In this document: positions 1 to 64,000 of the stretch, piece after piece
How positions within the stretch are numbered: the first letter of the stretch is position 1
Layout of the letters: every line of letters starts with the position of its first letter
The notes under the pieces: model-generated
Told to the model about the DNA's origin: nothing
What the model saw: only the letters and a program-made list of their open reading frames with translations
Databases searched by the model: none
Assembly: GCF_019704555.1 (NCBI RefSeq)
Contig: NZ_AP024745.1
Location: 8,688,501-8,752,500, forward strand
DNA from: Actinoplanes sp. L3-i22
GTDB taxonomy: Bacteria; Actinomycetota; Actinomycetes; Mycobacteriales; Micromonosporaceae
DNA length: 64,000 nt
Reading direction: 5' to 3'
Program-made: the position numbers and the translations under genes

Positions 1-700
1 GCCCGGCCCCGCCGCCCCGCCCGGCCCCGCCGCCCCGCCCGGCCCCGCCGCCCGGCCCCGCCGCCCCGCCCGGCCCCGCCGCCCCGCCCGGCCCCGCCGC
101 CCCAAGCGCGGCACGAGGCAGCCCCGGCCCAACGCGGCCCGGCGCAGCGCGACATGGCCCGGCGCGGACCCGGCCCAGCCCGGGCCGAAGCAGCGCGGCA
201 TGGCCCGGCCCGGCACAGCCTGGCCCAGCGCGGCCAGCCCGACCCGACCCCACCCGGCCCGACCCGGCCCGGCATGGCCCGGCATGGCCCGGCATGGCCC
301 GGCATGGCCCGGCATGGCCCGGCATGGCGCAGCGCGGCCAGCCCGACCCCACCCGGCCCGACCCGGCCCGGCCCGGCATGGCCCGGCCCGGCCCGGCATG
401 GCCCGGCATGGCCCGGCATGGCCCGGCATGGCGCAGCGCGGCCAGCCCAGCGCGGCCCAGCGCGGCCCAGCGCGGCCCAGCCCCACCCGGCCCGGCATGG
501 CCCGGCATGGCCCGGCGCGGGGCGGCCCGGCGCGGGGCGGCGCGGGGCGGGGCGGCGCGGGGCGGCGCGGGGCGGGGCGGCGCGGGGCGGGGCGGCGCGG
601 GGCGGGGCGGCGCGGGGCGGGGCGGCGCGGGGCGGGGCGGCGCGGGGCGGGGCGGCGCGGGGCGGGGCGGCGCGGGGCGGGGCGGACCCCGCCCACCCAG
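1..700. repeat. Low-complexity block of three tandem repeat families
   Basis: Three successive simple-repeat families fill this stretch. Positions 1-105 repeat a C-rich unit of about 19 bp (CCCCGCCCGGCCCCGCCG). Positions about 265-430 repeat the 10-mer GGCATGGCCC many times, interrupted by GCGCAGCGCGGCCAGCCC segments. Positions about 525-690 repeat a 15-bp unit (GCGGGGCGGGGCGGC) about eleven times. Because 10 is not and 15 is a multiple of three, long open frames appear in all three forward frames, giving Gly/Ala/Arg-only or Pro/Ala/Trp/His-rich translations. I regard none of these as genes. The G-rich block could form G-quadruplexes on the plus strand. Confidence 0.9.
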
Positions 701-717
701 GGGGCTGACCGCCTCCG

Positions 718-751
718 GGATCGCTGGGGGCGCGATCGCCACCCCCGATCC
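718..751 (-). terminator. Stem-loop just after the amidase stop
   Basis: GGATCG plus GGGGG (with a two-base bulge) pairs with CCCCCGATCC around a loop of about 11 bases. It lies about 70 bp beyond the end of the minus-strand amidase operon. There is no T-run, so it would be a non-canonical actinobacterial terminator. The role is inferred from position. Confidence 0.4.
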
Positions 752-783
752 TGCCGCAAATCCGCAAGATCACGCCGGCCCCC

Positions 784-809
784 TGTGGATAACCGCCCAG
801 TGTGGATAA
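784..809. promoter_or_regulatory. Two perfect DnaA boxes
   Basis: TGTGGATAA occurs at 784-792 and 801-809, 17 bp apart and in the same orientation. Each is the exact complement of the DnaA box TTATCCACA. No dnaA, dnaN or gyrase gene is nearby, so this is not an obvious chromosomal origin. It may be a DnaA titration or regulatory site. Confidence 0.5.
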
Positions 810-822
810 CCCCGGCGGCCCC

Positions 823-2238
823 TCAGCCTCGTGGCAGGATCGGAGCAACCGGCGGGAACGCACTCTCGATGTCACGGGCGGCGGCGAGAGCGATGTGCTC
901 CCCCTGCTGGCGGGCGATGACCTGCACGCCCAGCGGCCGGTTCCCGGCTACCCCGGTGGGCACGGCCACCGCGGGCAGTCCGAGGAAGTTCGCCGTGACC
1001 AGCAGGCGGTGGGCTTTCCAGAGCTCGGTGGTGGCGGCCGGGCCGGACAGATCGAAGCCGATCAGGGGCATCGGCTGCGTGGTGACCGGTCCGAGCACGA
1101 CCGGGTAGCGAGCGTGGAAGGCGCGCCACGCCGCGGCATGGACGAACCGTTCCGCCCAGGCGCCCTGATAGGCCGAGGAGGTGTCGAGAAGTTGCACGTC
1201 GACGATGTTGTCCTTGAAGTACTGCACTGTCCCCGCCGACAGCGGTCCGGGGAACACCCCGGGGGTGAGCAGCATCGGCGCGTTCTCCGTGGAGGAGAGC
1301 TGCCGCCAGATCGTGGCGCACCGGTCGACGGCCGGCGGCGCGGCCTCCTCGACCTCCCAGCCGGCCGCGGCCAGGGCGGTGGCGGCGGACCGGACCGCGG
1401 CGGCCACGACCGGGTCGACACCCCAACCGCAGGGGTCGACGGTGACGGCGACCCGGCGCGGGCCGTCGTAGCCGGACGGGTGTTCCACCGTGACGCTGAG
1501 CGGATCGAAGTCGTCGGCGCCGTGCATCACGCCGAAGAGCAGGTCGAGGTCGGCCACCGATCGGGCGAGCGGCCCGTTCACCGCCATGTGCTGGATCGAC
1601 AACGGCAGTGGCTCGACCGCGCGGCTCGGCGCCGCCACCCGGCCGGCCGACGTCCGCAGCGCGGCGATCCCGGCGGCGTGCCCGGGCAGCCGCAGCGACC
1701 CGCCGTAGTCGTTGCCGAGCCCGGCGGCGACCATGCCGGTGGCCACCGCGACCGCGTCGCCGCCGCTGGAGCCGCCCGGTACCCGCGCCGGGTCCCACGG
1801 GTTCAGCGTCCGGCCGAACAGGTCGTTGTCGGTGTCCCAGCGCAGCCCGATGTCCGGCATGTTCCCGCGGGCGACCGGGATCGCGCCGGCGGCCAGGAGC
1901 TTGTCGACGAAGGTCGCGTTGGCCGGCGGAATGTGATCAGCCGCGAACGGCAGGCCGGAGGTGGTCGCCGACCAGGTCAGGTCGATGTTCTCCTTGACCG
2001 AGATCGGTACGCCGGCGAGCGGGCCCGGGTCCTCGCCGCGGGCGATCCGCTCGTCGAGGTCCGCCGCGGCCGCGCGGGCCCGGTCGGCGAGTACCACGGT
2101 GACCGCGTTGACCTGCGGGTTCACCTCGGCGATGCGGGCCAGACCGGCATCCACGACGGTGGACGCGGTGAGCCGGCCGTCGCGGACCCGGGCGGCGATG
2201 TCGCTCGCGGTGAGCTCGGTGATGGCTCGGTTGTCCAT
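823..2238 (-). CDS. Amidase-signature family amidase
   Basis: This 471-residue cytoplasmic enzyme should hydrolyse a carboxamide to acid and ammonia, or act on an aryl or peptide amide. The amidase-signature catalytic triad is visible: Lys82 in PISVKENID, the cis-Ser in the PGGSSGG loop at about 155-160, and the nucleophile Ser181 in YGGSLRLPG. The usual GSDIGGS reads GNDYGGS here, a small deviation. A purine-rich site (AAGGATC) sits 5 bp before the ATG. The gene follows the CocE hydrolase by 9 bp on the same strand, so they are probably co-transcribed. It lacks gatB and gatC neighbours, so it is unlikely to be the GatA transamidosome subunit. The physiological substrate cannot be told from sequence. 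Confidence 0.88.
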   Translation of the reverse strand: MDNRAITELTASDIAARVRDGRLTASTVVDAGLARIAEVNPQVNAVTVVLADRARAAAADLDERIARGEDPGPLAGVPISVKENIDLTWSATTSGLPFAADHIPPANATFVDKLLAAGAIPVARGNMPDIGLRWDTDNDLFGRTLNPWDPARVPGGSSGGDAVAVATGMVAAGLGNDYGGSLRLPGHAAGIAALRTSAGRVAAPSRAVEPLPLSIQHMAVNGPLARSVADLDLLFGVMHGADDFDPLSVTVEHPSGYDGPRRVAVTVDPCGWGVDPVVAAAVRSAATALAAAGWEVEEAAPPAVDRCATIWRQLSSTENAPMLLTPGVFPGPLSAGTVQYFKDNIVDVQLLDTSSAYQGAWAERFVHAAAWRAFHARYPVVLGPVTTQPMPLIGFDLSGPAATTELWKAHRLLVTANFLGLPAVAVPTGVAGNRPLGVQVIARQQGEHIALAAARDIESAFPPVAPILPRG

Positions 2239-2247
2239 GGCTGATCC

Positions 2248-4014
2248 TTATCGGTCGATGGCAGACGGAACGACAACGGCAGAGTCGACGGCGGACGGAG
2301 CGACAACAGCGGAAGCGGCGCCCAATGCGACGGCGCCCGGCCCCGCGACGGCGCCCGGTGCAGCGGCGGCGCCCGGCCCCGCGACGGCGGCCGGTGCAGC
2401 GACGGCGCCCGGTTCAGCGGCGTCTGAGGGCAGGACGGTGCAGGTCAGGCGGGTGTCGGCGAGGCGGATTCGCTGCTGGTTGGGGAGGGTCTTCACGGCC
2501 AGCCAGCGATGTTCGCCGGTGCCCGGTGCCGGTACGAACTCCGGCGCGTCGCTGCTGGCCACGGTCAGGCGCAGGGCATGGCCCGGCTGGAGCCGGTAGC
2601 CGGTGTGCCCCAGGTCGACCGTCACCGGCACCCCGGCACCGGGGGCGAGCACGGTCTGTTGTCCGCGAGCGATCAGCCGAGCGCTGCCGTCCGGCGCCAC
2701 GTCGACCAGCCGGGCGAACAGGTCCGCCTCCGGCCCGTCCGACCCGAAGACCGTGCTGAACGTGATCGGGCCGGCCAGGTCCAGCGGTTCCGCCACCGGA
2801 GCGCCGGTGAAGGCCAGCACGTCCGGCCGCTCGGCGAGGTGCCGCTCGTCCGGATGCTCGGCGAGGAACGAGAACGCGTCCCCGACCGGCGACGGCACCG
2901 GGTCCGCCGCGTCATGTGTCCAGGTCAGGACCGGGGAAAGACCATCGAACAACGGCAGATCGATGTGGTACGACCGGGGCGGCGGCCACGCGCTCGCGAC
3001 GCGATGCTCCGCGTCTCCGGATCCGGCCAGCTGCCACCGCACCCGTGGAATCGCCCGCTCCCGGCCCCGCAGGAACACGTCGAAGAATTCCACGGCCGGA
3101 TCCAGGTAACGCGGCAGGAAGGACGGATCGGTATTGCCCGTACCGGGAAGGAAGTGGGTGTTGTTCTCGTGGTCGATCGCTTCGAGCAGGAGATATTCGT
3201 TGCGCGCCCACGCCGGCCGCCGCTGCAGCGCGCGATGGTCGTCCCAGGACCACGGCGCGCAGTTGTCCCACCAGCCGATCGTCATCAGGACCGGCACGGC
3301 CGGCGCGTCGAACGGGTGACCGGCCGGGAAGCGGCGCAGGTTCACCGGGTGCGGGAACCACACGTCGTAGGAGGCGGAGCGGCTGCCGACCGCCGCGAAG
3401 AACTCCTCGACCTGGGCCGCGAACGGGCGGCGGGTCCAGTCGAGCTCCCACTCCAGCATGTCCTGATCGTGGAACATGCTGAGCGGGTAGAACCGGGCAA
3501 CGCCCATCTCCACGTCGTGGGTGCGCTGGCCGGGGATCGGGCCGGGCAGTTCGCCGAGCCGGGTGCCGGTGACCCGCGGGGCGATCGCCCGCAGCGCCGG
3601 GTGGCCGGTGGAGACGGCGGCCCACTGGGTGTAGCCGTAGTAGGAGTCGCCCCACATCCCGACCACGCCGTCGGACCAGTCCTGCTGGATGATCCAGTCG
3701 AGAGTGTCGTGCCCGTCGTAGGCCTCGTTGACGAAGAGCAGCGTCTCGCCCTCGGAGCGGAACTTCCCGCGCACGTCCTGGACCACCATGGTGTAGCCGC
3801 GCGCGGTGAAGTACTCGGCGATCCGGGGCATGAACGTGTACTCGCCGCACTTGTCGTACGGCAGCCGGGTCAGGATGACCGGGCCGGGCGAAAGCTGATC
3901 AGCGGGCCGGTAGACGTCGGTGGCCAGGCGTACCCCGTCGCGCATCCGGACCATGTGCTGGGTGGCGGCCGGGGAGATCGGCCCCGGCCCGGTCCGATTG
4001 ACGGAAACGGTCAT
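2248..4014 (-). CDS. CocE/NonD family hydrolase
   Basis: A 588-residue alpha/beta hydrolase of the X-Pro dipeptidyl-peptidase S15 / cocaine-esterase type, which cleaves acyl ester or amide bonds. The N-terminal part has the nucleophile elbow GMWGDSYYGY and a downstream cap region. The C-terminal jelly-roll domain ends near 540 with the typical PTDAxxRL-type segment and a TGEHRW motif. The start chosen gives MTVSVNRTG. Its ATG overlaps the DUF3237 stop by one base (TGATG), which favours it over an in-frame start 27 bp upstream. The last 50 residues are an Ala/Pro/Gly/Val tail encoded by 18-bp tandem repeats at about 2331-2420. This tail is outside the family fold and is probably a late expansion. 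Confidence 0.88.
   Translation of the reverse strand: MTVSVNRTGPGPISPAATQHMVRMRDGVRLATDVYRPADQLSPGPVILTRLPYDKCGEYTFMPRIAEYFTARGYTMVVQDVRGKFRSEGETLLFVNEAYDGHDTLDWIIQQDWSDGVVGMWGDSYYGYTQWAAVSTGHPALRAIAPRVTGTRLGELPGPIPGQRTHDVEMGVARFYPLSMFHDQDMLEWELDWTRRPFAAQVEEFFAAVGSRSASYDVWFPHPVNLRRFPAGHPFDAPAVPVLMTIGWWDNCAPWSWDDHRALQRRPAWARNEYLLLEAIDHENNTHFLPGTGNTDPSFLPRYLDPAVEFFDVFLRGRERAIPRVRWQLAGSGDAEHRVASAWPPPRSYHIDLPLFDGLSPVLTWTHDAADPVPSPVGDAFSFLAEHPDERHLAERPDVLAFTGAPVAEPLDLAGPITFSTVFGSDGPEADLFARLVDVAPDGSARLIARGQQTVLAPGAGVPVTVDLGHTGYRLQPGHALRLTVASSDAPEFVPAPGTGEHRWLAVKTLPNQQRIRLADTRLTCTVLPSDAAEPGAVAAPAAVAGPGAAAAPGAVAGPGAVALGAASAVVAPSAVDSAVVVPSAIDR
2331..2420. repeat. Five 18-bp tandem repeats in the CocE 3' end
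   Basis: Units of the form CGGCGCCCGGCCCCGCGA lie head to tail with a few substitutions. They encode an Ala/Pro/Gly/Val tail. The 18-bp period keeps the reading frame. Confidence 0.8.
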
Positions 4015-4478
4015 CAGAGCACCTCGAAGAAGCGGATGCACACCTGGCCGGCCTCGCCGCGGGCCAGTCCGACGAAGACCGAGGAGGCCAGCCAGGCGTG
4101 CGCCGGGGCGTCGGTGCGGAAGACCGGGCTGGTCCGGTAGTAGTACTCGGTCTCGGGCAGGTCCTCGCCCGCCTCGACCCGCGCGTCGATCTCCGGCGTG
4201 GCCCGCCAGAAGCCGCGGTTGACGATGTCGATCACCGCGCCGTCGTCGGCCCGCAACAGGTACCGTGCGTCCAACTCGGTCACCTGGCCGCGGGTGACCG
4301 ACCAGTCGCCGCCGCCGGCCAGGACCACGCCGTTGAGCCGGGGCCCGGCGACCGTGCCGCCGGTGATCGGGGTGAACATCAGGACCTCGTCCGGGCCCCG
4401 GCCCACGTGCACGGTCTCGGCCACGTCGACCCGCGCCTCGAAGGCGAAGACGAGCCGGGGATCGGGCAGTTCAGGCAT
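4014..4478 (-). CDS. DUF3237 family protein
   Basis: A 154-residue protein with the DUF3237 pattern: a beta-barrel-like fold with VxxGRGPDEVLMFTPITGGTVAGP near the N-terminus and RTSPVFxT near the C-terminus. The biochemical function of the family is not established. I start it at MPELPDP because GAGGA sits 5 bp upstream. An in-frame start 36 bp earlier lacks such a site and would extend into the promoter. It is the first gene of a three-gene operon with the CocE hydrolase and amidase. That suggests a helper or enzyme role in breakdown of an ester or amide compound, but this is inference from context. Confidence 0.8.
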   Translation of the reverse strand: MPELPDPRLVFAFEARVDVAETVHVGRGPDEVLMFTPITGGTVAGPRLNGVVLAGGGDWSVTRGQVTELDARYLLRADDGAVIDIVNRGFWRATPEIDARVEAGEDLPETEYYYRTSPVFRTDAPAHAWLASSVFVGLARGEAGQVCIRFFEVL

Positions 4479-4545
4479 GATGATCCTCGTTTTCTTTGCT
4501 GAAATGACAATCAATTAAGCTGTGGGGCGGCAGAGAGGAGCCGGG
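4479..4545. promoter_or_regulatory. Divergent promoter of the DUF3237 operon and TetR gene
   Basis: The only 67 bp between the two divergent genes is AT-richer than its surroundings and includes ATGACAATCAATTAAGC. A TetR repressor would be expected to bind here and control both directions. I do not see a perfect palindrome, so the operator is not defined. Confidence 0.45.
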
Positions 4546-5136
4546 ATGGGGCGCCCGAGCATGGCCGCGGAGCGGACCGAGCAGATTCTGCAGGCCACCG
4601 CGCGTTGCCTGCAGAAGAACGGTCTCGCCGGTACGACCCTGGAACGGGTCGCCGAGGAGTCCGGGCTGAGCCGCAGTCACGTCCGGCACTACGTCGGCAA
4701 CCGGGACGACCTGCTGCGCCGGTTCGCGGACTGGCTGTACACCGGGTACGAGGCCGAGTTCATCGGCCGGATCGCCGGCGCCGCGAGCCGGGACAAGCTG
4801 CCGTTCGCGATGGACTACCTGTTCAGCACCGGTTTCCTGCCGATCAGCGACGACGACACGGTGATCCGCGAGCTGATCACGGCCGGGATCGCCGACGAGC
4901 GCATCCGGGTCACCATGCAGGCGCACTACACGCAGGCGATCCAGTCGGTCGAGGACGCGCTCGCCGCGGAGTACCCGGCCTCGGCCCCCGCGGCGCGCCG
5001 CTCGGTGGCCTACGGGCTGTGGTGCCTGGCGATGGGCAACTCGATGATGGCCGAGATGCAGCTGCCGATCGCCTCGGGCGGCCTGGTCCGCGCCGCCGCC
5101 GAGGCCCTGCTGGAACGGCTCAGCCCGCACACCTGA
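4546..5136 (+). CDS. TetR family transcriptional regulator
   Basis: A 196-residue repressor. The N-terminal helix-turn-helix (about 10-55) reads TEQILQATARCLQKNG, TTLERVAEESGLSRSHVRHYVGNRDDL, standard for TetR. The C-terminal ligand domain with a YGLWCLAMGNSMMAEMQLP segment resembles the BetI-like C-terminal fold. ATG at 4546 follows GAGGAG by 5 bp and is preferred to a GTG 24 bp upstream. It is divergent from the DUF3237-CocE-amidase operon and convergent with the peptide ABC operon. It most likely represses the divergent operon, with the substrate or its product as inducer. Confidence 0.88.
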   Translation: MGRPSMAAERTEQILQATARCLQKNGLAGTTLERVAEESGLSRSHVRHYVGNRDDLLRRFADWLYTGYEAEFIGRIAGAASRDKLPFAMDYLFSTGFLPISDDDTVIRELITAGIADERIRVTMQAHYTQAIQSVEDALAAEYPASAPAARRSVAYGLWCLAMGNSMMAEMQLPIASGGLVRAAAEALLERLSPHT

Positions 5137-5155
5137 CCGGCCGCGACGAGATGGC

Positions 5156-5966
<811 letters not shown>

Positions 5967-5977
<11 letters not shown>

Positions 5978-6932
5978 GCGGCGCCTCCCCGGCGAGAGCG
6001 AGCAGGTGACACGCGGCCTGCCCGGTGTCGATCGGCGACAGCACCGGACGCCGCGCACGACAGAGCGCGGAAACGTGCGGGCACCGGTCCGCGAACACGC
6101 ACCCGGCCGGCGCGTCGGCGGCCGACTGCGGAGCGCCGGGAATGGTCTCCAGCCGGGATCCCGGCCGCACCGCCCCGGGCCGCGACCGCAGCAGCGCCCG
6201 GGTGTACGGATGCCGCGCGTCCTCGTGCAGCCGGTCGGCCGGCAGGATCTCGACGACCTCCCCGGCGTACATGACCGCGATCCGGTCGCACACCGCCGCG
6301 GCCAGTTCGAGATCGTGCGAGATGAACAGCAGCGCGGTCCCCCGCTTGTGCCGCTGTTCGTTCAGGATCGCGACGACCTCCTCCTGAGTGGTCACGTCGA
6401 GCGCGGTGGTCGGCTCGTCGGCGAGGATCAGCTTCGGCTCGGTGGCCAGCGCGGCCGCGATCACCACCCGCTGCAGGAGCCCGCCGGAGAGCTCGTGCGG
6501 CCGCTGCCGCATCCGCCGCTCGATGTGGTCCACGCCGACGTCGGCGAGCAGCCCGGCCGCCCGCCGGCGCGCCTCGGACCGGGCGACGCCCTGGTCACGC
6601 AGCACCTCGGTGAGGAAGTCGCCGATCGTCCGGACCGGGTTGACGGTCGCCCGCGGGTCCTGGAAGACCATCGCCACGTCCCGGGACCGCAGACGCCGCA
6701 GCCCGGCGCCGTCCAGCGCGTTGACGTCCCGATCGTCGAAGCGGACGGCGCCGGTGACCCGCGCGCCGGCGGGCAGCATCCGCAGCACCGACTTGACCGT
6801 CATCGACTTGCCCGAGCCGGACTCGCCGACCAGGCCGACCGCCTCGCCGGCGGCCACCGACAGGGTGACCTCACGCAGGATCACCCGCTCGCCGAGCCGG
6901 ATGCCGAGTTTCTCGAACGAGAGCAGCGTCAT
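5967..6932 (-). CDS. Peptide/nickel-type ABC transporter ATP-binding protein (DppD/OppD-like)
   Basis: A 321-residue ATPase partner of the DppF-like subunit. Walker A is GESGSGKSM, the signature is ELSGGLLQR, Walker B is LILADEPT, and the H-loop is in FISHDLE. The C-terminal oligopeptide-transporter extension is present (IPGAPQS, then a cysteine cluster GCVFADRCPH with a later Cys), which in relatives binds an iron-sulfur cluster. The start overlaps the permease stop as ATGA and the end overlaps the next ATPase by 11 bp. This indicates tight translational coupling. Confidence 0.93.
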
Positions 6933-7789
6933 CGCTCACCTCCACCGAACCGCAGGGCGAGGCGCTCGGCGACCACGGTGAACGCCACGACGGTGATCAC
7001 CACGGCGACCGCGGCCTCGATGGACTGCTGGGGGAATCCCGCCAGGATGGACGGCTGACCGTTGGCGATCATCAGACCCCAGTCCGCGGCCGGTGGCTGC
7101 AGCCCGAGACCCAGGAACGAGATCGAGGCGAGGTCGATCATCGCGTACCCGAATCCGATGGCGGCCTGGACCACCAGCAAGGGTGCGAGATTCGGCAGCA
7201 GATGCCGAAGGCAGATGTGCCGGCCGGAAAAACCCTGGACCGTCAGGGCTTCGATGTACGGCAGGTTCCGCTCCCGGAGCGCCGCGGCCCGCATCACCCG
7301 GGCCAGCATCGGCACGAACGCCAGCGACAACGCCACCACCGGCGCCGTGAACCCGGCCCCGAAGATCGCCGCGACGGTGATCGCCAGCACCAGCCCGGGG
7401 AACGCGAACAGGATGTCGAGCAGCCGCGACACCGCCGCGTCGAACCAGCCGCCGAACCAGGCCGCGGTCACCGCCAGGACGGTCCCCATCGTGCCGGCCG
7501 CGAGGACCACGATCAGCGGCCCGGCCAGGCTGGTCCGGGTCCCCATGATCAGCCGGGAGAGCAGGTCCCGGCCGAGGTCGTCGGTCCCCAGCGGATGATC
7601 GCCGGAGAACGCGGCATAGGCGTTCAGCGGGTCGACCGCGTTCGGGTCGTGCGGCGCGAGCCACGGCGCGAGGATCGCGATCAGCACGACCAGTCCGCAA
7701 ATGATCGCGGCGACCGCAGGAATGAATCGGATTTTTCCGAAACGTTGAGAAAGCGACCGCCCGGGCAGCGCGAGCGTCAGTGAGGTCAT
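6929..7789 (-). CDS. ABC transporter permease (DppC/OppC-like)
   Basis: A 286-residue inner-membrane permease. Six membrane segments are visible. The first is VAAIICGLVVLIAILAPWL, followed by the family OppC signature HPLGTDDLGRDLLSR. The EAA-type loop that contacts the ATPases reads RERNLPYIEALTVQGFSG, followed by HLLPNLAPLL. ATG at 7789 overlaps the upstream permease stop as ATGA. The upstream reading frame stays open but has no permease features, so the shorter start is used. Confidence 0.92.
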   Translation of the reverse strand: MTSLTLALPGRSLSQRFGKIRFIPAVAAIICGLVVLIAILAPWLAPHDPNAVDPLNAYAAFSGDHPLGTDDLGRDLLSRLIMGTRTSLAGPLIVVLAAGTMGTVLAVTAAWFGGWFDAAVSRLLDILFAFPGLVLAITVAAIFGAGFTAPVVALSLAFVPMLARVMRAAALRERNLPYIEALTVQGFSGRHICLRHLLPNLAPLLVVQAAIGFGYAMIDLASISFLGLGLQPPAADWGLMIANGQPSILAGFPQQSIEAAVAVVITVVAFTVVAERLALRFGGGER

Positions 7790-8721
7790 GCCTTCACCAA
7801 CCGGGGATCGAGGACCGCGTTCAGCAGATCCACCAGCATGTTGACCACCACGAACGCGCTGACCAGCAGCAACGACAGCACCTGCACGACGACCAGGTCC
7901 TGCCGGGCGGCGCTCTGCACCAGCAGCGACCCGAGACCGCTCACCCCGAACGCCTGCTCGGCCACCGCGGTGCCGGCGAACAGCCCGGCCACGGTCACCC
8001 CGGAGACCGCCAGGATCGGCGGCGCGGCGTTGCGCAGCACGTGCCGGCGCAGGACCGCGCGCCGGGGCAGCCCCCGGGCGCGGGCCGCGGCCACGTGGTC
8101 GGCGGCGAGTTCGGCACGCACCTCGGTGCGCGTGATCCGGCTGACGTAGGCCAGATATCCGCCGCTCAGGGCGAGCGCGGGCAGTGTCAGGTGATGGATC
8201 CGATCCCAGAGCCCCTCGCCCGACCCGTAGACCGGGAACCACGACAGCTTCGTCGCGAAGATCCAGATCAGCAGGATGGCGGCCACGAACGCCGGCGCCG
8301 CCATCAGCACCGTGGTCGTCACCGTCAGCGCGCCGTCGACCACCTTGCCGGCCACCCCGGCGAGCACGCCAAAGGCCACCCCGAAGATCAAAATCAGGAT
8401 TGCGGCGTACGCGACCAGCAGCACCGTCGTCCCGAGCCGCGCCGAGATCAGCGTGGTCACCGGCTCCTTGAGCACCATCGAGGTTCCCGGGTCACCGCTG
8501 AGCAGCCCGGCCAGCCAGTGCCAGTACTGCGCCCAGAACGGCTCGTCCAGGTGGTACTGCGCGCGGATCGCCGCGAGCGTCTCCGGGGTGACCTCGTGCC
8601 CGCCGGCCAGCAGACTCGCCGGGTCCCCGGGTGCCAGGTACAGCGCCCCGAAGATCACCACGCTGGCGACCGCGACGGTGGCGAGCATCCCGCCGACCTT
8701 GCGCAGGAGGAAACCGATCAT
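7786..8721 (-). CDS. ABC transporter permease (DppB/OppB-like)
   Basis: A 311-residue permease beginning MIGFLLRKVGGML, typical of DppB, with about six membrane segments. The periplasmic GDPASLLAGGHEVTPE and QYHLDEPFWAQYWHWL elements are standard for the family. The coupling loop reads AARARGLPRRAVLRRHVLRNA. ATG at 8721 overlaps the binding-protein stop as ATGA. Together with the DppC-like partner it forms the membrane pore. Confidence 0.92.
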   Translation of the reverse strand: MIGFLLRKVGGMLATVAVASVVIFGALYLAPGDPASLLAGGHEVTPETLAAIRAQYHLDEPFWAQYWHWLAGLLSGDPGTSMVLKEPVTTLISARLGTTVLLVAYAAILILIFGVAFGVLAGVAGKVVDGALTVTTTVLMAAPAFVAAILLIWIFATKLSWFPVYGSGEGLWDRIHHLTLPALALSGGYLAYVSRITRTEVRAELAADHVAAARARGLPRRAVLRRHVLRNAAPPILAVSGVTVAGLFAGTAVAEQAFGVSGLGSLLVQSAARQDLVVVQVLSLLLVSAFVVVNMLVDLLNAVLDPRLVKA

Positions 8722-10361
8722 GATTTTCCGACCTGCGCGGCCCACGCCGACGAGATGTAGCTGAACGATGCCGGCGCCCCGGTGATCCGCTTGTTCAGGA
8801 ACAGCCGGTTGTAGGACTCGGCGAGCGTGATCTGCAGCTTCGCCGGCCCGAAGATCGCCTGCGCGGCCACGAACGCCTGCGCCGACGCGGCCGGGTCGGT
8901 CGCCGACACCGCGGTCACGATGTTCTTGGTGACGTCGGCGTTCTCGTAGTTCGTCCAGTTGAACAGCGCGCCCTTGAGCACGAACCCGGGGGCGTAGTAG
9001 AGCGCGCCGGGCACCTCGAGGTAACCGGTGGTCGCGATGAAGTCGATGCCCTTGCGCAGCGTCGGGTCGTAGAACAGCCCGGAGAACTCGGCCGCCTGCA
9101 GCTGCTTGATCGTCATGTGCAGGCCGATCTGCTCGGCCGCGGCCTGCGCGATCGTCGCGGTCTGCAGCAGCGACTGGTCTCCGGCCGGCAGCGCGATGAC
9201 CAGGTCGGTGCGGCTCGGCGCGGCGTCGGTGACCAGCTGCTTCGCCTTGGCCAGGTCGGCCTTCGAGGTGTCCGGCAGCGCGGCGTACCCGGCGTCGTAG
9301 ACGCTCTTGGCCGGGCTCCCCGACCAGGCCAGCGGCGGGGTGAACGTCTTGAGCGACTCCCCGGCGCCCTTGAGCACGCTGGTCACGAAGCTGGTCTTGT
9401 CGATCGCCAGGTCGAGCGCCTGCCGGATCCGCGGGTCGGCGGCCGGCCCGTCGGCGGCGACCGCGCCGAGGCTGACCGTCTCGGTGCTCGGCCCGAAGTA
9501 CAGCTTGCCGGTCGTCGAACGCTGCAGCGCGGCGATGCTGCCGGCCGGGGCGCCGTAGACGCCGTCCACCTCGCCGGAGAGCAACGCGCTGGTCAGCGTG
9601 CTGCTGTCGGTCAGGAACACGAACTGGAAGCTGGCCGCCTTCGCCGTGCGCTCCGCGTCCCAGTAGGCGTCGTTGCGCTTGAGCGTGATCTTCTGGCCGC
9701 TCTGCCAGGTGTCCAGCCGGAACGGGCCGGTGCACATCAGCCCGCCGGTCGCCGTACCGAAAGCCTGTCCGGTTTTGACCGCGTATTTTTCCTGGATGAT
9801 CGCGCCGGGCACGCCGGCCATGTCCGGCACGAACTGCATGTCCGGCGCGGAGAACTTGACGGTGACCTCGAGCGGGCCGGTCTTGTCGATCGAGCTGACG
9901 TTCGCGTAGACGTGCGCGGCGTAGGACGCCAGCTTCGGGTCCATGTTCCGCTTCAGGCTGTAGACCACGTCCTCGGCGGTCAGCGCCGAGCCGTCCCAGA
10001 ACTTCACGCCGTCGCGCAGGGTGATCACCACGGTGGTGGCGTCCTTCTGGGTGACCGCGCTGGCCAGGCCGGGCGCGGTGGAGAAGTCGGGGTTCAGCCG
10101 GAGCAGGCTCTCGCAGAGGTTGGTCCCGACCGTGTTCGCCGAGTAGTCGCCGGTCCGGGCCGGGTCGAGCGAGGCCGGCTCGCCGGAGGGCAGCGCCCAG
10201 GTCACGGTGTCGACCTCACCGGTGGCCGCCGGGGTGGTCCCGGTCAGCTCGATCCGGGCGGCGGAGTTCGACCCCGAACCCGAGCCGGATCCGCCGCCGC
10301 AGCCGGACATCGCGACGCTCATGGCGACCGCCGACGCCATCAACGCTCTTTTGATGATCAT
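8718..10361 (-). CDS. Extracellular solute-binding lipoprotein, family 5
   Basis: A 547-residue substrate-binding lipoprotein of the importer. The signal peptide ends in a lipobox AMSGC, so Cys20 should be acylated and anchor it outside the membrane. A Gly/Ser linker follows. The family-5 motifs are clear: a SLDPAR segment, FWDGSALTAEDVVYSLKR, and a late LNKRITG region. Family 5 proteins bind peptides, nickel chelates or oligosaccharides. The next locus is a beta-galactosidase, so sugars cannot be excluded. ATG at 10361 follows GGGAGA by 7 bp. It is the first gene of a five-gene operon with a structured leader. Confidence 0.92.
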   Translation of the reverse strand: MIIKRALMASAVAMSVAMSGCGGGSGSGSGSNSAARIELTGTTPAATGEVDTVTWALPSGEPASLDPARTGDYSANTVGTNLCESLLRLNPDFSTAPGLASAVTQKDATTVVITLRDGVKFWDGSALTAEDVVYSLKRNMDPKLASYAAHVYANVSSIDKTGPLEVTVKFSAPDMQFVPDMAGVPGAIIQEKYAVKTGQAFGTATGGLMCTGPFRLDTWQSGQKITLKRNDAYWDAERTAKAASFQFVFLTDSSTLTSALLSGEVDGVYGAPAGSIAALQRSTTGKLYFGPSTETVSLGAVAADGPAADPRIRQALDLAIDKTSFVTSVLKGAGESLKTFTPPLAWSGSPAKSVYDAGYAALPDTSKADLAKAKQLVTDAAPSRTDLVIALPAGDQSLLQTATIAQAAAEQIGLHMTIKQLQAAEFSGLFYDPTLRKGIDFIATTGYLEVPGALYYAPGFVLKGALFNWTNYENADVTKNIVTAVSATDPAASAQAFVAAQAIFGPAKLQITLAESYNRLFLNKRITGAPASFSYISSAWAAQVGKS

Positions 10362-10494
10362 CTAAATATCTCCCTGAACTGGGCGTGAGCTCACGTGAAG
10401 GCACCGGAACACCGCGGGGACCACGCCCGGTGATCTGCGGGCTCACCGGCTGTGGCGACGGTCTCAGAGTCGTCCGCGCCCAGTAAATTGTCAA
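10362..10494 (-). promoter_or_regulatory. Promoter and structured leader of the ABC importer operon
   Basis: On the minus strand TTGACA (10494-10489) is followed after 17 bp by GACTCT, a plausible promoter. The leader of about 95 nt contains CCGGTGA-N9-TCACCGG, a second possible pairing GGGCGTG/CACGCCC that uses part of the first stem, and the palindrome CGTGAGCTCACG. A short frame from a GTG ends in TAG directly before the operon ATG. The competing stems suggest attenuation or a riboswitch, but I recognise no known class. Confidence 0.45.
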
Positions 10495-10580
10495 TCCTGG
10501 AAATCAATCTTTAACGGCTCTGCCAGCAATCCTGCGTTCACCTGGGCGGATCGTTAGGGAGAAGTCCGGCAGAAAAGACG

Positions 10581-10623
10581 AAAAACCCGGCGCCAGTCGC
10601 CGGGGAGCGACTGCCGCCGGGTT
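10581..10623 (-). terminator. Rho-independent terminator of the beta-galactosidase gene
   Basis: On the minus strand AACCCGGCG-G-CAGTCGC pairs with GCGACTG-G-CGCCGGGTT around a 6-base loop, with one mismatch. It is followed by TTTTTCG. It starts 14 bp after the GH42 stop. It is the clearest intrinsic terminator in the window and isolates the importer operon from GH42 read-through. Confidence 0.85.
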
Positions 10624-10636
10624 CCGGCCGGTGCGG

Positions 10637-12610
10637 TCAGCGCGGGATGACCGCCACCCCGTTCGCCGGGAGCAGGCCGTCGACGCCCAGGTCGACCGGC
10701 TCGCCGGTGCGGTTGATCAGGAAACGGTGCCCGTCCCGGACCGCCAACTCGACCCGCCCGCGCAGCTCCGGGGGCAGCTCGCTGGCCACCCCGGCCGGCT
10801 CCAGCAGGCGCGGGAGCAGCGTGGCGAGTCCGGCCGGGGCGAGGCGGGTGGAGACGTACGCCGCGGACCCGGAGCCCACCGCCCGGCGGGTGATCGCCGC
10901 CCGCCCGGCCTGGTCGCCGGTCCGATAGCCGGCGAGGATCTCGGTCGCCGGGTCGGTGACCTCGACGTGGTCGGTCCACAGGGTGCCGGTCGTGTCGTCG
11001 TCCAGCGCCACGCTCACCCCGTCCGGCAGCGGCCCGAACTCCTCGATCCGGATGCCGAGCAGCTCCCGCAGCGCGCCGGGGTATCCGCCCAGCCAGACGT
11101 GGTCGTTCTGGTCCACGATCCCGGAGAAGTAGGTGGTCACCAGGTGCCCGCCGGCGTCCACGAACGCGGCCAGCCGGTCGGCCAGGTAGTCCGGGACGAC
11201 GTGCAGGATCGGCGCGATCACCAGCCGGTGCCGCTCCCAGTTCGACCCGACCGGGACCACGTCGGCGCGGACGCCCAGGTCGAGCAGCGCCGAGTACCAG
11301 TCGAGCGCCTCCTGGTGGTAGCGCAGCCGGTCGGTCGGGTGCGAGTCCTGCTCGGCCACCCACCACGACTCCCAGTCGAAGAGGATCGCCACGTCGGCGG
11401 GCACCCGGGCGGTCCCGGCGACCTCGTGCAGCGCGGCGAGCCGCTTGCCGAGGTCGGTCACTGCGCGAAAGACCGCACTCTGCTCGCCCGCGTGGGGCAG
11501 CATCGCTGAGTGGTACTTCTCCGCTCCGGCCCGCGACTGCCGCCACTGGAAGAAGCAGACCGCGTCGGCGCCGTGGGCGACGTGGGTCAGCGAGTCCCGG
11601 GCCAGCTCACCGGGCTGTTTGGCGAGGTTGACCGGCTGCCAGTTGACCGCGCTGGTGCTGTGCTCCATCAGGAACCAGGGCTGTCCGCCGGCCAGGTTGC
11701 CGGTCAGGTTCGCGGAGAAGGAGAGCTCGTCGCGGGCCTGCGGGCCGGGCGTCACGTAGTGGTCGTTGGCGACGAAGTCGACCTCGCCGGCCCAGGCCGC
11801 GTAGTCCATCCGCTTCACCCCGGGCATGACCATGAAGTTCGTGGTCACCGGGATGGCCGGGGTGAGCTTGCGCAGCACCGCCCGCTCGGCCCGGTAGTGC
11901 TCGCGCAGCGCGTAGTCGGAGAACCGCTGGAAGTCGAGCAGGCAGGCCGGGTTGATCTGGGCGGCGGCCTGCCGGGGCGGGATGATCTGCCCCCAGTCGG
12001 TGTAGCGCTGCGACCAGAAGTCGGTGCCCCAGGCCCGGTTGAGCACGGTCAGCGTGCCGTACCGGTGCCGCAGCCAGTGCCGGAAGGTGGTCGCCGCGTC
12101 CTCGGAGTAGTCGTGGCAGTTGTGCGCGCCGAACTCGTTGCCGACGTGCCAGGCGGCCAGCGCCGGGTGCCCGGCGTAGCGGGTGGCCAGCTCCCGGACC
12201 AGGCGCAGGGCGTGCTCGCGGAAGACCGGCGAGGTGGGTCGCCAGTACTGGCGGCCGCCCGGCCAGACCGTGTTGCCGTGCTGATCGACCAGCAGGATCT
12301 CCGGGTACGCGGTGGTCAGCCACGGCGGCGGCGAGGCGGTCGCGGTGGCCAGGTCGGCCAGGATGCCACCGCCGTGCAGCAGGTCCAGCACCTCGTCCAG
12401 CCAGGCGAAGTCCCACTGCTCCGGGCCGGGCTGCAGGCGGGCCCAGGAGAAAATGCCGACCGAGACGATCGTGACGCCGGCCGCGCGCATCGCCCGTACG
12501 TCGTCGGGCCAGACCTCGCGTGGCCACTGCTCGGGGTTGTAATCGGCGCCGTATTCCAGCCTTGCCTCGCCGGCGCGGCGAAGCCAGCGCCGATTCTCCG
12601 CGATACCCAC
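10637..12610 (-). CDS. Beta-galactosidase, glycoside hydrolase family 42
   Basis: A 657-residue enzyme that hydrolyses beta-galactosides with retention of configuration. The N-terminal (beta/alpha)8 barrel starts with EYGADYNPEQWP, typical of GH42. The acid/base is Glu159 in AAWHVGNEFGAH and the nucleophile is Glu316 in WFLMEHSTSAVNW. The trimerisation domain (about 390-590) and a short C-terminal beta domain follow, matching the normal family length. There is no signal peptide, so it acts in the cytoplasm on imported sugar. The start is a GTG with a weak ribosome site. It is transcribed alone and ends at a strong terminator. Arabino-galacto specificity is possible in this family. Confidence 0.93.
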   Translation of the reverse strand: MGIAENRRWLRRAGEARLEYGADYNPEQWPREVWPDDVRAMRAAGVTIVSVGIFSWARLQPGPEQWDFAWLDEVLDLLHGGGILADLATATASPPPWLTTAYPEILLVDQHGNTVWPGGRQYWRPTSPVFREHALRLVRELATRYAGHPALAAWHVGNEFGAHNCHDYSEDAATTFRHWLRHRYGTLTVLNRAWGTDFWSQRYTDWGQIIPPRQAAAQINPACLLDFQRFSDYALREHYRAERAVLRKLTPAIPVTTNFMVMPGVKRMDYAAWAGEVDFVANDHYVTPGPQARDELSFSANLTGNLAGGQPWFLMEHSTSAVNWQPVNLAKQPGELARDSLTHVAHGADAVCFFQWRQSRAGAEKYHSAMLPHAGEQSAVFRAVTDLGKRLAALHEVAGTARVPADVAILFDWESWWVAEQDSHPTDRLRYHQEALDWYSALLDLGVRADVVPVGSNWERHRLVIAPILHVVPDYLADRLAAFVDAGGHLVTTYFSGIVDQNDHVWLGGYPGALRELLGIRIEEFGPLPDGVSVALDDDTTGTLWTDHVEVTDPATEILAGYRTGDQAGRAAITRRAVGSGSAAYVSTRLAPAGLATLLPRLLEPAGVASELPPELRGRVELAVRDGHRFLINRTGEPVDLGVDGLLPANGVAVIPR

Positions 12611-12720
12611 GAGAGATCACCCTACGGCGAGCACGTCCCTACCAGGAGTTCTCCGGGCGGCCGTGACCCGGCCGATAGTAGCGGCGTGCAGAGCAGCGGA
12701 CCCGAAACCGGTGACGGCGC

Positions 12721-15024
12721 ATGATCGGTCGTTCCACCGGTGGAATCCGCCACCTGTGGTGGATCTACCTGGTAGTGACGTCCGCGCTGGCGGTCGTCTA
12801 CGTCACCGTGCCGTTCAGCGCCGAGACCCGGTGGATCTACGTGGTGGTGAACAGCACCGCGCCGATCGCCACCTGGATCGGCATGCGCGGGCACCTGCCG
12901 CAGCGCCGGGGCGGCTGGCTGGTGATCGGGCTCGGCCTGGCGTTCTCGGCGATCGGCGACGTGATCTTCGCGGCGCACACCGCGGGCGGCAGCGATCCGG
13001 CGTTCCCGTCCGCCGCCGACGTGCTGTACCTGTTCGGCCATCTGACCATCGCCGCCGGCACGGCCATGCTCGCCTCCCGCGCCGGCCGGACCGCCTTCGT
13101 CGACGCCGCGGTGATCCTCTCCCCGCTGGCCAGCCTCGCCTGGATCCTGGTGGTGCAGCCGACGGTGACCGTCGGGGGCAGCCCGGCGGCCCGGTTCTTC
13201 GCGATGTCCGCGCCGGTCAACACGCTGATCGTGGTCTACTGCGCGCTCGCCCTGGCGCTCGGCGTGGAGTTGCGCGCCCCGGGCGTGCGCTGGCTGCTCT
13301 CCGGGCTGGTGGCCTGGTTCGTCTCCGACGCGCTCTACACCCATCAGGGCCTGACCGGGACGTACAGCGAAGGGGGTTTGATCGATCTGGGCTGGATGGC
13401 GATGCCGATCCTGCTCGGCACGGCCGCCCTGCACCCGTCGATGGTCACCACCACGCCCCGCCGCTCGGTGGTCAACGCGCTGACGCTGACCCGGGCCCTG
13501 ATCCTGTTCGGCGCCGCCCTGCTGCTGCCCTGCCTGCACCTGTTCTGGGAGCCGGAGTTCTCGGACACCCCGCTGGTGCTCGGCTCGGCGCTGTCGATGG
13601 CGCTGGTCGCGGTGCGGCTGGCCGGGCCGATCCACGAGCTGTCCTGGCGGGCCGGGCACGACCCGCTGACCGGGCTGGTCAACCGCAGCCTGCTGATGGA
13701 CCGGCTGGCGCTGGCGCTGAGCTCGATGCCGCCCGGCCCGGACGCCCGGGTCGGGCTGCTCTTCTGCGACCTGGACCACTTCAAGGACGTCAACGACAGT
13801 CTCGGCCACGACGCCGGCGACCAGCTGCTGATGGAGATCAGCGACCGGTTGCGGACCGCGGTCCGGGACTCCGACGTGGTGTGCCGGCTGGGCGGCGACG
13901 AGTTCGTCATCCTGATGCCGGACACCACCGAGGAGCAGGCCACCGAGATCGCCGGCCGGGTCGCCGACGAGCTCGGCCAGCCGATGCGGCTCTCCGACGG
14001 CACCGAGTTCTTCGCGTCGCTGTCGGTCGGGCTGCGCACCACCGGCGATCCCGAGGCCGACCCGGACGCCCTGGTCCAGGACGCGGACACGGCGATGTAC
14101 CAGGCCAAGGCGGCCGGCCGGGGCCGGATGGTGCGCTTCGACGCGGAGATCCGGGCGGAGGCGGCGCAGCGGCTGCGGCTGGACGCCGACCTGCGCCGCG
14201 CGCTGACCCACCCGGGCGAGCTGTTCTGCGTCTACCAGCCGGTGTTCCGGGTCGACGACGGCCGGCTGAGCTCGGTCGAGGCCCTGGTCCGCTGGGAACA
14301 CCCGGCCGACGGGGTGCTGCCGCCGGTCGTCTTCGTGCCGATCGCCGAGGCCGCCGGCACGATCGCGCAGGTGTTCGTGGTGGTGCTGGAACAGTCCCTG
14401 ACCGAGCAGCGCGGCTGGTTCGACCGGACCGGCCGGTGGATCCCGGTCGCGGTGAACCTGTCGCCGCGCCAGCTCGACGGGTCCACCGCCCGGCTGGTGC
14501 TGAGCGCGCTGGAGCGGGCCGGCACCCCGCCGGACATGCTCACCCTGGAACTGACCGAGACCGGCATGGCCGAGCCGGAGACCGTCGAGGGCGCGCTCGG
14601 GCCGCTGCGCCGGGCCGGGGTGAAGATCGCCGTCGACGACTTCGGCACCGGGTACTCGTCGATGGCCCGGGTGGCCGACCACGGCTGGGACATCGTCAAG
14701 ATCGACCGGGCCTTCGTCGCCGGCATCCACCGGGACCAGGCCCGTACCTCGCTGGCCGACGCGATGGTGAAGATGGCCCACGCCCTCGGCATGGTGACCG
14801 TCGCCGAGGGCGTCGACAACGCCGCCGACCTGCAGGTCCTCGCGCGCCTGGGCTGCGAGTACGCCCAGGGTTACCTGCTCTCCCACCCGGTCAGCGCGGA
14901 CGGCATCCTGGAGCTGGCCGAGGTCGAGCCGCGCGAGTCGGTGGAGCTAGGCACCGGCCGCGTCGAGCCGGGCGAGCTGGCCGGCGTCGAGCTTGACGTC
15001 GAGGGCCGGGAGCAGGTCGTCTAG
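12721..15024 (+). CDS. Membrane GGDEF-EAL cyclic-di-GMP enzyme
   Basis: A 767-residue protein expected to make and/or degrade c-di-GMP at the membrane. Residues about 12-300 hold eight or nine membrane helices forming a sensor module. The GGDEF domain (about 312-470) has intact GGDEF (about 391-395) and an inhibitory I-site RDSD five residues earlier. The EAL domain (about 485-735) has EALVRW, VNLSPRQL, LELTETG, the DDFGTGYSS loop, DIVKIDR and a late AEGV. All main catalytic residues are therefore present, so both activities are possible. Its last 78 bp overlap the end of the opposing aldo/keto reductase gene. The tail after about 745 is non-conserved. Confidence 0.93.
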   Translation: MIGRSTGGIRHLWWIYLVVTSALAVVYVTVPFSAETRWIYVVVNSTAPIATWIGMRGHLPQRRGGWLVIGLGLAFSAIGDVIFAAHTAGGSDPAFPSAADVLYLFGHLTIAAGTAMLASRAGRTAFVDAAVILSPLASLAWILVVQPTVTVGGSPAARFFAMSAPVNTLIVVYCALALALGVELRAPGVRWLLSGLVAWFVSDALYTHQGLTGTYSEGGLIDLGWMAMPILLGTAALHPSMVTTTPRRSVVNALTLTRALILFGAALLLPCLHLFWEPEFSDTPLVLGSALSMALVAVRLAGPIHELSWRAGHDPLTGLVNRSLLMDRLALALSSMPPGPDARVGLLFCDLDHFKDVNDSLGHDAGDQLLMEISDRLRTAVRDSDVVCRLGGDEFVILMPDTTEEQATEIAGRVADELGQPMRLSDGTEFFASLSVGLRTTGDPEADPDALVQDADTAMYQAKAAGRGRMVRFDAEIRAEAAQRLRLDADLRRALTHPGELFCVYQPVFRVDDGRLSSVEALVRWEHPADGVLPPVVFVPIAEAAGTIAQVFVVVLEQSLTEQRGWFDRTGRWIPVAVNLSPRQLDGSTARLVLSALERAGTPPDMLTLELTETGMAEPETVEGALGPLRRAGVKIAVDDFGTGYSSMARVADHGWDIVKIDRAFVAGIHRDQARTSLADAMVKMAHALGMVTVAEGVDNAADLQVLARLGCEYAQGYLLSHPVSADGILELAEVEPRESVELGTGRVEPGELAGVELDVEGREQVV

Positions 15025-15954
15025 CTGCGCCGGGGTCTTCGGCCCGATCAGCGGGAGCACCGACGGCGCGGTCTGGTACCGCAGCCAGGCCAGCACCGTG
15101 CGATTCGGCGTAGAACCAACTTCCAGAGCGATTTCCTTGAGTACGGCGATTCGCGCGTCCGCGTCCGGCCCGGTGTAGTTGTCCAGCGCCCAGAGCCCGG
15201 TCCGCTCGGCCGCCGGGTTGTCGTAGACGCCCTTGAGGATCGGCGAGTACGCGACCAGCTGCAGGTCCCGATGCCCGGCCAGATAGTCCAGCTGCTCCAC
15301 CCCGACGATCGACGCGGACGTGTTGCCGGCCTTGGCCCGCAGGTAGGAGTGCTGCTGCTGGACCGCGACCGGGGCGGCCCAGCCGTACCTGTCGCACAGC
15401 TGCCGGATCGCCTCCAGCCGCCAGGTCCGCACGTTGGACCAGCCCAGGTAGCGCGTCTTGCCGGCCTTGACCAGCCCGTCGAGCGCCGCCAGCGTCTCCT
15501 CCAGCGGCGTGTCCAGGTCGTCGACGTGCACGTAGTAGAGGTCGACGTGGTCGGTGCCGAGCCGCTTGAGGCTGGCGTCCAGCGCGTGCCGCACGGTGTC
15601 CGCCCCGGCCCCGGCGAAGGTGCGCCGGGCCAGCTCCCAGTTCGCGCCGCCGTCGGCGGTCCAGAGCTCGTCCGAGTACGCCGGCAGGGCGGTCCCCTTC
15701 GTCGCGAGGAAGACCTGGTCCCGGCGTCCGCGCAGGTAGCGGCCCAGCAACTGCTCGCTCTCGCCGCCGCGGCTGCCCGGGTGCGCCCACCACTCGTAGC
15801 AGTCGGCGGTGTCCAGGAACGTGCCGCCGGCGCCGCGGAAGCGGTCCAGGATGCGGATCGCGTCGGGCTCGCTCGTGGCGCCGCCCATCTGCATGGTGCC
15901 GAGGGCGAGCGCGCTGACCTGTGTGCCGGTCCGGCCCAGTTCGATCATTTCCAT
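14947..15954 (-). CDS. Aldo/keto reductase
   Basis: A 335-residue NADPH-dependent oxidoreductase of a carbonyl group. The TIM barrel has the catalytic Asp and Tyr in FLDTADCYEWW, Lys in FLATKG, and His in YYVHVDDL. The C-terminal cofactor region reads SVLPLIGPKTPAQL. ATG at 15954 gives MEMIELG; a second ATG is two codons later. The longer upstream frame overlaps the MFS promoter and gene and is rejected. Its promoter is a MerR-type site with the -10 only 7 bp before the ATG, so the mRNA is probably leaderless. Its 3' end overlaps the GGDEF-EAL gene by 78 bp, tail to tail. Confidence 0.9.
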   Translation of the reverse strand: MEMIELGRTGTQVSALALGTMQMGGATSEPDAIRILDRFRGAGGTFLDTADCYEWWAHPGSRGGESEQLLGRYLRGRRDQVFLATKGTALPAYSDELWTADGGANWELARRTFAGAGADTVRHALDASLKRLGTDHVDLYYVHVDDLDTPLEETLAALDGLVKAGKTRYLGWSNVRTWRLEAIRQLCDRYGWAAPVAVQQQHSYLRAKAGNTSASIVGVEQLDYLAGHRDLQLVAYSPILKGVYDNPAAERTGLWALDNYTGPDADARIAVLKEIALEVGSTPNRTVLAWLRYQTAPSVLPLIGPKTPAQLDDLLPALDVKLDAGQLARLDAAGA

Positions 15955-15961
15955 GCCATCG

Positions 15962-15992
15962 ACGCTAGGGGCTGGAGCGCGCTCCAGGTCAA
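15962..15992 (-). promoter_or_regulatory. MerR-type promoter with 19-bp spacer
   Basis: Reading the minus strand, TTGACC (-35, 15992-15987) and TAGCGT (-10, 15967-15962) are separated by exactly 19 bp. The spacer is filled by the perfect 16-bp palindrome CTGGAGCGCGCTCCAG (15972-15987, overlapping the -35 by one base). This is the hallmark of promoters untwisted by MerR-family activators. No merR gene is in the window, so the regulator acts in trans. Confidence 0.75.
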
Positions 15993-16018
15993 CCGTCCGA
16001 GTGATGGAACACACTTTC

Positions 16019-16101
16019 GATACGAGAGCGTTCCGTTTCCTAACCCCGGGGACTACTGTCCGATATTGAGATACGAGACAGTTCCGTTTCAAAACCCGGG
16101 G
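16019..16101. promoter_or_regulatory. Two tandem operator copies before the MFS gene
   Basis: GATACGAGAGCGTTCCGTTT (from 16019) and GATACGAGACAGTTCCGTTT (from 16070) are near-identical and 51 bp apart. Each is followed by a CCCGGGGA segment. Each is an imperfect palindrome (GATACGA against its complement TTCCGTTTC). They probably bind the TetR encoded after the pump. The second copy ends 10 bp before the MFS start. Confidence 0.65.
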
Positions 16102-16111
16102 AGAACGCCGG

Positions 16112-17692
16112 ATGAACGACACCCAAGCACCATCCCAGACCGGGCATCCCCGACGCTGGGCCATCCTCGGCGTGCTGGTCATCAGCCTGCTCGTGGTGGT
16201 TCTCGACAACACCGTGCTGAACGTGGCGCTGCGCATCATCGCAGACCCGCAGCACGGGCTCGGCGCCACTCAGAGTGAGCTCGAGTGGGCCATCAATTCG
16301 TACACCCTGGTCTTCGCCGGCCTGCTCTTCACCGCCGGCATCCTGGCCGACCGGCTCGGCCGCCGGATCACGCTGGTCGTCGGCCTGTCGCTGTTCGGCA
16401 TCGCGTCGCTGGTCTCGGCGTACGCGAACAGTCCCGACCAGCTGATCGCGGCCCGCGCGCTGATGGGCCTGGGGGCCGCGGCGGTCATGCCGGCCACCCT
16501 GTCGATCATCGCCAACGTCTTCGAGCCGAAGGAGCGCGGTCGCGCCATCGGCGTCTGGGCCGGCGCGGTCGGCCTGGCCGTCGCCCTCGGTCCGATCCTG
16601 GGCGGCTTCCTGCTCGAGCACTTCTGGTGGGGCTCGGTCTTCCTGATCAACGTCCCGATCGTGATCGTCGGCGTCTCGCTGGTCTTCCTGCTGGTGCCGG
16701 AGTCACGTGACCCGAAGCCGAACCGGATCGACGTGCCCGGCGTGCTGCTCTCCATCGTCGGCCTGACCCTGCTGACCTACGGCGTGATCAAGGGCGGTGA
16801 GGACGGCTTCGGTGACGTCCTGGCCTGGGGCCCGCTCGCCGGCGGCGTCCTGGTCCTGGTCGGCTTCGTCCTCTACGAGCGGTCCATCGAGTTCCCCTCG
16901 CTGGACGTGAAGCTCTTCAACAACCGCCAGTTCTCCGCCTCGACCGGCATGATCGGCCTGGTCTTCTTCGCGGCCATGGGCTCGATGTTCTTCGGCGCGT
17001 TCTACCTCCAGCTGGTCCGTGGCTACGGTCCGCTCGCCTCCGGCGCGCTGTTCGTCCCGTTCGCGGTCGGCCAGATGGTCTTCGCCCCGATCAGCTCGAA
17101 CATGGTGAAGAAGTTCGGTCCGAAGGTGGTCAGCACGGTCGGCCTGCTGCTGGTCGCGCTCGGCCTGAGCACCTGGCTGCTGATCGGCGCGACGACCCCG
17201 ATCGTCGTGGTCGCGGTCGCGTTCTTCCTGATGGGCGTCGGCATGGCGAACGTGATGCCGCCGGCCACCGAGTCGATCATGGCGGCGCTCCCCCGGGAGA
17301 AGGCCGGCGTCGGCTCCGCGGTCAGCAACACCATCCGGCAGCTCGGCGGCGCCCTGGGCGTCGCGGTGCTGGGCGCGGTCCTCTCCTCGGTCTACCGCGA
17401 CAACCTGGGCTCGGCCACCGACGGCCTGCCCGGTGCGGCGGCCGACGCGGCCCGCGAGTCCATCTCCGGCGCCTACGCGGTGGCCGCCCAGGCCGGTCCG
17501 GCCGGGGCGAACCTGATCCACACCGCGAACGAGTCGTACGTCACCGCGATGCACTGGGCGGCCGGTGGCTCCCTGATCTTCGCGCTGCTCGGCGCTCTGG
17601 TCGCGGCGCTCTTCCTGCCGGGCAAGCGGACCGAAGGCCCGCACAGCCCGGTGCTCGCCGAAGAGCAGGGCGTGGCCCTGGTCGAGGCGTAA
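16112..17692 (+). CDS. MFS drug efflux transporter, DHA2 (14-TM) family
   Basis: A 526-residue proton-coupled exporter of the EmrB/QacA type. Fourteen membrane segments can be counted. The family motif A region (GILADRLGRRITLVVGL) follows TM2. The antiporter motif C-like segment (GLAVALGPILGGFLLEHFWW) lies in TM5. DNTVLNVAL in TM1 matches motif D1 of DHA2 pumps. The ATG follows GGGGAGAACGCCGG. The TetR gene starts 13 bp after the stop, so the pair is an operon in which the pump is likely repressed by its own downstream regulator. The exported compound is unknown. Confidence 0.92.
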   Translation: MNDTQAPSQTGHPRRWAILGVLVISLLVVVLDNTVLNVALRIIADPQHGLGATQSELEWAINSYTLVFAGLLFTAGILADRLGRRITLVVGLSLFGIASLVSAYANSPDQLIAARALMGLGAAAVMPATLSIIANVFEPKERGRAIGVWAGAVGLAVALGPILGGFLLEHFWWGSVFLINVPIVIVGVSLVFLLVPESRDPKPNRIDVPGVLLSIVGLTLLTYGVIKGGEDGFGDVLAWGPLAGGVLVLVGFVLYERSIEFPSLDVKLFNNRQFSASTGMIGLVFFAAMGSMFFGAFYLQLVRGYGPLASGALFVPFAVGQMVFAPISSNMVKKFGPKVVSTVGLLLVALGLSTWLLIGATTPIVVVAVAFFLMGVGMANVMPPATESIMAALPREKAGVGSAVSNTIRQLGGALGVAVLGAVLSSVYRDNLGSATDGLPGAAADAARESISGAYAVAAQAGPAGANLIHTANESYVTAMHWAAGGSLIFALLGALVAALFLPGKRTEGPHSPVLAEEQGVALVEA

Positions 17693-17705
17693 CTCAGCAG
17701 TAACA

Positions 17706-18320
17706 ATGAACCCCATGACCAGCACCACGTCGGCCGGCCAGGAGCGCAAGGCTCCTGGCCGGCCCCGCAACGCCCAGGCCGACCAGGCCATCCTCGACGC
17801 GGTGCTGACGCTCCTCGCCGAGGGCACCAGCGCGGCGGCCGTCTCGATCGAGTCGGTCGCCGCGAAGGCGGGCGTCGGCAAGGCCACCCTCTACCGCCGG
17901 TGGCCGAACAAAGAGGCCCTGCTCATCGACGCGGTCCGGAGCATGAAGGGCCCGCTGCCCGAGCTCACCGGCGCCTCCGCCCGGGCGGATCTGATCGCCC
18001 TGGTCACCGCGAACCGGTCGTCCCGGGCCCGGGAGTTCGGCATCGTCACCGCCTGCATCCTGCCGGAGCTGCAGCGCGACCCCGAGCTCAACCGGATGCA
18101 CCACGCGGTGATGGAGCCCCGCCGCGAGCGGATGCGCGAAATCCTGCGGCACGGCATCGCCACCGGCGAGTTCCGCCCCGACCTGGACATCAACCTGACC
18201 GTGCTGATGACCTCCGGCCCGTCGATGATGCTGGGCATGTTCGGCGACGCCACCGGCGTCTCCGAGGAGGACTTCCCGACCCGGCTGGTCGACGCCCTGC
18301 TGCGCGGCGCCGGCGCCTGA
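17706..18320 (+). CDS. TetR/AcrR family regulator of the efflux pump
   Basis: A 204-residue repressor. A basic N-terminus (APGRPRNAQADQAIL) leads into the helix-turn-helix (SIESVAAKAGVGKATLYRRWPNKEALL). The C-terminal domain has the TetR_C_11-like pattern EFGIVTACILPELQRDPELNRMHHAVMEPRRE. It follows the MFS gene by 13 bp and most likely binds the twin operators at 16019-16101, giving drug-inducible efflux. Two in-frame starts exist (MNP and MTS, 9 bp apart), and I use the first. Confidence 0.9.
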   Translation: MNPMTSTTSAGQERKAPGRPRNAQADQAILDAVLTLLAEGTSAAAVSIESVAAKAGVGKATLYRRWPNKEALLIDAVRSMKGPLPELTGASARADLIALVTANRSSRAREFGIVTACILPELQRDPELNRMHHAVMEPRRERMREILRHGIATGEFRPDLDINLTVLMTSGPSMMLGMFGDATGVSEEDFPTRLVDALLRGAGA

Positions 18321-18321
18321 C

Positions 18322-18422
18322 CGCCGTCACCGGCCCAGACAGCTGCGGGTCAGGGCGGCGATCTCCGCGACATCGCCGTCACCAGCCCAGATAGCTGCGG
18401 GTGAGGGCGGCGATCTCCTCGA
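18322..18422. repeat. 52-bp duplication of the penicillin-binding protein gene end
   Basis: Positions 18322-18370 and 18374-18422 are about 88% identical with a period of 52 bp. The second copy is the coding end of the PBP gene (EEIAALTRSYLGW then stop). The first, just outside the gene, would read VAEIAALTRSCLGR then stop. A past tandem duplication left a decayed spare tail between the convergent genes. Confidence 0.85.
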
Positions 18423-21120
18423 CCGAGGCGATGCCGGTCTGCTGGTCGGGGTGACCGTGGGAGAGGACCGAGAGAGCGACGTCGGTCTTCTCGCCGCTGA
18501 TCCGGCCGGTGCTGTTGATGATCCAGCGGTTGTCCTCGGACGAGCGGGCCAGCCAGCCGTTCTTCTGCGCGGTCTGCTCGCCGCTGAAGCTCGCCGCGCT
18601 GATGCCCCAGGTCTGGTCGGCGTTGACCCCGGCCATCAGGTTCAGGATCAGCTGCTTCGAGGCGGTGGTCAGCGGGCCGCCGGACGCGGTCAGCGCGGAC
18701 ACCATCCGGGTCTGGTCCTTGGCGGTGGTGTGGGTCAGGCCGAAGTTCGGCTCCGGGTCGGTGTCGTTCAGGCCGAGCCGGTGCAGCGCCGTCCGCAGCC
18801 CCGGCACCCCGCCGACGGCGTCGTAGACCGCGCTCGCCGCGTCGTTGTCGCTGGCCACGATCATCTTGCGGGCGCGCTTGCGCTCCGCCGAGGTCAGCGC
18901 CCGGCCGTCGTCCTGCGCCTGGAGGAGCAGCGCGGCGAGCAGTTCGACCTTCACCACGCTGGCCGTCTCGAACGGACGGTCGCCCTGGAAGTCGTACCGA
19001 TGCCCGGTCTTGCGGTCGACGAAGGAGACCGCGAAATCGCCCTGGCGCTTGGCCAGGACCCCGGTCAGGCGCGCGGACCGCTCGGCCCAGGTGCCCTTGG
19101 CCAGCTTGCGGTTGACCTGGTCGCCCTTCTGCGGCCCGGGGAACACCTTCCCGGGCTCGGCGATCTTGATCTCGGTGCCGAGCGTCTCCAGGTCGCCCTT
19201 CCGCGGGGAACCCACGTTCGACGCCGGTGGGAGGGACCGCGCCGGCTGCCCGCTGAGCGCGCCGGCCAGGAAGCCGCGGAAGATCTGGTACGGCATCCCG
19301 TCGCCGTTGATCGCCTTGCCGTTCTTCGTCCGGATCGGGCCGGGCTTCTCCCGGCCGACCCAGGTCACCGCGGCCAGGCCGGGCGCCCAGCCGGCGGTCC
19401 ACGCGTCGGACGAGTCGGAGCTGTTCCCGAACTGCTGGGAGCCGGTCTTCGCGGCGGCCTGCAGCCCGGGGATCGCGCCGTCGTGCTCGACCACCTGGGC
19501 CAGCACCGCGCCCACGTCGGCGGCGACGCCGCTGTCCAGCGCCCGGGTGGTCCGCGGCGCGGCCTTGTAGAGCCCGGTCACCGACTGGACGAAGTGCCGG
19601 TCCACCCGGCCGCCACCGTTGGCCAGGGTCGCGTAGACGCCGGCCAGGTCGGCCGGGGTGACCGGGTAGCGCCCGATCGCGATGTCCGACCGGGTCCTGC
19701 CCGGCGCCAGCTCGCCCTTGAGGTCGACCATGGTGGTCTGCTCGTCGTACTTCTCCGGGATGCCGAGCCGGACCGCGACGTCCCGGATGCTCTGCGGGCC
19801 GATCTGCTCGGCCAGCGCGTAGAACGGCGTGTTCAGCGAGTAGACCATCGCGGTGTCCAGCGGGCAGATCGGGCACTGCAGATTGTCCAGGTTGTAGAGC
19901 GGGGCGCCGCCCCGGCCGGCGAAGACCCGCGGCGAGGTGCCGTTGTAGTACGACCGGTAGTTGATGTCGTGCTCCTCGGCGGCGGCCAGCACCAGCGGCT
20001 TGAACGTCGAGGCCGGCGGCCGTGCGGCCAGCGCGTCGTCGTAGAAGCCACGGCCGCGGTCACCGCCGTAATAGGCCCGCACCCCGCCGTCGTGCGGGTC
20101 GATCGCCACCAGCGCGGACCGCAGATCGTCCGGCTGGCCCTTCAGCGCCCGGCCGATGGCGCCGGTCGCGGCGGCCTGCGCGGCCGGGTCGAGCGTGGTG
20201 GTGATGTGCAGGCCGCCGGTGCGGATCTGCTGCCGGCTGATGCCCGCGGTGACCAGTTCGTCCTCCACCCGGTCGGTGATCAGGCCGATCGGGCCGCCGA
20301 TCGTGCTCGCGGTGACCGACTCCTTGGCGACCGCCGGGTACGCCGTCGTGTCCGCCGCGCCGGCCGGCAGCCAGCCGGCCTCGCTCATCGCGCGGAGGAT
20401 CCACTTCCACCGGTTCAGCGTCCAGCGCGGGTCGACCGCCGGGTCGCCGCGCGTCGGGTCCTTGACCATCGCGGCGAGCACGGCGCCCTGGTACGCGGTG
20501 AGCCGGTCCACCGACGTACCGAAGAAGGCTTGTGAAGCGGCCTCGATGCCGGACGCGCCGCGGCCGAAGTAGATGGTGTTGAGGTACCGCTCGAGGATCT
20601 CGTCCTTGGTGAACCGGTGCTCCACCTTGAGCGCGAGCGCGGCCTCCTTGGCCTTGCGGCCGACCGTGCGCTCCTGGGTCAGGTAGGCGTTGCGCACGTA
20701 CTGCTGGGTGATCGTGGAGGCGCCCTGGCCGGTGTCCTTGACGATGTTCGACCAGGCCGCGCGCAGCAGGCCGCGCACCGAGACGCCGTAGTGGTCGTAG
20801 AAGCCGCGGTCCTCCGCGGCCAGGAACGCCTGCCGGACGCCGAGCGGGACCCGGCTGAGCGGGACGTCGGTGCGGTCGCTCGTCCCGATCCGCGCCAGCA
20901 CGGTCTTGCCGTCGCGGTAGTAGAGCACCGACGCCTGCGGGGGCGCCGGGTCGGACGGCAGGTCGACGCTCCACACGTAGCCGGCGGCGGCCAGCACCAG
21001 GACCACCTGCAGCACGACCAGGGTGGCGGTCACCCGGCGCAGCCATCGCGGCCACCGCCGGACCCAGCCGACCGGACGGCGCCACGCCAGCTCCCGCAGA
21101 CGATCCGGACTCCACCGCAT
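18379..21120 (-). CDS. Class A penicillin-binding protein fused to a beta-lactamase-like domain
   Basis: A 913-residue membrane-anchored cell-wall synthase. One membrane helix (31-50) is followed by a GT51 transglycosylase with catalytic Glu103 in AAEDRGFYDHYG and the GASTITQQ motif. The transpeptidase has STFK (371-374), SLN (428-430) and KTG (558-560), all intact. A Pro/Lys-rich linker then leads to a third, unusual domain (about 690-913) of the class A beta-lactamase fold. That domain has SVVK (721-724), SDN (757-759) and KNG (853-855) in place of KTG. Normal class A PBPs stop after the transpeptidase. The extra serine-hydrolase could be a carboxypeptidase, a sensor or a self-protection domain. 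ATG follows GAGGGGAAG. Confidence 0.93.
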   Translation of the reverse strand: MRWSPDRLRELAWRRPVGWVRRWPRWLRRVTATLVVLQVVLVLAAAGYVWSVDLPSDPAPPQASVLYYRDGKTVLARIGTSDRTDVPLSRVPLGVRQAFLAAEDRGFYDHYGVSVRGLLRAAWSNIVKDTGQGASTITQQYVRNAYLTQERTVGRKAKEAALALKVEHRFTKDEILERYLNTIYFGRGASGIEAASQAFFGTSVDRLTAYQGAVLAAMVKDPTRGDPAVDPRWTLNRWKWILRAMSEAGWLPAGAADTTAYPAVAKESVTASTIGGPIGLITDRVEDELVTAGISRQQIRTGGLHITTTLDPAAQAAATGAIGRALKGQPDDLRSALVAIDPHDGGVRAYYGGDRGRGFYDDALAARPPASTFKPLVLAAAEEHDINYRSYYNGTSPRVFAGRGGAPLYNLDNLQCPICPLDTAMVYSLNTPFYALAEQIGPQSIRDVAVRLGIPEKYDEQTTMVDLKGELAPGRTRSDIAIGRYPVTPADLAGVYATLANGGGRVDRHFVQSVTGLYKAAPRTTRALDSGVAADVGAVLAQVVEHDGAIPGLQAAAKTGSQQFGNSSDSSDAWTAGWAPGLAAVTWVGREKPGPIRTKNGKAINGDGMPYQIFRGFLAGALSGQPARSLPPASNVGSPRKGDLETLGTEIKIAEPGKVFPGPQKGDQVNRKLAKGTWAERSARLTGVLAKRQGDFAVSFVDRKTGHRYDFQGDRPFETASVVKVELLAALLLQAQDDGRALTSAERKRARKMIVASDNDAASAVYDAVGGVPGLRTALHRLGLNDTDPEPNFGLTHTTAKDQTRMVSALTASGGPLTTASKQLILNLMAGVNADQTWGISAASFSGEQTAQKNGWLARSSEDNRWIINSTGRISGEKTDVALSVLSHGHPDQQTGIASVEEIAALTRSYLGW

Positions 21121-21267
21121 GCGATTCTTCCCCTCGCCATGCGGTGGCCCCGATGCCCCGCGTCTGAGTCCAAGACGCGAGCCAGAGTTCGTTTTGGGTG
21201 ATGAAGGTGGAGAAGCTCACTTTTTACGTTCGGAGGCAACCGATCCGGCCGCGAATCCGTACCGCGC

Positions 21268-24200
21268 TCACTTCCGGGCCGGCGCGGCGGGCAGAACGCG
21301 GTGCCGGGCGCCCGGCGCGCGCTCCGCGGCGGGCCCCTCGACCGCTCCGGTACGCCCGGGCCGAGCCCCCGCCGCCCGTTGCAGCGCCCCGCGCAGCCGC
21401 TCCTCCTCGCCCGCCCGGTCGCGGTACCAGGCCAGCGCCCACGCCCGGTGCAGCCGCCAGCCGAGATCGATCAGCACCTGATCGGTGAGCCGGTCCCGGT
21501 CCCGCGCCGCCGGGCAATCCCGGTACCCGGGCCCGTCGCACCGCACGCCGAGCAGATAGTCCCCGGACGGGTCGTCCGGGTGCCGGATCGCGATGTCGAC
21601 CCGCCCGCCGGAGGTGCCCAGCCCGGTCCGCGCCGGATAGCCCCACGAGCGGACCGTCTCCAGCACCGAGTCGACGAACTCGCTCACCCCGTCGGCCAGG
21701 TCCAGGCTGGTGTCGCCGGCGCCGTGCTCGACGTAGTCCAGGTACGCGGCGAGCTGCCGGACCCCCTCGTTCTCCGACTCCGGGACGTCCCGGGACAGGA
21801 TCGAGGTGACCAGCTCCACGCGGTGCCGGGCGCGGGTGATCGCCACGTTCAGCCGGCGCCACCCGTTGGGCCGGTTCAGCGCGCCGAAGTTCGCGCTGAT
21901 CTTGCCGGACTCGTCGTAGCCGTAGCCGATCGAGAAGATCATCACGTCCCGCTCGTCGCCCTGCACCGACTCCAGGCTCTTGATGAAGAACCCGTGCAAC
22001 CGGTCGTCGGCGACCGCCCGCTCGAGCGCCGGATGCCCGGCCGCGACCTTCGCCAGTGCCCGTTCGATCGCCTCGGCCTGCGCCACCGAGAACGTCACCA
22101 CGCCCAGCGTGCGGTCCGGCCGGGTGGTGAAGTGGTGCACGATCCGCTCGGCGACCCGCTCCGCCTCGACCGGGTTGTCCCGGCTGGTCGCCCGCCGGTA
22201 CACACCGGACACCGGGTACAGCGCGACCCCGGTGTCCGGCCCGCCGGAGCCCGGCGCCGGGAACGTGCTGAGCCGTCCCTGGTAGAACGCGTCGTTCGCG
22301 AACGCCACCAGGGCCTGGTGCCGGCTGCGGTAGTGCCAGGTCAGACCCATCCCGGGGAACGCGCCGCAGGCCTTGGCCAGCTCCAGCACCGACTGGTAGT
22401 CGAGCACCTCGGTGTCCTGGGCGTTGCTGAACGAGCGGTCGAAGAACGACGTCGGCGGCAGCTGCCGGTCGTCGCCCGCGGTGATCAGGGACTGGCCGCG
22501 GTAGATGCAGTTGATCGCGTCGGCCGGGGTGATCTGGGACGCCTCGTCGAAGATGACCGCGTCGAAGCCGATGTCCGCGGGCAGCGACTGGCTCACGGTC
22601 AGCGGGGACGCCAGGACACACGGGCGCAGGGCGAGCACGACGTCGCGGGCGCGGGCGATCAGGTCACGGACCGGCAGTTGCCGGTCGGCCTTCATCGCCT
22701 CCCGCCGCAGCAGGCCCGCGGCGGTGCTGTCGGCCGGCGGCCGGCGGGCCTCGACCGACGCGATGATCTCGCGCGCCGCGATCGCCGCCAGCTTCTCGTC
22801 GGCCTGCCGGAACTCGGTGACCAGCCGGTCCCGGTCCTCGGCGCGCCAGGGCCGCAGCCGGTTGTCGGCCCGGACCACCGCGTCGACCCAGCCGTGCAGC
22901 AGCGCGCGTTCCAGCACGTCCGGCACGTCGGCGCCGTCCACCTGCTGGTCGGCGCAGAACTCGACGGCCGCGTCCAGGCCGTGGAAGGTCAGCACGTCCC
23001 GGGCGTCCAGGCAGGCGAACCACTCCTCCTGGCCGCTGCTGTCGTCCCGGATGTCGCGCAGGAAGGCGGCCGCCCGCTGGTAGTCGGCGAAGCGTTCGCG
23101 CAGGTCGGCCTGCCGGGCGGGACCGAACCCGGCGAGCACGGCCCGGCTCGCCTCGGCCCACTCCTGGGCGCGTTCGGCGAGCCCGGTGATCGGCCGCAGG
23201 TCCTTGAGCGCGGCAACCTGCGCCTCGGTGAGCGGCCCGCCGGTGAACTCGCGGGCCTGCGCGGCCCAGTCGACCGACACACCCCCCACTTCAAGATCAA
23301 TTTCTACGGTACGGCCACCGAGCACCGCCTCGGCCTTCGCCGCCGCCGCCCGCAGCTCGGCCAGCCGGAGCGCTTCCGCGTAGTCCAGCGTCCGCCCGGT
23401 CGCCGCGTCGAACGCCCGGACCGTGTCCCCGGTCGCGTGCAGCGCGTCGACGTGCCCGGTCAGCCAGGTGATCGCGTCCTCGATCGGCCCGGACACCAGC
23501 TCCGGCCGGGCCGCCGGATAGGGCGCCGGCCGCAGCGTCGCCTGCCAGCGCAGCAGCGCGTCCCGGGCCTCGGTGACCACCTGGATCGGCTCCGGGTCGG
23601 GCCCCGGCGCGCAGACGTAGGTGAGCACCGACTCGACGCCGCTCTGCGGGGCCGACGCGAGCGCCGCGGTGGCCACCGCGATCGCCTCGTCGAGGGCCGC
23701 GAAGTCGGTGCCACGGCCCTGCCAGTACCGGCCGAGCGCGGTCGCGTACGCGTGCTCGGCCACCGCCAGCTCCTGCCGCGCCCGCTTCCACGCCACCGCC
23801 GTGCTCAGCCGGTCGACGGCGTCGCCGAGGTGCGCGGTCGGCAGCACGAACCCGGCCAGCGCCCGCCGGTCCCGCCGGTACGCCGACCGCAGCTTCCCGA
23901 ATCCACGGTGCACGGTCACGAACCGCTCGGCCAGCTCCTCGACCGGCTGCGCCAGGATCGCCTCGGCGAAGTACGGCCGGGCCTGGATCTCCGCCCCGAC
24001 CAGCACCTCCAGGGCGCGTCGCAGCGCGCTCGACCCGGTCTGCACGCCGGCCAGCGCGCCCGGCCCGAACCAGAACCGCTCCGGCTTGTGCGGCCGGGCG
24101 CCCAGCTCGGCGACCGCCGCCACCCGGGCGATGTCCCGGATCGTGGTCGCCTGCGGCAGCCCCAGCTTGGTGGTGACCCGGTTGACCGCGCGGCGGTGCT

Positions 24201-26097
24201 TGTCGAGCTGCTCGGCGGCCTTGGCGAAGGTCCGGGCCAGCTCGTCGGCGTCGGCCGCGGTGAGCGTGTCCAGCTGGACCGGCGCGGCGAGGGTGTCCAG
24301 CTCGGGCACGATCGGCAGGTCGGCGGCGGACGGCAGGGCGGTCCAGGCGACGCCGGCCCGCTGCTTGACCGCCTCGGCCGCGCCCGCGGCGGCGGCCAGC
24401 TCGTCGGTCCGGCGATCGGCCGCCTTGCGGACCGGGTCCAGATCCGGCGCGGTCAGCCAGGAGTCGGCGACCCGGTCCGGCCGCCGGCCGGCGTGCTCGG
24501 CGAGCCGCGCCAGCGTGGTCGCGTCGGCCGGCTCGCGCAGGCCGAACGCCCGGGCCGCGGCGTCGGCGATCCGGGCCGACCGGGCCAGCGTGGCGAGCGC
24601 CTTCTCGGCCCGGCTCAGCGCCGGGTCGAGCGGCTCCCGGGTGCTCACGTCCCGCCAGGACAGACCGTCGCCGTCGACCATCGCGCGCCACGACCGGGAC
24701 AGCTGGTCGGTGGCCTCCCGGACCCGGCGCAGCACGTCCGGGGTGAGCGCGTTCGGGGCGATCGCCGGGACCGGCGCGGCCGGGGCCTCGGCGAGCCCGG
24801 CGCAGCGGCCGATGATCTCGTGGAGGCTCGCGTTGAGTGGTTGGCGGGTCTCGTTCATCGCGTACGCGAACGAAGTCAGTTTTTCCCGGCGCTCGCGAAG
24901 CGCGCCGCGGTCGACCGCCGGGCCCTCGCCCGGGGTCTCCGGCGCCTCGTCGACCGCCGCCGCGAGCAGCGTCGCCACCTCGCGCCGGCCGGCCTGCTGC
25001 CCGTGCAGCTCCAGGATGTAGCGGTCCAGCCCGGCCTCGGCGAGCCGGTTGCGCACCACGTCCAGCGCGGCCACCTTCTCGGAGACGAACAGCACCCGCT
25101 TGCCGGCGTGCAGCAGCGCCCCGATCATGTTCGCCACGGTCTGCGACTTGCCGGTCCCGGGCGGGCCGTCCATCACGAAGCTCTGCCCGGCCAGCGCGGC
25201 GGCCACGCAGGCCCGCTGCGAGGAGTCGGCGTCCAGGACCAGCGGCACGTCCTCGGGCGGGGCCAGCCGGTCCACCTCCTCCGGCCGGATCGGGGTGAAC
25301 CGGAACTGCTCGGTCTGCCGCCGGTGATCGGTGGTGGCCAGCGCCCGGACCACCGGGTGCGCGAGGATCCGCTCCTCGTTCTCCTGCAGGTCCCGGTAGA
25401 TCGCCTCCTTGTGGAAGGTGAGGCAGGTCAGGATGACGGTCCGCTCGATGTGCCAGCCGTGCCGCCGGGCGACCGTGTCGGTGAAGTCCGCCCAGAACCG
25501 GTCGACGTCCAGCTCGGCGCCGGGCTCCAGCCCCTTCAGCGCGATCCCGGCCTGCCGCAGGCGCAGCGCGAGCGCCGGGTTCAGCACCGGCTCCTCGTCG
25601 CGCAGCCGCAGCTCGGGCAGCTCGCCCAGCTCGTTGCTGACCAGCTCGGCCGGGAGCAGCAGCAGCGGGCTGGCGTAGCCGCCGGTCTCGCCGCCGGCGC
25701 TCTCGTCGTCCTCGGCCGGCCGCCAGTGCAGCAGGCCCAGCGCGAGATGCAGCACGGCCACGCCCCGGTCCAGGTACTCCTGCTGGGCGCGGCGCTGCAT
25801 CCGGCGCAGCAGCGGCCCGAGCGACCGCTCGGCGACCTCGGTCCGGAACACGCCGTCCGGCGCGCTCCCGCCCGGGCCGGCCAGGGTCGCCCGCCCGCCC
25901 CGGGTCAGCGCGGTCACGATCGGGCCCGGCTCCGGCGAGGTGATCTCCAGCAGGTCGGCGTTCCCGCCGGAGAAGTTGATCAGCCGGTTGTTGTCGCCGA
26001 GGTCGACCAGACTCTCGCGCCAGGCCCGCAGCGCCGCATGCACGCCGGCCCGCGCCGGCCTGGGTTCGGGCTGTTCGTCGTCGTCCCGGGGTGCCAT
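21268..26097 (-). CDS. DUF4011 superfamily 1 helicase with C-terminal nuclease-like domain
   Basis: A 1609-residue protein. DUF4011 occupies the N-terminus (WRESLVDLGDNNRLINF at about 26-42). The SF1 helicase core has Walker A GPPGTGKSQT (311-320), Walker B VIFDEASQI at about 1180, GDDRQLPPTSFF and late motifs GYGYDESGKISANFGALNR and NVAITRARHRVEL. A Vsr/MTES_1575-like domain ends the protein (DYLLGVRCDGPGYRD to ARDRDRLTDQVLIDLGWRLHR). Its usual ECDG reads RCDG and the usual YH reads YR, so nuclease activity is doubtful. DUF4011-helicase-Vsr proteins have been reported as single-gene phage defence; a repair role is the alternative. The start MAPRDDD is preferred over a 141-bp longer frame. 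Confidence 0.85.
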   Translation of the reverse strand: MAPRDDDEQPEPRPARAGVHAALRAWRESLVDLGDNNRLINFSGGNADLLEITSPEPGPIVTALTRGGRATLAGPGGSAPDGVFRTEVAERSLGPLLRRMQRRAQQEYLDRGVAVLHLALGLLHWRPAEDDESAGGETGGYASPLLLLPAELVSNELGELPELRLRDEEPVLNPALALRLRQAGIALKGLEPGAELDVDRFWADFTDTVARRHGWHIERTVILTCLTFHKEAIYRDLQENEERILAHPVVRALATTDHRRQTEQFRFTPIRPEEVDRLAPPEDVPLVLDADSSQRACVAAALAGQSFVMDGPPGTGKSQTVANMIGALLHAGKRVLFVSEKVAALDVVRNRLAEAGLDRYILELHGQQAGRREVATLLAAAVDEAPETPGEGPAVDRGALRERREKLTSFAYAMNETRQPLNASLHEIIGRCAGLAEAPAAPVPAIAPNALTPDVLRRVREATDQLSRSWRAMVDGDGLSWRDVSTREPLDPALSRAEKALATLARSARIADAAARAFGLREPADATTLARLAEHAGRRPDRVADSWLTAPDLDPVRKAADRRTDELAAAAGAAEAVKQRAGVAWTALPSAADLPIVPELDTLAAPVQLDTLTAADADELARTFAKAAEQLDKHRRAVNRVTTKLGLPQATTIRDIARVAAVAELGARPHKPERFWFGPGALAGVQTGSSALRRALEVLVGAEIQARPYFAEAILAQPVEELAERFVTVHRGFGKLRSAYRRDRRALAGFVLPTAHLGDAVDRLSTAVAWKRARQELAVAEHAYATALGRYWQGRGTDFAALDEAIAVATAALASAPQSGVESVLTYVCAPGPDPEPIQVVTEARDALLRWQATLRPAPYPAARPELVSGPIEDAITWLTGHVDALHATGDTVRAFDAATGRTLDYAEALRLAELRAAAAKAEAVLGGRTVEIDLEVGGVSVDWAAQAREFTGGPLTEAQVAALKDLRPITGLAERAQEWAEASRAVLAGFGPARQADLRERFADYQRAAAFLRDIRDDSSGQEEWFACLDARDVLTFHGLDAAVEFCADQQVDGADVPDVLERALLHGWVDAVVRADNRLRPWRAEDRDRLVTEFRQADEKLAAIAAREIIASVEARRPPADSTAAGLLRREAMKADRQLPVRDLIARARDVVLALRPCVLASPLTVSQSLPADIGFDAVIFDEASQITPADAINCIYRGQSLITAGDDRQLPPTSFFDRSFSNAQDTEVLDYQSVLELAKACGAFPGMGLTWHYRSRHQALVAFANDAFYQGRLSTFPAPGSGGPDTGVALYPVSGVYRRATSRDNPVEAERVAERIVHHFTTRPDRTLGVVTFSVAQAEAIERALAKVAAGHPALERAVADDRLHGFFIKSLESVQGDERDVMIFSIGYGYDESGKISANFGALNRPNGWRRLNVAITRARHRVELVTSILSRDVPESENEGVRQLAAYLDYVEHGAGDTSLDLADGVSEFVDSVLETVRSWGYPARTGLGTSGGRVDIAIRHPDDPSGDYLLGVRCDGPGYRDCPAARDRDRLTDQVLIDLGWRLHRAWALAWYRDRAGEEERLRGALQRAAGARPGRTGAVEGPAAERAPGARHRVLPAAPARK

Positions 26098-26164
26098 GCC
26101 CCGATTGCAGCAGCACAAAGGCCTTTCGCGAGGCAAAATCGCGTTCTTCGTCTTTGTCGCTTTC

Positions 26165-26266
26165 CCCCACACCCGAGCGACCGGCCCGCGCCCGAGCAAA
26201 CAGCCCGCGCCCAAGCCGGCCGGCCCGCAACCGAGCAAACGGCCCGCGCCCCGCAGCGCCGGCCGG
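26165..26266. repeat. Degenerate repeats between helicase and PglF genes
   Basis: CGAGCAAACxGCCCGCGCCC-type segments recur three times with small changes. The stretch is non-coding and lies directly after the pglF-like stop, like the other gene-end repeats in this window. Confidence 0.5.
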
Positions 26267-28051
26267 TCAGTGCAGGACGACGGCGGGGGCCGGGCCGTCG
26301 CTGGCTTCGGCGAGGCGGGCGGTGAGCAGGCCGGTGTCCGCGTCGGCGCGCAGCGGCCGCAGGTGGGCCGGGTCCAGCGGGGGCACCTCGACCTGGGAGA
26401 TCAGCGGGTGGAACGGGCGCCGGTCCACCTCGCCCGGCGCGAACAGCGTCTCGGCGAGCTTCTCCCCCGGCCGCAGTCCGGTGTACTCGATCGCGATCTG
26501 CTTCCCGGACAGCGCGACCATCTGCCGCGCCACCTCGGCGATCCGCACCGGGGCGCCCATCTCCAGGACCAGCGCCTCGCCGTCCAGCCCGATCGCCGCG
26601 GCCTGGATCACCAGGTGGACGGCCTCCTGCGTGGTCATGAAGTAGCGGGTCACGTCCGGGTGCGTGACGGTGACCGGGCCGCCCTCGGCGATCTGCGTGC
26701 TGAACGTGGTGAACACCGACCCCCGGCTGCCCAGCACGTTGCCGAAGCGGACGCTCAGGAACGTGCCGGGGCGGCGCCGCGCGGTCCAGGCGGTCAGCCG
26801 CTCGGTGATCCGTTTCGAGTAGCCGAGCACGCTGGACGGCGCGGCCGCCTTGTCGGTGGAGATGTTCACGAACCGCTCCACCGACTCGGCCGCCTCCAGG
26901 ACGTTCAGCGTCCCGATCACGTTGGTCTTGACCGCCTCGGCCGGATAGCGCTGCAGCAGCGCGAGGTGCTTGAGGGCGGCCGCGTGGAAGACCACCTGCG
27001 GCCGGCGGGCCCGGAAGATCTCCCGGATCCGGCCGGCGTCGCGCAGGTCGGCCAGGATCACCGACGGGTCGTCGAGGCGGGCCTGCGGGTCGATCGAGAG
27101 CTGCACGGCGAGCAGCGACGTCTCGTCCCGGTCCAGCATCATCAGCTCGGCCGGCCGGAAGTGGTGGATCTGCCGGCACAGCTCCGAGCCGATCGAGCCG
27201 CCGGCGCCGGTGACCAGGACCCGTTTCCCGGTCAGGTAGCCACCGATCACGGTCAGGTCGGTGTCGATCTGGTGCCGGCCGAGCAGGTCGGTGACCTGCA
27301 CCTCGCGGATGTCGCCGACCTGGACGCCGTGGTCCATCAGCTCGCTGGCCGACGGCACCACCTTGAACGCCGCGCCGGCCGCGGTGGCCCGGTCCCGGAC
27401 GTCCCGGACGAGCGCCGCGTCGGCGTTGGCCACCGCGAAGACGACCAGCTCGACGCGGGTCCGGGCGAGGACCGCGGCCAGGTCGTCGCGGGTGCCGAGG
27501 ACCGGCACGCCGAGGATCCGCAGCCGGCGTTTGCGCGGGTCGTCGTCGATCAGCCCGATCGGGACGTACCGGCCGGACGGGTCGTGCAGCATCGAGTCGA
27601 CCAGCAGCTCGGCCGCGGATCCGGCGCCGAACAGGATCGCCGGGGCGGCGCTCTGCGGGCGCCGGCGCCGGGACAGCTGCACCCGCCGGACGTAGCGGCC
27701 GGCGAGCATCAGGACCAGGGCGACCGCGCCGCCGATGGCCGGTAGGCCGGGTGGGATCGGATGCCGGGAGAGCAGCAGGTCGACCGCGGTCAGGGCGAGC
27801 GTCACGACGACCGTGGTGGCGGCGACCGCGCGCACGTCGTCGAAGCCGGCGAAGCGGTAGCGGCCCCGGTACAACCCTCGAGTGTGGCCGACGCCGGCCT
27901 GCAGCGCGACGGCCATCAGCATCGCGGCGAGGGCGCCGGCCAGGTGCAGGCGGGTCGGGGCGAAGTCGTACCGGGCGAGGACCGCCGCGAGGAGGCCGAC
28001 CAGCCACGCGGCGCCGTCCACGAGTAGCGGCAGCAGGCGAGCGGCCCTCAT
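26267..28051 (-). CDS. Membrane nucleotide-sugar 4,6-dehydratase (PglF/WbpM/FlaA1 type)
   Basis: A 594-residue enzyme expected to convert UDP-GlcNAc to UDP-2-acetamido-2,6-dideoxy-4-keto-hexose, the first step to bacillosamine-type sugars. Four membrane helices occupy about 1-120. A first Rossmann domain (FGAGSAAELLVDSM) is followed by the catalytic extended SDR domain with VTGAGGSIGSELCRQI. The catalytic region reads NISTDKAAAPSSVLGYSKR; as in the long subfamily, Met/Lys-type replacement of the SDR Tyr is typical. A RPGEKLAE motif is near the end. It is divergent from the chain-length gene. The start could also be a GTG nine bases upstream. Confidence 0.92.
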   Translation of the reverse strand: MRAARLLPLLVDGAAWLVGLLAAVLARYDFAPTRLHLAGALAAMLMAVALQAGVGHTRGLYRGRYRFAGFDDVRAVAATTVVVTLALTAVDLLLSRHPIPPGLPAIGGAVALVLMLAGRYVRRVQLSRRRRPQSAAPAILFGAGSAAELLVDSMLHDPSGRYVPIGLIDDDPRKRRLRILGVPVLGTRDDLAAVLARTRVELVVFAVANADAALVRDVRDRATAAGAAFKVVPSASELMDHGVQVGDIREVQVTDLLGRHQIDTDLTVIGGYLTGKRVLVTGAGGSIGSELCRQIHHFRPAELMMLDRDETSLLAVQLSIDPQARLDDPSVILADLRDAGRIREIFRARRPQVVFHAAALKHLALLQRYPAEAVKTNVIGTLNVLEAAESVERFVNISTDKAAAPSSVLGYSKRITERLTAWTARRRPGTFLSVRFGNVLGSRGSVFTTFSTQIAEGGPVTVTHPDVTRYFMTTQEAVHLVIQAAAIGLDGEALVLEMGAPVRIAEVARQMVALSGKQIAIEYTGLRPGEKLAETLFAPGEVDRRPFHPLISQVEVPPLDPAHLRPLRADADTGLLTARLAEASDGPAPAVVLH

Positions 28052-28139
28052 GTCCGGCACTCTAGCAGGACAAATACGGATTAAAACGGACTATTCCGAT
28101 ACCGAAGAAGCGCCCTTTATCCGGTCATATCGTAGCCGC
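28052..28139. promoter_or_regulatory. Divergent promoter region of the polysaccharide locus
   Basis: This 88-bp gap is clearly AT-richer than its surroundings (ACAAATACGGATTAAAACGG, TCATATCG). It must serve both the pglF-like gene and the chain-length gene. The rightward start has no ribosome site and lies about 10 bp after TCATAT, so that transcript may be leaderless. Confidence 0.5.
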
Positions 28140-29528
28140 GTGGGCCTGCGGGATTACCTCCGTGTCGCCAGACGGCACTGGTGGTTGCTGCTGGTCTCGG
28201 TGGTCGTCGCGCTCGGCGTGGCCCTGGTCGTGAACCTGAACACCACCCCGGTGTACGCGGCACGGGTCACGTTCTTCTTCTCCACCCCGATCGCCGGCGC
28301 CTCCGACCTCTATCCCGCCAGCATGTTCAACACCAGCCGGCTGTCCACCTACGCCAAGTTGCTGACCAGCGACGAGGTCGCGACCCCGCTGGCCGGCACG
28401 CCCGGCATCGACCTGGATCCGCAGGAGGTCCGGGACGCGATCTCCGCGGCCACGATCGCGGACACGGTGATGATGGAGGTGAGCGTGGAGGACCAGGACC
28501 GGAACCGGGCGTTGCTGCTGCTCACCCGGGTCACCCAGCGCTTCGAGACCGCGGTCGAGGACCTGGAGCGGCCGGCGCCGACCGAGGCGTCGACGGTCAA
28601 GGTCACCGTCGTCACCGGGCCCGCCCTGGACCCGGACCCGGTCGCCCCGAACACGCTGAACAACTACGCCCTGGCCACGGTCGCCGGCCTGGTGGTCGGC
28701 GCGATGACCTCGGTCGGCCGGGAGGTGGCCGACCACACCGTCCGGACCGCGGAGGCGCTGGAGCTGCTCACCGCCACGCCGGTGCTCGCCCGGGTGCCGC
28801 TGGACCCGGGCAGCCCGTTCGTCTCGCCGAGCACCTCGGCGCGGACCGAGGCGCTGCGCGAGGTGCGCACCCAGGTGCAGTGCGCGGCCGCCGCCGCCTC
28901 GGTGAAGACCCTGGCGGTGACCAGCGCGGTCCCCGGCGAGGGCCGGTCGGCCACCGCGTGCGGGCTGGCGCTGCTGTTCGCCGAGGCCGGGCAGCGGGTC
29001 CTGGTGGTCGACGCCGAGCTGCGGCACCCACGGCTGGCCGCGTTCCTGGGCCGGGAGGACTCGGCCGGGCTGAGCACGGTCCTGGACGGCACCGCGATGC
29101 TGGAGCAGGTGCTGCAGCCCTGGGGCGCCGGACTCTGGCTGCTGGCCAGCGGGCGGACCCCGCCCAACCCGAGCGAGCTGCTCAGCTCGCCGCGGATGAC
29201 CGAGCTGGTCGACGACGTACGCAAAAGATTTGATGTGGTGATCTTTGATTGTCCGCCCCTGCTGCCGGTGACCGACGCGGCCGTGGTGGCCGCGCGCACC
29301 GATGGGACGCTGCTCGTGGTGCGCGCCCGGCGAACCACGTCGGCGCAGGTCACGGCGGCGGTGCAGGCGCTGCACGCGGTCAACGCCACGCTGCTCGGCT
29401 GCGTGCTGAACATGGTCACCCGCAAGGGCCCGGACGCGGTGCCGACCTACGACACCTACCTCTCCGGGCCGAAGCCGAAGCAGCCGCCACGGTCCTGGGG
29501 CGACTGGAAAACGCAGGCGGCGGCCTGA
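28140..29528 (+). CDS. Wzz-like chain-length protein fused to a tyrosine-kinase-like ATPase
   Basis: A 462-residue membrane protein that should set polysaccharide chain length. The N-terminal Wzz domain has TM1 (about 15-35, WWLLLVSVVVALGVALV) and TM2 near 185-200. The cytoplasmic part resembles bacterial tyrosine kinases (CpsD/Wzc). Walker A is GEGRSAT rather than GEGKS/TT, so the ATP-binding Lys is Arg. Walker A' reads VLVVDAELRHPR and Walker B reads VVIFDCPPLL. The C-terminal Tyr cluster is only YDTY. It may therefore bind nucleotide poorly or signal little. The start is GTG at 28140 (MGLRDYLRVARRHWW). Confidence 0.85.
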   Translation: MGLRDYLRVARRHWWLLLVSVVVALGVALVVNLNTTPVYAARVTFFFSTPIAGASDLYPASMFNTSRLSTYAKLLTSDEVATPLAGTPGIDLDPQEVRDAISAATIADTVMMEVSVEDQDRNRALLLLTRVTQRFETAVEDLERPAPTEASTVKVTVVTGPALDPDPVAPNTLNNYALATVAGLVVGAMTSVGREVADHTVRTAEALELLTATPVLARVPLDPGSPFVSPSTSARTEALREVRTQVQCAAAAASVKTLAVTSAVPGEGRSATACGLALLFAEAGQRVLVVDAELRHPRLAAFLGREDSAGLSTVLDGTAMLEQVLQPWGAGLWLLASGRTPPNPSELLSSPRMTELVDDVRKRFDVVIFDCPPLLPVTDAAVVAARTDGTLLVVRARRTTSAQVTAAVQALHAVNATLLGCVLNMVTRKGPDAVPTYDTYLSGPKPKQPPRSWGDWKTQAAA

Positions 29529-29547
29529 TGACGATCCTCGGAGCGCG

Positions 29548-30558
29548 ATGATGGAACTGCCCTATGTCTCGGTCGTCATCCCGTGCTGGAACGAGGCCCG
29601 GTTCGTCGACGCGTTCCTGGACTCGGTGAAGGCGCAGACCTATCCGGCCGACCGGATGGAGATCCTGCTCATCGACGCGATGAGCGACGACGGCACCCGG
29701 GCGATCGTCCGGGAGCACGCGCTGCGCGAGCCGAACATCCGGCTGCTCGACAATCCCGGGCACAGCCGGCCGGCCGCGCTGAACCGGGGCATCGCCGAGG
29801 CCCGCGGCGACGTCATCGTCCGGCTCGACGTGCACGCCGAGTACGACCCGGACTACCTGCTCAAGTGCGTGCAGGGCCTGCTGCGCAACCCGCGGGCGGA
29901 CAACGTCGGCGGGGTCCGGCGGTCGCTGCCGCGCGACGACACCGCGGTGGGCCGGGCGATCGCGGTGGCCGCCACCGACATGTTCGGCTCGGGCGCGGCC
30001 CGGTACCGGACCGGCGCGGGCGGCCCGCAGTGGGTCGACACCGTGTTCGGCGGCTGCTACCGGCGCACCGTGTTCGAGCGGATCGGGGTCTTCGACGAGC
30101 AGCTGAGCCGGGCCCAGGACCGGGAGTTCAACCAGCGGCTGCGGGCGGCCGGCGGGAAGGTCCTGCTCCTGCCGGACATCTCCAGCACCTATTACGCGCG
30201 CAGCGACTTCCGCGAGTTCTGCGCGTGGACGTTCGAGGCCGGCTACTGGCCGTTCCGGGCGTCCCGCTCGGTCGGCCGGTGGATCGGGTCGTTCCGCAAC
30301 GTCGTACCGGTGGGCTTCGTCCTGACCATGGCGGCCGGCGCGGCCGCCGCGCCCCGCTCGCGGACCGCGCGCTGGGCCACCGCCGGGATCGCCGGCCTCT
30401 ACGGCGCCGTCGCGCTCGCCTCGGCCGGGCGGCTGGCCTGGCGACATCGCGATCCGGCGCTGCTGGTCGCACTCCCGGTGGTCTTCGTGACCACGCACGT
30501 CGTCTACGGGATCGGCTCGATCTGGGGCGCCCTCGACCCGGCGGCCCGGCGCGGATGA
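29548..30558 (+). CDS. Glycosyltransferase family 2 (ExoA-like)
   Basis: A 336-residue GT-A fold transferase that adds a sugar to the lipid-linked repeat unit. The N-terminus YVSVVIPCWNEARFVDAFL, the metal-binding RLDVHAEYDPDYL (DxD-like) and QDREFNQRL (ED-like acceptor motif) are visible. Two or three membrane helices follow at about 245-325, as in succinoglycan ExoA. It follows the chain-length gene by 19 bp and overlaps the next gene as ATGA, so it belongs to the same operon. Confidence 0.9.
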   Translation: MMELPYVSVVIPCWNEARFVDAFLDSVKAQTYPADRMEILLIDAMSDDGTRAIVREHALREPNIRLLDNPGHSRPAALNRGIAEARGDVIVRLDVHAEYDPDYLLKCVQGLLRNPRADNVGGVRRSLPRDDTAVGRAIAVAATDMFGSGAARYRTGAGGPQWVDTVFGGCYRRTVFERIGVFDEQLSRAQDREFNQRLRAAGGKVLLLPDISSTYYARSDFREFCAWTFEAGYWPFRASRSVGRWIGSFRNVVPVGFVLTMAAGAAAAPRSRTARWATAGIAGLYGAVALASAGRLAWRHRDPALLVALPVVFVTTHVVYGIGSIWGALDPAARRG

Positions 30559-31571
30559 GCACGATCCTGCATTACCACCGGGGGCGGGTCGCGCTGCACG
30601 CGATCCTGCGGGCGCTGCACGTCTCGGCCGGGGACGAGGTGGTGGTCCCGGCGTACACCTGCGCGGCGGTCGTCGAGCCGCTGCTGCGGCTCGGGATCAC
30701 GCCGGTCTGGGCCGACATCGACCGGGTGACGCTGAGCCCGGTCGACCTCGCCGGGCAGCTCACCGAGCGCACCCGGGCGGTGATCGTGCAGCACACCTTC
30801 GGCTATCCCGCGCCGTTCGAGGAGCTGGCGGTGCCGGTGGTCGAGGACTGCACGCACCTCGGCCCCGGCTCGATCGACGCCGGGAAGCGGGGCGTGGCCG
30901 CGTTCTGGTCGTACGGCTGGGGCAAGCCGGTCTTCGCCGGGCTGGGCGGGACGGCGGTCGTCCACGATCCGGCGCTCGCCGCCGAGATGCAGACCCGGTA
31001 CGCGATGTACGCCAACCCGCCGGCCACCCGTGAGCTGCTCACCGCCGGGCTGATCGCCGCGGGCCTCGGGGTGCCGTGGCGGCTCCGGCCGCACTGCCGC
31101 CGGGTGACCGGGGTCCGCCCGACCGATCAGGAGTACGGCTGGCGGATGAGCCGCACGGCCCTGCTCCGGCTGCCGGGACGGGTGATGGCGGCGCGACGCG
31201 ATCTCGACGTACGCCGCAAGGTGTTGACCGCCTATGAGACCGGCCTGGACCGGATCGGCGTGCTGCACCACCCGCGGCCCGGCCCCGGCGCGGTCCCGCT
31301 GCGTCTCCCGGTGCGGGTCTTCGGCAAGGACAGCGTGCTGCGCGAGGCGGCCGAGGCCGGCGTCGAGCTCGGCGGCTGGTTCCGCACCCCGGTGCACCCG
31401 CTGACCGGCGACGACCTGGCCGCCGCGCACTACCGGAAGGGCTCCTGCCCGAACGCCGAGTGGGCCGCGAACCACCTGGTCACGCTGCCGATCCGGAGCA
31501 GTCTGCGGCCGTCGGACGTGGACCGGGCGATCCGGTTCTTCGGCCGGTTGAAGGCGAAGGGCCATGTCTGA
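30555..31571 (+). CDS. DegT/DnrJ/EryC1-type PLP-dependent protein
   Basis: A 338-residue fold-type I PLP protein. EVVVPAYTCAAVVEPLL and VEDCTHLGPG match the cofactor-binding strands. The Schiff-base Lys is expected in SYGWGKPVFAGLGG. Members are sugar aminotransferases or dehydratases acting on nucleotide-linked keto-sugars; this one is short and divergent, so its reaction is uncertain. ATG at 30555 overlaps the glycosyltransferase stop as ATGA. The larger open frame in which it sits has no other homology. Confidence 0.82.
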   Translation: MSTILHYHRGRVALHAILRALHVSAGDEVVVPAYTCAAVVEPLLRLGITPVWADIDRVTLSPVDLAGQLTERTRAVIVQHTFGYPAPFEELAVPVVEDCTHLGPGSIDAGKRGVAAFWSYGWGKPVFAGLGGTAVVHDPALAAEMQTRYAMYANPPATRELLTAGLIAAGLGVPWRLRPHCRRVTGVRPTDQEYGWRMSRTALLRLPGRVMAARRDLDVRRKVLTAYETGLDRIGVLHHPRPGPGAVPLRLPVRVFGKDSVLREAAEAGVELGGWFRTPVHPLTGDDLAAAHYRKGSCPNAEWAANHLVTLPIRSSLRPSDVDRAIRFFGRLKAKGHV

Positions 31572-31582
31572 CCGCCGGCCGC

Positions 31583-32872
31583 ATGCCCACCGGTGAACGC
31601 CTGCGTCTCCGGTCACTGCTGCGGATCGTGCCCGCCGCCGTGCGGCGCGACTTCGTCGCCACCCTGGCCGTCCAGTGGTTCGTGCTGGGCACCGGGTTGT
31701 ACCTGTTCCACCTGGTCGCGCAGCGGGGCAGCGTCGGCGGGTTCGCCTACTACCAGATCGCCCGGGGCACGGTGAGCACGTTCCAGCCGGCCCTGATGCT
31801 CGGGCTCGGCCTGGGCCTGCAGCGCTATCTGCCGCGCACCGAGCACACCACGCGCCGGCTCGCGCGGCACGCGCTCTACGTCGAGGCGGTCCTGGTCACC
31901 GTCGTCGGGCTGGTCGGGGTCGGCGCCGGCACCTGGATCGCCGGCCGGCTCGGGCTGACCGGCGGGCGGGACGCGGTCGCCGCCATCCTGATCATGCTGG
32001 GCGGCAACTGCCTGTGCGCCGCCGGGCTGGCCGCGCTGCGCGGCAACCACCAGGTCGTCGACTCGAACCTGATCTCCGGGCTGGGGCTCGGCCTGATCCC
32101 GCTGGTCGCGTTCCTGACCGCGGACCGGATCGAGGACTTCCTGATCATCCAGGGCATCGGCTCGGCGGCGGTCGGCGTCTGGGGCACCCTGGTCGTGCGG
32201 CGGCGCCCGGTGTCCCTTCTGGAAGATCAAGAGCCAGACCTCAAGACCCTCATTGCGTACGGCGTACGCCGCATGCCCGGTGAGGTGGCGCTGCCGACGC
32301 TCTACACGTTTCCCACCTTCGCCGTCGCCGTGACCGTGCCCGGCGGCCCGGAGCCGGGCTACGTCGGGTTCGTCACCTCCGCGGTCACCCTGATCTGCTC
32401 GCTGTTCGCGATGCTCACCCCGGTGCTGCTGCCCCGGCTCAGCCGGCTGTTCCACCGGGCCGGTGAGGACGCCGGGGTGCGTCAGCTGCTCACCGTGCTG
32501 CCACTGGTGGCCGGCGTGCTCGCCGCGGTGCCCACCCTGGTGATCTTCGTGTTCGCGCCGGTGCTGGTGCGCGGGTTCCTCGGCGACGAGTTCGCCGGCG
32601 CGATCCCGATGCTGCGGCTCGGGGTGTTCGCGGCGATCCCGCTCGCGATGTTCTACGCGGCCCGGCCGACGATGGAGACGCTGCTCGAACCGAAGTTCAT
32701 CAGCCGCCTGCTGCTCGCCTGCCTCGCCCTGGAGATCGTGGTGACCGCGATCGGCACGGTGTTCCTGGCGCCGACGCACGCGGCGGTGCTGGGGCTCGCG
32801 GCGGCGGCGACCGCGCTCGGGGTCGACGCGGTCGGGCTCGCCGCGTACGCCGTGCGCCTGCCCCGGCGATGA
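31583..32872 (+). CDS. Polysaccharide flippase (Wzx-like, MATE/MOP superfamily)
   Basis: A 429-residue integral membrane protein with about twelve helices and few charged residues within them. It should flip undecaprenyl-linked oligosaccharide outward. A central cytoplasmic break at SLLEDQEPDLKTLIAYGVRRMPGE divides two six-helix halves, as in Wzx proteins. ATG at 31583 is 11 bp after the previous stop. The stop overlaps the polymerase ATG as ATGA. Confidence 0.85.
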   Translation: MPTGERLRLRSLLRIVPAAVRRDFVATLAVQWFVLGTGLYLFHLVAQRGSVGGFAYYQIARGTVSTFQPALMLGLGLGLQRYLPRTEHTTRRLARHALYVEAVLVTVVGLVGVGAGTWIAGRLGLTGGRDAVAAILIMLGGNCLCAAGLAALRGNHQVVDSNLISGLGLGLIPLVAFLTADRIEDFLIIQGIGSAAVGVWGTLVVRRRPVSLLEDQEPDLKTLIAYGVRRMPGEVALPTLYTFPTFAVAVTVPGGPEPGYVGFVTSAVTLICSLFAMLTPVLLPRLSRLFHRAGEDAGVRQLLTVLPLVAGVLAAVPTLVIFVFAPVLVRGFLGDEFAGAIPMLRLGVFAAIPLAMFYAARPTMETLLEPKFISRLLLACLALEIVVTAIGTVFLAPTHAAVLGLAAAATALGVDAVGLAAYAVRLPRR

Positions 32873-34080
32873 CCGCCCCGCCCGCCGCCGCCCGGCCCGG
32901 ACTGGTCGTCGGGATCGCGTTCGTGGTGGCGCTGGCCGGCCGGTTCACCCTGGCCCGCGCCGGCGTGGACATCCCGGTCGTCAACGACGTACGGGTGCCG
33001 CTGTTCTTGATCTTGTTGTTGAGCCTGGCCCTGGAGTCGCACCACGCCGGCCACCACCCGGGCGAGGGCGGTCAGGCCCTGCTCGGCGTCCTGCTCCTGC
33101 TCGGCTACCAGGCCGCCTCGGTGCTCTGGGCGCCGCCCGGCGCGGTCACCGGCCCGATCCTCGGCGACCTGTGCGCGATGGCCGGACTGCTGGCCGTCTA
33201 CTACCACCTGGCCGCCTGGGACCGTGACCGGGTGACCGACACGACGCTGAAGCTGTGTCACGTCGCGGCCTGGGTCTACTTCCTGGCCGCCGCGACCGGC
33301 CGGGGCCACCAGTCGAACGGCCGGTGGGCGGCGCTCGGCGGCGGCCCGAACGTCTTCGTCCGGCTGATGGTCCTCGGCATGATCACCTCGCTCTACCTGT
33401 ACCTGCGCAACGGCGAGCGGCTGATCTGGCTGGTGCCGATCCCGGCGTTCCTGTTCGGCGCGATCGCGTCCGGCTCCCGCGGCGGTCTGGTCGGGCTCTT
33501 CGCCACTATCGCGATCGCGCTGCTCGCGATCCGGCCGCGGATCGACTTCGCCCGGATCGCCAGGCCGCTCGCCCTCGTCGGGGTGGTCGGCACGATCGTG
33601 GTGATCACCGGCGGGCCGCTGATCGCCGGCTTCGTCCAGCAGCGGTTCGTCAACGCGACCGTCGGGCAGGGCTACACCTCGGAGCGGGACGTGCTGTTCG
33701 CGATGGCGTTGCGGTTCTTCCTGCAGCACCCGCTGCTCGGTGCCGGGCTGAACGGCTTCCCCACCCTCAGCGGCCTCGGCGAGGGCAACGTCTACGTGCA
33801 CAACCTGCCGCTGTCGATCGCGGCCGAGGGCGGGGCGATCGGGCTGGGCCTGCTGCTGCTGGCCTGGCTGGGGCTGTGGCACGGGTACGTCGCGGTGCCG
33901 GTGCGCGAGCGCGGGCTGGCCGCCCGGACCTCGGCCTACTGCGGCATCTTCATCGGCGCCACCTGCCTGTTCTCCGGCGACTACTACGACGCCCGGCTGA
34001 TGTGGATTCTGTTGCTGCTGGCCGCGGTGCACCCGGCACGCGCCCCGGCCACCTCGGTCAGGACCTTCTCGAAGTCCTGA
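32869..34080 (+). CDS. O-antigen polymerase/ligase-like membrane protein (Wzy type)
   Basis: A 403-residue protein with about eleven helices. It carries the WaaL/Wzy signature: a long external loop around HPLLGAGLNGFPTLSGLGEGNVYVHNLPLSIAAEGG, in which HN-x-PL and the preceding HPLLGxG are typical. SGSRGGLVGL matches the other conserved arginine loop. It would join repeat units into polymer. It is last in the plus-strand operon, and its final 97 bp overlap the end of the opposing glycosyltransferase gene. Confidence 0.88.
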   Translation: MTAPPAAARPGLVVGIAFVVALAGRFTLARAGVDIPVVNDVRVPLFLILLLSLALESHHAGHHPGEGGQALLGVLLLLGYQAASVLWAPPGAVTGPILGDLCAMAGLLAVYYHLAAWDRDRVTDTTLKLCHVAAWVYFLAAATGRGHQSNGRWAALGGGPNVFVRLMVLGMITSLYLYLRNGERLIWLVPIPAFLFGAIASGSRGGLVGLFATIAIALLAIRPRIDFARIARPLALVGVVGTIVVITGGPLIAGFVQQRFVNATVGQGYTSERDVLFAMALRFFLQHPLLGAGLNGFPTLSGLGEGNVYVHNLPLSIAAEGGAIGLGLLLLAWLGLWHGYVAVPVRERGLAARTSAYCGIFIGATCLFSGDYYDARLMWILLLLAAVHPARAPATSVRTFSKS

Positions 34081-35234
34081 AACAGCAGGTCACGATCGAA
34101 ATGGTCACGGGCGAGCGCGGTCGCCGCGGTCCGCGCCGCCGCGCAGGCCGCCGGATCCCGCAGGAAGGCCGCCGCCACGTCGGCCGCGCCGCCCGGGTCG
34201 TCCGGCGGCAGGACCAGGCCGGCCCCGGTCTCGGCGAGCAGGCCGGCGATCCAGCCGCCGTGGTTGACCGCGACCGGGCGGCCGGCGGCCAGCGCGTCGA
34301 GCAGCTTGTTCGACGAGTCGCTGCCCAGCTCGGGACGGTTGATGGTGAGGCCGGTGGCCAGGTCACAGGCGGCGAACCAGGCGACCACCCCGGTCTTGGG
34401 GACCGGGCCGAGCAGGAACAGGTTCCGGTTCAGCACGCCCAGCTCGTCGGCGAGGATCCGGATCGGCTCGCGCATCCGGCCGTCGCCGACGATCACGATC
34501 CGTACCTCGGGATCGGTGTCGGCCAGGCGGGCGGCCATCCGGACCAGGTAGTCGACGCCGTTGACGACGCCGAGAGCGCCGGCGTACAGAATCATCGGCC
34601 GGTCCTGGAGCCACGGTGTGGCCCGGCGCAATTCCTCCCCCTGCTGGTCACCGCCGAACAGCTCACGGTCGCAGCCGTTCGGGACCACGGTGACCGGGAC
34701 AGCGGGGAACCGGCTCCGGATGCTCGCGGCCATCCCCCGGGAGAGCGCGATGACATGCGCCGACCGGTGATAGGCCCACGCCTCGAGCCGGCGCGCGGCC
34801 CAGCGGGCGGCCGGCGAACGCAGCGCGCCCAGGGCGATCGGCACCTCCGGCCACAGGTCGCGGACCTCGAACACCATCGGCACCCGCCGGCGCCACGCGG
34901 CATACGCGCCCGGGATCGCCACCGTCAGCGGCGTGCTCGTCGCGAACACCAGATCGTGCGGCAGCCGCCCGGCCTCGAGCGACGATCGACCGACAAACCC
35001 CGCAAAAGACAAAATCCGCCTACGGTACGACATCCTGTTGTCGTAAGGAACCGGCAGCCAATGCACCACGATGCCGGACTCCACGCTGATCCGGGTCCGC
35101 TCCCCGTCCGGATCCCCGGTGATCACGTGCACCTCGTGGCCACGCTCGACCAGCCGCCGGGCGAACTCGTAGGAGCGCGTCCCGCCGGCCATCCCGGGCG
35201 TCTTGAAGTACTGATGGATGTACGTGATCCGCAC
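33984..35234 (-). CDS. Glycosyltransferase family 4 (WcaI/WbuB-like)
   Basis: A 416-residue GT-B transferase. The N-terminal domain begins MRITYIHQYFKTPGMAGGTRS, typical of WbuB-like enzymes. A donor-site segment NRPELGSDSSNKLLDALAAGRPV stands for the usual nucleotide-sugar loop with EX7E-like spacing. The GTG start is 8 bp after the stop of the broken acetyltransferase and follows GGGGGAG. The fold should end near residue 385; the final 30 residues lie in the 97-bp antisense overlap with the polymerase gene. Confidence 0.9.
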   Translation of the reverse strand: MRITYIHQYFKTPGMAGGTRSYEFARRLVERGHEVHVITGDPDGERTRISVESGIVVHWLPVPYDNRMSYRRRILSFAGFVGRSSLEAGRLPHDLVFATSTPLTVAIPGAYAAWRRRVPMVFEVRDLWPEVPIALGALRSPAARWAARRLEAWAYHRSAHVIALSRGMAASIRSRFPAVPVTVVPNGCDRELFGGDQQGEELRRATPWLQDRPMILYAGALGVVNGVDYLVRMAARLADTDPEVRIVIVGDGRMREPIRILADELGVLNRNLFLLGPVPKTGVVAWFAACDLATGLTINRPELGSDSSNKLLDALAAGRPVAVNHGGWIAGLLAETGAGLVLPPDDPGGAADVAAAFLRDPAACAAARTAATALARDHFDRDLLFQDFEKVLTEVAGARAGCTAASSNRIHISRAS

Positions 35235-35242
35235 GGCTCCCC

Positions 35243-35397
35243 CTAAACGGCCGGCACGCCCTTGACGGTCCGGCCCGCCTCCACGTCCCGGACGATGCGG
35301 GCGTTGGCGCCCACGATCGCCCCGTCCCCCACCGTCCGGCCCCGTAGATCTCCCGGCCGTAGCCGGCGCACCCCACGATCACGATGGCCTCAGGCAA
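35243..35397 (-). pseudogene. Gutted NeuD/PglD-type acetyltransferase
   Basis: Only the two ends of a left-handed beta-helix sugar acetyltransferase remain. From TTG at 35397 the frame reads PEAIVIVGCAGYGREIYGA, a standard NeuD N-terminus. Then the frame shifts and a second frame reads VGDGAIVGANARIVRDVEAG then RTVKGVPAV and a stop, the standard C-terminus. About 150 residues of middle are missing. It sits between the initiating transferase and GT4 genes exactly where pglD would be, so it is a recent internal deletion in an intact operon frame. Confidence 0.85.
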
Positions 35398-36025
35398 CGT
35401 CCCGCTCCCCGTCCCGTGGTGTGCCGGTGAACTCCGCCATGGTGGACTCGCCCGGGGCGCTGATCCCGGTCCGGCGCAGCAGGACCAGGGCGGTGCGCAG
35501 CAGGATCCTGGCGTTCAGCCCGAGGGAGCGGTGGTCGACGTACCACACGTCGATCGCCAGACGGTCCGTCCAGCTCAGCGCGTTGCGCCCGCTGACCTGC
35601 GCGAGCCCGGTGACACCCGGCCGGACGAGATGCCGGCGGGCCTGCTCCGGCGTGTACAGGTCAAGGTAACGCATCAGTAACGGCCGCGGCCCGACAAGGC
35701 TCATCTCCCCGCGCAGCACGTTCCAGAGCGTCGGCAGCTCGTCCAGGCTGAACGTCCGCAGCGCGCGACCCAGGCCGGTGAGCCGGTCCCCGTCGCTGAC
35801 CAGCCCGCGCCGCTCGTCCACGTCCCGCATGGTGCGGAACTTGACCAGGGTGAACTCCCGGCCGTGCAGACCCGGGCGGGGCTGACGGAACAGCACCGGC
35901 CGGCCGAGCCGGGCGCCGACCACCACCGCCACCCCGGCGATCACCGGCGAGAAGACCACCAGGCCGGCGCCGGCCACGGCGATGTCCAGCGCCCGCTGGA
36001 CGACGTCGGTCACCGCGGGCCTCAC
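35390..36025 (-). CDS. Initiating sugar-phosphate transferase (PglC type)
   Basis: A 211-residue monotopic phosphoglycosyltransferase that moves a sugar phosphate from a UDP-sugar to undecaprenyl phosphate. One N-terminal membrane re-entrant helix (AVAGAGLVVFSPVIAGVAVVV) precedes the conserved KFRTM block and the catalytic Asp-Glu in SLDELP. LWNVLRGEMSLVGPRPLL and HLVRPGVTGLAQVSGRN follow. It lacks the large N-terminal part of WbaP-like proteins, hence the small PglC type. GTG at 36025 overlaps the aminotransferase stop as GTGA. Confidence 0.92.
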   Translation of the reverse strand: MRPAVTDVVQRALDIAVAGAGLVVFSPVIAGVAVVVGARLGRPVLFRQPRPGLHGREFTLVKFRTMRDVDERRGLVSDGDRLTGLGRALRTFSLDELPTLWNVLRGEMSLVGPRPLLMRYLDLYTPEQARRHLVRPGVTGLAQVSGRNALSWTDRLAIDVWYVDHRSLGLNARILLRTALVLLRRTGISAPGESTMAEFTGTPRDGERDVA

Positions 36026-37188
36026 CGGTGCCCCTCCAGGAACTCCGCGATGTCGTCCAGCACCCGCCGGACCTCGCTCCCGGTCAGCGCCGAGCCGCTG
36101 GGCAGGGCCAGGCCGTTGCGGAACAGGTGCTCGGCGGCGCCGGACAGCACCGCCCGGGCGCCGGCGAAGACCGGCTGCAGGTGCATCGGCTTGAACAGCG
36201 GCCGGGTCTCCACGTTCCGCGCGGCCAGATGGGCGGCCAGGTCCCGGGCGGGCCAGCCGGTCCGCTCCGGGTCGACCACGATGCCGGTCAGCCAGCAGTT
36301 CGCCGCCGGGTCGTCGGCGCCGGGCAGCAGCACCCCGTCGACGTGGGCGAACACCTTGGCGTAGCCGTCCCGGACGGCCCGCCGGCGCTCGATCATCTCG
36401 TCCAGCCGGCACAGCTGGGCCCGGCCCAGCGCGGCCAGCAGATTGCTCAGCCGGTAGTTGTAGCCGATCTCGGCGTGCTCGTAGTGCTCGGCCGGCAGCC
36501 GCGCCTGGGTCGCCAGGTGCCGCGCCCGCGCGGCGAGCTCCGGGTCCGCGGTGAGCAGCATGCCGCCGCCGGAGGTCGTCATGATCTTGTTGCCGTTGAA
36601 CGACAGCGCCGCCGCCCGGCCGAACGAGCCGGCCGCCCTGTTCTTGTACGGGCTTTTCTTGTCCGGGCTTTTCGCATACGGGCTTTTCGCATACCGGGCA
36701 CCGAGCGCCTCGGCCGCGTCCTCGATCACCGGCACGCCGTGCCGCTCGGCCGCCGGGAGGATCCGGTCGTAGTCGGCGCACGACCCGTACAGGTCGACGG
36801 TCAGCACGGCCTTCGCCTCGCCCAGCAGGCCCGGCAGCAGATCCGGGTCGAGATTCCCGGTGGCCGGGTCGCAGTCCACGAAGACCGGGGTCGCGCCGGT
36901 GTAGGCGACGGCGTTCGCGGTGGCCGCGAACGTCATGGTCGGCACGACGACGACGTCACCCGGGCCGACGCCGATGCCCAGCAGGGCCAGGTGCAGCGCC
37001 GCGGTGCCCGAGTTGACCGCGACGGCGTGCGGCACGCCGACCCGGTCGGCGATCTCCCGCTCGAAGAGGTCCAGATCCGGGCCGGCCGGGGCGACCCAGC
37101 CCGAGCGGAGCGCGGCCAGCACGTACTCCTGCTCCAGGGGCCCGATGTCCGGACCGGACAGCAGCACGGTGCGATTTTCGGCAAGCAT
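36022..37188 (-). CDS. Nucleotide-sugar aminotransferase (PglE type)
   Basis: A 388-residue DegT/DnrJ aminotransferase expected to convert the 4-keto sugar made by the PglF-like enzyme to a 4-amino sugar using PLP and glutamate. Motifs include AVNSGTAALHLAL, PTMTFAATANAVAYTGATPVFVD and VIEDAAEALG. The PLP lysine is in LSFNGNKIMTTSGGG. Between VIEDAAEALGARY and AGSFG an 18-20 residue basic insert (KSPYAKSPDKKSPYKN) is encoded by four 15-bp repeats. It lies on the loop just before the active-site strand. It heads the PglE-PglC-(PglD) operon. Confidence 0.92.
   Translation of the reverse strand: MLAENRTVLLSGPDIGPLEQEYVLAALRSGWVAPAGPDLDLFEREIADRVGVPHAVAVNSGTAALHLALLGIGVGPGDVVVVPTMTFAATANAVAYTGATPVFVDCDPATGNLDPDLLPGLLGEAKAVLTVDLYGSCADYDRILPAAERHGVPVIEDAAEALGARYAKSPYAKSPDKKSPYKNRAAGSFGRAAALSFNGNKIMTTSGGGMLLTADPELAARARHLATQARLPAEHYEHAEIGYNYRLSNLLAALGRAQLCRLDEMIERRRAVRDGYAKVFAHVDGVLLPGADDPAANCWLTGIVVDPERTGWPARDLAAHLAARNVETRPLFKPMHLQPVFAGARAVLSGAAEHLFRNGLALPSGSALTGSEVRRVLDDIAEFLEGHR
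36641..36700. repeat. Four 15-bp in-frame repeats inside the PglE-like gene
   Basis: Units TTCTTGTACGGGCTT, TTCTTGTCCGGGCTT, TTCGCATACGGGCTT and TTCGCATACCGGGCA lie end to end. They are AT-richer than the gene around them. They encode the K-S/N-P-Y repeat insert. Confidence 0.9.
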
Positions 37189-37314
37189 CCCCCACCACCT
37201 GTCCTACCGGCGCGGGGGGATGCGTGCGGCTCGGCGTCCTCGCCAGCCATGCTAGCCGGGGCCGGGGGCCCTCAGCCGCTGGTCGCCCAAGCTGGGCTCA
37301 GTTGCCCCGAATCA

Positions 37315-37620
37315 TTAGTTACCGGGCAGCCAGCTCGGTGTGAAGTCGATGGCCCAGCCCACGACCGCGCCGACCAGCGCGATCCCGAGCCCGATCAGCA
37401 TGCCGACGCCGAGCGCCTTGAACCGCTCGTTGTTCGCCAGGATCACGCCGACCGCCCCGGTGACCGGGGCGATGCAGCAGCCGCCGGTGCCGTAGAAATA
37501 CATCCACTGGTGCGGATCGTCGGTACCGGTCCACAACCAGTTCGCCGCGAACAGGCCGAGACCGACGTGCAACGCGAGCACGAGAATGCCGACCAGCACC
37601 GCCAGAGATCCCTTAGCCAC
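37315..37620 (-). CDS. Small membrane protein of unknown function
   Basis: A 101-residue protein with three predicted membrane helices (about 5-28, 42-62 and 70-92) and a short aromatic loop (WLWTGTDDPHQWMYFYG). I do not recognise a family. GTG start at 37620, no partner close by on the same strand, and composition like the host genes. A role cannot be assigned. Confidence 0.6.
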   Translation of the reverse strand: MAKGSLAVLVGILVLALHVGLGLFAANWLWTGTDDPHQWMYFYGTGGCCIAPVTGAVGVILANNERFKALGVGMLIGLGIALVGAVVGWAIDFTPSWLPGN

Positions 37621-37690
37621 ACGGGAACGTTAGCCGCACCCGTCCCACCCGGCACACGGGCGGGGTGCCCAGTCTCGGCTGAATCCGGAT

Positions 37691-38362
37691 TTATAACCGC
37701 AAACCAGACTTCCTCTTTGGACGTTTTCCGGTGATTTCAAGTGATTTCCGATGCTTCTTGATCAGGGCCGCCCAGACCGCGCCGGCATGCCGCTGCACGA
37801 TCATCGCGGTCAGCGTCACCAGGCCCGCACCGAGCCAGGCCACCGCGAACCCGAGCAGCGGCCGATCCGCGAACGCCACCCCGCCGAGATAGCCGAGCAG
37901 CGCGCTCTGGGTGGCCCAGACCGCCGCGCCGACGAGGGTGAACCCGGCATATCGCCGCGCCGAATAGCCCACCGCACCCGCCGTGAACGCCGTCGCCGAA
38001 CGCACCCCCGGCACGTACCGCCCGAGAATGATCAGCGGCGCCCCGTGCCGCCGCATCACCGACAGCACCCAGTCATGAATCGCCTCACCCCGTTTGCCCC
38101 GCCGCAACCGCCGGGTCACCGCGGGCCCACTCCGCCGCCCGATCAGATAGGCCAGCCCGTCCCCGGCGAGCACCCCGGAAGCCGCCGCGAGAATGACCCA
38201 GATCAATAGCGGACGCCCGGTTTCCGCCACTCCGACACTGACCACCACGATGATCGTCTCGCTCGGAATGAACGGCAGCACCACGTCGAACATCGTCGCG
38301 GCCAGCACGATCACCAGCACCCAGCGGCTGGTCGCCAGCAGATCGACGTACTGCGAGAACAT
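37691..38362 (-). CDS. DedA family membrane protein
   Basis: A 223-residue DedA/SNARE-associated protein, a family linked to lipid-carrier or phospholipid flipping and membrane homeostasis. The family motifs are ETIIVVV near the first helix pair and GRYVPGVRSATAFTAGAVG with its conserved Arg. Five or so hydrophobic segments are seen. The basic C-terminus (KKHRKSLEITGKRPKRKSG) is likely cytoplasmic. ATG at 38362 follows GGGGAGG by 6 bp; a longer frame upstream lacks a ribosome site. Its position beside the polysaccharide locus fits undecaprenyl-phosphate recycling, but that is only suggestive. Confidence 0.88.
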   Translation of the reverse strand: MFSQYVDLLATSRWVLVIVLAATMFDVVLPFIPSETIIVVVSVGVAETGRPLLIWVILAAASGVLAGDGLAYLIGRRSGPAVTRRLRRGKRGEAIHDWVLSVMRRHGAPLIILGRYVPGVRSATAFTAGAVGYSARRYAGFTLVGAAVWATQSALLGYLGGVAFADRPLLGFAVAWLGAGLVTLTAMIVQRHAGAVWAALIKKHRKSLEITGKRPKRKSGLRL

Positions 38363-38768
38363 TCGGCACCTCCCCCGCTGTGCCGAGATTCCCAGCCCCG
38401 GGCAGCGCCGAAATGACATCCACGAATACGCCGAACGTCACCCGGACAACAGCGTCCCCTCCCACCAGAAACCTTCCGGCCTCCCCGCAAAGAAACCCTC
38501 CGATTTCCCGGCGAGAAACCTTCTGGTCGGCGCGAGGCCGCTTTCCCCCACCCTCAAACCTGCTTCGGTACGCCCATTGCCCCCGCCCACCAAGCCGACC
38601 CGACTCCCGCCCCGCCCGCCGCAGCCTGTCCGGTCCAGGCAGCGCCCACCTAGCCGAGCCCCGGCCCGCCCAGCCGAGGCAGCGCCCACCGAGCCGAGCC
38701 CCGGCAGGCCGGGACGGGCCGCCCCAGGCCGCCCGGCTCAGGCCGCATCGGCTGTCCGGGCCGCCGGG
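38363..38768. repeat. Gene-free stretch with degenerate Pro/Gly-rich repeats
   Basis: The first 150 bp holds the DedA promoter side and several AAACC-TT-C-GG-like elements (GAAACCTTCCGG, GAAACCTTCTGG). From about 38590 to 38765, GCCGAGCCCCGGC / GCAGCGCCCACC-type segments recur with variation up to the MFS stop. No gene is supported. Confidence 0.55.
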
Positions 38769-39929
38769 TCAGGCCGGCACGGGCCGCCGGGCGAACGACG
38801 CGACCGACATCGCCGCCACCGCGAGCAACCCCGCCACCGGCGCGAACGTGAACCCCGCCCGGATCGACTCGCCCACCAGCGGGCCGGTGATCGCCGCGCC
38901 CGCCGCGCTCCCCACCGTGAACGCCGTGATGATCCAGGCGAACGCCTCGACCGCCGTCCCGGCCGGCGTCAACCGGTCCGCGGTCAGGAACACCGCGGTC
39001 AGCACCGGCGGCAGCGAGAACCCGGCGACCGCGAGCAGCACCGCCATCCACCCCGGGTCGGGCACCAGCAGCAGCGGCACGAATCCGAGCGCCAGTCCGG
39101 CGGTGACCAGCGGCAACCGCCCGGGCCCGCCGGGCCGCGCCCGCATGTAGAACAGTCCACCGGCCAGCGCCCCGACCGCCTGTGCGGCGAGCAACCACCC
39201 GCTCAGCGACCGGTCCCCGGCCGCCTCGGCGTACCCGGTGACCACCACCGGCAGGCTGCCGATCGCCGCCCCCGCGCACATCACCCCGAGCAGGATCACC
39301 ACGAACCGGGCGACCCGCAGCGGCCCCGCCCAGTGCCTACTCGCGGCCACCCCCCGCCAGACCCGCACGGCCGGCGTCGACGCGAACACCGCCACCCCGA
39401 CGAGTTGCAGCAACGCGGCGACGACGAGCCCGGCGGGTGGCCCGGCGATCCCCACGGCGAGCAGCGTCACGAGCGGCCCGGTCACGTAGATGACCTCTTG
39501 GACGGCGATGTCCAGGGAGTAGGCCGCGGCGACCGCGTCCGCCGCGACCAGCTCCGGCCAGAGCGCGCGCAGGCAGGCTTCCAGCGGCGGCGTGCCGAGG
39601 CCGCCCAGGACCGCACCGGCCACCGTCGGCGCGATCGCGTGCCCGCTGAGCGCGACCAGCAGGAAGCCGAGGCCGGAGAGCAGCGTGGAACCCCAGAGCA
39701 CGGGCGGTTGCCGCCAGCGGTCGACGATGCGGGCCAGAATCGGCGCGCTCACCGCCATGCCCGCAGTGTAGGCGCCGACGACCAGGCCGGCGACGGCGAG
39801 GCTGTGCGCCTCGCGGGCGAACAGAAGAAGAGCCAGCGGCGCCGAGGCCATCGGCAGACGCCCGATCTGACTCGCGATCAAAAGCCTTGCGACGTACGGC
39901 GTTTTCAGCAGTTTCCCGAGTGCGGACAT
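38769..39929 (-). CDS. MFS transporter
   Basis: A 386-residue major facilitator with twelve helices. The loop after TM2 (ARIVDRWRQPPVLWGSTLLSG) carries a DR-x-x-Q-like motif A. It resembles the actinobacterial YbjJ/arabinose-efflux-like group. The ATG at 39929 (MSALGKLL) is chosen over an upstream start because the extra 21 residues look unstructured. No neighbour suggests a substrate; export of a small molecule is most likely. Confidence 0.85.
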   Translation of the reverse strand: MSALGKLLKTPYVARLLIASQIGRLPMASAPLALLLFAREAHSLAVAGLVVGAYTAGMAVSAPILARIVDRWRQPPVLWGSTLLSGLGFLLVALSGHAIAPTVAGAVLGGLGTPPLEACLRALWPELVAADAVAAAYSLDIAVQEVIYVTGPLVTLLAVGIAGPPAGLVVAALLQLVGVAVFASTPAVRVWRGVAASRHWAGPLRVARFVVILLGVMCAGAAIGSLPVVVTGYAEAAGDRSLSGWLLAAQAVGALAGGLFYMRARPGGPGRLPLVTAGLALGFVPLLLVPDPGWMAVLLAVAGFSLPPVLTAVFLTADRLTPAGTAVEAFAWIITAFTVGSAAGAAITGPLVGESIRAGFTFAPVAGLLAVAAMSVASFARRPVPA

Positions 39930-40280
39930 GCGCTCTTTCGTCTCCGTTGAGGGGTCGGGTCGCGGCGTGGTCGGTTTCGGACACGACTCCACGCCGCGAC
40001 GCGGTCAGCGCGCGGGGAGATCGTGGGTGGAACCGGCCGGGCGAGTGCCTCAGGGGGCGAAGTCGGCCCGATCGTGGTCGGAGCCGTAGAGCGGCAGATC
40101 CGGCGTGACCCAGACGGCGTACGCAGCGGCGACGGCGTCGAGTGGGTTCACGTGAGCAGCGTACCGGAGCGGGCGGCTCACGCCGTACCCCGGGAATCTC
40201 CGCAATCGGAAGCGGACCGGGAGGTCGGCGCGGACCGCAACCCCGGCGGCGGCCCCGACCGTGCCAGATCGTTTCAACTG
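39930..40280. other. Gene-free stretch before rhaI
   Basis: About 350 bp of ordinary-composition DNA. It may hold the MFS promoter at its left end. A 33-codon minus-strand frame at 40050-40151 exists but has no ribosome site. I see no RNA gene or repeat here. Confidence 0.4.
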
Positions 40281-40332
40281 TTGACGCGGGAGCAACGGGA
40301 TCCGTAGCCTGAATGGCGTCTGAAACGTTTCA
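40281..40332 (+). promoter_or_regulatory. rhaI promoter and LacI-type operator
   Basis: TTGACG (40281-40286) and TAGCCT (40305-40310) are separated by 18 bp. They are followed by the perfect palindrome TGAAACGTTTCA (40321-40332), placed to block the transcription start. The palindrome is of the LacI-family CG-centred type. A near copy stands before rhaM at 50276. Confidence 0.7.
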
Positions 40333-40359
40333 TCATTTGGAAGAAAGCGGGACCGCCCG

Positions 40360-41529
40360 ATGAGCCTCCCCCTGGACCAGATCAAGGAGACGCTGCGCGC
40401 TCAGCGCATCGAGACCCCTTCCTGGGCGTATGCGAACTCCGGCACCCGCTTCAAGGTCTTTCCGCAGCCCGGCGTCCCCCGCGATCCGTTCGAGAAGATC
40501 GCCGACGCCGCCGTCGTCCACCGCCTGACCGGAATCGCCCCGACGGTCTCCCTGCACATCCCGTGGGACCGGGTCGACGACTTCACCAAGCTGGCCGAAT
40601 ATGCCCAGGAGCTGGGCGTCACCCTCGGCGCGGTGAACTCGAACGTCTTCCAGGACGAGGACTACAAGCTCGGCTCGGTCACCAACCCGGACCCGCGGGT
40701 GCGCCGCAAGGCCACCGACCACCTGCTGCAATGCGTCGACGTGATGGACGCGACCGGGTCGCGCGACATCAAGCTCTGGTTCTCCGACGGCACCAACTAC
40801 CCTGGCCAGGACGATATCCGCGAGCGGCAGGACCGGCTGGCCACCGCGCTGGGCGAGGTCTACCAGCGGCTCGGCGACGAGCAGCGGATGCTGGTCGAGT
40901 ACAAGCTGTTCGAGCCGGCCTTCTACACCACCGACCTGCCGGACTGGGGCACCGCGTACGCGCACTGCCTGGAGCTCGGCCCGAAGGCCCAGGTCGTGAT
41001 CGATACCGGACATCACGCGCCGGGCACCAACATCGAGTTCATCGTCGCGTTCCTGCTGCGGCAGGGGAAGCTCGGCGCGTTCGACTTCAACTCGCGCTTC
41101 TACGCCGACGACGACCTGATGGCCGGCGCCGCCGACCCGTTCCAGCTGTTCCGGATCATGTACGAGATCGTCCGCGGGGACGCGTTGAACCCGGCCTACG
41201 GGATCAACTTCATGCTCGACCAGTGCCACAACATCGAGGCGAAGATCCCGGCGATCATCCGGTCCGTCCTCAACATCCAGGAGGCGACCGCGAAGGCGCT
41301 GCTCGTGGACCGGGAGGTGCTCGGGGCGGCGCAGCGGGACGGGGACGTGCTGGGGGCGAACGGGGCGCTGATGGACGCGTTCAACACGGACGTACGGCCG
41401 TTGCTGGCCGATCTTCGGGCGGAGAACGGGCTGGACCCGGATCCGATGGGGGCGTTCCGGCGGTCCGGGTACCTGGCGAAGATCTCGGCGGAGCGGGTGG
41501 GCGGCGAGCAGGCCGGTTGGGGCGCCTGA
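40360..41529 (+). CDS. rhaI: L-rhamnose isomerase
   Basis: A 389-residue TIM-barrel isomerase converting L-rhamnose to L-rhamnulose, of the RhaI type common in actinobacteria and Pseudomonas. The metal-binding residues are seen in LVEYKLFEPAFY, VIDTGHHAPGTN and DFNSRFYADDD. The N-terminal AYANSGTRFKVF and IPWDRVDDF are typical. The length matches the family. ATG follows GAAAG weakly. It stands alone: the kinase/aldolase or dehydrogenase partner is not in the window, but rhaM with the same operator is 10 kb away. Confidence 0.93.
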   Translation: MSLPLDQIKETLRAQRIETPSWAYANSGTRFKVFPQPGVPRDPFEKIADAAVVHRLTGIAPTVSLHIPWDRVDDFTKLAEYAQELGVTLGAVNSNVFQDEDYKLGSVTNPDPRVRRKATDHLLQCVDVMDATGSRDIKLWFSDGTNYPGQDDIRERQDRLATALGEVYQRLGDEQRMLVEYKLFEPAFYTTDLPDWGTAYAHCLELGPKAQVVIDTGHHAPGTNIEFIVAFLLRQGKLGAFDFNSRFYADDDLMAGAADPFQLFRIMYEIVRGDALNPAYGINFMLDQCHNIEAKIPAIIRSVLNIQEATAKALLVDREVLGAAQRDGDVLGANGALMDAFNTDVRPLLADLRAENGLDPDPMGAFRRSGYLAKISAERVGGEQAGWGA

Positions 41530-41639
41530 GCAGCCCCTCCGTTCGACATTTCGGTCAGCCCACCGCATCTTCCTCAGCCCAGCCACTTCGCCTCTGCCCC
41601 GCCGGCCTTCTAGTTTGCGAACGGCCTGCCGCGGGCCGC

Positions 41640-41702
41640 TGCGCGGCGCGGGCTGCCTGGCTCGGGCGGCTGCCTGGCGCGGGCTGCCTGGCGCGGCTTT
41701 CT
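41640..41702. repeat. Short GGCTGCCTGGCGCGG repeats
   Basis: The unit GGCTGCCTGGCGCGG, with variants, occurs three to four times after rhaI. It is non-coding and 15 bp in period. Confidence 0.55.
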
Positions 41703-41787
41703 TGGGCGGTACTTTCGGGCCGGGTCTTTCGGCGGGTGGTTTCCTCTTGGTCGGGCGGATAGCGTCGGTATCGGCCGAGAGGAAGCC

Positions 41788-42624
41788 ATGGCGGACAAAC
41801 AGGTCGAGAGCACCGCGCTGGGCGTCGGCACGATCCGCGCCATCGAGAGTCACGAGAGTTCTGAGCTGCGCCTTTTCGAGGACCCCGTTGCCGAGGGGTT
41901 CCTCACCGGCACGGTCGCACGGATCGTCCGGAACGGACCGGCCCGCCGCGTCTTCCGCCGCCTGATCGAGGCGGCCGCGCCCGGCATCTACGGCAGCGTC
42001 GTCTGCCGTACCCGCCTGATCGACGACGCCTGCGCCCGCTTCCCCCAGGTCGTCCTCATCGGGGCCGGCCTGGACACCCGGCCGTACCGTCTGACCTCGA
42101 TGTTTCCCCCGGCCCCGGTCTGGGAGATCGACCTGCCCACGGTCCAGTCCGCGAAGAAGGCCGCCGTCCAGCGGGTCCTGGGCACGCTGCCGTCGAACGT
42201 CCGCTACCTCCCGGCGGACCTGACCGAGAACCGGCTCGGCGACCTGCTCCCGGCCGCCGGCTTCGACCCGCGCGCGGCTTCGCTGCTCATCTGCGAGGCG
42301 GTGCTGCAATATCTGCCGCCACCCACGGCCGACACCATTTTCGCGTATGCGGGGAGCCTCCCGCCCGGCAGCCGCCTGATCTTCACGTACCTGCCGGAGG
42401 AGGTCCTGCACGCCCCGCGCCACGCCCGCCGGGTCCGCTGGTTCCGCTGGCAGACCGCGTTCGATCCGGTCCGGCTGCCCGCGCTCCTGGCCACCCACGG
42501 CCTGACCTTGACCACCGACCTGGGCCGCGCCGAGTTCGAGTCCCAATGCCTGACCCCGCTCGCCCGCTCCCTCCCCGTAGCCGAACTGGAACGAGTAGCC
42601 ATAGCCGAAGTCCCCACGCCATAG
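41788..42624 (+). CDS. Class I SAM-dependent methyltransferase (leucine carboxyl methyltransferase family)
   Basis: A 278-residue methyltransferase of the LCM/PPM1-like group widespread in actinobacteria, whose small-molecule substrates are mostly unknown. Motif I is VVLIGAGLDTRPYRL, followed by VWEIDLPTVQSAKK. LICEAVLQYLPP is the motif before the catalytic cleft. The ATG has GAGAGGAAG 4 bp upstream. It is monocistronic, with low-complexity DNA on both sides. Confidence 0.88.
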   Translation: MADKQVESTALGVGTIRAIESHESSELRLFEDPVAEGFLTGTVARIVRNGPARRVFRRLIEAAAPGIYGSVVCRTRLIDDACARFPQVVLIGAGLDTRPYRLTSMFPPAPVWEIDLPTVQSAKKAAVQRVLGTLPSNVRYLPADLTENRLGDLLPAAGFDPRAASLLICEAVLQYLPPPTADTIFAYAGSLPPGSRLIFTYLPEEVLHAPRHARRVRWFRWQTAFDPVRLPALLATHGLTLTTDLGRAEFESQCLTPLARSLPVAELERVAIAEVPTP

Positions 42625-42955
42625 CCCGCGCCACCGCCACCGCCACCGCACCTGCCCTGCCGCCCGGCGGCCCCGCCGCGCCCGCGCACCCGCCCTGCCG
42701 CCGCGCACCCGCCCTGCCGCCGCGCGCCCGCGCTGCCGCCCTGCCGCCGCCCTGCCGCGCCACCGTTCCCGCACCGCTCGGCCTTCTCGACGCCCAGCGC
42801 GCCGCGCGGTCGAGACAGGGCGACCGGCGAAGGTGCGGCGAGGTGCGAGTGCGGCTACCCATCGGACTCCCGAGCCGACGGCGAACGAGGCGCAGGCCCG
42901 CCGCGCACACTCGCCAGCCGAACCGGGCCGCGCGAAGGCACAGCCGGAGGCGCTG
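42625..42955. repeat. CGCC-rich low-complexity spacer
   Basis: About 330 bp without a gene. From 42625 to 42770 it repeats CCGCCAC and CCGCGC/CCTGCCG units (for example CCCTGCCGCCGCGCACCCG twice). The remainder is ordinary GC-rich DNA next to the lexA stop. No terminator with a T-run is seen. Confidence 0.6.
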
Positions 42956-43600
42956 TCAGAGGCGGCGGATTACCGAGACGACCTTGCCGAGGATGGTGAC
43001 GTTGTCGGCGGGGATCACCGGGTAGTTCGGGTTCTGCGGGACCAGTTCGATGTGGTCGTCGCGGCGGCGGAACGTCTTGACCGTGGCCTCGCCGTCGATC
43101 ATGGCGGCGACGATCTCGCCGTTCTCCGCGACCGGCTGGGAGCGGACCACGACCACGTCGCCGTCGCAGATCGCGGCGTCGATCATCGAGTCGCCCTTGA
43201 CGTTCAGCGCGAACAGCGTGCCGTGACCGACCAGGCCGGTGGAGACGGTCAGATGGTCCAGCACGTGCTCCTCGGCCAGGATCGGCGCGCCGGCCGCGAT
43301 GTCGCCGAGGACCGGGATGGTAACGGCCGGGTCGGAGCCGGCCGAATCGGGCGCGAACTGGTCGCGCACGTCGACGGCCCGGGAACCGTTCGGCTGCCGC
43401 CGCAGCAGCCCGTGCCGCTCGAGAACCTTGAGATGATGCGCCACCGACGACGGCGAGACGAGCCCGACCGCCGCCCCGATCTCCCGCACGGTGGGCGGAA
43501 AGCCCCGCTCCCGCACCGAATCGCGAATCACCGCGAGAATGCGCTGCTGTTTCGCGGTGATCCGCGGCTGCGACCCGTCGGACCCGGCATCGACGCTCAT
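42956..43600 (-). CDS. lexA: LexA repressor
   Basis: A 214-residue SOS repressor with self-cleavage. The N-terminal winged helix (about 12-75) has [28 protein letters not shown]. The autocleavage Ala-Gly is in [12 protein letters not shown]. The serine is in VKGDSMIDA and the lysine in EATVKTF, all intact. The ORF length is normal for actinobacteria. It is not next to nrdR, the usual neighbour. It lies 68 bp downstream of a phosphotransferase gene on the same strand and has its own promoter region. Confidence 0.94.
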
Positions 43601-43618
43601 GTCCGCACCTTACCCCAT

Positions 43619-43662
43619 GATTAGATCAGATGTACTAATCGTGACCGGAACCGCACGTTCGA
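43619..43662 (-). promoter_or_regulatory. Palindromes in the lexA promoter
   Basis: GATTAG-N10-CTAATC (43619-43640) is an inverted repeat beginning 19 bp before the lexA start. CGGAAC-N5-GTTCGA (43646-43662) resembles an SOS box (CGAAC-N4-GTTCG) but has one base change and one extra spacer base. LexA autoregulation is expected here, though the match is imperfect. Confidence 0.45.
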
Positions 43663-43668
43663 GTGCAC

Positions 43669-44505
43669 CTACGACTCACGAGCAACCGCCGCCCGGATCT
43701 GGCCGAGCCACTCCGCCGCGAGCCGCCGCCCGTCCGGAAGTTGATCACCACGCTCCCATCGCCAGGTCGTGATCATCGCGAGCACCAGGGTCCGGCAGTC
43801 CCGCAGCAGCTCCCGATCGATCCCCGGATAGTGGTCGCCGACGTCCTCGGGCGCGTGCGCGAGGTCGAACTCGACGGGCCCGCGGCAGCACGTCTCGAGG
43901 TCGATGAAGCGTGGCCCGTCCATCGTGGCCAGCAGGTTCCCGGGATGCGGCTCGCCGTGCAGCAGCTGCTCGGCCGCGCCCCGGCCGGCGATGGCCCGCC
44001 GCAGGCCCCGCAGGGTGTCGCCGAGCAGCTCCCGGTCCGCGGCGGCGAGCTCCGGCGTTCGGTCCGGTTCCGCCACGAGCCGCTGCGCCCACTCGACCCG
44101 ATCCATGAAGTGCGGCGCCGGTACGCCAACCCCGCGCATCCCGGCGTGCAGCCCCCGGAGCGCCTCCGCATACTCCCCCGGCGAACACTCCTGAGCAGGC
44201 TCGTAATAGGTCCACAGCGTGATCAGGTAACCGTCACGCGCGTAGACCCGCGGCTCCACCCGAGGATCCAGCGCGGCCACCGGACTGCCGGCCTCGGCCA
44301 GCCGTTGCGCGAGCTCGATCTCGAAATACGCGATCTGATCCGTCGCCGGCGCCACCCGGGCCAGCACGTCGCAGGGCAACAGCCGCAGCGTCAGCTTGTT
44401 CGAGTTCTGGAGCACGACCGCGTCGCCGGCGTCGAGACCGAGCGACGAGGCGGTCGCCATCGCCGCGGCCACCGCCCGCGAGACCTCCGAAGTCTCCACG
44501 ACCAC
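43669..44505 (-). CDS. Aminoglycoside-phosphotransferase-like kinase
   Basis: A 278-residue APH-fold protein. The catalytic loop is LLHGEPHPGNLL, where the usual HGDLHxxN has Glu for Asp, and the metal-binding Asp is in FIDLETCCRGPVEFDLAH. The N-terminal nucleotide lobe is present. Members phosphorylate antibiotics or small metabolites such as choline; the substrate here is unknown. The Asp-to-Glu change at the catalytic base could lower activity, but variants with HGEPH are common in actinobacteria. GTG start at 44505. Confidence 0.85.
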   Translation of the reverse strand: MVVETSEVSRAVAAAMATASSLGLDAGDAVVLQNSNKLTLRLLPCDVLARVAPATDQIAYFEIELAQRLAEAGSPVAALDPRVEPRVYARDGYLITLWTYYEPAQECSPGEYAEALRGLHAGMRGVGVPAPHFMDRVEWAQRLVAEPDRTPELAAADRELLGDTLRGLRRAIAGRGAAEQLLHGEPHPGNLLATMDGPRFIDLETCCRGPVEFDLAHAPEDVGDHYPGIDRELLRDCRTLVLAMITTWRWERGDQLPDGRRLAAEWLGQIRAAVARES

Positions 44506-44622
44506 CCGTCTCCCTGAACCAGCTTCGCGCGGACCCCGCCCCCGGCCGCCGCCTCCGCCTCGGCCGCCGCCATTCCAGCACGCCCCTACGACGTCGACGG
44601 AGCCGGCGCACGAAGCACCGGA

Positions 44623-46095
44623 TCAACGCACGAAGAGCAGGAACAGCCCGGCCCAGGTACATCCGATCATGAACAGCACCAGCGGCAACTCGCCGGCGAG
44701 CGTGGCCAGCGTCGACCGCCCCGGCACAGCGACCGCAACCCCCGCCGAGTCACCCCCGACCACGAGCCCGGACACGGCAACAGGCGCCGACGCGGCAGCG
44801 AGCGGCAATCCCGCAACGGGCAGCGGCCCGGCGGGCCGCGACGCGGTTGCGGGCGGCAACGCGGCGGCGAGCGGCGGCCCGCCGACGGGTGACGCGGCGG
44901 CGGTGATGGCCGCGTCGTGGGCGACGATCACGCCGAGTACATGTCCGACCAGGATCAGCGCGACCTGCGCGACCGCGATCACCGCCGGGATCGGCACCAC
45001 GTTCCACGCCGCACCCGGCGCCACACCCCACTGCTGGACCAGCAGAACAACACCCCGCGGCGCCTCGACCACCAGCAAAGACAGGTAATGGGCCAGGGTG
45101 TAACCCACCGCGATCGGCACCAGCGAGGCGGTCACGTCAAGCTTTCCAGCAATTTTGCGTACGGCGATCAGCACGCCCGCACACACCAGCACCAGCGCCC
45201 CGCTCGCATAGAGCGAGGCATGCCCGGCACGCTGCGTGAACCCGGCCCAGACCGGCGACCCCGAAGCGCTGTCGAAGACCGTCGATCCCCACCACACCGC
45301 CACGAAGGCCGCCAGCCCGCCGGCGAACGGCAACGGAACGGCGAGACCACTGAGCGGAACCCGCCACCGGAGCGGACTGAGCCGCCCGGCCAACTCCGAG
45401 TAGAGCTCGAAGCAGTCACCCCGGGCGAACCACTCCTCGCCCCGGAGCAGCGCCATCCCGAGTTGCGCCACCGCGTACCCAAGCAGGCAGCAACCGATCA
45501 CCAGCGGATCCGTCCGATCCGGGGCGACCAGCTCGAACCAGACGAACGCCAGCAGCCACAGAACGCCCGGCCACGCCGCGGCCCCCGGTCCCGGCCGCAG
45601 CCCGGCGCGCGGGAACCGCAGCAGCCGGGCGAGCGTCCGCAGCGGGTTGACCGCCCGCCACACCGGCCCGAAGAGCACGCTGAGCGGCACCAGCCCGACC
45701 CACAACCAGACGAACAGCGCATGCGCCGCCGGGTTCGCCGAGTTCCGCGGGCCGAGCAGCGCGTTCCCCACCAGGTACGCGGAGAGCAGCAGCACGGCGA
45801 TACGCAGCGCCGGCAGCCAGCCCGCGGTCCGCACCGGCCGGATCGTGCCCCCGCCCAGCCGCGGCCGGGTCCACAGCACCGCCGCGATCAGAAAGGAGAG
45901 CACCACGGTCGCCGCGCCGGCCTGCAGCACCAGGTCGAGCGGCAACGGCAGGTCGGACGAGCTACCGACACCATGAGCGAGCAGCACGCCGGACGAGCCG
46001 CCTCCATGAGCGAGCGGCACGCCGGACGAACCGCCTCCATGAGCGAGCGGCAACAGCACGCCGGGTGAGCTGCCTCCAAGGGCGAGTGGGCTCAC
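44623..46095 (-). CDS. Multi-pass membrane protein (annotated fenitrothion-hydrolase-like family), last gene of copper-type operon
   Basis: A 490-residue protein with about ten to twelve membrane helices. After an N-terminal repeat region the sequence AHGVGSSSDLPLPL starts the part that resembles an actinobacterial membrane family often annotated fenitrothion hydrolase; that name may not reflect its role. PVWRAVNPLRTL, RGEEWFARGDCFELYSEL and AHYLSLLVVEAPRG are likely conserved loops. GTG at 46095 overlaps the previous stop as GTGA. The first 45 residues include 11-residue repeats (LAHGGGSSGVP) from 33-bp DNA units, which multiply an Ala-His-Gly motif. It is the fourth gene of the operon starting at 49034. 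Confidence 0.7.
   Translation of the reverse strand: MSPLALGGSSPGVLLPLAHGGGSSGVPLAHGGGSSGVLLAHGVGSSSDLPLPLDLVLQAGAATVVLSFLIAAVLWTRPRLGGGTIRPVRTAGWLPALRIAVLLLSAYLVGNALLGPRNSANPAAHALFVWLWVGLVPLSVLFGPVWRAVNPLRTLARLLRFPRAGLRPGPGAAAWPGVLWLLAFVWFELVAPDRTDPLVIGCCLLGYAVAQLGMALLRGEEWFARGDCFELYSELAGRLSPLRWRVPLSGLAVPLPFAGGLAAFVAVWWGSTVFDSASGSPVWAGFTQRAGHASLYASGALVLVCAGVLIAVRKIAGKLDVTASLVPIAVGYTLAHYLSLLVVEAPRGVVLLVQQWGVAPGAAWNVVPIPAVIAVAQVALILVGHVLGVIVAHDAAITAAASPVGGPPLAAALPPATASRPAGPLPVAGLPLAAASAPVAVSGLVVGGDSAGVAVAVPGRSTLATLAGELPLVLFMIGCTWAGLFLLFVR
45975..46085. repeat. 33-bp tandem repeats at the start of the membrane-protein gene
   Basis: Units starting GAGCGAGC at 45975, 46008 and 46041 share most of their bases (GCACGCCGGACGA core), with a degenerate fourth. 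The 33-bp period keeps frame. Confidence 0.85.
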
Positions 46096-46886
46096 TTCAC
46101 TTCGAGCTGGAGGAGCAGCGTGTCCGGGTGGGCCTCGACGTCGAAGAGCCCGGCCTGCGAGGCGACGAACACGATGCACGTCGGCTGGCCGGGCTGCACC
46201 GGATACTCCAGGTCGTAGCCGTGCACGTGGATCTGCGCGGCGGCGTCCACCGAGACACCGAGCCGGACCTGGCTGCCGAGCGGCACGCTCACCCGGTGCG
46301 GCGCCGGCGAGGCCTTACCGCCCTGCAGCGCCACGGTGGCGACAACCTGATCCGGGACCGCCGAGCCGCACGCGGCCGGGGCGGCGGCCTGCGCCGCCGG
46401 TGCCTGCGCGCACCCGGGCAGCAGCGCGAGCGCCGCCAGCAGGAACGGAACGAGCCGCAGCGATCGCCGCCGCGGACCGGACATCGCCGGCGAGAGCGCC
46501 GGAGCTGCCGGGAAGACCGACGAGAGCAACGGAACCGGAGCCGGCAGCACGGCCGACGAGGACAACGACAGCGGCGGAAGCTGCGCCGGCAGCACGGCCG
46601 ACGAGTCCGACGACGGAAGCGGCGCCGACCTCGCGGCCGGAGAGGCCGACGAGCGCGGTGCCATCGGAGGCGCCGAGCGCGGCGACCGGCGCCGGGTCAG
46701 CGACAGCACCGCCAGCTGCAGGAAGGTCGCGATCGACGCCGACGACACCAGCAGCACGAACGCCGCGAACAGCGACGAGGCCGAGACCAGGCTGGTCGCG
46801 GTCATCAGGGTGTTGACGCCGATGACCGCCGGCAGGACCAGGAACGCCGACGACACCAGTAGAAGCAGCCCGATCAGCACCTTCAC
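46092..46886 (-). CDS. Membrane protein with C-terminal cupredoxin-like domain
   Basis: A 264-residue protein. Residues 1-25 and 28-55 are two membrane helices. A Ser/Ala/Pro linker with 45-bp DNA repeats follows. A third hydrophobic stretch ends in an internal lipobox-like LLPGCAQA near 150. The C-terminal 95 residues look like a cupredoxin-type beta-sandwich, with QIHVHGYDLEYPVQPGQ and DVEAHPDTLLLQLEVK. The HVH and late His could bind copper. It looks like a fusion of a small membrane subunit and a secreted lipoprotein. GTG at 46886 overlaps the upstream stop as GTGA. Confidence 0.7.
   Translation of the reverse strand: MKVLIGLLLLVSSAFLVLPAVIGVNTLMTATSLVSASSLFAAFVLLVSSASIATFLQLAVLSLTRRRSPRSAPPMAPRSSASPAARSAPLPSSDSSAVLPAQLPPLSLSSSAVLPAPVPLLSSVFPAAPALSPAMSGPRRRSLRLVPFLLAALALLPGCAQAPAAQAAAPAACGSAVPDQVVATVALQGGKASPAPHRVSVPLGSQVRLGVSVDAAAQIHVHGYDLEYPVQPGQPTCIVFVASQAGLFDVEAHPDTLLLQLEVK
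46540..46612. repeat. 45-bp repeat in the cupredoxin-protein linker
   Basis: GCCGGCAGCACGGCCGACGA occurs at 46540 and 46585. It encodes part of the Ser/Ala/Val/Leu linker (SSAVLPA twice). The period of 45 bp keeps frame. Confidence 0.75.
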
Positions 46887-47959
46887 ACCTCCTCCTGGGC
46901 GACCGCCGCGCGTTCCTGGGCGACCGCCGCGCGCTGCGCCAGCGTCCGCAGCACCGACGCGCCGGCCACCGCGACCCCGGCGCCCAGGCCGAGGGCGAGC
47001 ACGACCAGCACCCGTTCCACCACCGGCGGCCCGGCGAACGGCAGGACCGCCCGGTGGAACGCGGTGACATCCGGGAAGACGAAGACCGCGGTCAGCGCGG
47101 CGCCCGCACACACCGCGAGCAGCCCGGCGGGCCGGCCACGGAGCGCGACCCAGGCGCCGCCGAGCAGCAGCGGCCAGCTCAGCAGGTTGATCCCGGCCGC
47201 GTTGAGGAACGTGCCGGCGAGCGGCGCCGACTCGACCGCAAGGGTGGATCCGGTGACGTGCGCGACCGACGCGGCCATCGCGATCCCGCCGGCCGCGGCG
47301 AGCAGCAGGTCGGCGCGGTGCAGGCGGCGGGCGATCACGGGTACGGCCACGGCCGCCACGATAGCCAGCCCCCACCAGGGCAGCGGATTCGGCGGACGCT
47401 CACCGGTGAGGACGCCGGTGACGGTCACCGGGGTGCCGTTCGCGTCGAGCGGGAGCGACCAGTCCGCCGTACGGCCGAAATCGATGTTTTTGTTTTCTGG
47501 GGTTGATCTTGAATCTGCCCAGGTCAAGGCGGATCCCGGGGCGACGACGCGGTCGATGCCACCGATCGTGATCGGGCCGCCGGTGTCGTTGGTCAGGCGG
47601 AGCTTGGCGCCGTCCTCGATCGCGACGACGGTCAGTCCCGGGATCGCCGGTGTGATGGCCACCACGCGACTGCGGGCGTCGGTGGCCACGAGACCCCCGG
47701 CGTGCGCCGACGCCGGCCCGGCAGCACCGAGCACGATCGCCCCGGCGACCAGCGCGAGCACCGCCAGACGTCGGACCACCAGTCGCCCCAACGCCGATCG
47801 CCGCAGGGCCGGTCGCTGCAACACCGGCCGCTGCAACGCCAGCCGCCGCAACACCGATCGCCACGGCGCCAGCCGCTGCGACGCCGGTCGCCACGACGCC
47901 AGCCGCTGCGGCGCCGACCGCCGCGTGGTCGGTCGCCGTGACGCCGGGAACGGTCTCAT
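46883..47959 (-). CDS. Exported copper-type membrane protein with a mature N-terminal His
   Basis: A 358-residue protein. After about 66 Arg-rich residues encoded by 15-bp repeats, a signal peptide (LAVLALVAGAIVLGAAG) ends at PASA, leaving His-Ala-Gly-Gly as the new N-terminus. An exposed N-terminal His is the copper-binding end in CopC-like and PmoB-like proteins. A short beta domain (about 85-185) is followed by five or six helices to residue 335. The ectodomain resembles an actinobacterial family ending in P-x-P-W before the first helix, but shorter. The true start may lie inside the repeat region. It follows the PmoC-like gene by 10 bp. Confidence 0.65.
   Translation of the reverse strand: MRPFPASRRPTTRRSAPQRLASWRPASQRLAPWRSVLRRLALQRPVLQRPALRRSALGRLVVRRLAVLALVAGAIVLGAAGPASAHAGGLVATDARSRVVAITPAIPGLTVVAIEDGAKLRLTNDTGGPITIGGIDRVVAPGSALTWADSRSTPENKNIDFGRTADWSLPLDANGTPVTVTGVLTGERPPNPLPWWGLAIVAAVAVPVIARRLHRADLLLAAAGGIAMAASVAHVTGSTLAVESAPLAGTFLNAAGINLLSWPLLLGGAWVALRGRPAGLLAVCAGAALTAVFVFPDVTAFHRAVLPFAGPPVVERVLVVLALGLGAGVAVAGASVLRTLAQRAAVAQERAAVAQEEV
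47781..47945. repeat. Eleven 15-bp in-frame repeats at the 5' end of the exported-protein gene
   Basis: Units such as GGCCGCTGCAACGCC, AGCCGCTGCGACGCC and GGTCGCCACGACGCC run head to tail. They encode an Arg/Leu/Ala-rich five-residue repeat before the signal peptide. The period keeps frame. Confidence 0.85.
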
Positions 47960-47969
47960 ACCGATCGGC

Positions 47970-49034
47970 TCATTCCGGCTGGAGGAACTGGATGCTGCGG
48001 GTGACCAGCACCGTTGCCGCGCCGGTGAACGCGGTCAGGGTGAGCAGGCCGCTCACCATGTGGATGTTCCACCCGACCGTGCCGGTCTGAATCTGGCCGA
48101 CCAGCAGCACCGCGCCCCAGACGGCCGGCGGCGCGACCAGCCCGAACGCGAGCCAGCGAGCCGTGACCGGAGCGCTGACCAGGTGATTCGCCACGCGGAG
48201 CACCAACTCGACGACCGGCGCGGCGAGCGCGACGGTGAGCTGCGGCCACCAGGGCGCCTCGGAGTCGAACATCAGGTGCATGAGCAGCGCCGGGATGGCG
48301 ACGAGCGCGGTCGGCAGGCCGATCGGCAGCGGCCAGCGGCGGCCGATCATCAGGATCGGAACGAGCAGCAGAACCGTGCTGAACAGGTAACCGTGGACGA
48401 GCTGACCGTCCGGGGAGAACACGTTCGGCACGGCGACGCCGGTGCCCAGATGGCGGAAGCCGAGCGCGCTGGCGTGCAGGGAGTAGATGTGCAGCGGCAG
48501 CACGGAGAAGAGCGCGGAGATCCCGACCAGCCAGGCGCTGCCGAAGCCGAGCGTGCGACCCGGGACGGTGGCCATCATCAGCGCCGGGCCCATCGCGACC
48601 AGCACCATGCCCAGGATGATCAGCTCATGGCTGGGACTGACGAAGATCTCCAGGTTCTTCTCGATGCCGAAGATGTTGTGCCAGAGCGTGTCGACACCCC
48701 CGCCGACCAGCAGGGAGGCCATGCCGAGGAGCGGGATCCGGAGGGCGTTGGGCAAGGAGATCAAGCTTTGGTACGTCGGGATCGCTGGCAGTCTCGACCG
48801 CATGATCCAGAGGAGCGTGAACCCGGACGCCGCGATGCCGGAGTAGAGCACCCCGTGCCACGGGGTCCAGAACGTCTCCAGCTCGGGCGTGGTGGCGTGG
48901 GCATACGCGTCGAGCTGCAGGCCGATCACCAGCCAGGCGCTCGCGACCAGCAGCACCCATCGCTCCCGCGCGGTGAACGCGGCAAATCCGGGCGCAGCCT
49001 CGGTGGGCTGCGGCCGTTCCACGGACGTTGTCAC
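47970..49034 (-). CDS. PmoC/AmoC-like multi-pass membrane protein with two Asp/His metal motifs
   Basis: A 354-residue protein with about eight helices. Two similar sites are visible: Asp42-x3-His46-x13-His60 in LDAYAHATTPELETFWTPWH, and Asp115-x3-His119-x16-His136 ending NLEIFVSPSH. Both end in E-x-F-x-x-P-x-H and they are 73 residues apart. In PmoC of particulate methane monooxygenase the copper ligands are Asp-x3-His-x12-His and Asn-x3-His-x13-His, 71 residues apart, with F-x-x-P-x-H or near. This match is from memory of the family, not a search. It is the first gene of a four-gene operon. GTG start after GGAGGGG. Confidence 0.6.
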   Translation of the reverse strand: MTTSVERPQPTEAAPGFAAFTARERWVLLVASAWLVIGLQLDAYAHATTPELETFWTPWHGVLYSGIAASGFTLLWIMRSRLPAIPTYQSLISLPNALRIPLLGMASLLVGGGVDTLWHNIFGIEKNLEIFVSPSHELIILGMVLVAMGPALMMATVPGRTLGFGSAWLVGISALFSVLPLHIYSLHASALGFRHLGTGVAVPNVFSPDGQLVHGYLFSTVLLLVPILMIGRRWPLPIGLPTALVAIPALLMHLMFDSEAPWWPQLTVALAAPVVELVLRVANHLVSAPVTARWLAFGLVAPPAVWGAVLLVGQIQTGTVGWNIHMVSGLLTLTAFTGAATVLVTRSIQFLQPE

Positions 49035-49063
49035 GTTTCCCCCTCCGTTCGAACCGGGCGAAC

Positions 49064-49086
49064 GTAACCTACATCGCCGGTGTTAC
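49064..49086. promoter_or_regulatory. Candidate TetR operator GTAAC-N13-GTTAC
   Basis: An inverted repeat (GTAAC at 49064, GTTAC at 49082) lies between the divergent copper-type operon and TetR gene, 30 bp before the operon start. Its position suggests that the TetR next door controls the operon. Confidence 0.5.
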
Positions 49087-49109
49087 ATGGATCGATCAGA
49101 TACCGGACC

Positions 49110-49153
49110 TGTGGACAACGGATTGACGCGGGACGCCCCCGGCCTGTGGATAA
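49110..49153. promoter_or_regulatory. Two DnaA boxes in the TetR promoter
   Basis: TGTGGACAA (49110-49118, complement of TTGTCCACA) and TGTGGATAA (49145-49153, complement of TTATCCACA) are both perfect consensus boxes in one orientation, 35 bp apart. The second ends 10 bp before the TetR start. No replication gene is near. Confidence 0.5.
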
Positions 49154-49163
49154 GGTGTCTGCC

Positions 49164-49748
49164 GTGGCGAACCTGCGGGAAAACCAGAAGCTGATGACCC
49201 GGCGGCTGCTACTGGATCATGGCCTGGCGCTGTTCCACGAGAAGGGCTACGCGACGACCACGATCGACGAGATCGCGGCCGCGGCCGGCACCACCCGGAC
49301 CACGTTCTACCTGCACTTCCCGTCGAAATCGCAACTCATGCGGGCGCTCATCACGGATGTCGACGCCATCCTGACCGGCGCGGACGAGCCGCCGCTGGCC
49401 GAGGTCGTCGAGCGCGGCGACCGGGACCTGATCGAGCAGTGGATCGGCCGGAAGTTCGATCAGTGGGAGTCGATCCGGCCCTACCTGGTCGCGACATACC
49501 AGGCGGCGGTGCTGGAACCGGAGATCGCCGCCGCCCTGGAGACCTGGTTCCTGGCGACGACCGGGGCCATGCACGAGGGCCTGAACCGCGCCGGCCGCTT
49601 CGACCCGGCCAGCCGGAACATCCGCTGCGTGCTGGCCTTCGGCCAGTTCGAGTTCCTGGCGCGGCGCTGGCTACGGACGGGTTGGACCTTCGACCGCGAC
49701 ATCGCCCTCAAGTCCCTCACCGACTCCTGGCACCACCTACTGGCATAG
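49164..49748 (+). CDS. TetR family regulator divergent from the copper-type operon
   Basis: A 194-residue repressor. Helix-turn-helix TTTIDEIAAAAGTTRTTFYLHFPSKSQLMRAL is standard. The C-terminal ligand pocket (WESIRPYLVATYQAAVLEPEIAAALETWF) matches TetR_C of the aromatic or lipid-sensing sort, but the ligand is unknown. I use GTG at 49164 (MANLRENQK); a longer frame from 49080 would run through the palindrome and DnaA boxes. It probably controls the divergent operon. Confidence 0.85.
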   Translation: MANLRENQKLMTRRLLLDHGLALFHEKGYATTTIDEIAAAAGTTRTTFYLHFPSKSQLMRALITDVDAILTGADEPPLAEVVERGDRDLIEQWIGRKFDQWESIRPYLVATYQAAVLEPEIAAALETWFLATTGAMHEGLNRAGRFDPASRNIRCVLAFGQFEFLARRWLRTGWTFDRDIALKSLTDSWHHLLA

Positions 49749-49929
49749 CCCACCGCCGCAGCCACCCCCATCCGCGAGCGCGCCCACCGCTACAGCCACC
49801 TGCACCACCAGCCCGCCGCCGCAACCGCGCCTGCTGCCAGCGCGCCCACCGCAGCCCCCAGCGCGCCCGCCGCAACCGCCCGCGCCGCCGCGCCCGCGAC
49901 CGCCGCCGTCGCCCGCGCCGCCGCCGTCT
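49749..49929. repeat. CGCC-rich low-complexity spacer
   Basis: CCCGCCGCAACCGC- and CAGCGCGCCCACC-type units recur without a strict period. The stretch is non-coding and ends at the rhaM stop. Confidence 0.55.
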
Positions 49930-50271
49930 TCAGCCGAGGCGGGCGAGTTGCTCCTCGAGGTGGAAGATGTGGTCGAGCACCAGCATGCCCTCGTCCGGCC
50001 GCAGCTCGCCGAGGACCGGGAAGAACTCGGCCATAGCGGCCTGCCAGCGGGCGTTTACCTCGGTGCGGGCCATCGCCTCCTGAGCCGCCGCGAAATCGTC
50101 GGTCTCCAAAGTCCCGACCAGCAGCCCATCCGGCCGCAGGAAGAGCCGGTAGTTCCGCCAGCCGGTCGCCTGCAACGCCTTGATCATGTCCGGCCAGACA
50201 GCGGCATGCGCTTCCCTGTAGGCGTCCAGCTTTGCGGGATCGACCTGAAGCGTGAAACAGACGTGGGTCAC
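49930..50271 (-). CDS. rhaM: L-rhamnose mutarotase
   Basis: A 113-residue protein that interconverts alpha- and beta-L-rhamnose so that the isomerase can use the sugar. The fold is a dimeric alpha-beta barrel. VCFTLQVDPAKLDAYREAHAAVWPDMIKAL contains the catalytic His, and NYRLFLRPDGLLVG and MARTEVNARWQAAMAEFF complete the family pattern. GTG start at 50271. The palindrome TGAAACGTATCA is 5 bp upstream, linking it to rhaI. Confidence 0.92.
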   Translation of the reverse strand: MTHVCFTLQVDPAKLDAYREAHAAVWPDMIKALQATGWRNYRLFLRPDGLLVGTLETDDFAAAQEAMARTEVNARWQAAMAEFFPVLGELRPDEGMLVLDHIFHLEEQLARLG

Positions 50272-50275
50272 CTCA

Positions 50276-50287
50276 TGAAACGTATCA
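50276..50287 (-). promoter_or_regulatory. LacI-type operator before rhaM
   Basis: TGAAACGTATCA differs in one base from the perfect operator TGAAACGTTTCA before rhaI (40321). It lies directly before the rhaM start and next to the stop of the upstream gene. Confidence 0.65.
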
Positions 50288-50288
50288 G

Positions 50289-50654
50289 TCAGCAGGTCGA
50301 GTGGAACAGCCCTCCGACCGCTGCCCCCGCAGCCAGCTCGTTGTAGATCCGCACCGCCTCCTTGGTCTCCGCAACATGCACCTCGACATCCCGTTCCCGG
50401 AGCAGCTCCATCGTCGCCGGGTCGACCTGCAGCACCAGGTCCATCCCGCGGGAGAGCACCACCGTCGTAGCCCCGTTCTCCAACAATTCGACGACGTCAG
50501 CCGGCTGGATGCCGGGCTCATGCCGCGTACCGGTCTCATTCCAGTCCCAGGCGCGCCCACCCCCGGGCCACAGCTTGAAGTCCTTGCCGTCAGGAAGCCC
50601 CTCGACCGTCATCACTCCCCAGGAAACCGCAAGAACCCTCGGCGAATCCGCCAT
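50289..50654 (-). CDS. Mth938-like domain protein
   Basis: A 121-residue protein of the Mth938/NDUFAF3-like fold. Visible markers are WGVMTVEGLPDGKDFKLWPGGGRAWDWNETGTRH, typical of actinobacterial members, and a C-terminal ETKEAVRIYNELA. No catalytic role is proven for bacterial members. I use the second ATG (MADSPRV) because GGAGGG lies 7 bp before it. It is 18 bp upstream of rhaM, but an operator lies in between, so co-regulation is not certain. Confidence 0.82.
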   Translation of the reverse strand: MADSPRVLAVSWGVMTVEGLPDGKDFKLWPGGGRAWDWNETGTRHEPGIQPADVVELLENGATTVVLSRGMDLVLQVDPATMELLRERDVEVHVAETKEAVRIYNELAAGAAVGGLFHSTC

Positions 50655-50811
50655 AGTCATCCCTCCAAGCCCACCAGTCACCACTCGACCTCGAACCACC
50701 ACTACCACGCCCCAGCAGGCACAAACCCCCGCCCCAAACGCAGATCTTCGCCCCACACACAGAGCCCACACCCTGTTCCCGCACGAAGCCTTTCGCTCCG
50801 CCGCCCCGGCC

Positions 50812-51049
50812 GAGGCCAGTCGCCCGCCGTGGCCGTAGCCCGCACCGCCCCGCCGAGGTCAGCCGCCTGCCGTGGCCGTAGCCCGCACCGCCCCGCCGAG
50901 GTCAGCCGCCTGCCGTGGCCGTAGGCCGCACCGCCCCGCCGAGGTCAGCCGCCTGCCGTGGCCGTAGCCCGCACCGCCCCGCCGAGGTCAGCCGCCTGCC
51001 GTGGCCGTAGGCCGCACCGCCCCGCCGAGGTCAGCCGCCTGCCGTGGCC
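50812..51049. repeat. 43-bp tandem array running into the LysR gene end
   Basis: Copies start at 50812, 50855, 50898, 50941, 50984 and 51027, exactly 43 bp apart. The core is GAGGTCAGCCGCCTGCCGTG. The last copy contains the LysR stop and C-terminus (AMATAGG), and the array appears derived from that coding end. The rest of the 376-bp gap (50655-50811) carries no gene. Confidence 0.93.
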
Positions 51050-51945
51050 ATGGCCTGCAACGCCTCGGCCAGTCGCGCCGCCGCGGCCGGAAGCGGATCC
51101 TGAAGCCAGGCCAGCGTCATTCGCCGGCCTTCGTCCGGGCCGCCCCGAACCGGCAGCACCCGAACCCCCTCCGGCACCGTTCCGGCCAGCACCGGCGGGA
51201 TGGTCGTCAGCCCGCACCCAGCGGCAACCAGGTGCAGCTTCGCCAGCCAGTCGCGGGCCACGTGCGCGATCACCGGCCGTTCGTCAAGCCCTGGCCACAC
51301 TCCCATCAGCCGTTCGTTCCCGGAACTCTGACCTGCGATCCATTCCTGGCCACGCAGGTCTGCGACGTCCACGAACGAGCCCCCGGCCAGCGGATGCGTC
51401 GCCGGCACCGCGACCATCAGGCTGCGGTCGGTCAGCACCCGCGTCCGCAACGGCACACCGTCCGTGTCCGGCGGCCGGTGCGGTGGCTCAGTCGCGACCA
51501 CCGCGAGATCCAGGCTGCCCGCGCGCAGCGCCCGGATCAAGGCCGGTGTCGAGCCTTCCCGGCTGGTCACGGTCACCGCTGGATGCGTACGCCGCAACTC
51601 ACTCAACACCCGTGGCACCAGCCCAGCCCCGGCACTGGTGAACCACCCGAGCCGCACCCGGCCACCCGCTCCCGGCAGCCCGGCCAGCTCCCGCGCCGCC
51701 GCGTCGACCTGTTCGGCCACCGCAACCGCACGGCGCAGCACGATCCGTCCAGCGGGGGTCAGCCGCACCCCCTCGTGCCGCCTCTCCAGCAGGTCCGCCC
51801 CAACAGCCCGCTCGAGAGTCGCAATCTGCCGAGAAACCGCAGATTGCGTATAGCCCAGGGCGGCGGCCGCAGCGGTGAACGTGCCCCGCTCCGCCACCTC
51901 CCGGAACACCCGCAAAGCTACCAACGAAGCGTCCGTGATCGCCAT
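51031..51945 (-). CDS. LysR family transcriptional regulator
   Basis: A 304-residue regulator. The winged helix (about 8-65) has LRVFREVAERGTFTAAAAALGYTQSAVSRQIATLE, as in the MetR/CbbR-type LysR group. A typical two-lobe effector domain fills 95-295. It is divergent from the short-chain dehydrogenase gene with 70 bp between, and likely controls both. The gap contains a perfect 21-bp palindrome. Its 3' end is multiplied into a 43-bp repeat array. Confidence 0.92.
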   Translation of the reverse strand: MAITDASLVALRVFREVAERGTFTAAAAALGYTQSAVSRQIATLERAVGADLLERRHEGVRLTPAGRIVLRRAVAVAEQVDAAARELAGLPGAGGRVRLGWFTSAGAGLVPRVLSELRRTHPAVTVTSREGSTPALIRALRAGSLDLAVVATEPPHRPPDTDGVPLRTRVLTDRSLMVAVPATHPLAGGSFVDVADLRGQEWIAGQSSGNERLMGVWPGLDERPVIAHVARDWLAKLHLVAAGCGLTTIPPVLAGTVPEGVRVLPVRGGPDEGRRMTLAWLQDPLPAAAARLAEALQAMATAGG

Positions 51946-51951
51946 GACTTC

Positions 51952-52002
51952 TACTCATACCAGGTATGAGTAAATCTCGTTGGTCGCATGCCCGAGGCAT
52001 GC
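51952..52002. promoter_or_regulatory. Divergent LysR/SDR operator region
   Basis: ACTCATACCAGGTATGAGT at 51953-51971, extended by one T/A pair each side, is a perfect palindrome. GCATGCC-CGA-GGCATGC (51986-52002) is a second perfect one. LysR proteins usually bind T-N11-A motifs; CATACC-A-GGTATG fits such a site. Confidence 0.65.
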
Positions 52003-52015
52003 CTAGCTTTGTCGC

Positions 52016-52855
52016 ATGACTTCACGCATCGCCCTGGTCACCGGGGCTACTCAGGGGCTCGGCACGGCGCTGGTGGCCGGCCTGGCGCAACGGATGGATC
52101 CGGCCGACACCGTCTATCTGACAGGCCGCGACGCGGCCCGGGTGGGCACGGCAGTCAGTTCTCTCCCGGTTACTTCAGCTGAGGTACGAGGTGAGGTGCT
52201 CGACGTCTCCGATCCCGACTCGGTCACCCGTCTCGCCGCCGAGCTGAACGATCGCCACGGCGGCATCGACATCCTCTTCAACAACGCGGTGATGCGCGTC
52301 GGCCCGGACGACGACCCCCGAGCGATCGTCGAGGAGTACACGCAGGTCAACAACTTCGGCACCACCCGGGTGATGCGCGCCTTCGCCCCGCTGCTCCGCG
52401 AGGGCGGCCGGCTGCTCGTGGTGGCCAGTTCGCTCGGCTCGCTGAAGTTCCTGGCCCCGGTGCTGCACGACCGCTTCGACGGCCTGTCCTCGCTCGACGC
52501 GGTGGACGCGGCGACGGCCGCCTGGCGCGACCAGGTCCGGGACGGCAGTGCCCGAGCCGGCGCCTGGCCCGGCTTCGTCAACATCCCGTCCAAGATCGCC
52601 CAGGTCGCCGCCGTCCGCGCCCTGGCCGCCGAGCGCCGCCCACGGGACACCGAGCGCGGCATTCTCCTGGCATCGGTCTGCCCCGGCATGATGAACACGC
52701 CGACCTCGGCCCTGTGGTGGGACGTCAGCGACGCCCCCACCCCGGAGCAGGCCGCCGACCCGCTGCTGCCCTTGGCGCTCGATCCGATCAAGCCGGAGCA
52801 CTACGGCGAGCTGATCCGCGACGGTGCCGTCCTCCCCTGGCGCCCGGCCACCTGA
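52016..52855 (+). CDS. Short-chain dehydrogenase/reductase family protein lacking the catalytic Tyr
   Basis: A 279-residue protein of the carbonyl reductase (CBR1) group. The NADP-binding TGATQGLG and the NN-V motif (FNNAVM) are present, and the active-site Ser is in VASSLGSL. The Tyr-x3-Lys pair reads NIPSK, so Asn replaces the catalytic Tyr. It may have lost activity or use another residue; family-wide substitution is possible. It is divergent from LysR, which suggests a regulated redox step. Confidence 0.82.
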   Translation: MTSRIALVTGATQGLGTALVAGLAQRMDPADTVYLTGRDAARVGTAVSSLPVTSAEVRGEVLDVSDPDSVTRLAAELNDRHGGIDILFNNAVMRVGPDDDPRAIVEEYTQVNNFGTTRVMRAFAPLLREGGRLLVVASSLGSLKFLAPVLHDRFDGLSSLDAVDAATAAWRDQVRDGSARAGAWPGFVNIPSKIAQVAAVRALAAERRPRDTERGILLASVCPGMMNTPTSALWWDVSDAPTPEQAADPLLPLALDPIKPEHYGELIRDGAVLPWRPAT

Positions 52856-53363
52856 CAGCGACGCGACCGCAGACCAACAGGCAACACGGCGCAGCGCGGG
52901 TGCGGGGCCGGATGCAAGCCGGACGCGGGCGCGGGGCTGGGCGCGGGGCCGGATGCGGGCGTGGGGCCAAGCACGGGCGCGGGGCTGGGCGCGGGGCTGG
53001 GCGCGGGCGCGAGGCTGGGCGCGGGCGCGGGGCTGGGCGCGGGGCTGGGCTGGGTGCGGCCGGGAAAAGCGCTGCGCTGCGCGGCACGGGCACGGCGCGG
53101 GCGTGGAGGCGGCGGTGGGCCGACTGGCTCTGGGCACTTATGGCGCTGGAGACCGCCACGGGAGCATCGATGCTGCGTTGTACTCGCGGGACCGGGCGAC
53201 TGCGCAACCACTCCCCGGTCGCTCAGCGGCCACACAGTGTCACGCGCGCACAGTACTTGCCGGAGGCCGTGGTGAGAATCCGCACGTGAGTGGTCATTTT
53301 CACGGCATACGGGTATGCGGAAGTGCGCTGTACTAAGCGGACGGACTGCGACGGGAGCAGGCA
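52856..53363. repeat. Gene-free stretch with GCGCGGGGCTGG repeats
   Basis: About 52918-53060 repeats GGGGCTGGGCGCGGGCGC-type units without strict period, producing Arg/Gly/Ala-only frames. The rest (53060-53363) is ordinary DNA ending in the ndh promoter region. No gene or RNA is supported. GCATA-CGGG-TATGC at 53305-53318 is a small palindrome upstream of ndh, followed by TACTAA. Confidence 0.55.
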
Positions 53364-54869
53364 ATGACTCAGGCAAGTCACCGCCAACGTGTGGTCGTGG
53401 TGGGGGCCGGTTTCGGCGGACTCTTCGCGATCAAGGCGCTGCGCAAGGCTCCGGTGGACATCACCCTCATCAACGGTACGGCGTATCACCTCTTCCAGCC
53501 GCTGCTCTACCAGGTGGCGACCGGGATCCTGTCCGAGGGTGAGATCGCCCCGCCGATCCGCGAGGTGCTGAAGAACCAGGACAACGTCGACGTCCGCCTC
53601 GGCTGGGTGTCGGACATCGACATCGAGAAGAAGGTCGTCTCGGTGTCCGGTCCGGGCATCGACTACACCGTTGAGTACGACACGCTGATCGTGGCGGCCG
53701 GCGCCTCCCAGTCGTACTTCGGCAACGACCAGTTCGCCGACCACGCGCCCGGTATGAAGAGCATTGACGACGCGCTCGAACTGCGCGCCCGGATCTTCGG
53801 CGCGTTCGAGGTGGCGGACCTGCACACCGACCCGGAGACGATCCAGCGCTGGCTGACCTTCGTGGTGGTCGGCGCCGGTCCGACCGGCACCGAACTCGCC
53901 GGTCAGATCGCCGAGTTGGCCCACCGGACGCTGCCGGGGCAGTACAAGCACATCGACCCGCGCAAGGCACGGATCATCCTGGTCGACGCGATCGGGGCGG
54001 TGCTCAACACGTTCGGCGACCACCTCTCGGCCGGTGCGCAGCGCCAGCTGGAGAAGCTCGGTGTCGAGGTCAAGCTGAACACCAAGGTGGTCGGCGTCGA
54101 CTCGACCGGTATCGAGGTCGAGGACGCGAACGGCCGGCACACCATCCCGTCGATCACCAAGGTGTGGGCGGCCGGGGTCGCCGCGCCGCCGCTGGCTCGC
54201 AAGCTGGCCGAGGCCGCCGGGGCGAAGACCGACCGGGCCGGCCGGGTCCTGGTGGAGAAGGACACCACGCTGCCCGGGCACCCGGAGATCTTCGTGCTCG
54301 GCGACATGATGAACCTGGCCGGCGCGGACGGTAAGCCGCTGCCCGGGGTCGCGCAGGTCGCCATCCAGAGTGGCCGGCACGCCGCCGACCAGATCAAGCG
54401 GCGGCTCGGTGGCAAGGACACCGGGCAGGCGTTCAAGTACTTCGACAAGGGCAGCCTGGCGACGATCTCCCGGTTCTCCGCGGTGGCCAGCGTGGGCAAG
54501 ATTCACCTGTCCGGCTTCCCGGCCTGGGTCGTGTGGGTCGCGGTGCACCTGTTCTACCTGGTCGGGTTCAAGAACCGGGTGACGGCGGTGCTCCACTGGG
54601 CGGTCAGCTTCATCGGCCGTGGGCGTTCGGAGCGGGTGGCCACGCAGCAGCAAGCGTTCGCCCGGCGCGCGATCCGGGCGTATGGCGACCCGTTCGAACG
54701 CGAGCGCGCCGACGCCGTCACGGCCCACAAGCAGGAGCTCGCCAACCACGCGGCCGCCTCGGAGACGAAGCAGCCGACCGTCCAGGCAGAGCCCACGCGG
54801 ACGCAGGAGACGGAGCGGCCGACGGCCGACACCGAGCCGGAACGGGAACCCTTGAGCGTCCGCGAGTAG
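53364..54869 (+). CDS. ndh: Type II NADH dehydrogenase
   Basis: A 501-residue membrane-associated flavoprotein that oxidises NADH and reduces menaquinone without pumping protons. The FAD fold is VVVVGAGFGGLFAIKAL and the NADH fold is FVVVGAGPTGTELAGQIAEL. The second FAD contact is IFVLGDMMNL. The quinone-binding AIQSGRHAADQI and membrane-contact helices (PAWVVWVAVHLFYLVGF) near residue 390-415 are present. A charged tail of about 70 residues (after AYGDPFERERADAV) is not conserved and may be flexible. GAGCAGGCA precedes the ATG. Confidence 0.94.
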   Translation: MTQASHRQRVVVVGAGFGGLFAIKALRKAPVDITLINGTAYHLFQPLLYQVATGILSEGEIAPPIREVLKNQDNVDVRLGWVSDIDIEKKVVSVSGPGIDYTVEYDTLIVAAGASQSYFGNDQFADHAPGMKSIDDALELRARIFGAFEVADLHTDPETIQRWLTFVVVGAGPTGTELAGQIAELAHRTLPGQYKHIDPRKARIILVDAIGAVLNTFGDHLSAGAQRQLEKLGVEVKLNTKVVGVDSTGIEVEDANGRHTIPSITKVWAAGVAAPPLARKLAEAAGAKTDRAGRVLVEKDTTLPGHPEIFVLGDMMNLAGADGKPLPGVAQVAIQSGRHAADQIKRRLGGKDTGQAFKYFDKGSLATISRFSAVASVGKIHLSGFPAWVVWVAVHLFYLVGFKNRVTAVLHWAVSFIGRGRSERVATQQQAFARRAIRAYGDPFERERADAVTAHKQELANHAAASETKQPTVQAEPTRTQETERPTADTEPEREPLSVRE

Positions 54870-54939
54870 TCCGGCGATACGCGCGAGTCTCGCCCGGGAG
54901 GGCAAGCCCACCGCTCCCGGCGGGACGGCGACCGGGCCG

Positions 54940-55066
54940 GGAACGACCGGACCGGGCCGGGCCGGAGCCGGCCGGGGCCGGAGCCGGCCGAGGCGGCGCG
55001 GTGCCGGCCAGGCCGAGGCGGGGCCGGCCAGGCCGAGGCGGGGCCGGCCAGGCCGAGGCGGGGCGG
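54940..55066. repeat. GGCCGGAGCCGG and GGCCAGGCCGAGGCGGG repeats
   Basis: GCCGGAGCCGGCCG-type units are followed by GGCCAGGCCGAGGCGGG repeated three times, starting near 55009. They lie between ndh and the lipoprotein gene and are non-coding. Confidence 0.7.
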
Positions 55067-55102
55067 GGCATGGGAGCGTGCCCAATCGGGCACATAGGAG
55101 GC

Positions 55103-55843
55103 ATGCGCCGATCACTCCTCTGCTCGCTACTGGCGACGACCCTGCTGCTCACGGCGGCCTGCGACGGCCGCGGCGTCTTTGCCGGGCATGGGGACGACGG
55201 GCATCGCGACAACGGGCACAGCGGCAGCGGTGATCGGGTGGTGACCGGTGGCAGCGTCGGCGACCACGATCGGGCCACGTTCGCGATCGTCTCCGGGGCG
55301 GACGTGGTCCGGGTTCGGGCGGCTGATCTCGGGGGTGACCTCTATCGCGTCAGCACTGCGGACGACGCCAAGGTTCGGCCGTCGGTGCGGGTCGACGGGG
55401 ACACCGTTTATGCCGCGCTCGCCGACACCGGGGACCCGGGTCCGGCCGTCGTCACCGCCGAGCTGAGCAGTGCCGTGCACTGGCAGCTGCGGTTCGACGG
55501 CGGGGCCAAGGAGGAGTCCGCCGACCTGGCCGGCGGCAAGGCCACCGGCGTGAGCTTCGTCGCCGGCACCAGCCTGGCCGAGGTCACCCTCCCCGCGGCA
55601 CAGGGCTCCGTCCCGGTCACGCTCGGTGGCGGCGCGAGCCAGGTCACCGTGCATCTCACCGGGAACGCGCCGGTTCGGGTACGTGTGGGCGGCGGCGCCG
55701 GTTCGGTGACCGTCGACGGCACCCGGCATACCGGAATAGCTGGTGGAACGGATTTCGCGCCCGCCGGATGGAGCGCCGCGACCGACCGTTACGACATCGA
55801 TCTCACGTCAGGTGTCTCGAACCTGACCGTCGACCGGCGGTAA
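55103..55843 (+). CDS. Predicted secreted lipoprotein
   Basis: A 246-residue protein. The signal peptide (RRSLLCSLLATTLLL) ends in a lipobox LTAAC at about 18-22. A His/Gly/Asp-rich stretch (GHGDDGHRDNGHSGSG) may bind metal. The rest is beta-rich with repeated VTVxxTxxAPVRVRVGGGA segments, similar to DUF4097-like adhesin repeats. I do not recognise a function. GGAGG sits one base before the ATG, which is too close; the in-frame ATG at 55070 is an alternative start with a poorer signal peptide. Confidence 0.7.
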   Translation: MRRSLLCSLLATTLLLTAACDGRGVFAGHGDDGHRDNGHSGSGDRVVTGGSVGDHDRATFAIVSGADVVRVRAADLGGDLYRVSTADDAKVRPSVRVDGDTVYAALADTGDPGPAVVTAELSSAVHWQLRFDGGAKEESADLAGGKATGVSFVAGTSLAEVTLPAAQGSVPVTLGGGASQVTVHLTGNAPVRVRVGGGAGSVTVDGTRHTGIAGGTDFAPAGWSAATDRYDIDLTSGVSNLTVDRR

Positions 55844-55930
55844 CCTCGCGTTCGTTCATTAGGTAGCGTGTACCGGCCCCGACCTGACGAGACGGGCCGC
55901 ACCGCCACCGCAGAGAAGAGGCCCCGATTG

Positions 55931-56578
55931 ATGCCGGTCACCGCCGCGACCGTTATGGCCCCACGGCAGCCGGCGCTGGCCCCGGTCTTCGGGACCCTGA
56001 CCCTGTTCACCGGGCGAATGGGCTCCGGCAAGAGCACCCTGGCCCTGCAGAACGCGTTCAACCGACGCCAGGCCGGCCGCCCCGGAGTGCTGTTGACCAG
56101 CCAGGACCGGGCCGGCGAGGGAATACTGTCGTCGCGCCTCGGGGTGACCGCCGACGCGATCGAGGTGGACCAGGGCATGGACCTGGCCGTGCTGGTCGCC
56201 GATCGGGTCCCGGCCGGCGGTTTCGTGATCTCCGATGAGGCCCAGTTCCTGACGCCGGGCCAGGTGGAGCAGCTGGCCTGGGCCGCCGACGAGCTCGCGG
56301 TCGACATCGACTGCTACGCGATCACCACGGATTTCCTGTCCCGGCTGTTCCCGGGCGCGCAGCGCCTGGTCGAGCTGGCCGACGTGATCGTGCCGCTGCA
56401 GGTCGAGGTGACCTGCTGGTGCGGACGCCCCGGCCGGCAGAACGCCCGGATCGTCGACGGCCAGGTCGCCCGGGCCGGCGAGCAGGTCGCGGTCGGCGAC
56501 ACCACCGAGACGTCCGCGGTCTCCTACCGAGTCCTGTGCCGCCGCCACTGGCGCAACGGTGAACCCGGCCCAGCCTGA
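55931..56578 (+). CDS. tdk: Thymidine kinase, type II (TK1-like)
   Basis: A 215-residue enzyme that phosphorylates thymidine. P-loop GRMGSGKS (28-35), DEAQF (102-106), and the lasso DFLSRLFPGAQRL (134-146) match the TK1 family. The zinc ligands are Cys162 and Cys164 (TCWCGRPG) with a late Cys-x2-His (CRRHW). The start MPVTAAT has AGAGG about 10 bp upstream; a longer frame is less likely. The gene end is repeated three more times downstream in altered form. Confidence 0.9.
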   Translation: MPVTAATVMAPRQPALAPVFGTLTLFTGRMGSGKSTLALQNAFNRRQAGRPGVLLTSQDRAGEGILSSRLGVTADAIEVDQGMDLAVLVADRVPAGGFVISDEAQFLTPGQVEQLAWAADELAVDIDCYAITTDFLSRLFPGAQRLVELADVIVPLQVEVTCWCGRPGRQNARIVDGQVARAGEQVAVGDTTETSAVSYRVLCRRHWRNGEPGPA

Positions 56579-56803
56579 CCGCCAGGCAAACCGGGGCAAA
56601 CAGCGCGGCCTGACCACCCAGGCAAGCCGGCGCGAGCGACGAAACCGCCCCAGCCTGGCCACTCGGGCAAGCCAGGACGAACAGCGAACCCGGCCCAGCC
56701 TGACCGTTCGGGCAAGTCGAGGCGACGTGTTGACTTGACGATGTTGACTGGATCAACGTTGATGGTTGATTCGGTCGGCCAGGTGTTGATTCAACGTTGA
56801 CTG
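56579..56803. repeat. Gene-end repeats and a TTGA-rich inverted cluster between convergent genes
   Basis: From 56560 to 56730 the tdk end (AACCCGGCCCAGCCTGACCG and GGGCAA) recurs in three more degenerate copies of about 45-55 bp. From 56728 to 56812 there are at least nine TTGA/TCAA elements, including ATCAACGTTGAT (56752-56763) and TCAACGTTGA (56791-56800). The AT content is unusual for this DNA. It may act as a bidirectional terminator or protein site. Confidence 0.7.
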
Positions 56804-58039
56804 TCAACACTGCCCGGTCCCCCACCACCGGCACACCACGGTCCACATGTCCGCGGTCTGCAGCCGCACCTCCCCGCCCGCGTCGTTCAGCACGTTGCGC
56901 CCACCGGCCAGCTGAACGTCGAGCGACTCCCCCGCCGCCAGGATCGTGGTCTCCTCGAACCGGTGCTGATACCGCCCGCCGAGCACGACATGTCCCTGCA
57001 GGTCGATCGGCCCGTCGCTGATGTTCACCACGGAGATCCGCTCGATCCCGCCGTACTTCACCTTCAAATCGACCTTGCCGGTGAGCGGACTACCGCAGCC
57101 CACCAGGCACGGGTAGACGAACGCCCGCCGCAGGTCACCCTGCGGATCGAAGAGGTACGCCCCTTCACCGACCCCCGGGTGCACCGGGTCCACGTTCGTG
57201 AAGACCTGCGCCGGCATCCCCCAGTACTTGTCGGTCGCGGTGTCCCGCCCCTTGCCGACGTGCACGTAGATGCGTCCGCCGGCGGGCACCACGGTTCCCC
57301 GCTTGAACGTGTACCGCCGCAGCCCCGAGTCCCGGACCCACCAACCGCTCAGGTCCACCGGCTCCGTCCCGGTGTTCCCGATCCGGATCCATTCGCCGTT
57401 CAGGTTGAGCCCGTCGTCCCCGTCCGCGTCGCTGTTCGCCCACACGGTGAGCTGCGCGTCGGCCGCCGGCCCGGCCCCGCAGTAGTCGCTGTCCCACATG
57501 TAGTTCTGCTCGGACGCCGCGTGCGCCGACGCCAGCTCGTAGGTGCGGTCCCAGGCGTCCTCCCCCGGGAACGGCAGCGTCAGCGCATACCCGTGCCGCA
57601 CCAGGTCCGCGCCGACGTCCACCCACCGCCCGTTGATCTTCACGGCGATCGAGCGCAGCGGCCGGCCCCGGCTGCTGCTGCGGGCGTGCCGGGCGGTCAG
57701 CCGCACCACGCCCTTACCGGCTTTGATCAGCTGTTCGACGCGCGCGGTCGCTTCCAGGGCGTGGCATTCGCCGGTCCGCTTGGCCGGGTTCGCCGAGTAT
57801 TTGTGCTGCTCCATGGCCTGCACCCCGATCAGCCGGATCGGGCGGGCGGTCTTCGACCCGTTGACCTTGATCATCAGGGTGTCACCGTCGGCGACCCAGT
57901 CGACCTTGCCGGTCCACACCCCGCAGCGGGGGCTTCCGGCGCCCGGCCGGCAGGCCACGCTGCCGGCGAGGGCCGGTGCGGGCGTGCCGCCCAGAGCGAG
58001 GGCGACGGACGCGGCGAGGGTGACGAGACGGCGCAGCAT
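56804..58039 (-). CDS. Secreted staphylococcal-nuclease-like protein with lamin-tail-like domains
   Basis: A 411-residue exported protein. The signal peptide MLRRLVTLAASVALALGG ends at PALA. The SNase-like OB-fold (about 40-200) has VADGDTL, RLIGVQAME, and a later ADLVRHGYAL; the third catalytic Arg is not obvious, so activity is uncertain. A lamin-tail-like domain (about 200-310) begins LNLNGEWIRIGNTGTEPVDLSGWWV. A second beta domain follows to the end. It probably degrades extracellular DNA or binds it. Confidence 0.8.
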   Translation of the reverse strand: MLRRLVTLAASVALALGGTPAPALAGSVACRPGAGSPRCGVWTGKVDWVADGDTLMIKVNGSKTARPIRLIGVQAMEQHKYSANPAKRTGECHALEATARVEQLIKAGKGVVRLTARHARSSSRGRPLRSIAVKINGRWVDVGADLVRHGYALTLPFPGEDAWDRTYELASAHAASEQNYMWDSDYCGAGPAADAQLTVWANSDADGDDGLNLNGEWIRIGNTGTEPVDLSGWWVRDSGLRRYTFKRGTVVPAGGRIYVHVGKGRDTATDKYWGMPAQVFTNVDPVHPGVGEGAYLFDPQGDLRRAFVYPCLVGCGSPLTGKVDLKVKYGGIERISVVNISDGPIDLQGHVVLGGRYQHRFEETTILAAGESLDVQLAGGRNVLNDAGGEVRLQTADMWTVVCRWWGTGQC

Positions 58040-58187
58040 GCTTCCAAGATCGGGCCGGGACGGTTGCGGTTCGAGTCATCCGGCGATGCGGACCGGTTGC
58101 GCTGATCCCGGAGCAGAGGCAGATTGCGACGTACGGCGGAAGAACACGCACGATGGACCGAAGAGACACGCTGAAGGAGTCGCAGAG

Positions 58188-59204
58188 ATGGTCGAGTACC
58201 GCCCCTTCGGGCGCACCGGTGTGCAGGTCAGCAACCTGACGCTGGGCGCGATGAACTTCGGCAGCAGCGGCAACCCGGACCACGGGGACGGGGTCCGGAT
58301 CATTCACCGCGCGCTGGACGAGGGCATCAACGTCATCGACACGGCAGACGTCTACTCCCAGGGGGAGAGCGAGGAGATCGTCGGCGAGGCCCTGGAGGGG
58401 CGGCGGGACGACGTGTTCCTGGCCACCAAGGTGCACGGCCAGATCGGCACGCGGCTGAACCAGGGCGGCAACTCACGCCGCTGGATCATCACCGAGGTGG
58501 AGAACAGCCTGCGCCGGCTGCGCACCGACTGGATCGATCTCTACCAGGTGCACCGGCCGGATCCCTCGACCGATTTCGACGAGACCCTGGGCGCGCTCAG
58601 CGACCTGGTCCGGGCCGGCAAGATCAGATACATCGGGACTTCGACGTACGAGCCGTCGGCGATCGTCGAGGGCCAATGGCTCGCCGAGCGTCGGCACCGC
58701 GAGCGGGTGGTCGCCGAGCAGCCGCCGTACTCCCTGCTGGTCCGGGGCATCGAGAGGGAGGTGCTGCCGGTCGCCCAGCGGCACGGCCTGGCGGTGATCC
58801 CGTGGAGCCCGCTGGCCGGCGGCTACCTGTCCGGGCAGCGTCTGGAGAGCTGGAAGTCGCTGCGGGCGGAGCGGATCCCGGGCCGGTACGACACGTCCGC
58901 GCCGGCCAACACGCCGAAGGTCGAGGCGGTCCGGAAGCTGCAGGCGCTGGCCGACGAGGCCGGGCTGTCGCTGATCCACCTGGCGCTGGCGTTCGTCCTG
59001 AACCATCCGGCGATCACCTCGGCGATCATCGGCCCGCGCACCCTGGAGCACCTGGAGTCGCAGCTCGGCGCCGTGAAGGTGACGCTGACCGAGGACGTGC
59101 TGGACCGGATCGACGAGATCGTCCCGCCGGGCACGAACCTGAACCCGGCCGACGCCGGCTACCTGCCGCCGTCGCTCACGGACAAGACGCTGCGACGCCG
59201 CTGA
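58188..59204 (+). CDS. Aldo/keto reductase
   Basis: A 338-residue NADPH-dependent oxidoreductase of the YajO/AKR group. Catalytic residues lie in NVIDTADVYSQGESE (Asp and Tyr), FLATKVHG (Lys) and YQVHRPDP (His). Conserved IIGPRTLEHLESQL ends the cofactor site. ATG at 58188 has GGAG 9 bp upstream; the longer open frame to 57543 overlaps the nuclease-like gene antisense and is rejected. There is no clear regulator adjacent. Confidence 0.9.
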   Translation: MVEYRPFGRTGVQVSNLTLGAMNFGSSGNPDHGDGVRIIHRALDEGINVIDTADVYSQGESEEIVGEALEGRRDDVFLATKVHGQIGTRLNQGGNSRRWIITEVENSLRRLRTDWIDLYQVHRPDPSTDFDETLGALSDLVRAGKIRYIGTSTYEPSAIVEGQWLAERRHRERVVAEQPPYSLLVRGIEREVLPVAQRHGLAVIPWSPLAGGYLSGQRLESWKSLRAERIPGRYDTSAPANTPKVEAVRKLQALADEAGLSLIHLALAFVLNHPAITSAIIGPRTLEHLESQLGAVKVTLTEDVLDRIDEIVPPGTNLNPADAGYLPPSLTDKTLRRR

Positions 59205-59213
59205 GCGTGCCCG

Positions 59214-60860
59214 TCACTCCGGCGCGAGAAGGCCGGCGATGACCCGGTTCCGGCCGGCGCGCTTGGCCGCGTAGAGGCGGGCGTCGGCCCGGGCCAGCAG
59301 CTCCGCCTGCCCGTCCCCCGGCATCACCGAGTCGGCCCCGATGCTCACGGTGACGGGCAGGTCGCCGGTCACCGCGCGCCACGGATGCCCGGCCACGGTC
59401 GCCCGGACCCGCTCCAGGAAACCGACCGTCCGCACCTCGTCCAGCCCGCTGACGACGAGCAGGAACTCCTCACCCCCGAGCCGCGCCGCGAAGCCCCCGG
59501 GGTGAGGCGCGAAGCCCCCGGGGTGAGCCGCCAAGCCCCCGGGGTGAGGCGCCGAGCCCCCGGGGTGGGCTGCTGAAACCGCGGGGGCGGCCGTCGAGGC
59601 GGAGGTGAGCAGGCGGGCGACTTCCACCAGGACCCGGTCGCCGGCTTCGTGCGTACACAAGTCATTGATTTGTTTGAAATGATCGAGATCGAGAACCGCG
59701 GCCCACAACGGGACTCCGGTCCGGTTGGCCTGTTCGATCAGGCCCGGGAGCTGTTCGTCGACGTAGCGGCGGTTGCGCAGCCCGGTCAGCGGGTCGCGCC
59801 GGGCCTGCTCGCGGAACTGCTCGGCCTCCTGCCGCGCCTCGTTGACCTCGAAGAGCGCCTGCCGGTTGCGGGCCTGCGCCTCCCGGGCCGCGGAGAGCAC
59901 CTCCTTCTCGGCCGCGTGGAAGCGCTTGTACTCGGCGAACGCCGGCTCGAACGCGCCGGCCGCGGCGTGCAGCTCGGCCTGCTCCTGCATGACCCGGACC
60001 AGGATCTCGCCGTGCCCGTGCGCCTCGCACTGCTCGCGGCAGGCGTCCAGGGTCAGCTGGGCGTTGCCGAGGTCGTCGCGCAGCCGGCGGGTGATCGCGA
60101 GCGTGAGCAGGAACTCCGGGAGCGCGTCGGCCTCCAGCGGCGCGTCCGGGTATCCGTTGATCGCGGCCAGGACGGTCTCCTCGGCGTCCTGGTAGTGACC
60201 CAGCGCGATCTGCACGCTGGCCACCGTGTCGAGATCGTTCGGGTCGAGCCGGTGCCCGTGCGCGGCGGCGGTGGCACGCATCCGCCGGACCACGGTCCAG
60301 GCGCGTTCCGGCTCGCCGGCGAGGTACTCCGCGTACGCGTGGTTGTTCAGCACCATCATCTGGTCGCGCAGGTCGGCGCTGTGCCGGGCCAGTTCCTCGG
60401 CCTGCCGGTAGCGTTCCCGGGCGGCCTCGATCGAGCCGGTCTCGGTGAGCGCGTCGGCGTACTTGACCACGTACGGCAGTCGGCGCCGGGGCAGGACGCT
60501 CTCCTCCAGGGCCTCGACCGCGGCGACCGCGTGCACCAGCAGCGCGGCGACGTCGCCCAGGTTGCGGTAGGTGCGGCCGAGCAGCAGGTGACTGCGCGCG
60601 ATCAGGTAGCGGTCACCGTGCGTGTGCGCCCACTCGTTGATCAGCCACATCGCCTCGGCGGCGGTCTTCAGCTCGCCGGACCGCTCGGCGACGTCGGCCC
60701 GGATCAGGCGGGCGCGCATCCGGTCGGCCTCGTCGGCGGCGTCCCGCTCGATCTCCGCGGCGCGGGCCGCCCGGCCGGCCGGGTCCCGTCCGACCCAGTC
60801 CTCCAGGTCGTCGAGCTCGGCGGCCAACGTCGGATGCACGGCGGCACTCACGCCGATCAT
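59214..60860 (-). CDS. TPR-GGDEF diguanylate cyclase with a repeat insert at the I-site
   Basis: A 548-residue cytoplasmic protein. Helical TPR-like repeats occupy about 15-345, then a coiled coil (EVNEARQEAEQFREQARR) leads to a GGDEF domain (about 372-546). RDPLTGLRNRRYV, AAVLDLDHFKQIND and LGGEEFLLVVSG are intact, so it should make c-di-GMP. The stretch where the I-site RxxD normally lies holds HPGGSAP-type repeats (four 7-residue units) just before AARLGGEEF. Feedback inhibition is probably absent. ATG at 60860 or an upstream GTG at 60920 may be the start. Confidence 0.88.
   Translation of the reverse strand: MIGVSAAVHPTLAAELDDLEDWVGRDPAGRAARAAEIERDAADEADRMRARLIRADVAERSGELKTAAEAMWLINEWAHTHGDRYLIARSHLLLGRTYRNLGDVAALLVHAVAAVEALEESVLPRRRLPYVVKYADALTETGSIEAARERYRQAEELARHSADLRDQMMVLNNHAYAEYLAGEPERAWTVVRRMRATAAAHGHRLDPNDLDTVASVQIALGHYQDAEETVLAAINGYPDAPLEADALPEFLLTLAITRRLRDDLGNAQLTLDACREQCEAHGHGEILVRVMQEQAELHAAAGAFEPAFAEYKRFHAAEKEVLSAAREAQARNRQALFEVNEARQEAEQFREQARRDPLTGLRNRRYVDEQLPGLIEQANRTGVPLWAAVLDLDHFKQINDLCTHEAGDRVLVEVARLLTSASTAAPAVSAAHPGGSAPHPGGLAAHPGGFAPHPGGFAARLGGEEFLLVVSGLDEVRTVGFLERVRATVAGHPWRAVTGDLPVTVSIGADSVMPGDGQAELLARADARLYAAKRAGRNRVIAGLLAPE
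59490..59573. repeat. Four 21-bp in-frame repeats inside the GGDEF domain
   Basis: Units GAAGCCCCCGGGGTGAGGCG (plus one base) and variants start at 59490, 59511, 59532 and 59553. They encode HPGG-F/L/S-A-P/A. The period keeps frame. Confidence 0.92.
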
Positions 60861-60944
60861 CGTGGCGTGACCACGGCACGGTCGGCAAGCGAACCGTGAC
60901 AACTCGTTCACTCCTATCACGAAGGTTTCGCTCCGGGAAGATCG

Positions 60945-60965
60945 TTAGCTAGGCTAAGCACCTAA
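60945..60965 (+). promoter_or_regulatory. Weak iron-box-like element before the ABC exporter
   Basis: TTAGCTAGGCTAAGCACC and the following TAA share TAGGCTAA with the IdeR/DtxR box, but only about 11 of 19 positions fit. It is 18 bp before the exporter start. Confidence 0.25.
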
Positions 60966-60982
60966 GTCGTTAGGAGCGCCGC

Positions 60983-62761
60983 TTGCCACCCCTTCCACGC
61001 CGCGCACCGCGGGCCGGCATCCATCCCGACCCCTCCAAGAGCTGGCTCCGCCGCGCCTGGCCGCTGCTCAAGGCACACCGCACCCTGCTGATCACCTCGC
61101 TCGGGCTCTCGTTCATCGGGCTGATCGTGCAGGTGCAGATCCCCAACCTGGTCCGGGTCGGCATCGACCGGGCGCTCGTCGCGCACACCGCCGGCCTGGC
61201 CAGATACGTGTGGCTGATCGCCGGCCTGGCCCTCACCCAGGGCGTGATCAACTACCTGGCCCGGCTCTATCTACTGCGTACGGCATACGAGCTGGAGTAC
61301 GACCTACGCAGCATCGTGTTCAGCCACTTCATGCGGATGTCGTACGGCTTCTACGACCGGGTCCAGTCCGGCGAGCTGATGTCCCGCGCCACCTCGGACA
61401 TCCGCGCCGTCCAGATGTACCTCACGTTCGGCCCGTCGATCCTGGTCCAGTGCATGATCGCGGTGATCGCGTTCGTGCTGATGGTCTCGATCAACCCGCT
61501 GCTCGCGGTGGTCGCGATGCTGACCATGCCGGCGATCGCGGTCCTCGGCGTCCGGATGCGCAAGGCGATCTTCCCGGTCTCCTGGCTGATCCAGTCCCGG
61601 CTGGCCGGCATCGCCACCGTCGTCGACGAGAACATCCAGGGGGTACGGATCGTCAAGGCGTTCGCGGCCGAGCAGCGGCAGGTCGACACGCTCGCCGGTG
61701 CCGCCGACCGGGTCCGCTGGGCGTACACCACGGACGCCCGGCTGCGCAGCCGGTGGATCCCGGTGATGGACAACCTGCCCCGGCTCGGGCTGGCGCTGGT
61801 GCTTCTGGTCGGCGGGCTGATGGTGCTGCACGGGCACGCGACGGTGGGGACGGTGGTGGCGTTCAACTCGTACGTCCTGATGCTGCAGCCGCCGTTCCGG
61901 ATGCTCGGCATGATCATCATGATGGGCCAGCGAGCGGCCGCCTCCTCGCAGCGTATTTACGACATTCTAGATACAAAAGCTGAAATAACGGACAGGGAAG
62001 ACACGGTGACGCCAGCGCCACGCGGCGACCTCGAGTTCCGAAATGTCCTTTTCGACTACCCGGACGGCACCCCCGGGCTCAAGGGCTTGGACCTGCACAT
62101 CCGCCCAGGTGAAACGGTGGCGCTGGTCGGCGCGACGGGAAGCGGCAAGTCCACGATCGGCCGGCTGGCCGCCCGCTTCTACGACGTGACCGGCGGCGAG
62201 GTGACGCTCGACGGGGTCGACGTCCGCGACTACCCCCTGGAAACCCTGCGCGACCGGGTCGGCATCGTCCCCGACGAGCCGTTCCTGTTCTCGGTCTCGC
62301 TGCACGACAACATCGCCTTCGGCCGCCCGGCGGCCACCCGGGACCAGGTCGTCGCCGCGGCGGTCGCGGCCGGCGCCGACGGGTTCATCCGGGAACTGCC
62401 CGAGGGGTACGACACGGTGGTCGGCGAGCGCGGCTACACGCTCTCCGGCGGTCAGCGGCAGCGGGTCGCGATCGCCCGGGCGCTGCTGGTCAACCCGCCG
62501 GTGCTGATCCTGGACGACGCGACCAGTGCGGTCGACGTCCGGGTCGAGCACGAGATCCACGAGTCGCTGCGCACGCTGATGGTCGGCCGCACCACGATCA
62601 TGGTGGCGCACCGGCTCGCCACGATCGGCCTGGCCGACCGCGTGATCCTGATCGAGGACGGCCGGGTGGCCGCCGACGGCACGCACGCCGGGCTGCTGGC
62701 CACCGAACCCCGATACGCCCAGGTCCTGGCCGCGGCCAGCGCGGCGGAGGTAAAAGCATGA
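60983..62761 (+). CDS. ABC exporter half-transporter (TMD-NBD), first subunit
   Basis: A 592-residue type I exporter subunit. Six membrane helices occupy about 30-310. In the ATPase part Walker A is GATGSGKST (about 386-394), the signature is LSGGQRQRVA, Walker B reads VLILDDATSAVD and the H-loop is MVAHRLA. Walker B has Asp-Asp rather than Asp-Glu, so the catalytic Glu is Asp, typical of the degenerate half in heterodimers. TTG start at 60983 follows TTAGGAG. The stop overlaps the next gene as ATGA, so the two halves form a heterodimer. Substrate unknown (drug, peptide, lipid or siderophore). Confidence 0.93.
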   Translation: MPPLPRRAPRAGIHPDPSKSWLRRAWPLLKAHRTLLITSLGLSFIGLIVQVQIPNLVRVGIDRALVAHTAGLARYVWLIAGLALTQGVINYLARLYLLRTAYELEYDLRSIVFSHFMRMSYGFYDRVQSGELMSRATSDIRAVQMYLTFGPSILVQCMIAVIAFVLMVSINPLLAVVAMLTMPAIAVLGVRMRKAIFPVSWLIQSRLAGIATVVDENIQGVRIVKAFAAEQRQVDTLAGAADRVRWAYTTDARLRSRWIPVMDNLPRLGLALVLLVGGLMVLHGHATVGTVVAFNSYVLMLQPPFRMLGMIIMMGQRAAASSQRIYDILDTKAEITDREDTVTPAPRGDLEFRNVLFDYPDGTPGLKGLDLHIRPGETVALVGATGSGKSTIGRLAARFYDVTGGEVTLDGVDVRDYPLETLRDRVGIVPDEPFLFSVSLHDNIAFGRPAATRDQVVAAAVAAGADGFIRELPEGYDTVVGERGYTLSGGQRQRVAIARALLVNPPVLILDDATSAVDVRVEHEIHESLRTLMVGRTTIMVAHRLATIGLADRVILIEDGRVAADGTHAGLLATEPRYAQVLAAASAAEVKA

Positions 62762-64000
62762 GCATGTTCGGAGGCGGCTTCGGCGGGCCTGGGGGCGGGC
62801 CGGGCTCGGGGCCGATCGGTGGCATGGGCGGCGTCGGCGCCGGCCGCCGCGACCGTCAGCAGGGCGGCAGCCCGTTCGCCGGCATCCCACCGGAGCTCGC
62901 CGCCGGCGTGGCCCGCCTGGAGTCCACCGAGCCGGCGCATCCTGCCCCGGACGAGCCGTTCCACCAGCAACCGGACAACCGCGAACTCACCCTCTGGGCG
63001 CTGCTGGTCAACCGGCCGGCGGTCCTGGCCACCGCCGCCGTCGCGGTGCTCGCCGAGGCATTGTTGCTGCAGGCCGGCCCGCTGCTGGTGCAGATCGGCA
63101 TCGACCACGGGATCGTCGCGCGGGACGTGCCGGTGCTGGTGATGGCCGCGGTCGCGTTCCTCGCCGCGGTCGTGCTGACCGCGGTCGCGTCCGGCGTGCG
63201 GATCCGGCAGAGCGGGCGGCTCGCCGCGTACGTCACCCGGGACCTGCGGGTTCGCGTCTTCAGTCACCTGCAGCGGCTCAGCCTGGACTTCTACACCCGG
63301 GAGAAGGCCGGGGTCACGATGACCCGGATGACCTCCGACGTCGAGGCGATCCAGCAGCTGCTCCAGGAGGGCTTCGCCCAGTTCCTGATCCAGGGGCTGA
63401 CCATGGTCGTGGTCACCGCGGTGCTCGTGCACTACAACGTGGAGCTGGCCGCGATCACGCTGCTGCTGGTGATCCCGCCGCTCGCGGCGCTGTCGATCTG
63501 GTTCCGCAAGGCCGCCGACCACGGCTACAACCGGCAGCGCGACGCGATCGCGGGGCTCTTCTCGCACCTGTCCGAGAGCCTCTACGGCGTCCGCGTGATC
63601 ACCGCCCACAACCAGCAGCAACGCAGTGTCGTCGAGCATCGCGAGGTGGTCGGCGCGTACCGGGACGCCAACGACCACACCGGCCGGATCAACGCCGTCT
63701 ACGGCCCCGGCAGCTCGGTGATCGGCCTGCTCGGGCTGGCCGCGCTGCTGCTCATCGGCGGGCGGATGGTGCTGCGCGGCGAGCTGACCATCGGCGAGCT
63801 GACCGCGTTCGTGCTCTACCTCAACGCGTTCTTCCAGCCGGTCCAGCAACTCGTGCAGCTCTACACGAACTATCAGCAGGCCCGGGCGGCTCTCGGCAAG
63901 CTGCGCGGATTGCTGGGGACGGCTCCCGGCGTACCGGAAGCAATTGATGCTCTTGATCTTCCGCCGGCGAACGGCGGCATCGAACTGCGGAACGTCTCCT
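62758..64000 (+). CDS. ABC exporter half-transporter, second subunit (cut by window end)
   Basis: The gene runs off the window; 414 residues are seen. A Gly-rich start (MSMFGGGFGG) and a disordered stretch to about 75 precede six helices typical of type I exporters, including RDLRVRVFSHLQRLSLDFY and TRMTSDVEAIQQLL. The ATPase part begins with IELRNVS at the end. ATG at 62758 overlaps the previous stop as ATGA. With the upstream half, it should form a heterodimeric pump; this half probably carries the competent ATPase site. Confidence 0.93.
   Translation, partial: MSMFGGGFGGPGGGPGSGPIGGMGGVGAGRRDRQQGGSPFAGIPPELAAGVARLESTEPAHPAPDEPFHQQPDNRELTLWALLVNRPAVLATAAVAVLAEALLLQAGPLLVQIGIDHGIVARDVPVLVMAAVAFLAAVVLTAVASGVRIRQSGRLAAYVTRDLRVRVFSHLQRLSLDFYTREKAGVTMTRMTSDVEAIQQLLQEGFAQFLIQGLTMVVVTAVLVHYNVELAAITLLLVIPPLAALSIWFRKAADHGYNRQRDAIAGLFSHLSESLYGVRVITAHNQQQRSVVEHREVVGAYRDANDHTGRINAVYGPGSSVIGLLGLAALLLIGGRMVLRGELTIGELTAFVLYLNAFFQPVQQLVQLYTNYQQARAALGKLRGLLGTAPGVPEAIDALDLPPANGGIELRNVS

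Follow-up and report, generated by a model that had tools for sequence, protein, structure and literature searches.

The window considered here is a stretch of 64,000 nucleotides from Actinoplanes, a soil actinomycete, and in it four genes follow one another on the reverse strand, with a divergent regulator gene in front of them (Table 1).

Table 1. Features of the four-gene locus and its upstream region (positions in the window)
Feature	Position	Strand	Basis
Gene 4, polytopic membrane protein, 454 aa	44623..45987	-	homologues, database copy
Gene 3, cupredoxin-like exported protein, HVH at 46221-46229, lipobox-like LLPGC	46092..46886	-	sequence
Gene 2, exported domain + membrane part	46883..47959	-	ORF
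Gene 1, PmoC-like polytopic membrane protein, 354 aa	47970..49034	-	ORF
Gene 1 site 2, codons D115-H136	48627..48692	-	sequence, predicted helices, conservation
Gene 1 site 1, codons D42-H60	48855..48911	-	sequence, predicted helices, conservation
Intergenic block, conserved, containing the core GCGATGTA; candidate operator or promoter	49064..49097	.	alignment of 9 upstream regions
Divergent TetR-family regulator	49164..49748	+	PF00440; open frame from 49080

The regulator was placed in the TetR family by the initial annotation, and this is borne out by its match to PF00440 (E 1.5e-16); a start around 49164 is more probable than one at 49080. The core of the intergenic block is present in all nine upstream regions that were aligned. 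The palindrome reported there in the initial annotation is weak: its 5-bp arms, GTAAC and GTTAC, are separated by a 13-bp gap and do lie inside the conserved block, but both are intact in just four of the nine regions. No inverted repeats with 8-bp arms were found, and Rfam gave no match in 44000-50300.

The product of gene 1 carries two metal-ligand-like motifs, which can be read directly from the sequence as had been claimed: D42-A-Y-A-H46-x13-H60 and D115-T-L-W-H119-x16-H136, 73 residues apart and each terminating in E-x-F-x-x-P-x-H. An AF2 model of the protein has ten long helices (mean pLDDT 91.7) and places the first Asp-x3-His at the C-terminal end of predicted helix 22-48 and its Pro-x-His at the start of helix 58-79; the second pair similarly occupies the end of helix 96-122 and the start of helix 134-147. 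Searches of Pfam and NCBIfam yielded no family, the top Pfam row being DUF4479 at E 0.33, and none was assigned by a sequence search of the PDB, against which the profile of alignment A2 (below) gave a single row at E 0.9. Foldseek comparison of the full-length model with the PDB and with viral structures returned nothing at E<=0.001, and no PmoC or AmoC chain is among the best 50 rows per database.

Homologues of gene 1 number 170 at E<=0.001. In alignment A2, the 31 rows of which were picked by profile hit rather than by motif and omit weak or partial matches (L067, L068 and L073-L077 among them), L050 and most close relatives, D42, H46, H60, D115, H119 and H136 are invariant in every row; all six are likewise invariant in the 66 rows of alignment A4, bar one gap at D42. 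Loss of conservation among orthologues, which the initial annotation had named as a refutation, was looked for here and did not occur. Among the distinct ORFs that reach 150 aa in the window and the collected loci, 4389 in all, 96 have the double Asp/His pattern; this pool is enriched in superfamily and PmoC members because such loci had been fetched, and each of the 96 matches a superfamily or PmoC profile. With six residues invariant and every pattern-bearing ORF matched by a profile, the double motif is more than chance. The protein also appears to contain an internal repeat: hhalign matches the two halves of the type A profile, with borders set by hand after inspection of the alignments, to each other at P 2.9e-6 and those of the B/C profile at 3e-8; for the halves of the PmoC profile the value is 0.12, which is not significant. 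Gene 1 is a member of a widespread family without a name, whose proteins may be copper binders of the membrane. In the titles and abstract openings of the literature covered, which includes few subscription papers, no family of PmoC relatives and no copper partners outside the known monooxygenases were described.

The PmoC ligand spacings from which the initial annotation argued agree with those given in PMC12576850, where Cu_C is coordinated by Asp156, His160 and His173 and Cu_D by Asn227, His231 and His245. Gene 1 and PmoC both carry two Asp/Asn-x3-His...Pro-x-His hairpins in identical order, with a distance of 73 residues in the former and 71-74 in the latter. The set that resembles Cu_C is invariant in gene 1 with a spacing of x13, compared with x12 in PmoC and exactly x12 in type B. 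The Asn-x3-His-x13-His of Cu_D was not found as such; gene 1 has Asp and x16, and types B and C have Asp with x13. In the 28-row B/C alignment, which was picked by the first motif so that the invariance of its Asp and two His residues is by construction, Arg-Asp/Glu at offsets 9-10 of that motif is present in 28/28 rows, as in PmoC, and Trp precedes the first His in 16.

Such agreement in ligand order, near-identical spacing and accompanying residues argues against convergence, that is, against an unrelated family for the transport or storage of copper that has come to carry Asp/His pairs at its helix ends, as does the enrichment of superfamily members among the matches of the PmoC profile. 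As convergence would predict, each similarity score to PmoC is weak when taken singly. Full-length hhalign comparison gives P 0.007-0.012, with PmoA scoring 0.013 against the same type A profile, and in the reverse HMM search each of two profiles matches just one of ten PmoC sequences below 1e-3. Of nine single PmoC sequences, only three outscore the full set of 99 decoys with the type A profile, and six do so with the B/C profile. Hairpin 2 is without support on its own: in hairpin-level hhalign tests against decoys, the borders for which were chosen by hand after the alignments had been inspected, PmoC hairpin 2 ranks 25, 63, 2 and 45 of 79, and PmoC hairpin 1 comes only 20th for the second hairpin of B/C. 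Copper-handling genes also occur among the neighbours of superfamily genes, which fits transport, although their counts are without background control and come from the best 25 of 79 and the best 25 of 100 neighbour families, 63 of 116 neighbouring ORFs (type A) and 81 of 120 (B/C) having been run against Pfam, and at loci L113, L117, L119 and L128 the central ORF was taken on the wrong strand. On balance, convergence is unlikely.

The predicted four-helix fold may be compatible with that of PmoC, on which 134 of 143 residues can be overlaid, but the Z scores of other helical bundles, FAT domains and cytochrome bo3 subunit III for instance, equal or exceed that of PmoC. A four-helix unit that binds haem or zinc instead of copper, in the manner of bis-His haem bundles or of Asp/His membrane metallohydrolases, might be envisaged. 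An Asp in both motifs would be unusual for haem, however, and the ligands lie at helix ends in the model; no haem protein or ceramidase/HlyIII-type hydrolase is among the weak Pfam matches listed for A2 (16 families, 31 rows), and generic helical bundles score equally. A haem or zinc site is accordingly quite improbable.

The three genes that accompany gene 1 were read in the initial annotation as copper-type partners, and their order proves to be conserved: the four form a stable set, gene 2 occurring in 26 of 27 loci (L021-L047; L044 is without it) and relatives of gene 3 in 19. The predicted signal peptide of gene 2 would leave His as the mature N-terminus (HAGGL) in 26/26 copies, as anticipated, the preceding residues being Ala-x-Ala in 25 loci and Val-Ala-Ala in L034. 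In the 26 rows, which were selected by the A-x-A-HAGGL motif so that conservation of H86 (codon 47702-47704) is by construction, H86, H234, D297 and H302 are conserved at 95% or more. Gene 3 begins with a GTG at 46886 that overlaps the gene 2 stop, and its product does contain the HVH that had been noted. Its likeness to the copper domains of cytochrome oxidase subunit II is tentative and comes mainly from a relative in L102 (E 0.002); the sequence of gene 3 itself finds that subunit as its top PDB match weakly, at E 0.69. For gene 4 the open frame extends to 46179 through a tandem repeat, but this listed start is probably too early: the window's own copy in the protein database is 454 aa long and starts MLLAHG, which would put the start at the GTG at 45987. 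Gene 4 has 726 homologues (E<=0.001), and AHG near the N terminus, AHY and GH-x7-HD are conserved over an alignment of 125 rows. Annotation as "fenitrothion hydrolase" found no support in the results or in the literature covered and was dropped.

In hhalign comparisons neither gene 2 nor gene 4 showed a credible relation to PmoA, PmoB or PmoC, and gene 3 showed none to PmoB. In the genome, PF04896 (AmoC) is without a match at E<=0.1 and PF02461 is also unmatched; the same holds for PF04744, whose absence is less sure because the search matched no control genome either. PF04896 is similarly missing from gene 1 and from the Pfam families listed for the 31 A2 rows, and no PmoC was found in phages. 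The proposed distant kinship with copper membrane monooxygenases is supported for gene 1 as a PmoC-type domain, through motif spacing, profile cross-hits, the ranking of hairpins against decoys and an overlay in which the folds are compatible; for genes 2-4 it is unsupported.

These results bear on whether the four genes specify a copper-dependent membrane oxygenase or oxidase of a new kind, in which gene 1 would replace PmoC as active-site subunit and genes 2-4 would be non-homologous partners. Its ligand sets are Cu_C/Cu_D-like, PMC12576850 presents Cu_D as the putative pMMO active site, and the gene set is stable, with a regulator adjoining. Against this, no relative of PmoA or PmoB is present in the operon or was found in the genome, no catabolic gene was recognised among the four with Pfam or NCBIfam, genes 2-4 are missing from 20/20 wide type A loci in the stretches fetched, and some neighbours handle copper. 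We consider an oxygenase improbable.

The reading that we favour, with a probability of about 0.6, is that gene 1 belongs to an undescribed membrane superfamily, likely to bind copper and to act with genes 2-4. Its first four helices would form two helical hairpins, in each of which Asp-x3-His ends one helix and Pro-x-His begins the next, and this unit would be a remote homologue of the Cu_C/Cu_D part of PmoC. Copper would most likely be bound close to the extracytoplasmic face, by one or two Asp-His-His sites, and gene 1 may form a complex with the His-first exported membrane protein (gene 2), the cupredoxin-like lipoprotein (gene 3) and the His-conserving membrane protein (gene 4). The most likely direction of copper flow would be from genes 3 and 4, which capture or pass on the metal, to gene 1, which would keep it for delivery or for use in redox chemistry.

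PmoC is the probable active-site subunit of the methane- and ammonia-oxidising enzymes, and the locus bears both on its origin and on the importance of each of its two copper sites. If the favoured reading is true, the Cu_C/Cu_D unit could be studied alone, in organisms without detected PmoA or PmoB, and the gene 1 family would serve as an outgroup for PmoC. A far-reaching and rather doubtful extension is that the copper-bearing half of PmoC is a branch of an ancient membrane copper superfamily of duplicated Asp-His/Pro-His hairpins, found in Actinomycetota, Deinococcota, Bacillota and Chloroflexota, that was recruited by methane and ammonia monooxygenase, with the Actinoplanes operon as a separate, still active copper enzyme.

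Set beside known systems, gene 1 shares with PmoC its paired hairpins, and differs in the Asp that replaces Asn in the second site, in its extra C-terminal helices, in the longer loops of type A and in an operon without PmoA or PmoB. The relative of gene 3 has a cupredoxin-type stretch like that of the cytochrome oxidase subunit II copper domain, but with E-values of 0.0006-0.009 only, and the matched stretch contains no Cys and therefore no Cu_A site. The Cu_B site of PmoB unites an N-terminal His with an HxH; here a predicted mature N-terminal His and an HxH are split over genes 2 and 3, neither of which has profile similarity to PmoB, and a PmoB-like frame with an HGE start and WHVH was found in L087 and L085. 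Closest in context are the actinobacterial pmoCAB operons: the loci of Mycolicibacterium chubuense NBB4, PH-06 and WAY2 lack a match to gene 1 or gene 2, but each is adjoined by a pair of the gene 3-gene 4 type, a cupredoxin-like and a membrane protein, both annotated as hypothetical, and a gene 4 relative is also present in ZPP. The gene 3-gene 4 pair would be a candidate for copper delivery to the actinobacterial hydrocarbon monooxygenases.

The product of gene 1, the first of four genes in a minus-strand operon (genes 1–4), carries two sites, D42-x3-H46-x13-H60 and D115-x3-H119-x16-H136, both closed by E-x-F-x-x-P-x-H and 73 residues apart, just as the initial annotation had described them. 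The ligand spacings that it quoted for PmoC likewise match those given in PMC12576850, in which CuC is bound by Asp156, His160 and His173 and CuD by Asn227, His231 and His245. The six Asp/His residues, whose conservation in orthologues had been at issue, are invariant in all 31 rows of A2, an alignment of gene 1-like (type A) sequences chosen by profile hit, 29 of which are 20–29% identical to gene 1. Pfam and NCBIfam returned no family match for any of genes 1–4; the top Pfam row for gene 1, DUF4479 (E 0.33), lies under the family cut-off, and at E values up to 10 the 31 A2 rows matched 16 families, one row apiece, PF04896 not among them. Sequence and profile searches of the PDB found no relative of gene 1. 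Our overall reading, to which we assign a probability of roughly 60%, is that gene 1 shares ancestry with the helical hairpins of PmoC and belongs to a copper-handling membrane complex.

The evidence for that ancestry comes from pattern, profile and alignment comparisons of the gene 1 superfamily, which has three branches (types A, B and C). Screening 4389 ORFs (≥150 aa) for the double pattern gave 96, each of which matches a superfamily or PmoC profile; the pool is enriched in both because sequences of both kinds were fetched. When the PmoC profile was run over this pool, ten true PmoC came top; the eleven others at E≤0.1 were all superfamily members, as were 30 of the 34 matches other than true PmoC at E≤1 (hypergeometric p 2e-47, ignoring kinship of the 100 members) and 39 of 46 at E≤5. 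In the reverse direction, the type A profile reached PmoC of Mycolicibacterium chubuense NBB4 at 1.5e-4 and the B/C profile that of Nitrosomonas at 4.4e-4, the remaining PmoC sequences scoring above 0.01 or being absent from the matches listed. Searching 396 genomes with the Pfam AmoC model gave three true PmoC and seven sub-cut-off matches. Among these seven, locus L094 (E 0.093) belongs to the superfamily according to the B/C profile (1.6e-28); those of the remainder that were checked do not. In hairpin-level hhalign, PmoC hairpin 1 ranked first of 79 windows for both type A hairpins and for B/C hairpin 1, but only 20th for B/C hairpin 2, and PmoC hairpin 2 alone was unsupported. Full-length alignment of type A with PmoC paired the six residues with the six ligands in order, at a P of only 0.007–0.012, and PmoA scored 0.013 against the same type A profile. 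Taken one at a time, PmoC sequences outscored every one of the 99 membrane decoys in only three of nine cases for type A and six of nine for B/C. Judged from sequence, gene 1 and the copper-bearing hairpins of PmoC are probably of common ancestry, and gene 1 may bind metal in the same manner. Gene 1 is not itself a PmoC: it falls below the Pfam cut-off, an Asn is replaced by Asp, and PmoA and PmoB were not found. The earlier description, a distant relative of copper membrane monooxygenases, is supported for the hairpins of gene 1 but not for its partner genes.

The four-gene order recurs in other actinomycetes. Across 27 loci from named genomes (L021–L047; Actinoplanes, close genera and two Promicromonospora), genes 2 and 4 stand in that order behind gene 1 in 26, gene 2 being missing from L044, and gene 3 was detected in 19. 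None of 20 wide type A loci (6–16.5 kb fetched) had a match to genes 2–4, so relatives of gene 1 occur without these partners too. The predicted mature N-terminal His of gene 2 holds, HAGGL being present at all 26 loci that have the gene, and its membrane part keeps H234, D297 and H302 at ≥95%. Gene 3 encodes a lipoprotein-like, cupredoxin-like protein in which the anticipated HVH lies within HVHGYD. Gene 4 keeps AHG near the start, AHY and GH-x7-HD at ≥95% over 125 rows, and a relative of it is present in four of ten selected actinobacteria whose genomes carry gene 1 relatives.

Among 72,556 plasmid records, gene 4 relatives occur in 19, PmoC in 10 and both in four, all actinobacterial, against a chance expectation of ~0.003 that assumes independent records, which related plasmids are not. 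The gap from gene 4 to pmoC, taken from the given positions, is ~1.1 kb in PH-06, 7.2 kb in NBB4, 7.8 kb in WAY2 and 9.8 kb in ZPP; in PH-06, NBB4 and WAY2 gene 4 is immediately preceded by a gene 3 relative. This co-occurrence and proximity links genes 3 and 4 with copper monooxygenases even when gene 1 is left aside, and near pmoCAB the pair is a candidate copper delivery module. The likeliest role of the gene 1 operon is a copper-handling membrane complex; that its product is an enzyme is the bolder alternative.

Features and their locations (window positions unless a genomic locus, L, is named; G, genome)
Feature	Location	Remark
Cupredoxin-like and membrane-protein pair near pmoCAB	L102:7423-9326; L104:11306-13101; L103:11672-13263	Mycobacterial/rhodococcal plasmids
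Differing four-gene set, Pseudonocardia sp. EC080619-01	L106:5388-9218	Two other hypothetical proteins precede the gene 3–4 pair; histidine kinase and response regulator follow the set
True PmoC alongside gene 1 relatives	L085, L086, L087 (G072, G087, G100)	Actinobacteria of one family; PmoA-like and PmoB-like frames (labelled by eye) follow in L085 and L087
Type C proteins	L075:997-2892; L129-L154	Mostly ~600 aa; double Asp-His/Pro-His unit and longer C-terminal part
15/30-bp tandem repeat	47779-47947	Arg/Pro-rich N-terminus ahead of gene 2 signal peptide; true start may lie further downstream
Gene 3 start	46886	GTG; overlaps gene 2 stop (corrected gene end)
Gene 4 start	45987	Most likely start (454 aa; P0121, the database protein)
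33-bp tandem repeat	45946-46086	5' of gene 4; copies coding unit of conserved LAHG N-terminus
Conserved upstream block	49064-49097	Core GCGATGTA in 9/9 aligned upstream regions
TetR gene start	near 49164	More likely than 49080
LexA-like repressor	42956-43600	Near operon region; read by eye

The GTAAC/GTTAC arms of the palindrome noted in front of the operon lie in the conserved upstream block, and both are intact in only four of the nine regions. TetR relatives above 300 bits were found at only four of the 27 named loci (L023 and L037 have little upstream flank), and the link between TetR and the block therefore stays a candidate only.

At E≤0.001 the protein database contains 170 homologues of gene 1, annotated as hypothetical or nameless among the matches listed (120 of 170). 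A set of 60 related genomes gave matches to the protein in 20, all but two congeneric and the source genome included; the profile A1 matched 27 of 396 across the phylum, again including the source. Seven plasmid records of the 72,556 (Deinococcus, Rhodococcus, Nonomuraea, Paenibacillus) hold relatives, each at a query coverage below 80%, and Promicromonospora and Dictyobacter are further named records. The Rhodococcus relative (L083) adjoins a multicopper oxidase, a two-component system and a cation transporter. The Pfam families listed for 63 neighbouring ORFs at the 20 type A loci included the heavy-metal-binding domain HMBD (three), multicopper oxidase domains (two) and a P-type ATPase domain (one), along with many unrelated families, one each; those listed for 81 B/C-locus neighbours included one PpoB2 copper chaperone. 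A copper context for the wide family is only suggestive, because these counts stand without a background.

Types B and C were reached through weak profile matches, and alignment of type A with the joint B/C set (hhalign probability 99.3, E 2.6e-20) indicates that the branches are clearly related. The type C profile, A6, matched in 30 of 246 genomes; type C comprises L075, L076 and L129–L154, and the sites of one member (L142) read DVSWHIDFGRDEFLFTPSH and DELWHRNYGVDVTMWGPTH, and two type C proteins scanned against Pfam gave no family match. In type B (L071, L072, L074) the sites read DVSWHVxIGRE(S/T)FWxPPH and D(D/G)LWHExYGLDVTVWSPPH. The ligand offsets of type B (0, 4, 17 and 0, 4, 18) are exactly those of PmoC. 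Gene 1 has Asp in the second site where PmoC has Asn. In 28 B/C rows, offset 9 is Arg throughout, offset 10 is Asp in 24 and Glu in four, and 16 rows have Trp at offset 3; the PmoC alignment A3 has, in all nine rows, Trp there and Arg-Asp at offsets 9–10. The Arg at offset 9 from Asp156, Arg165, adjoins waters at the PmoC copper site in PMC12576850.
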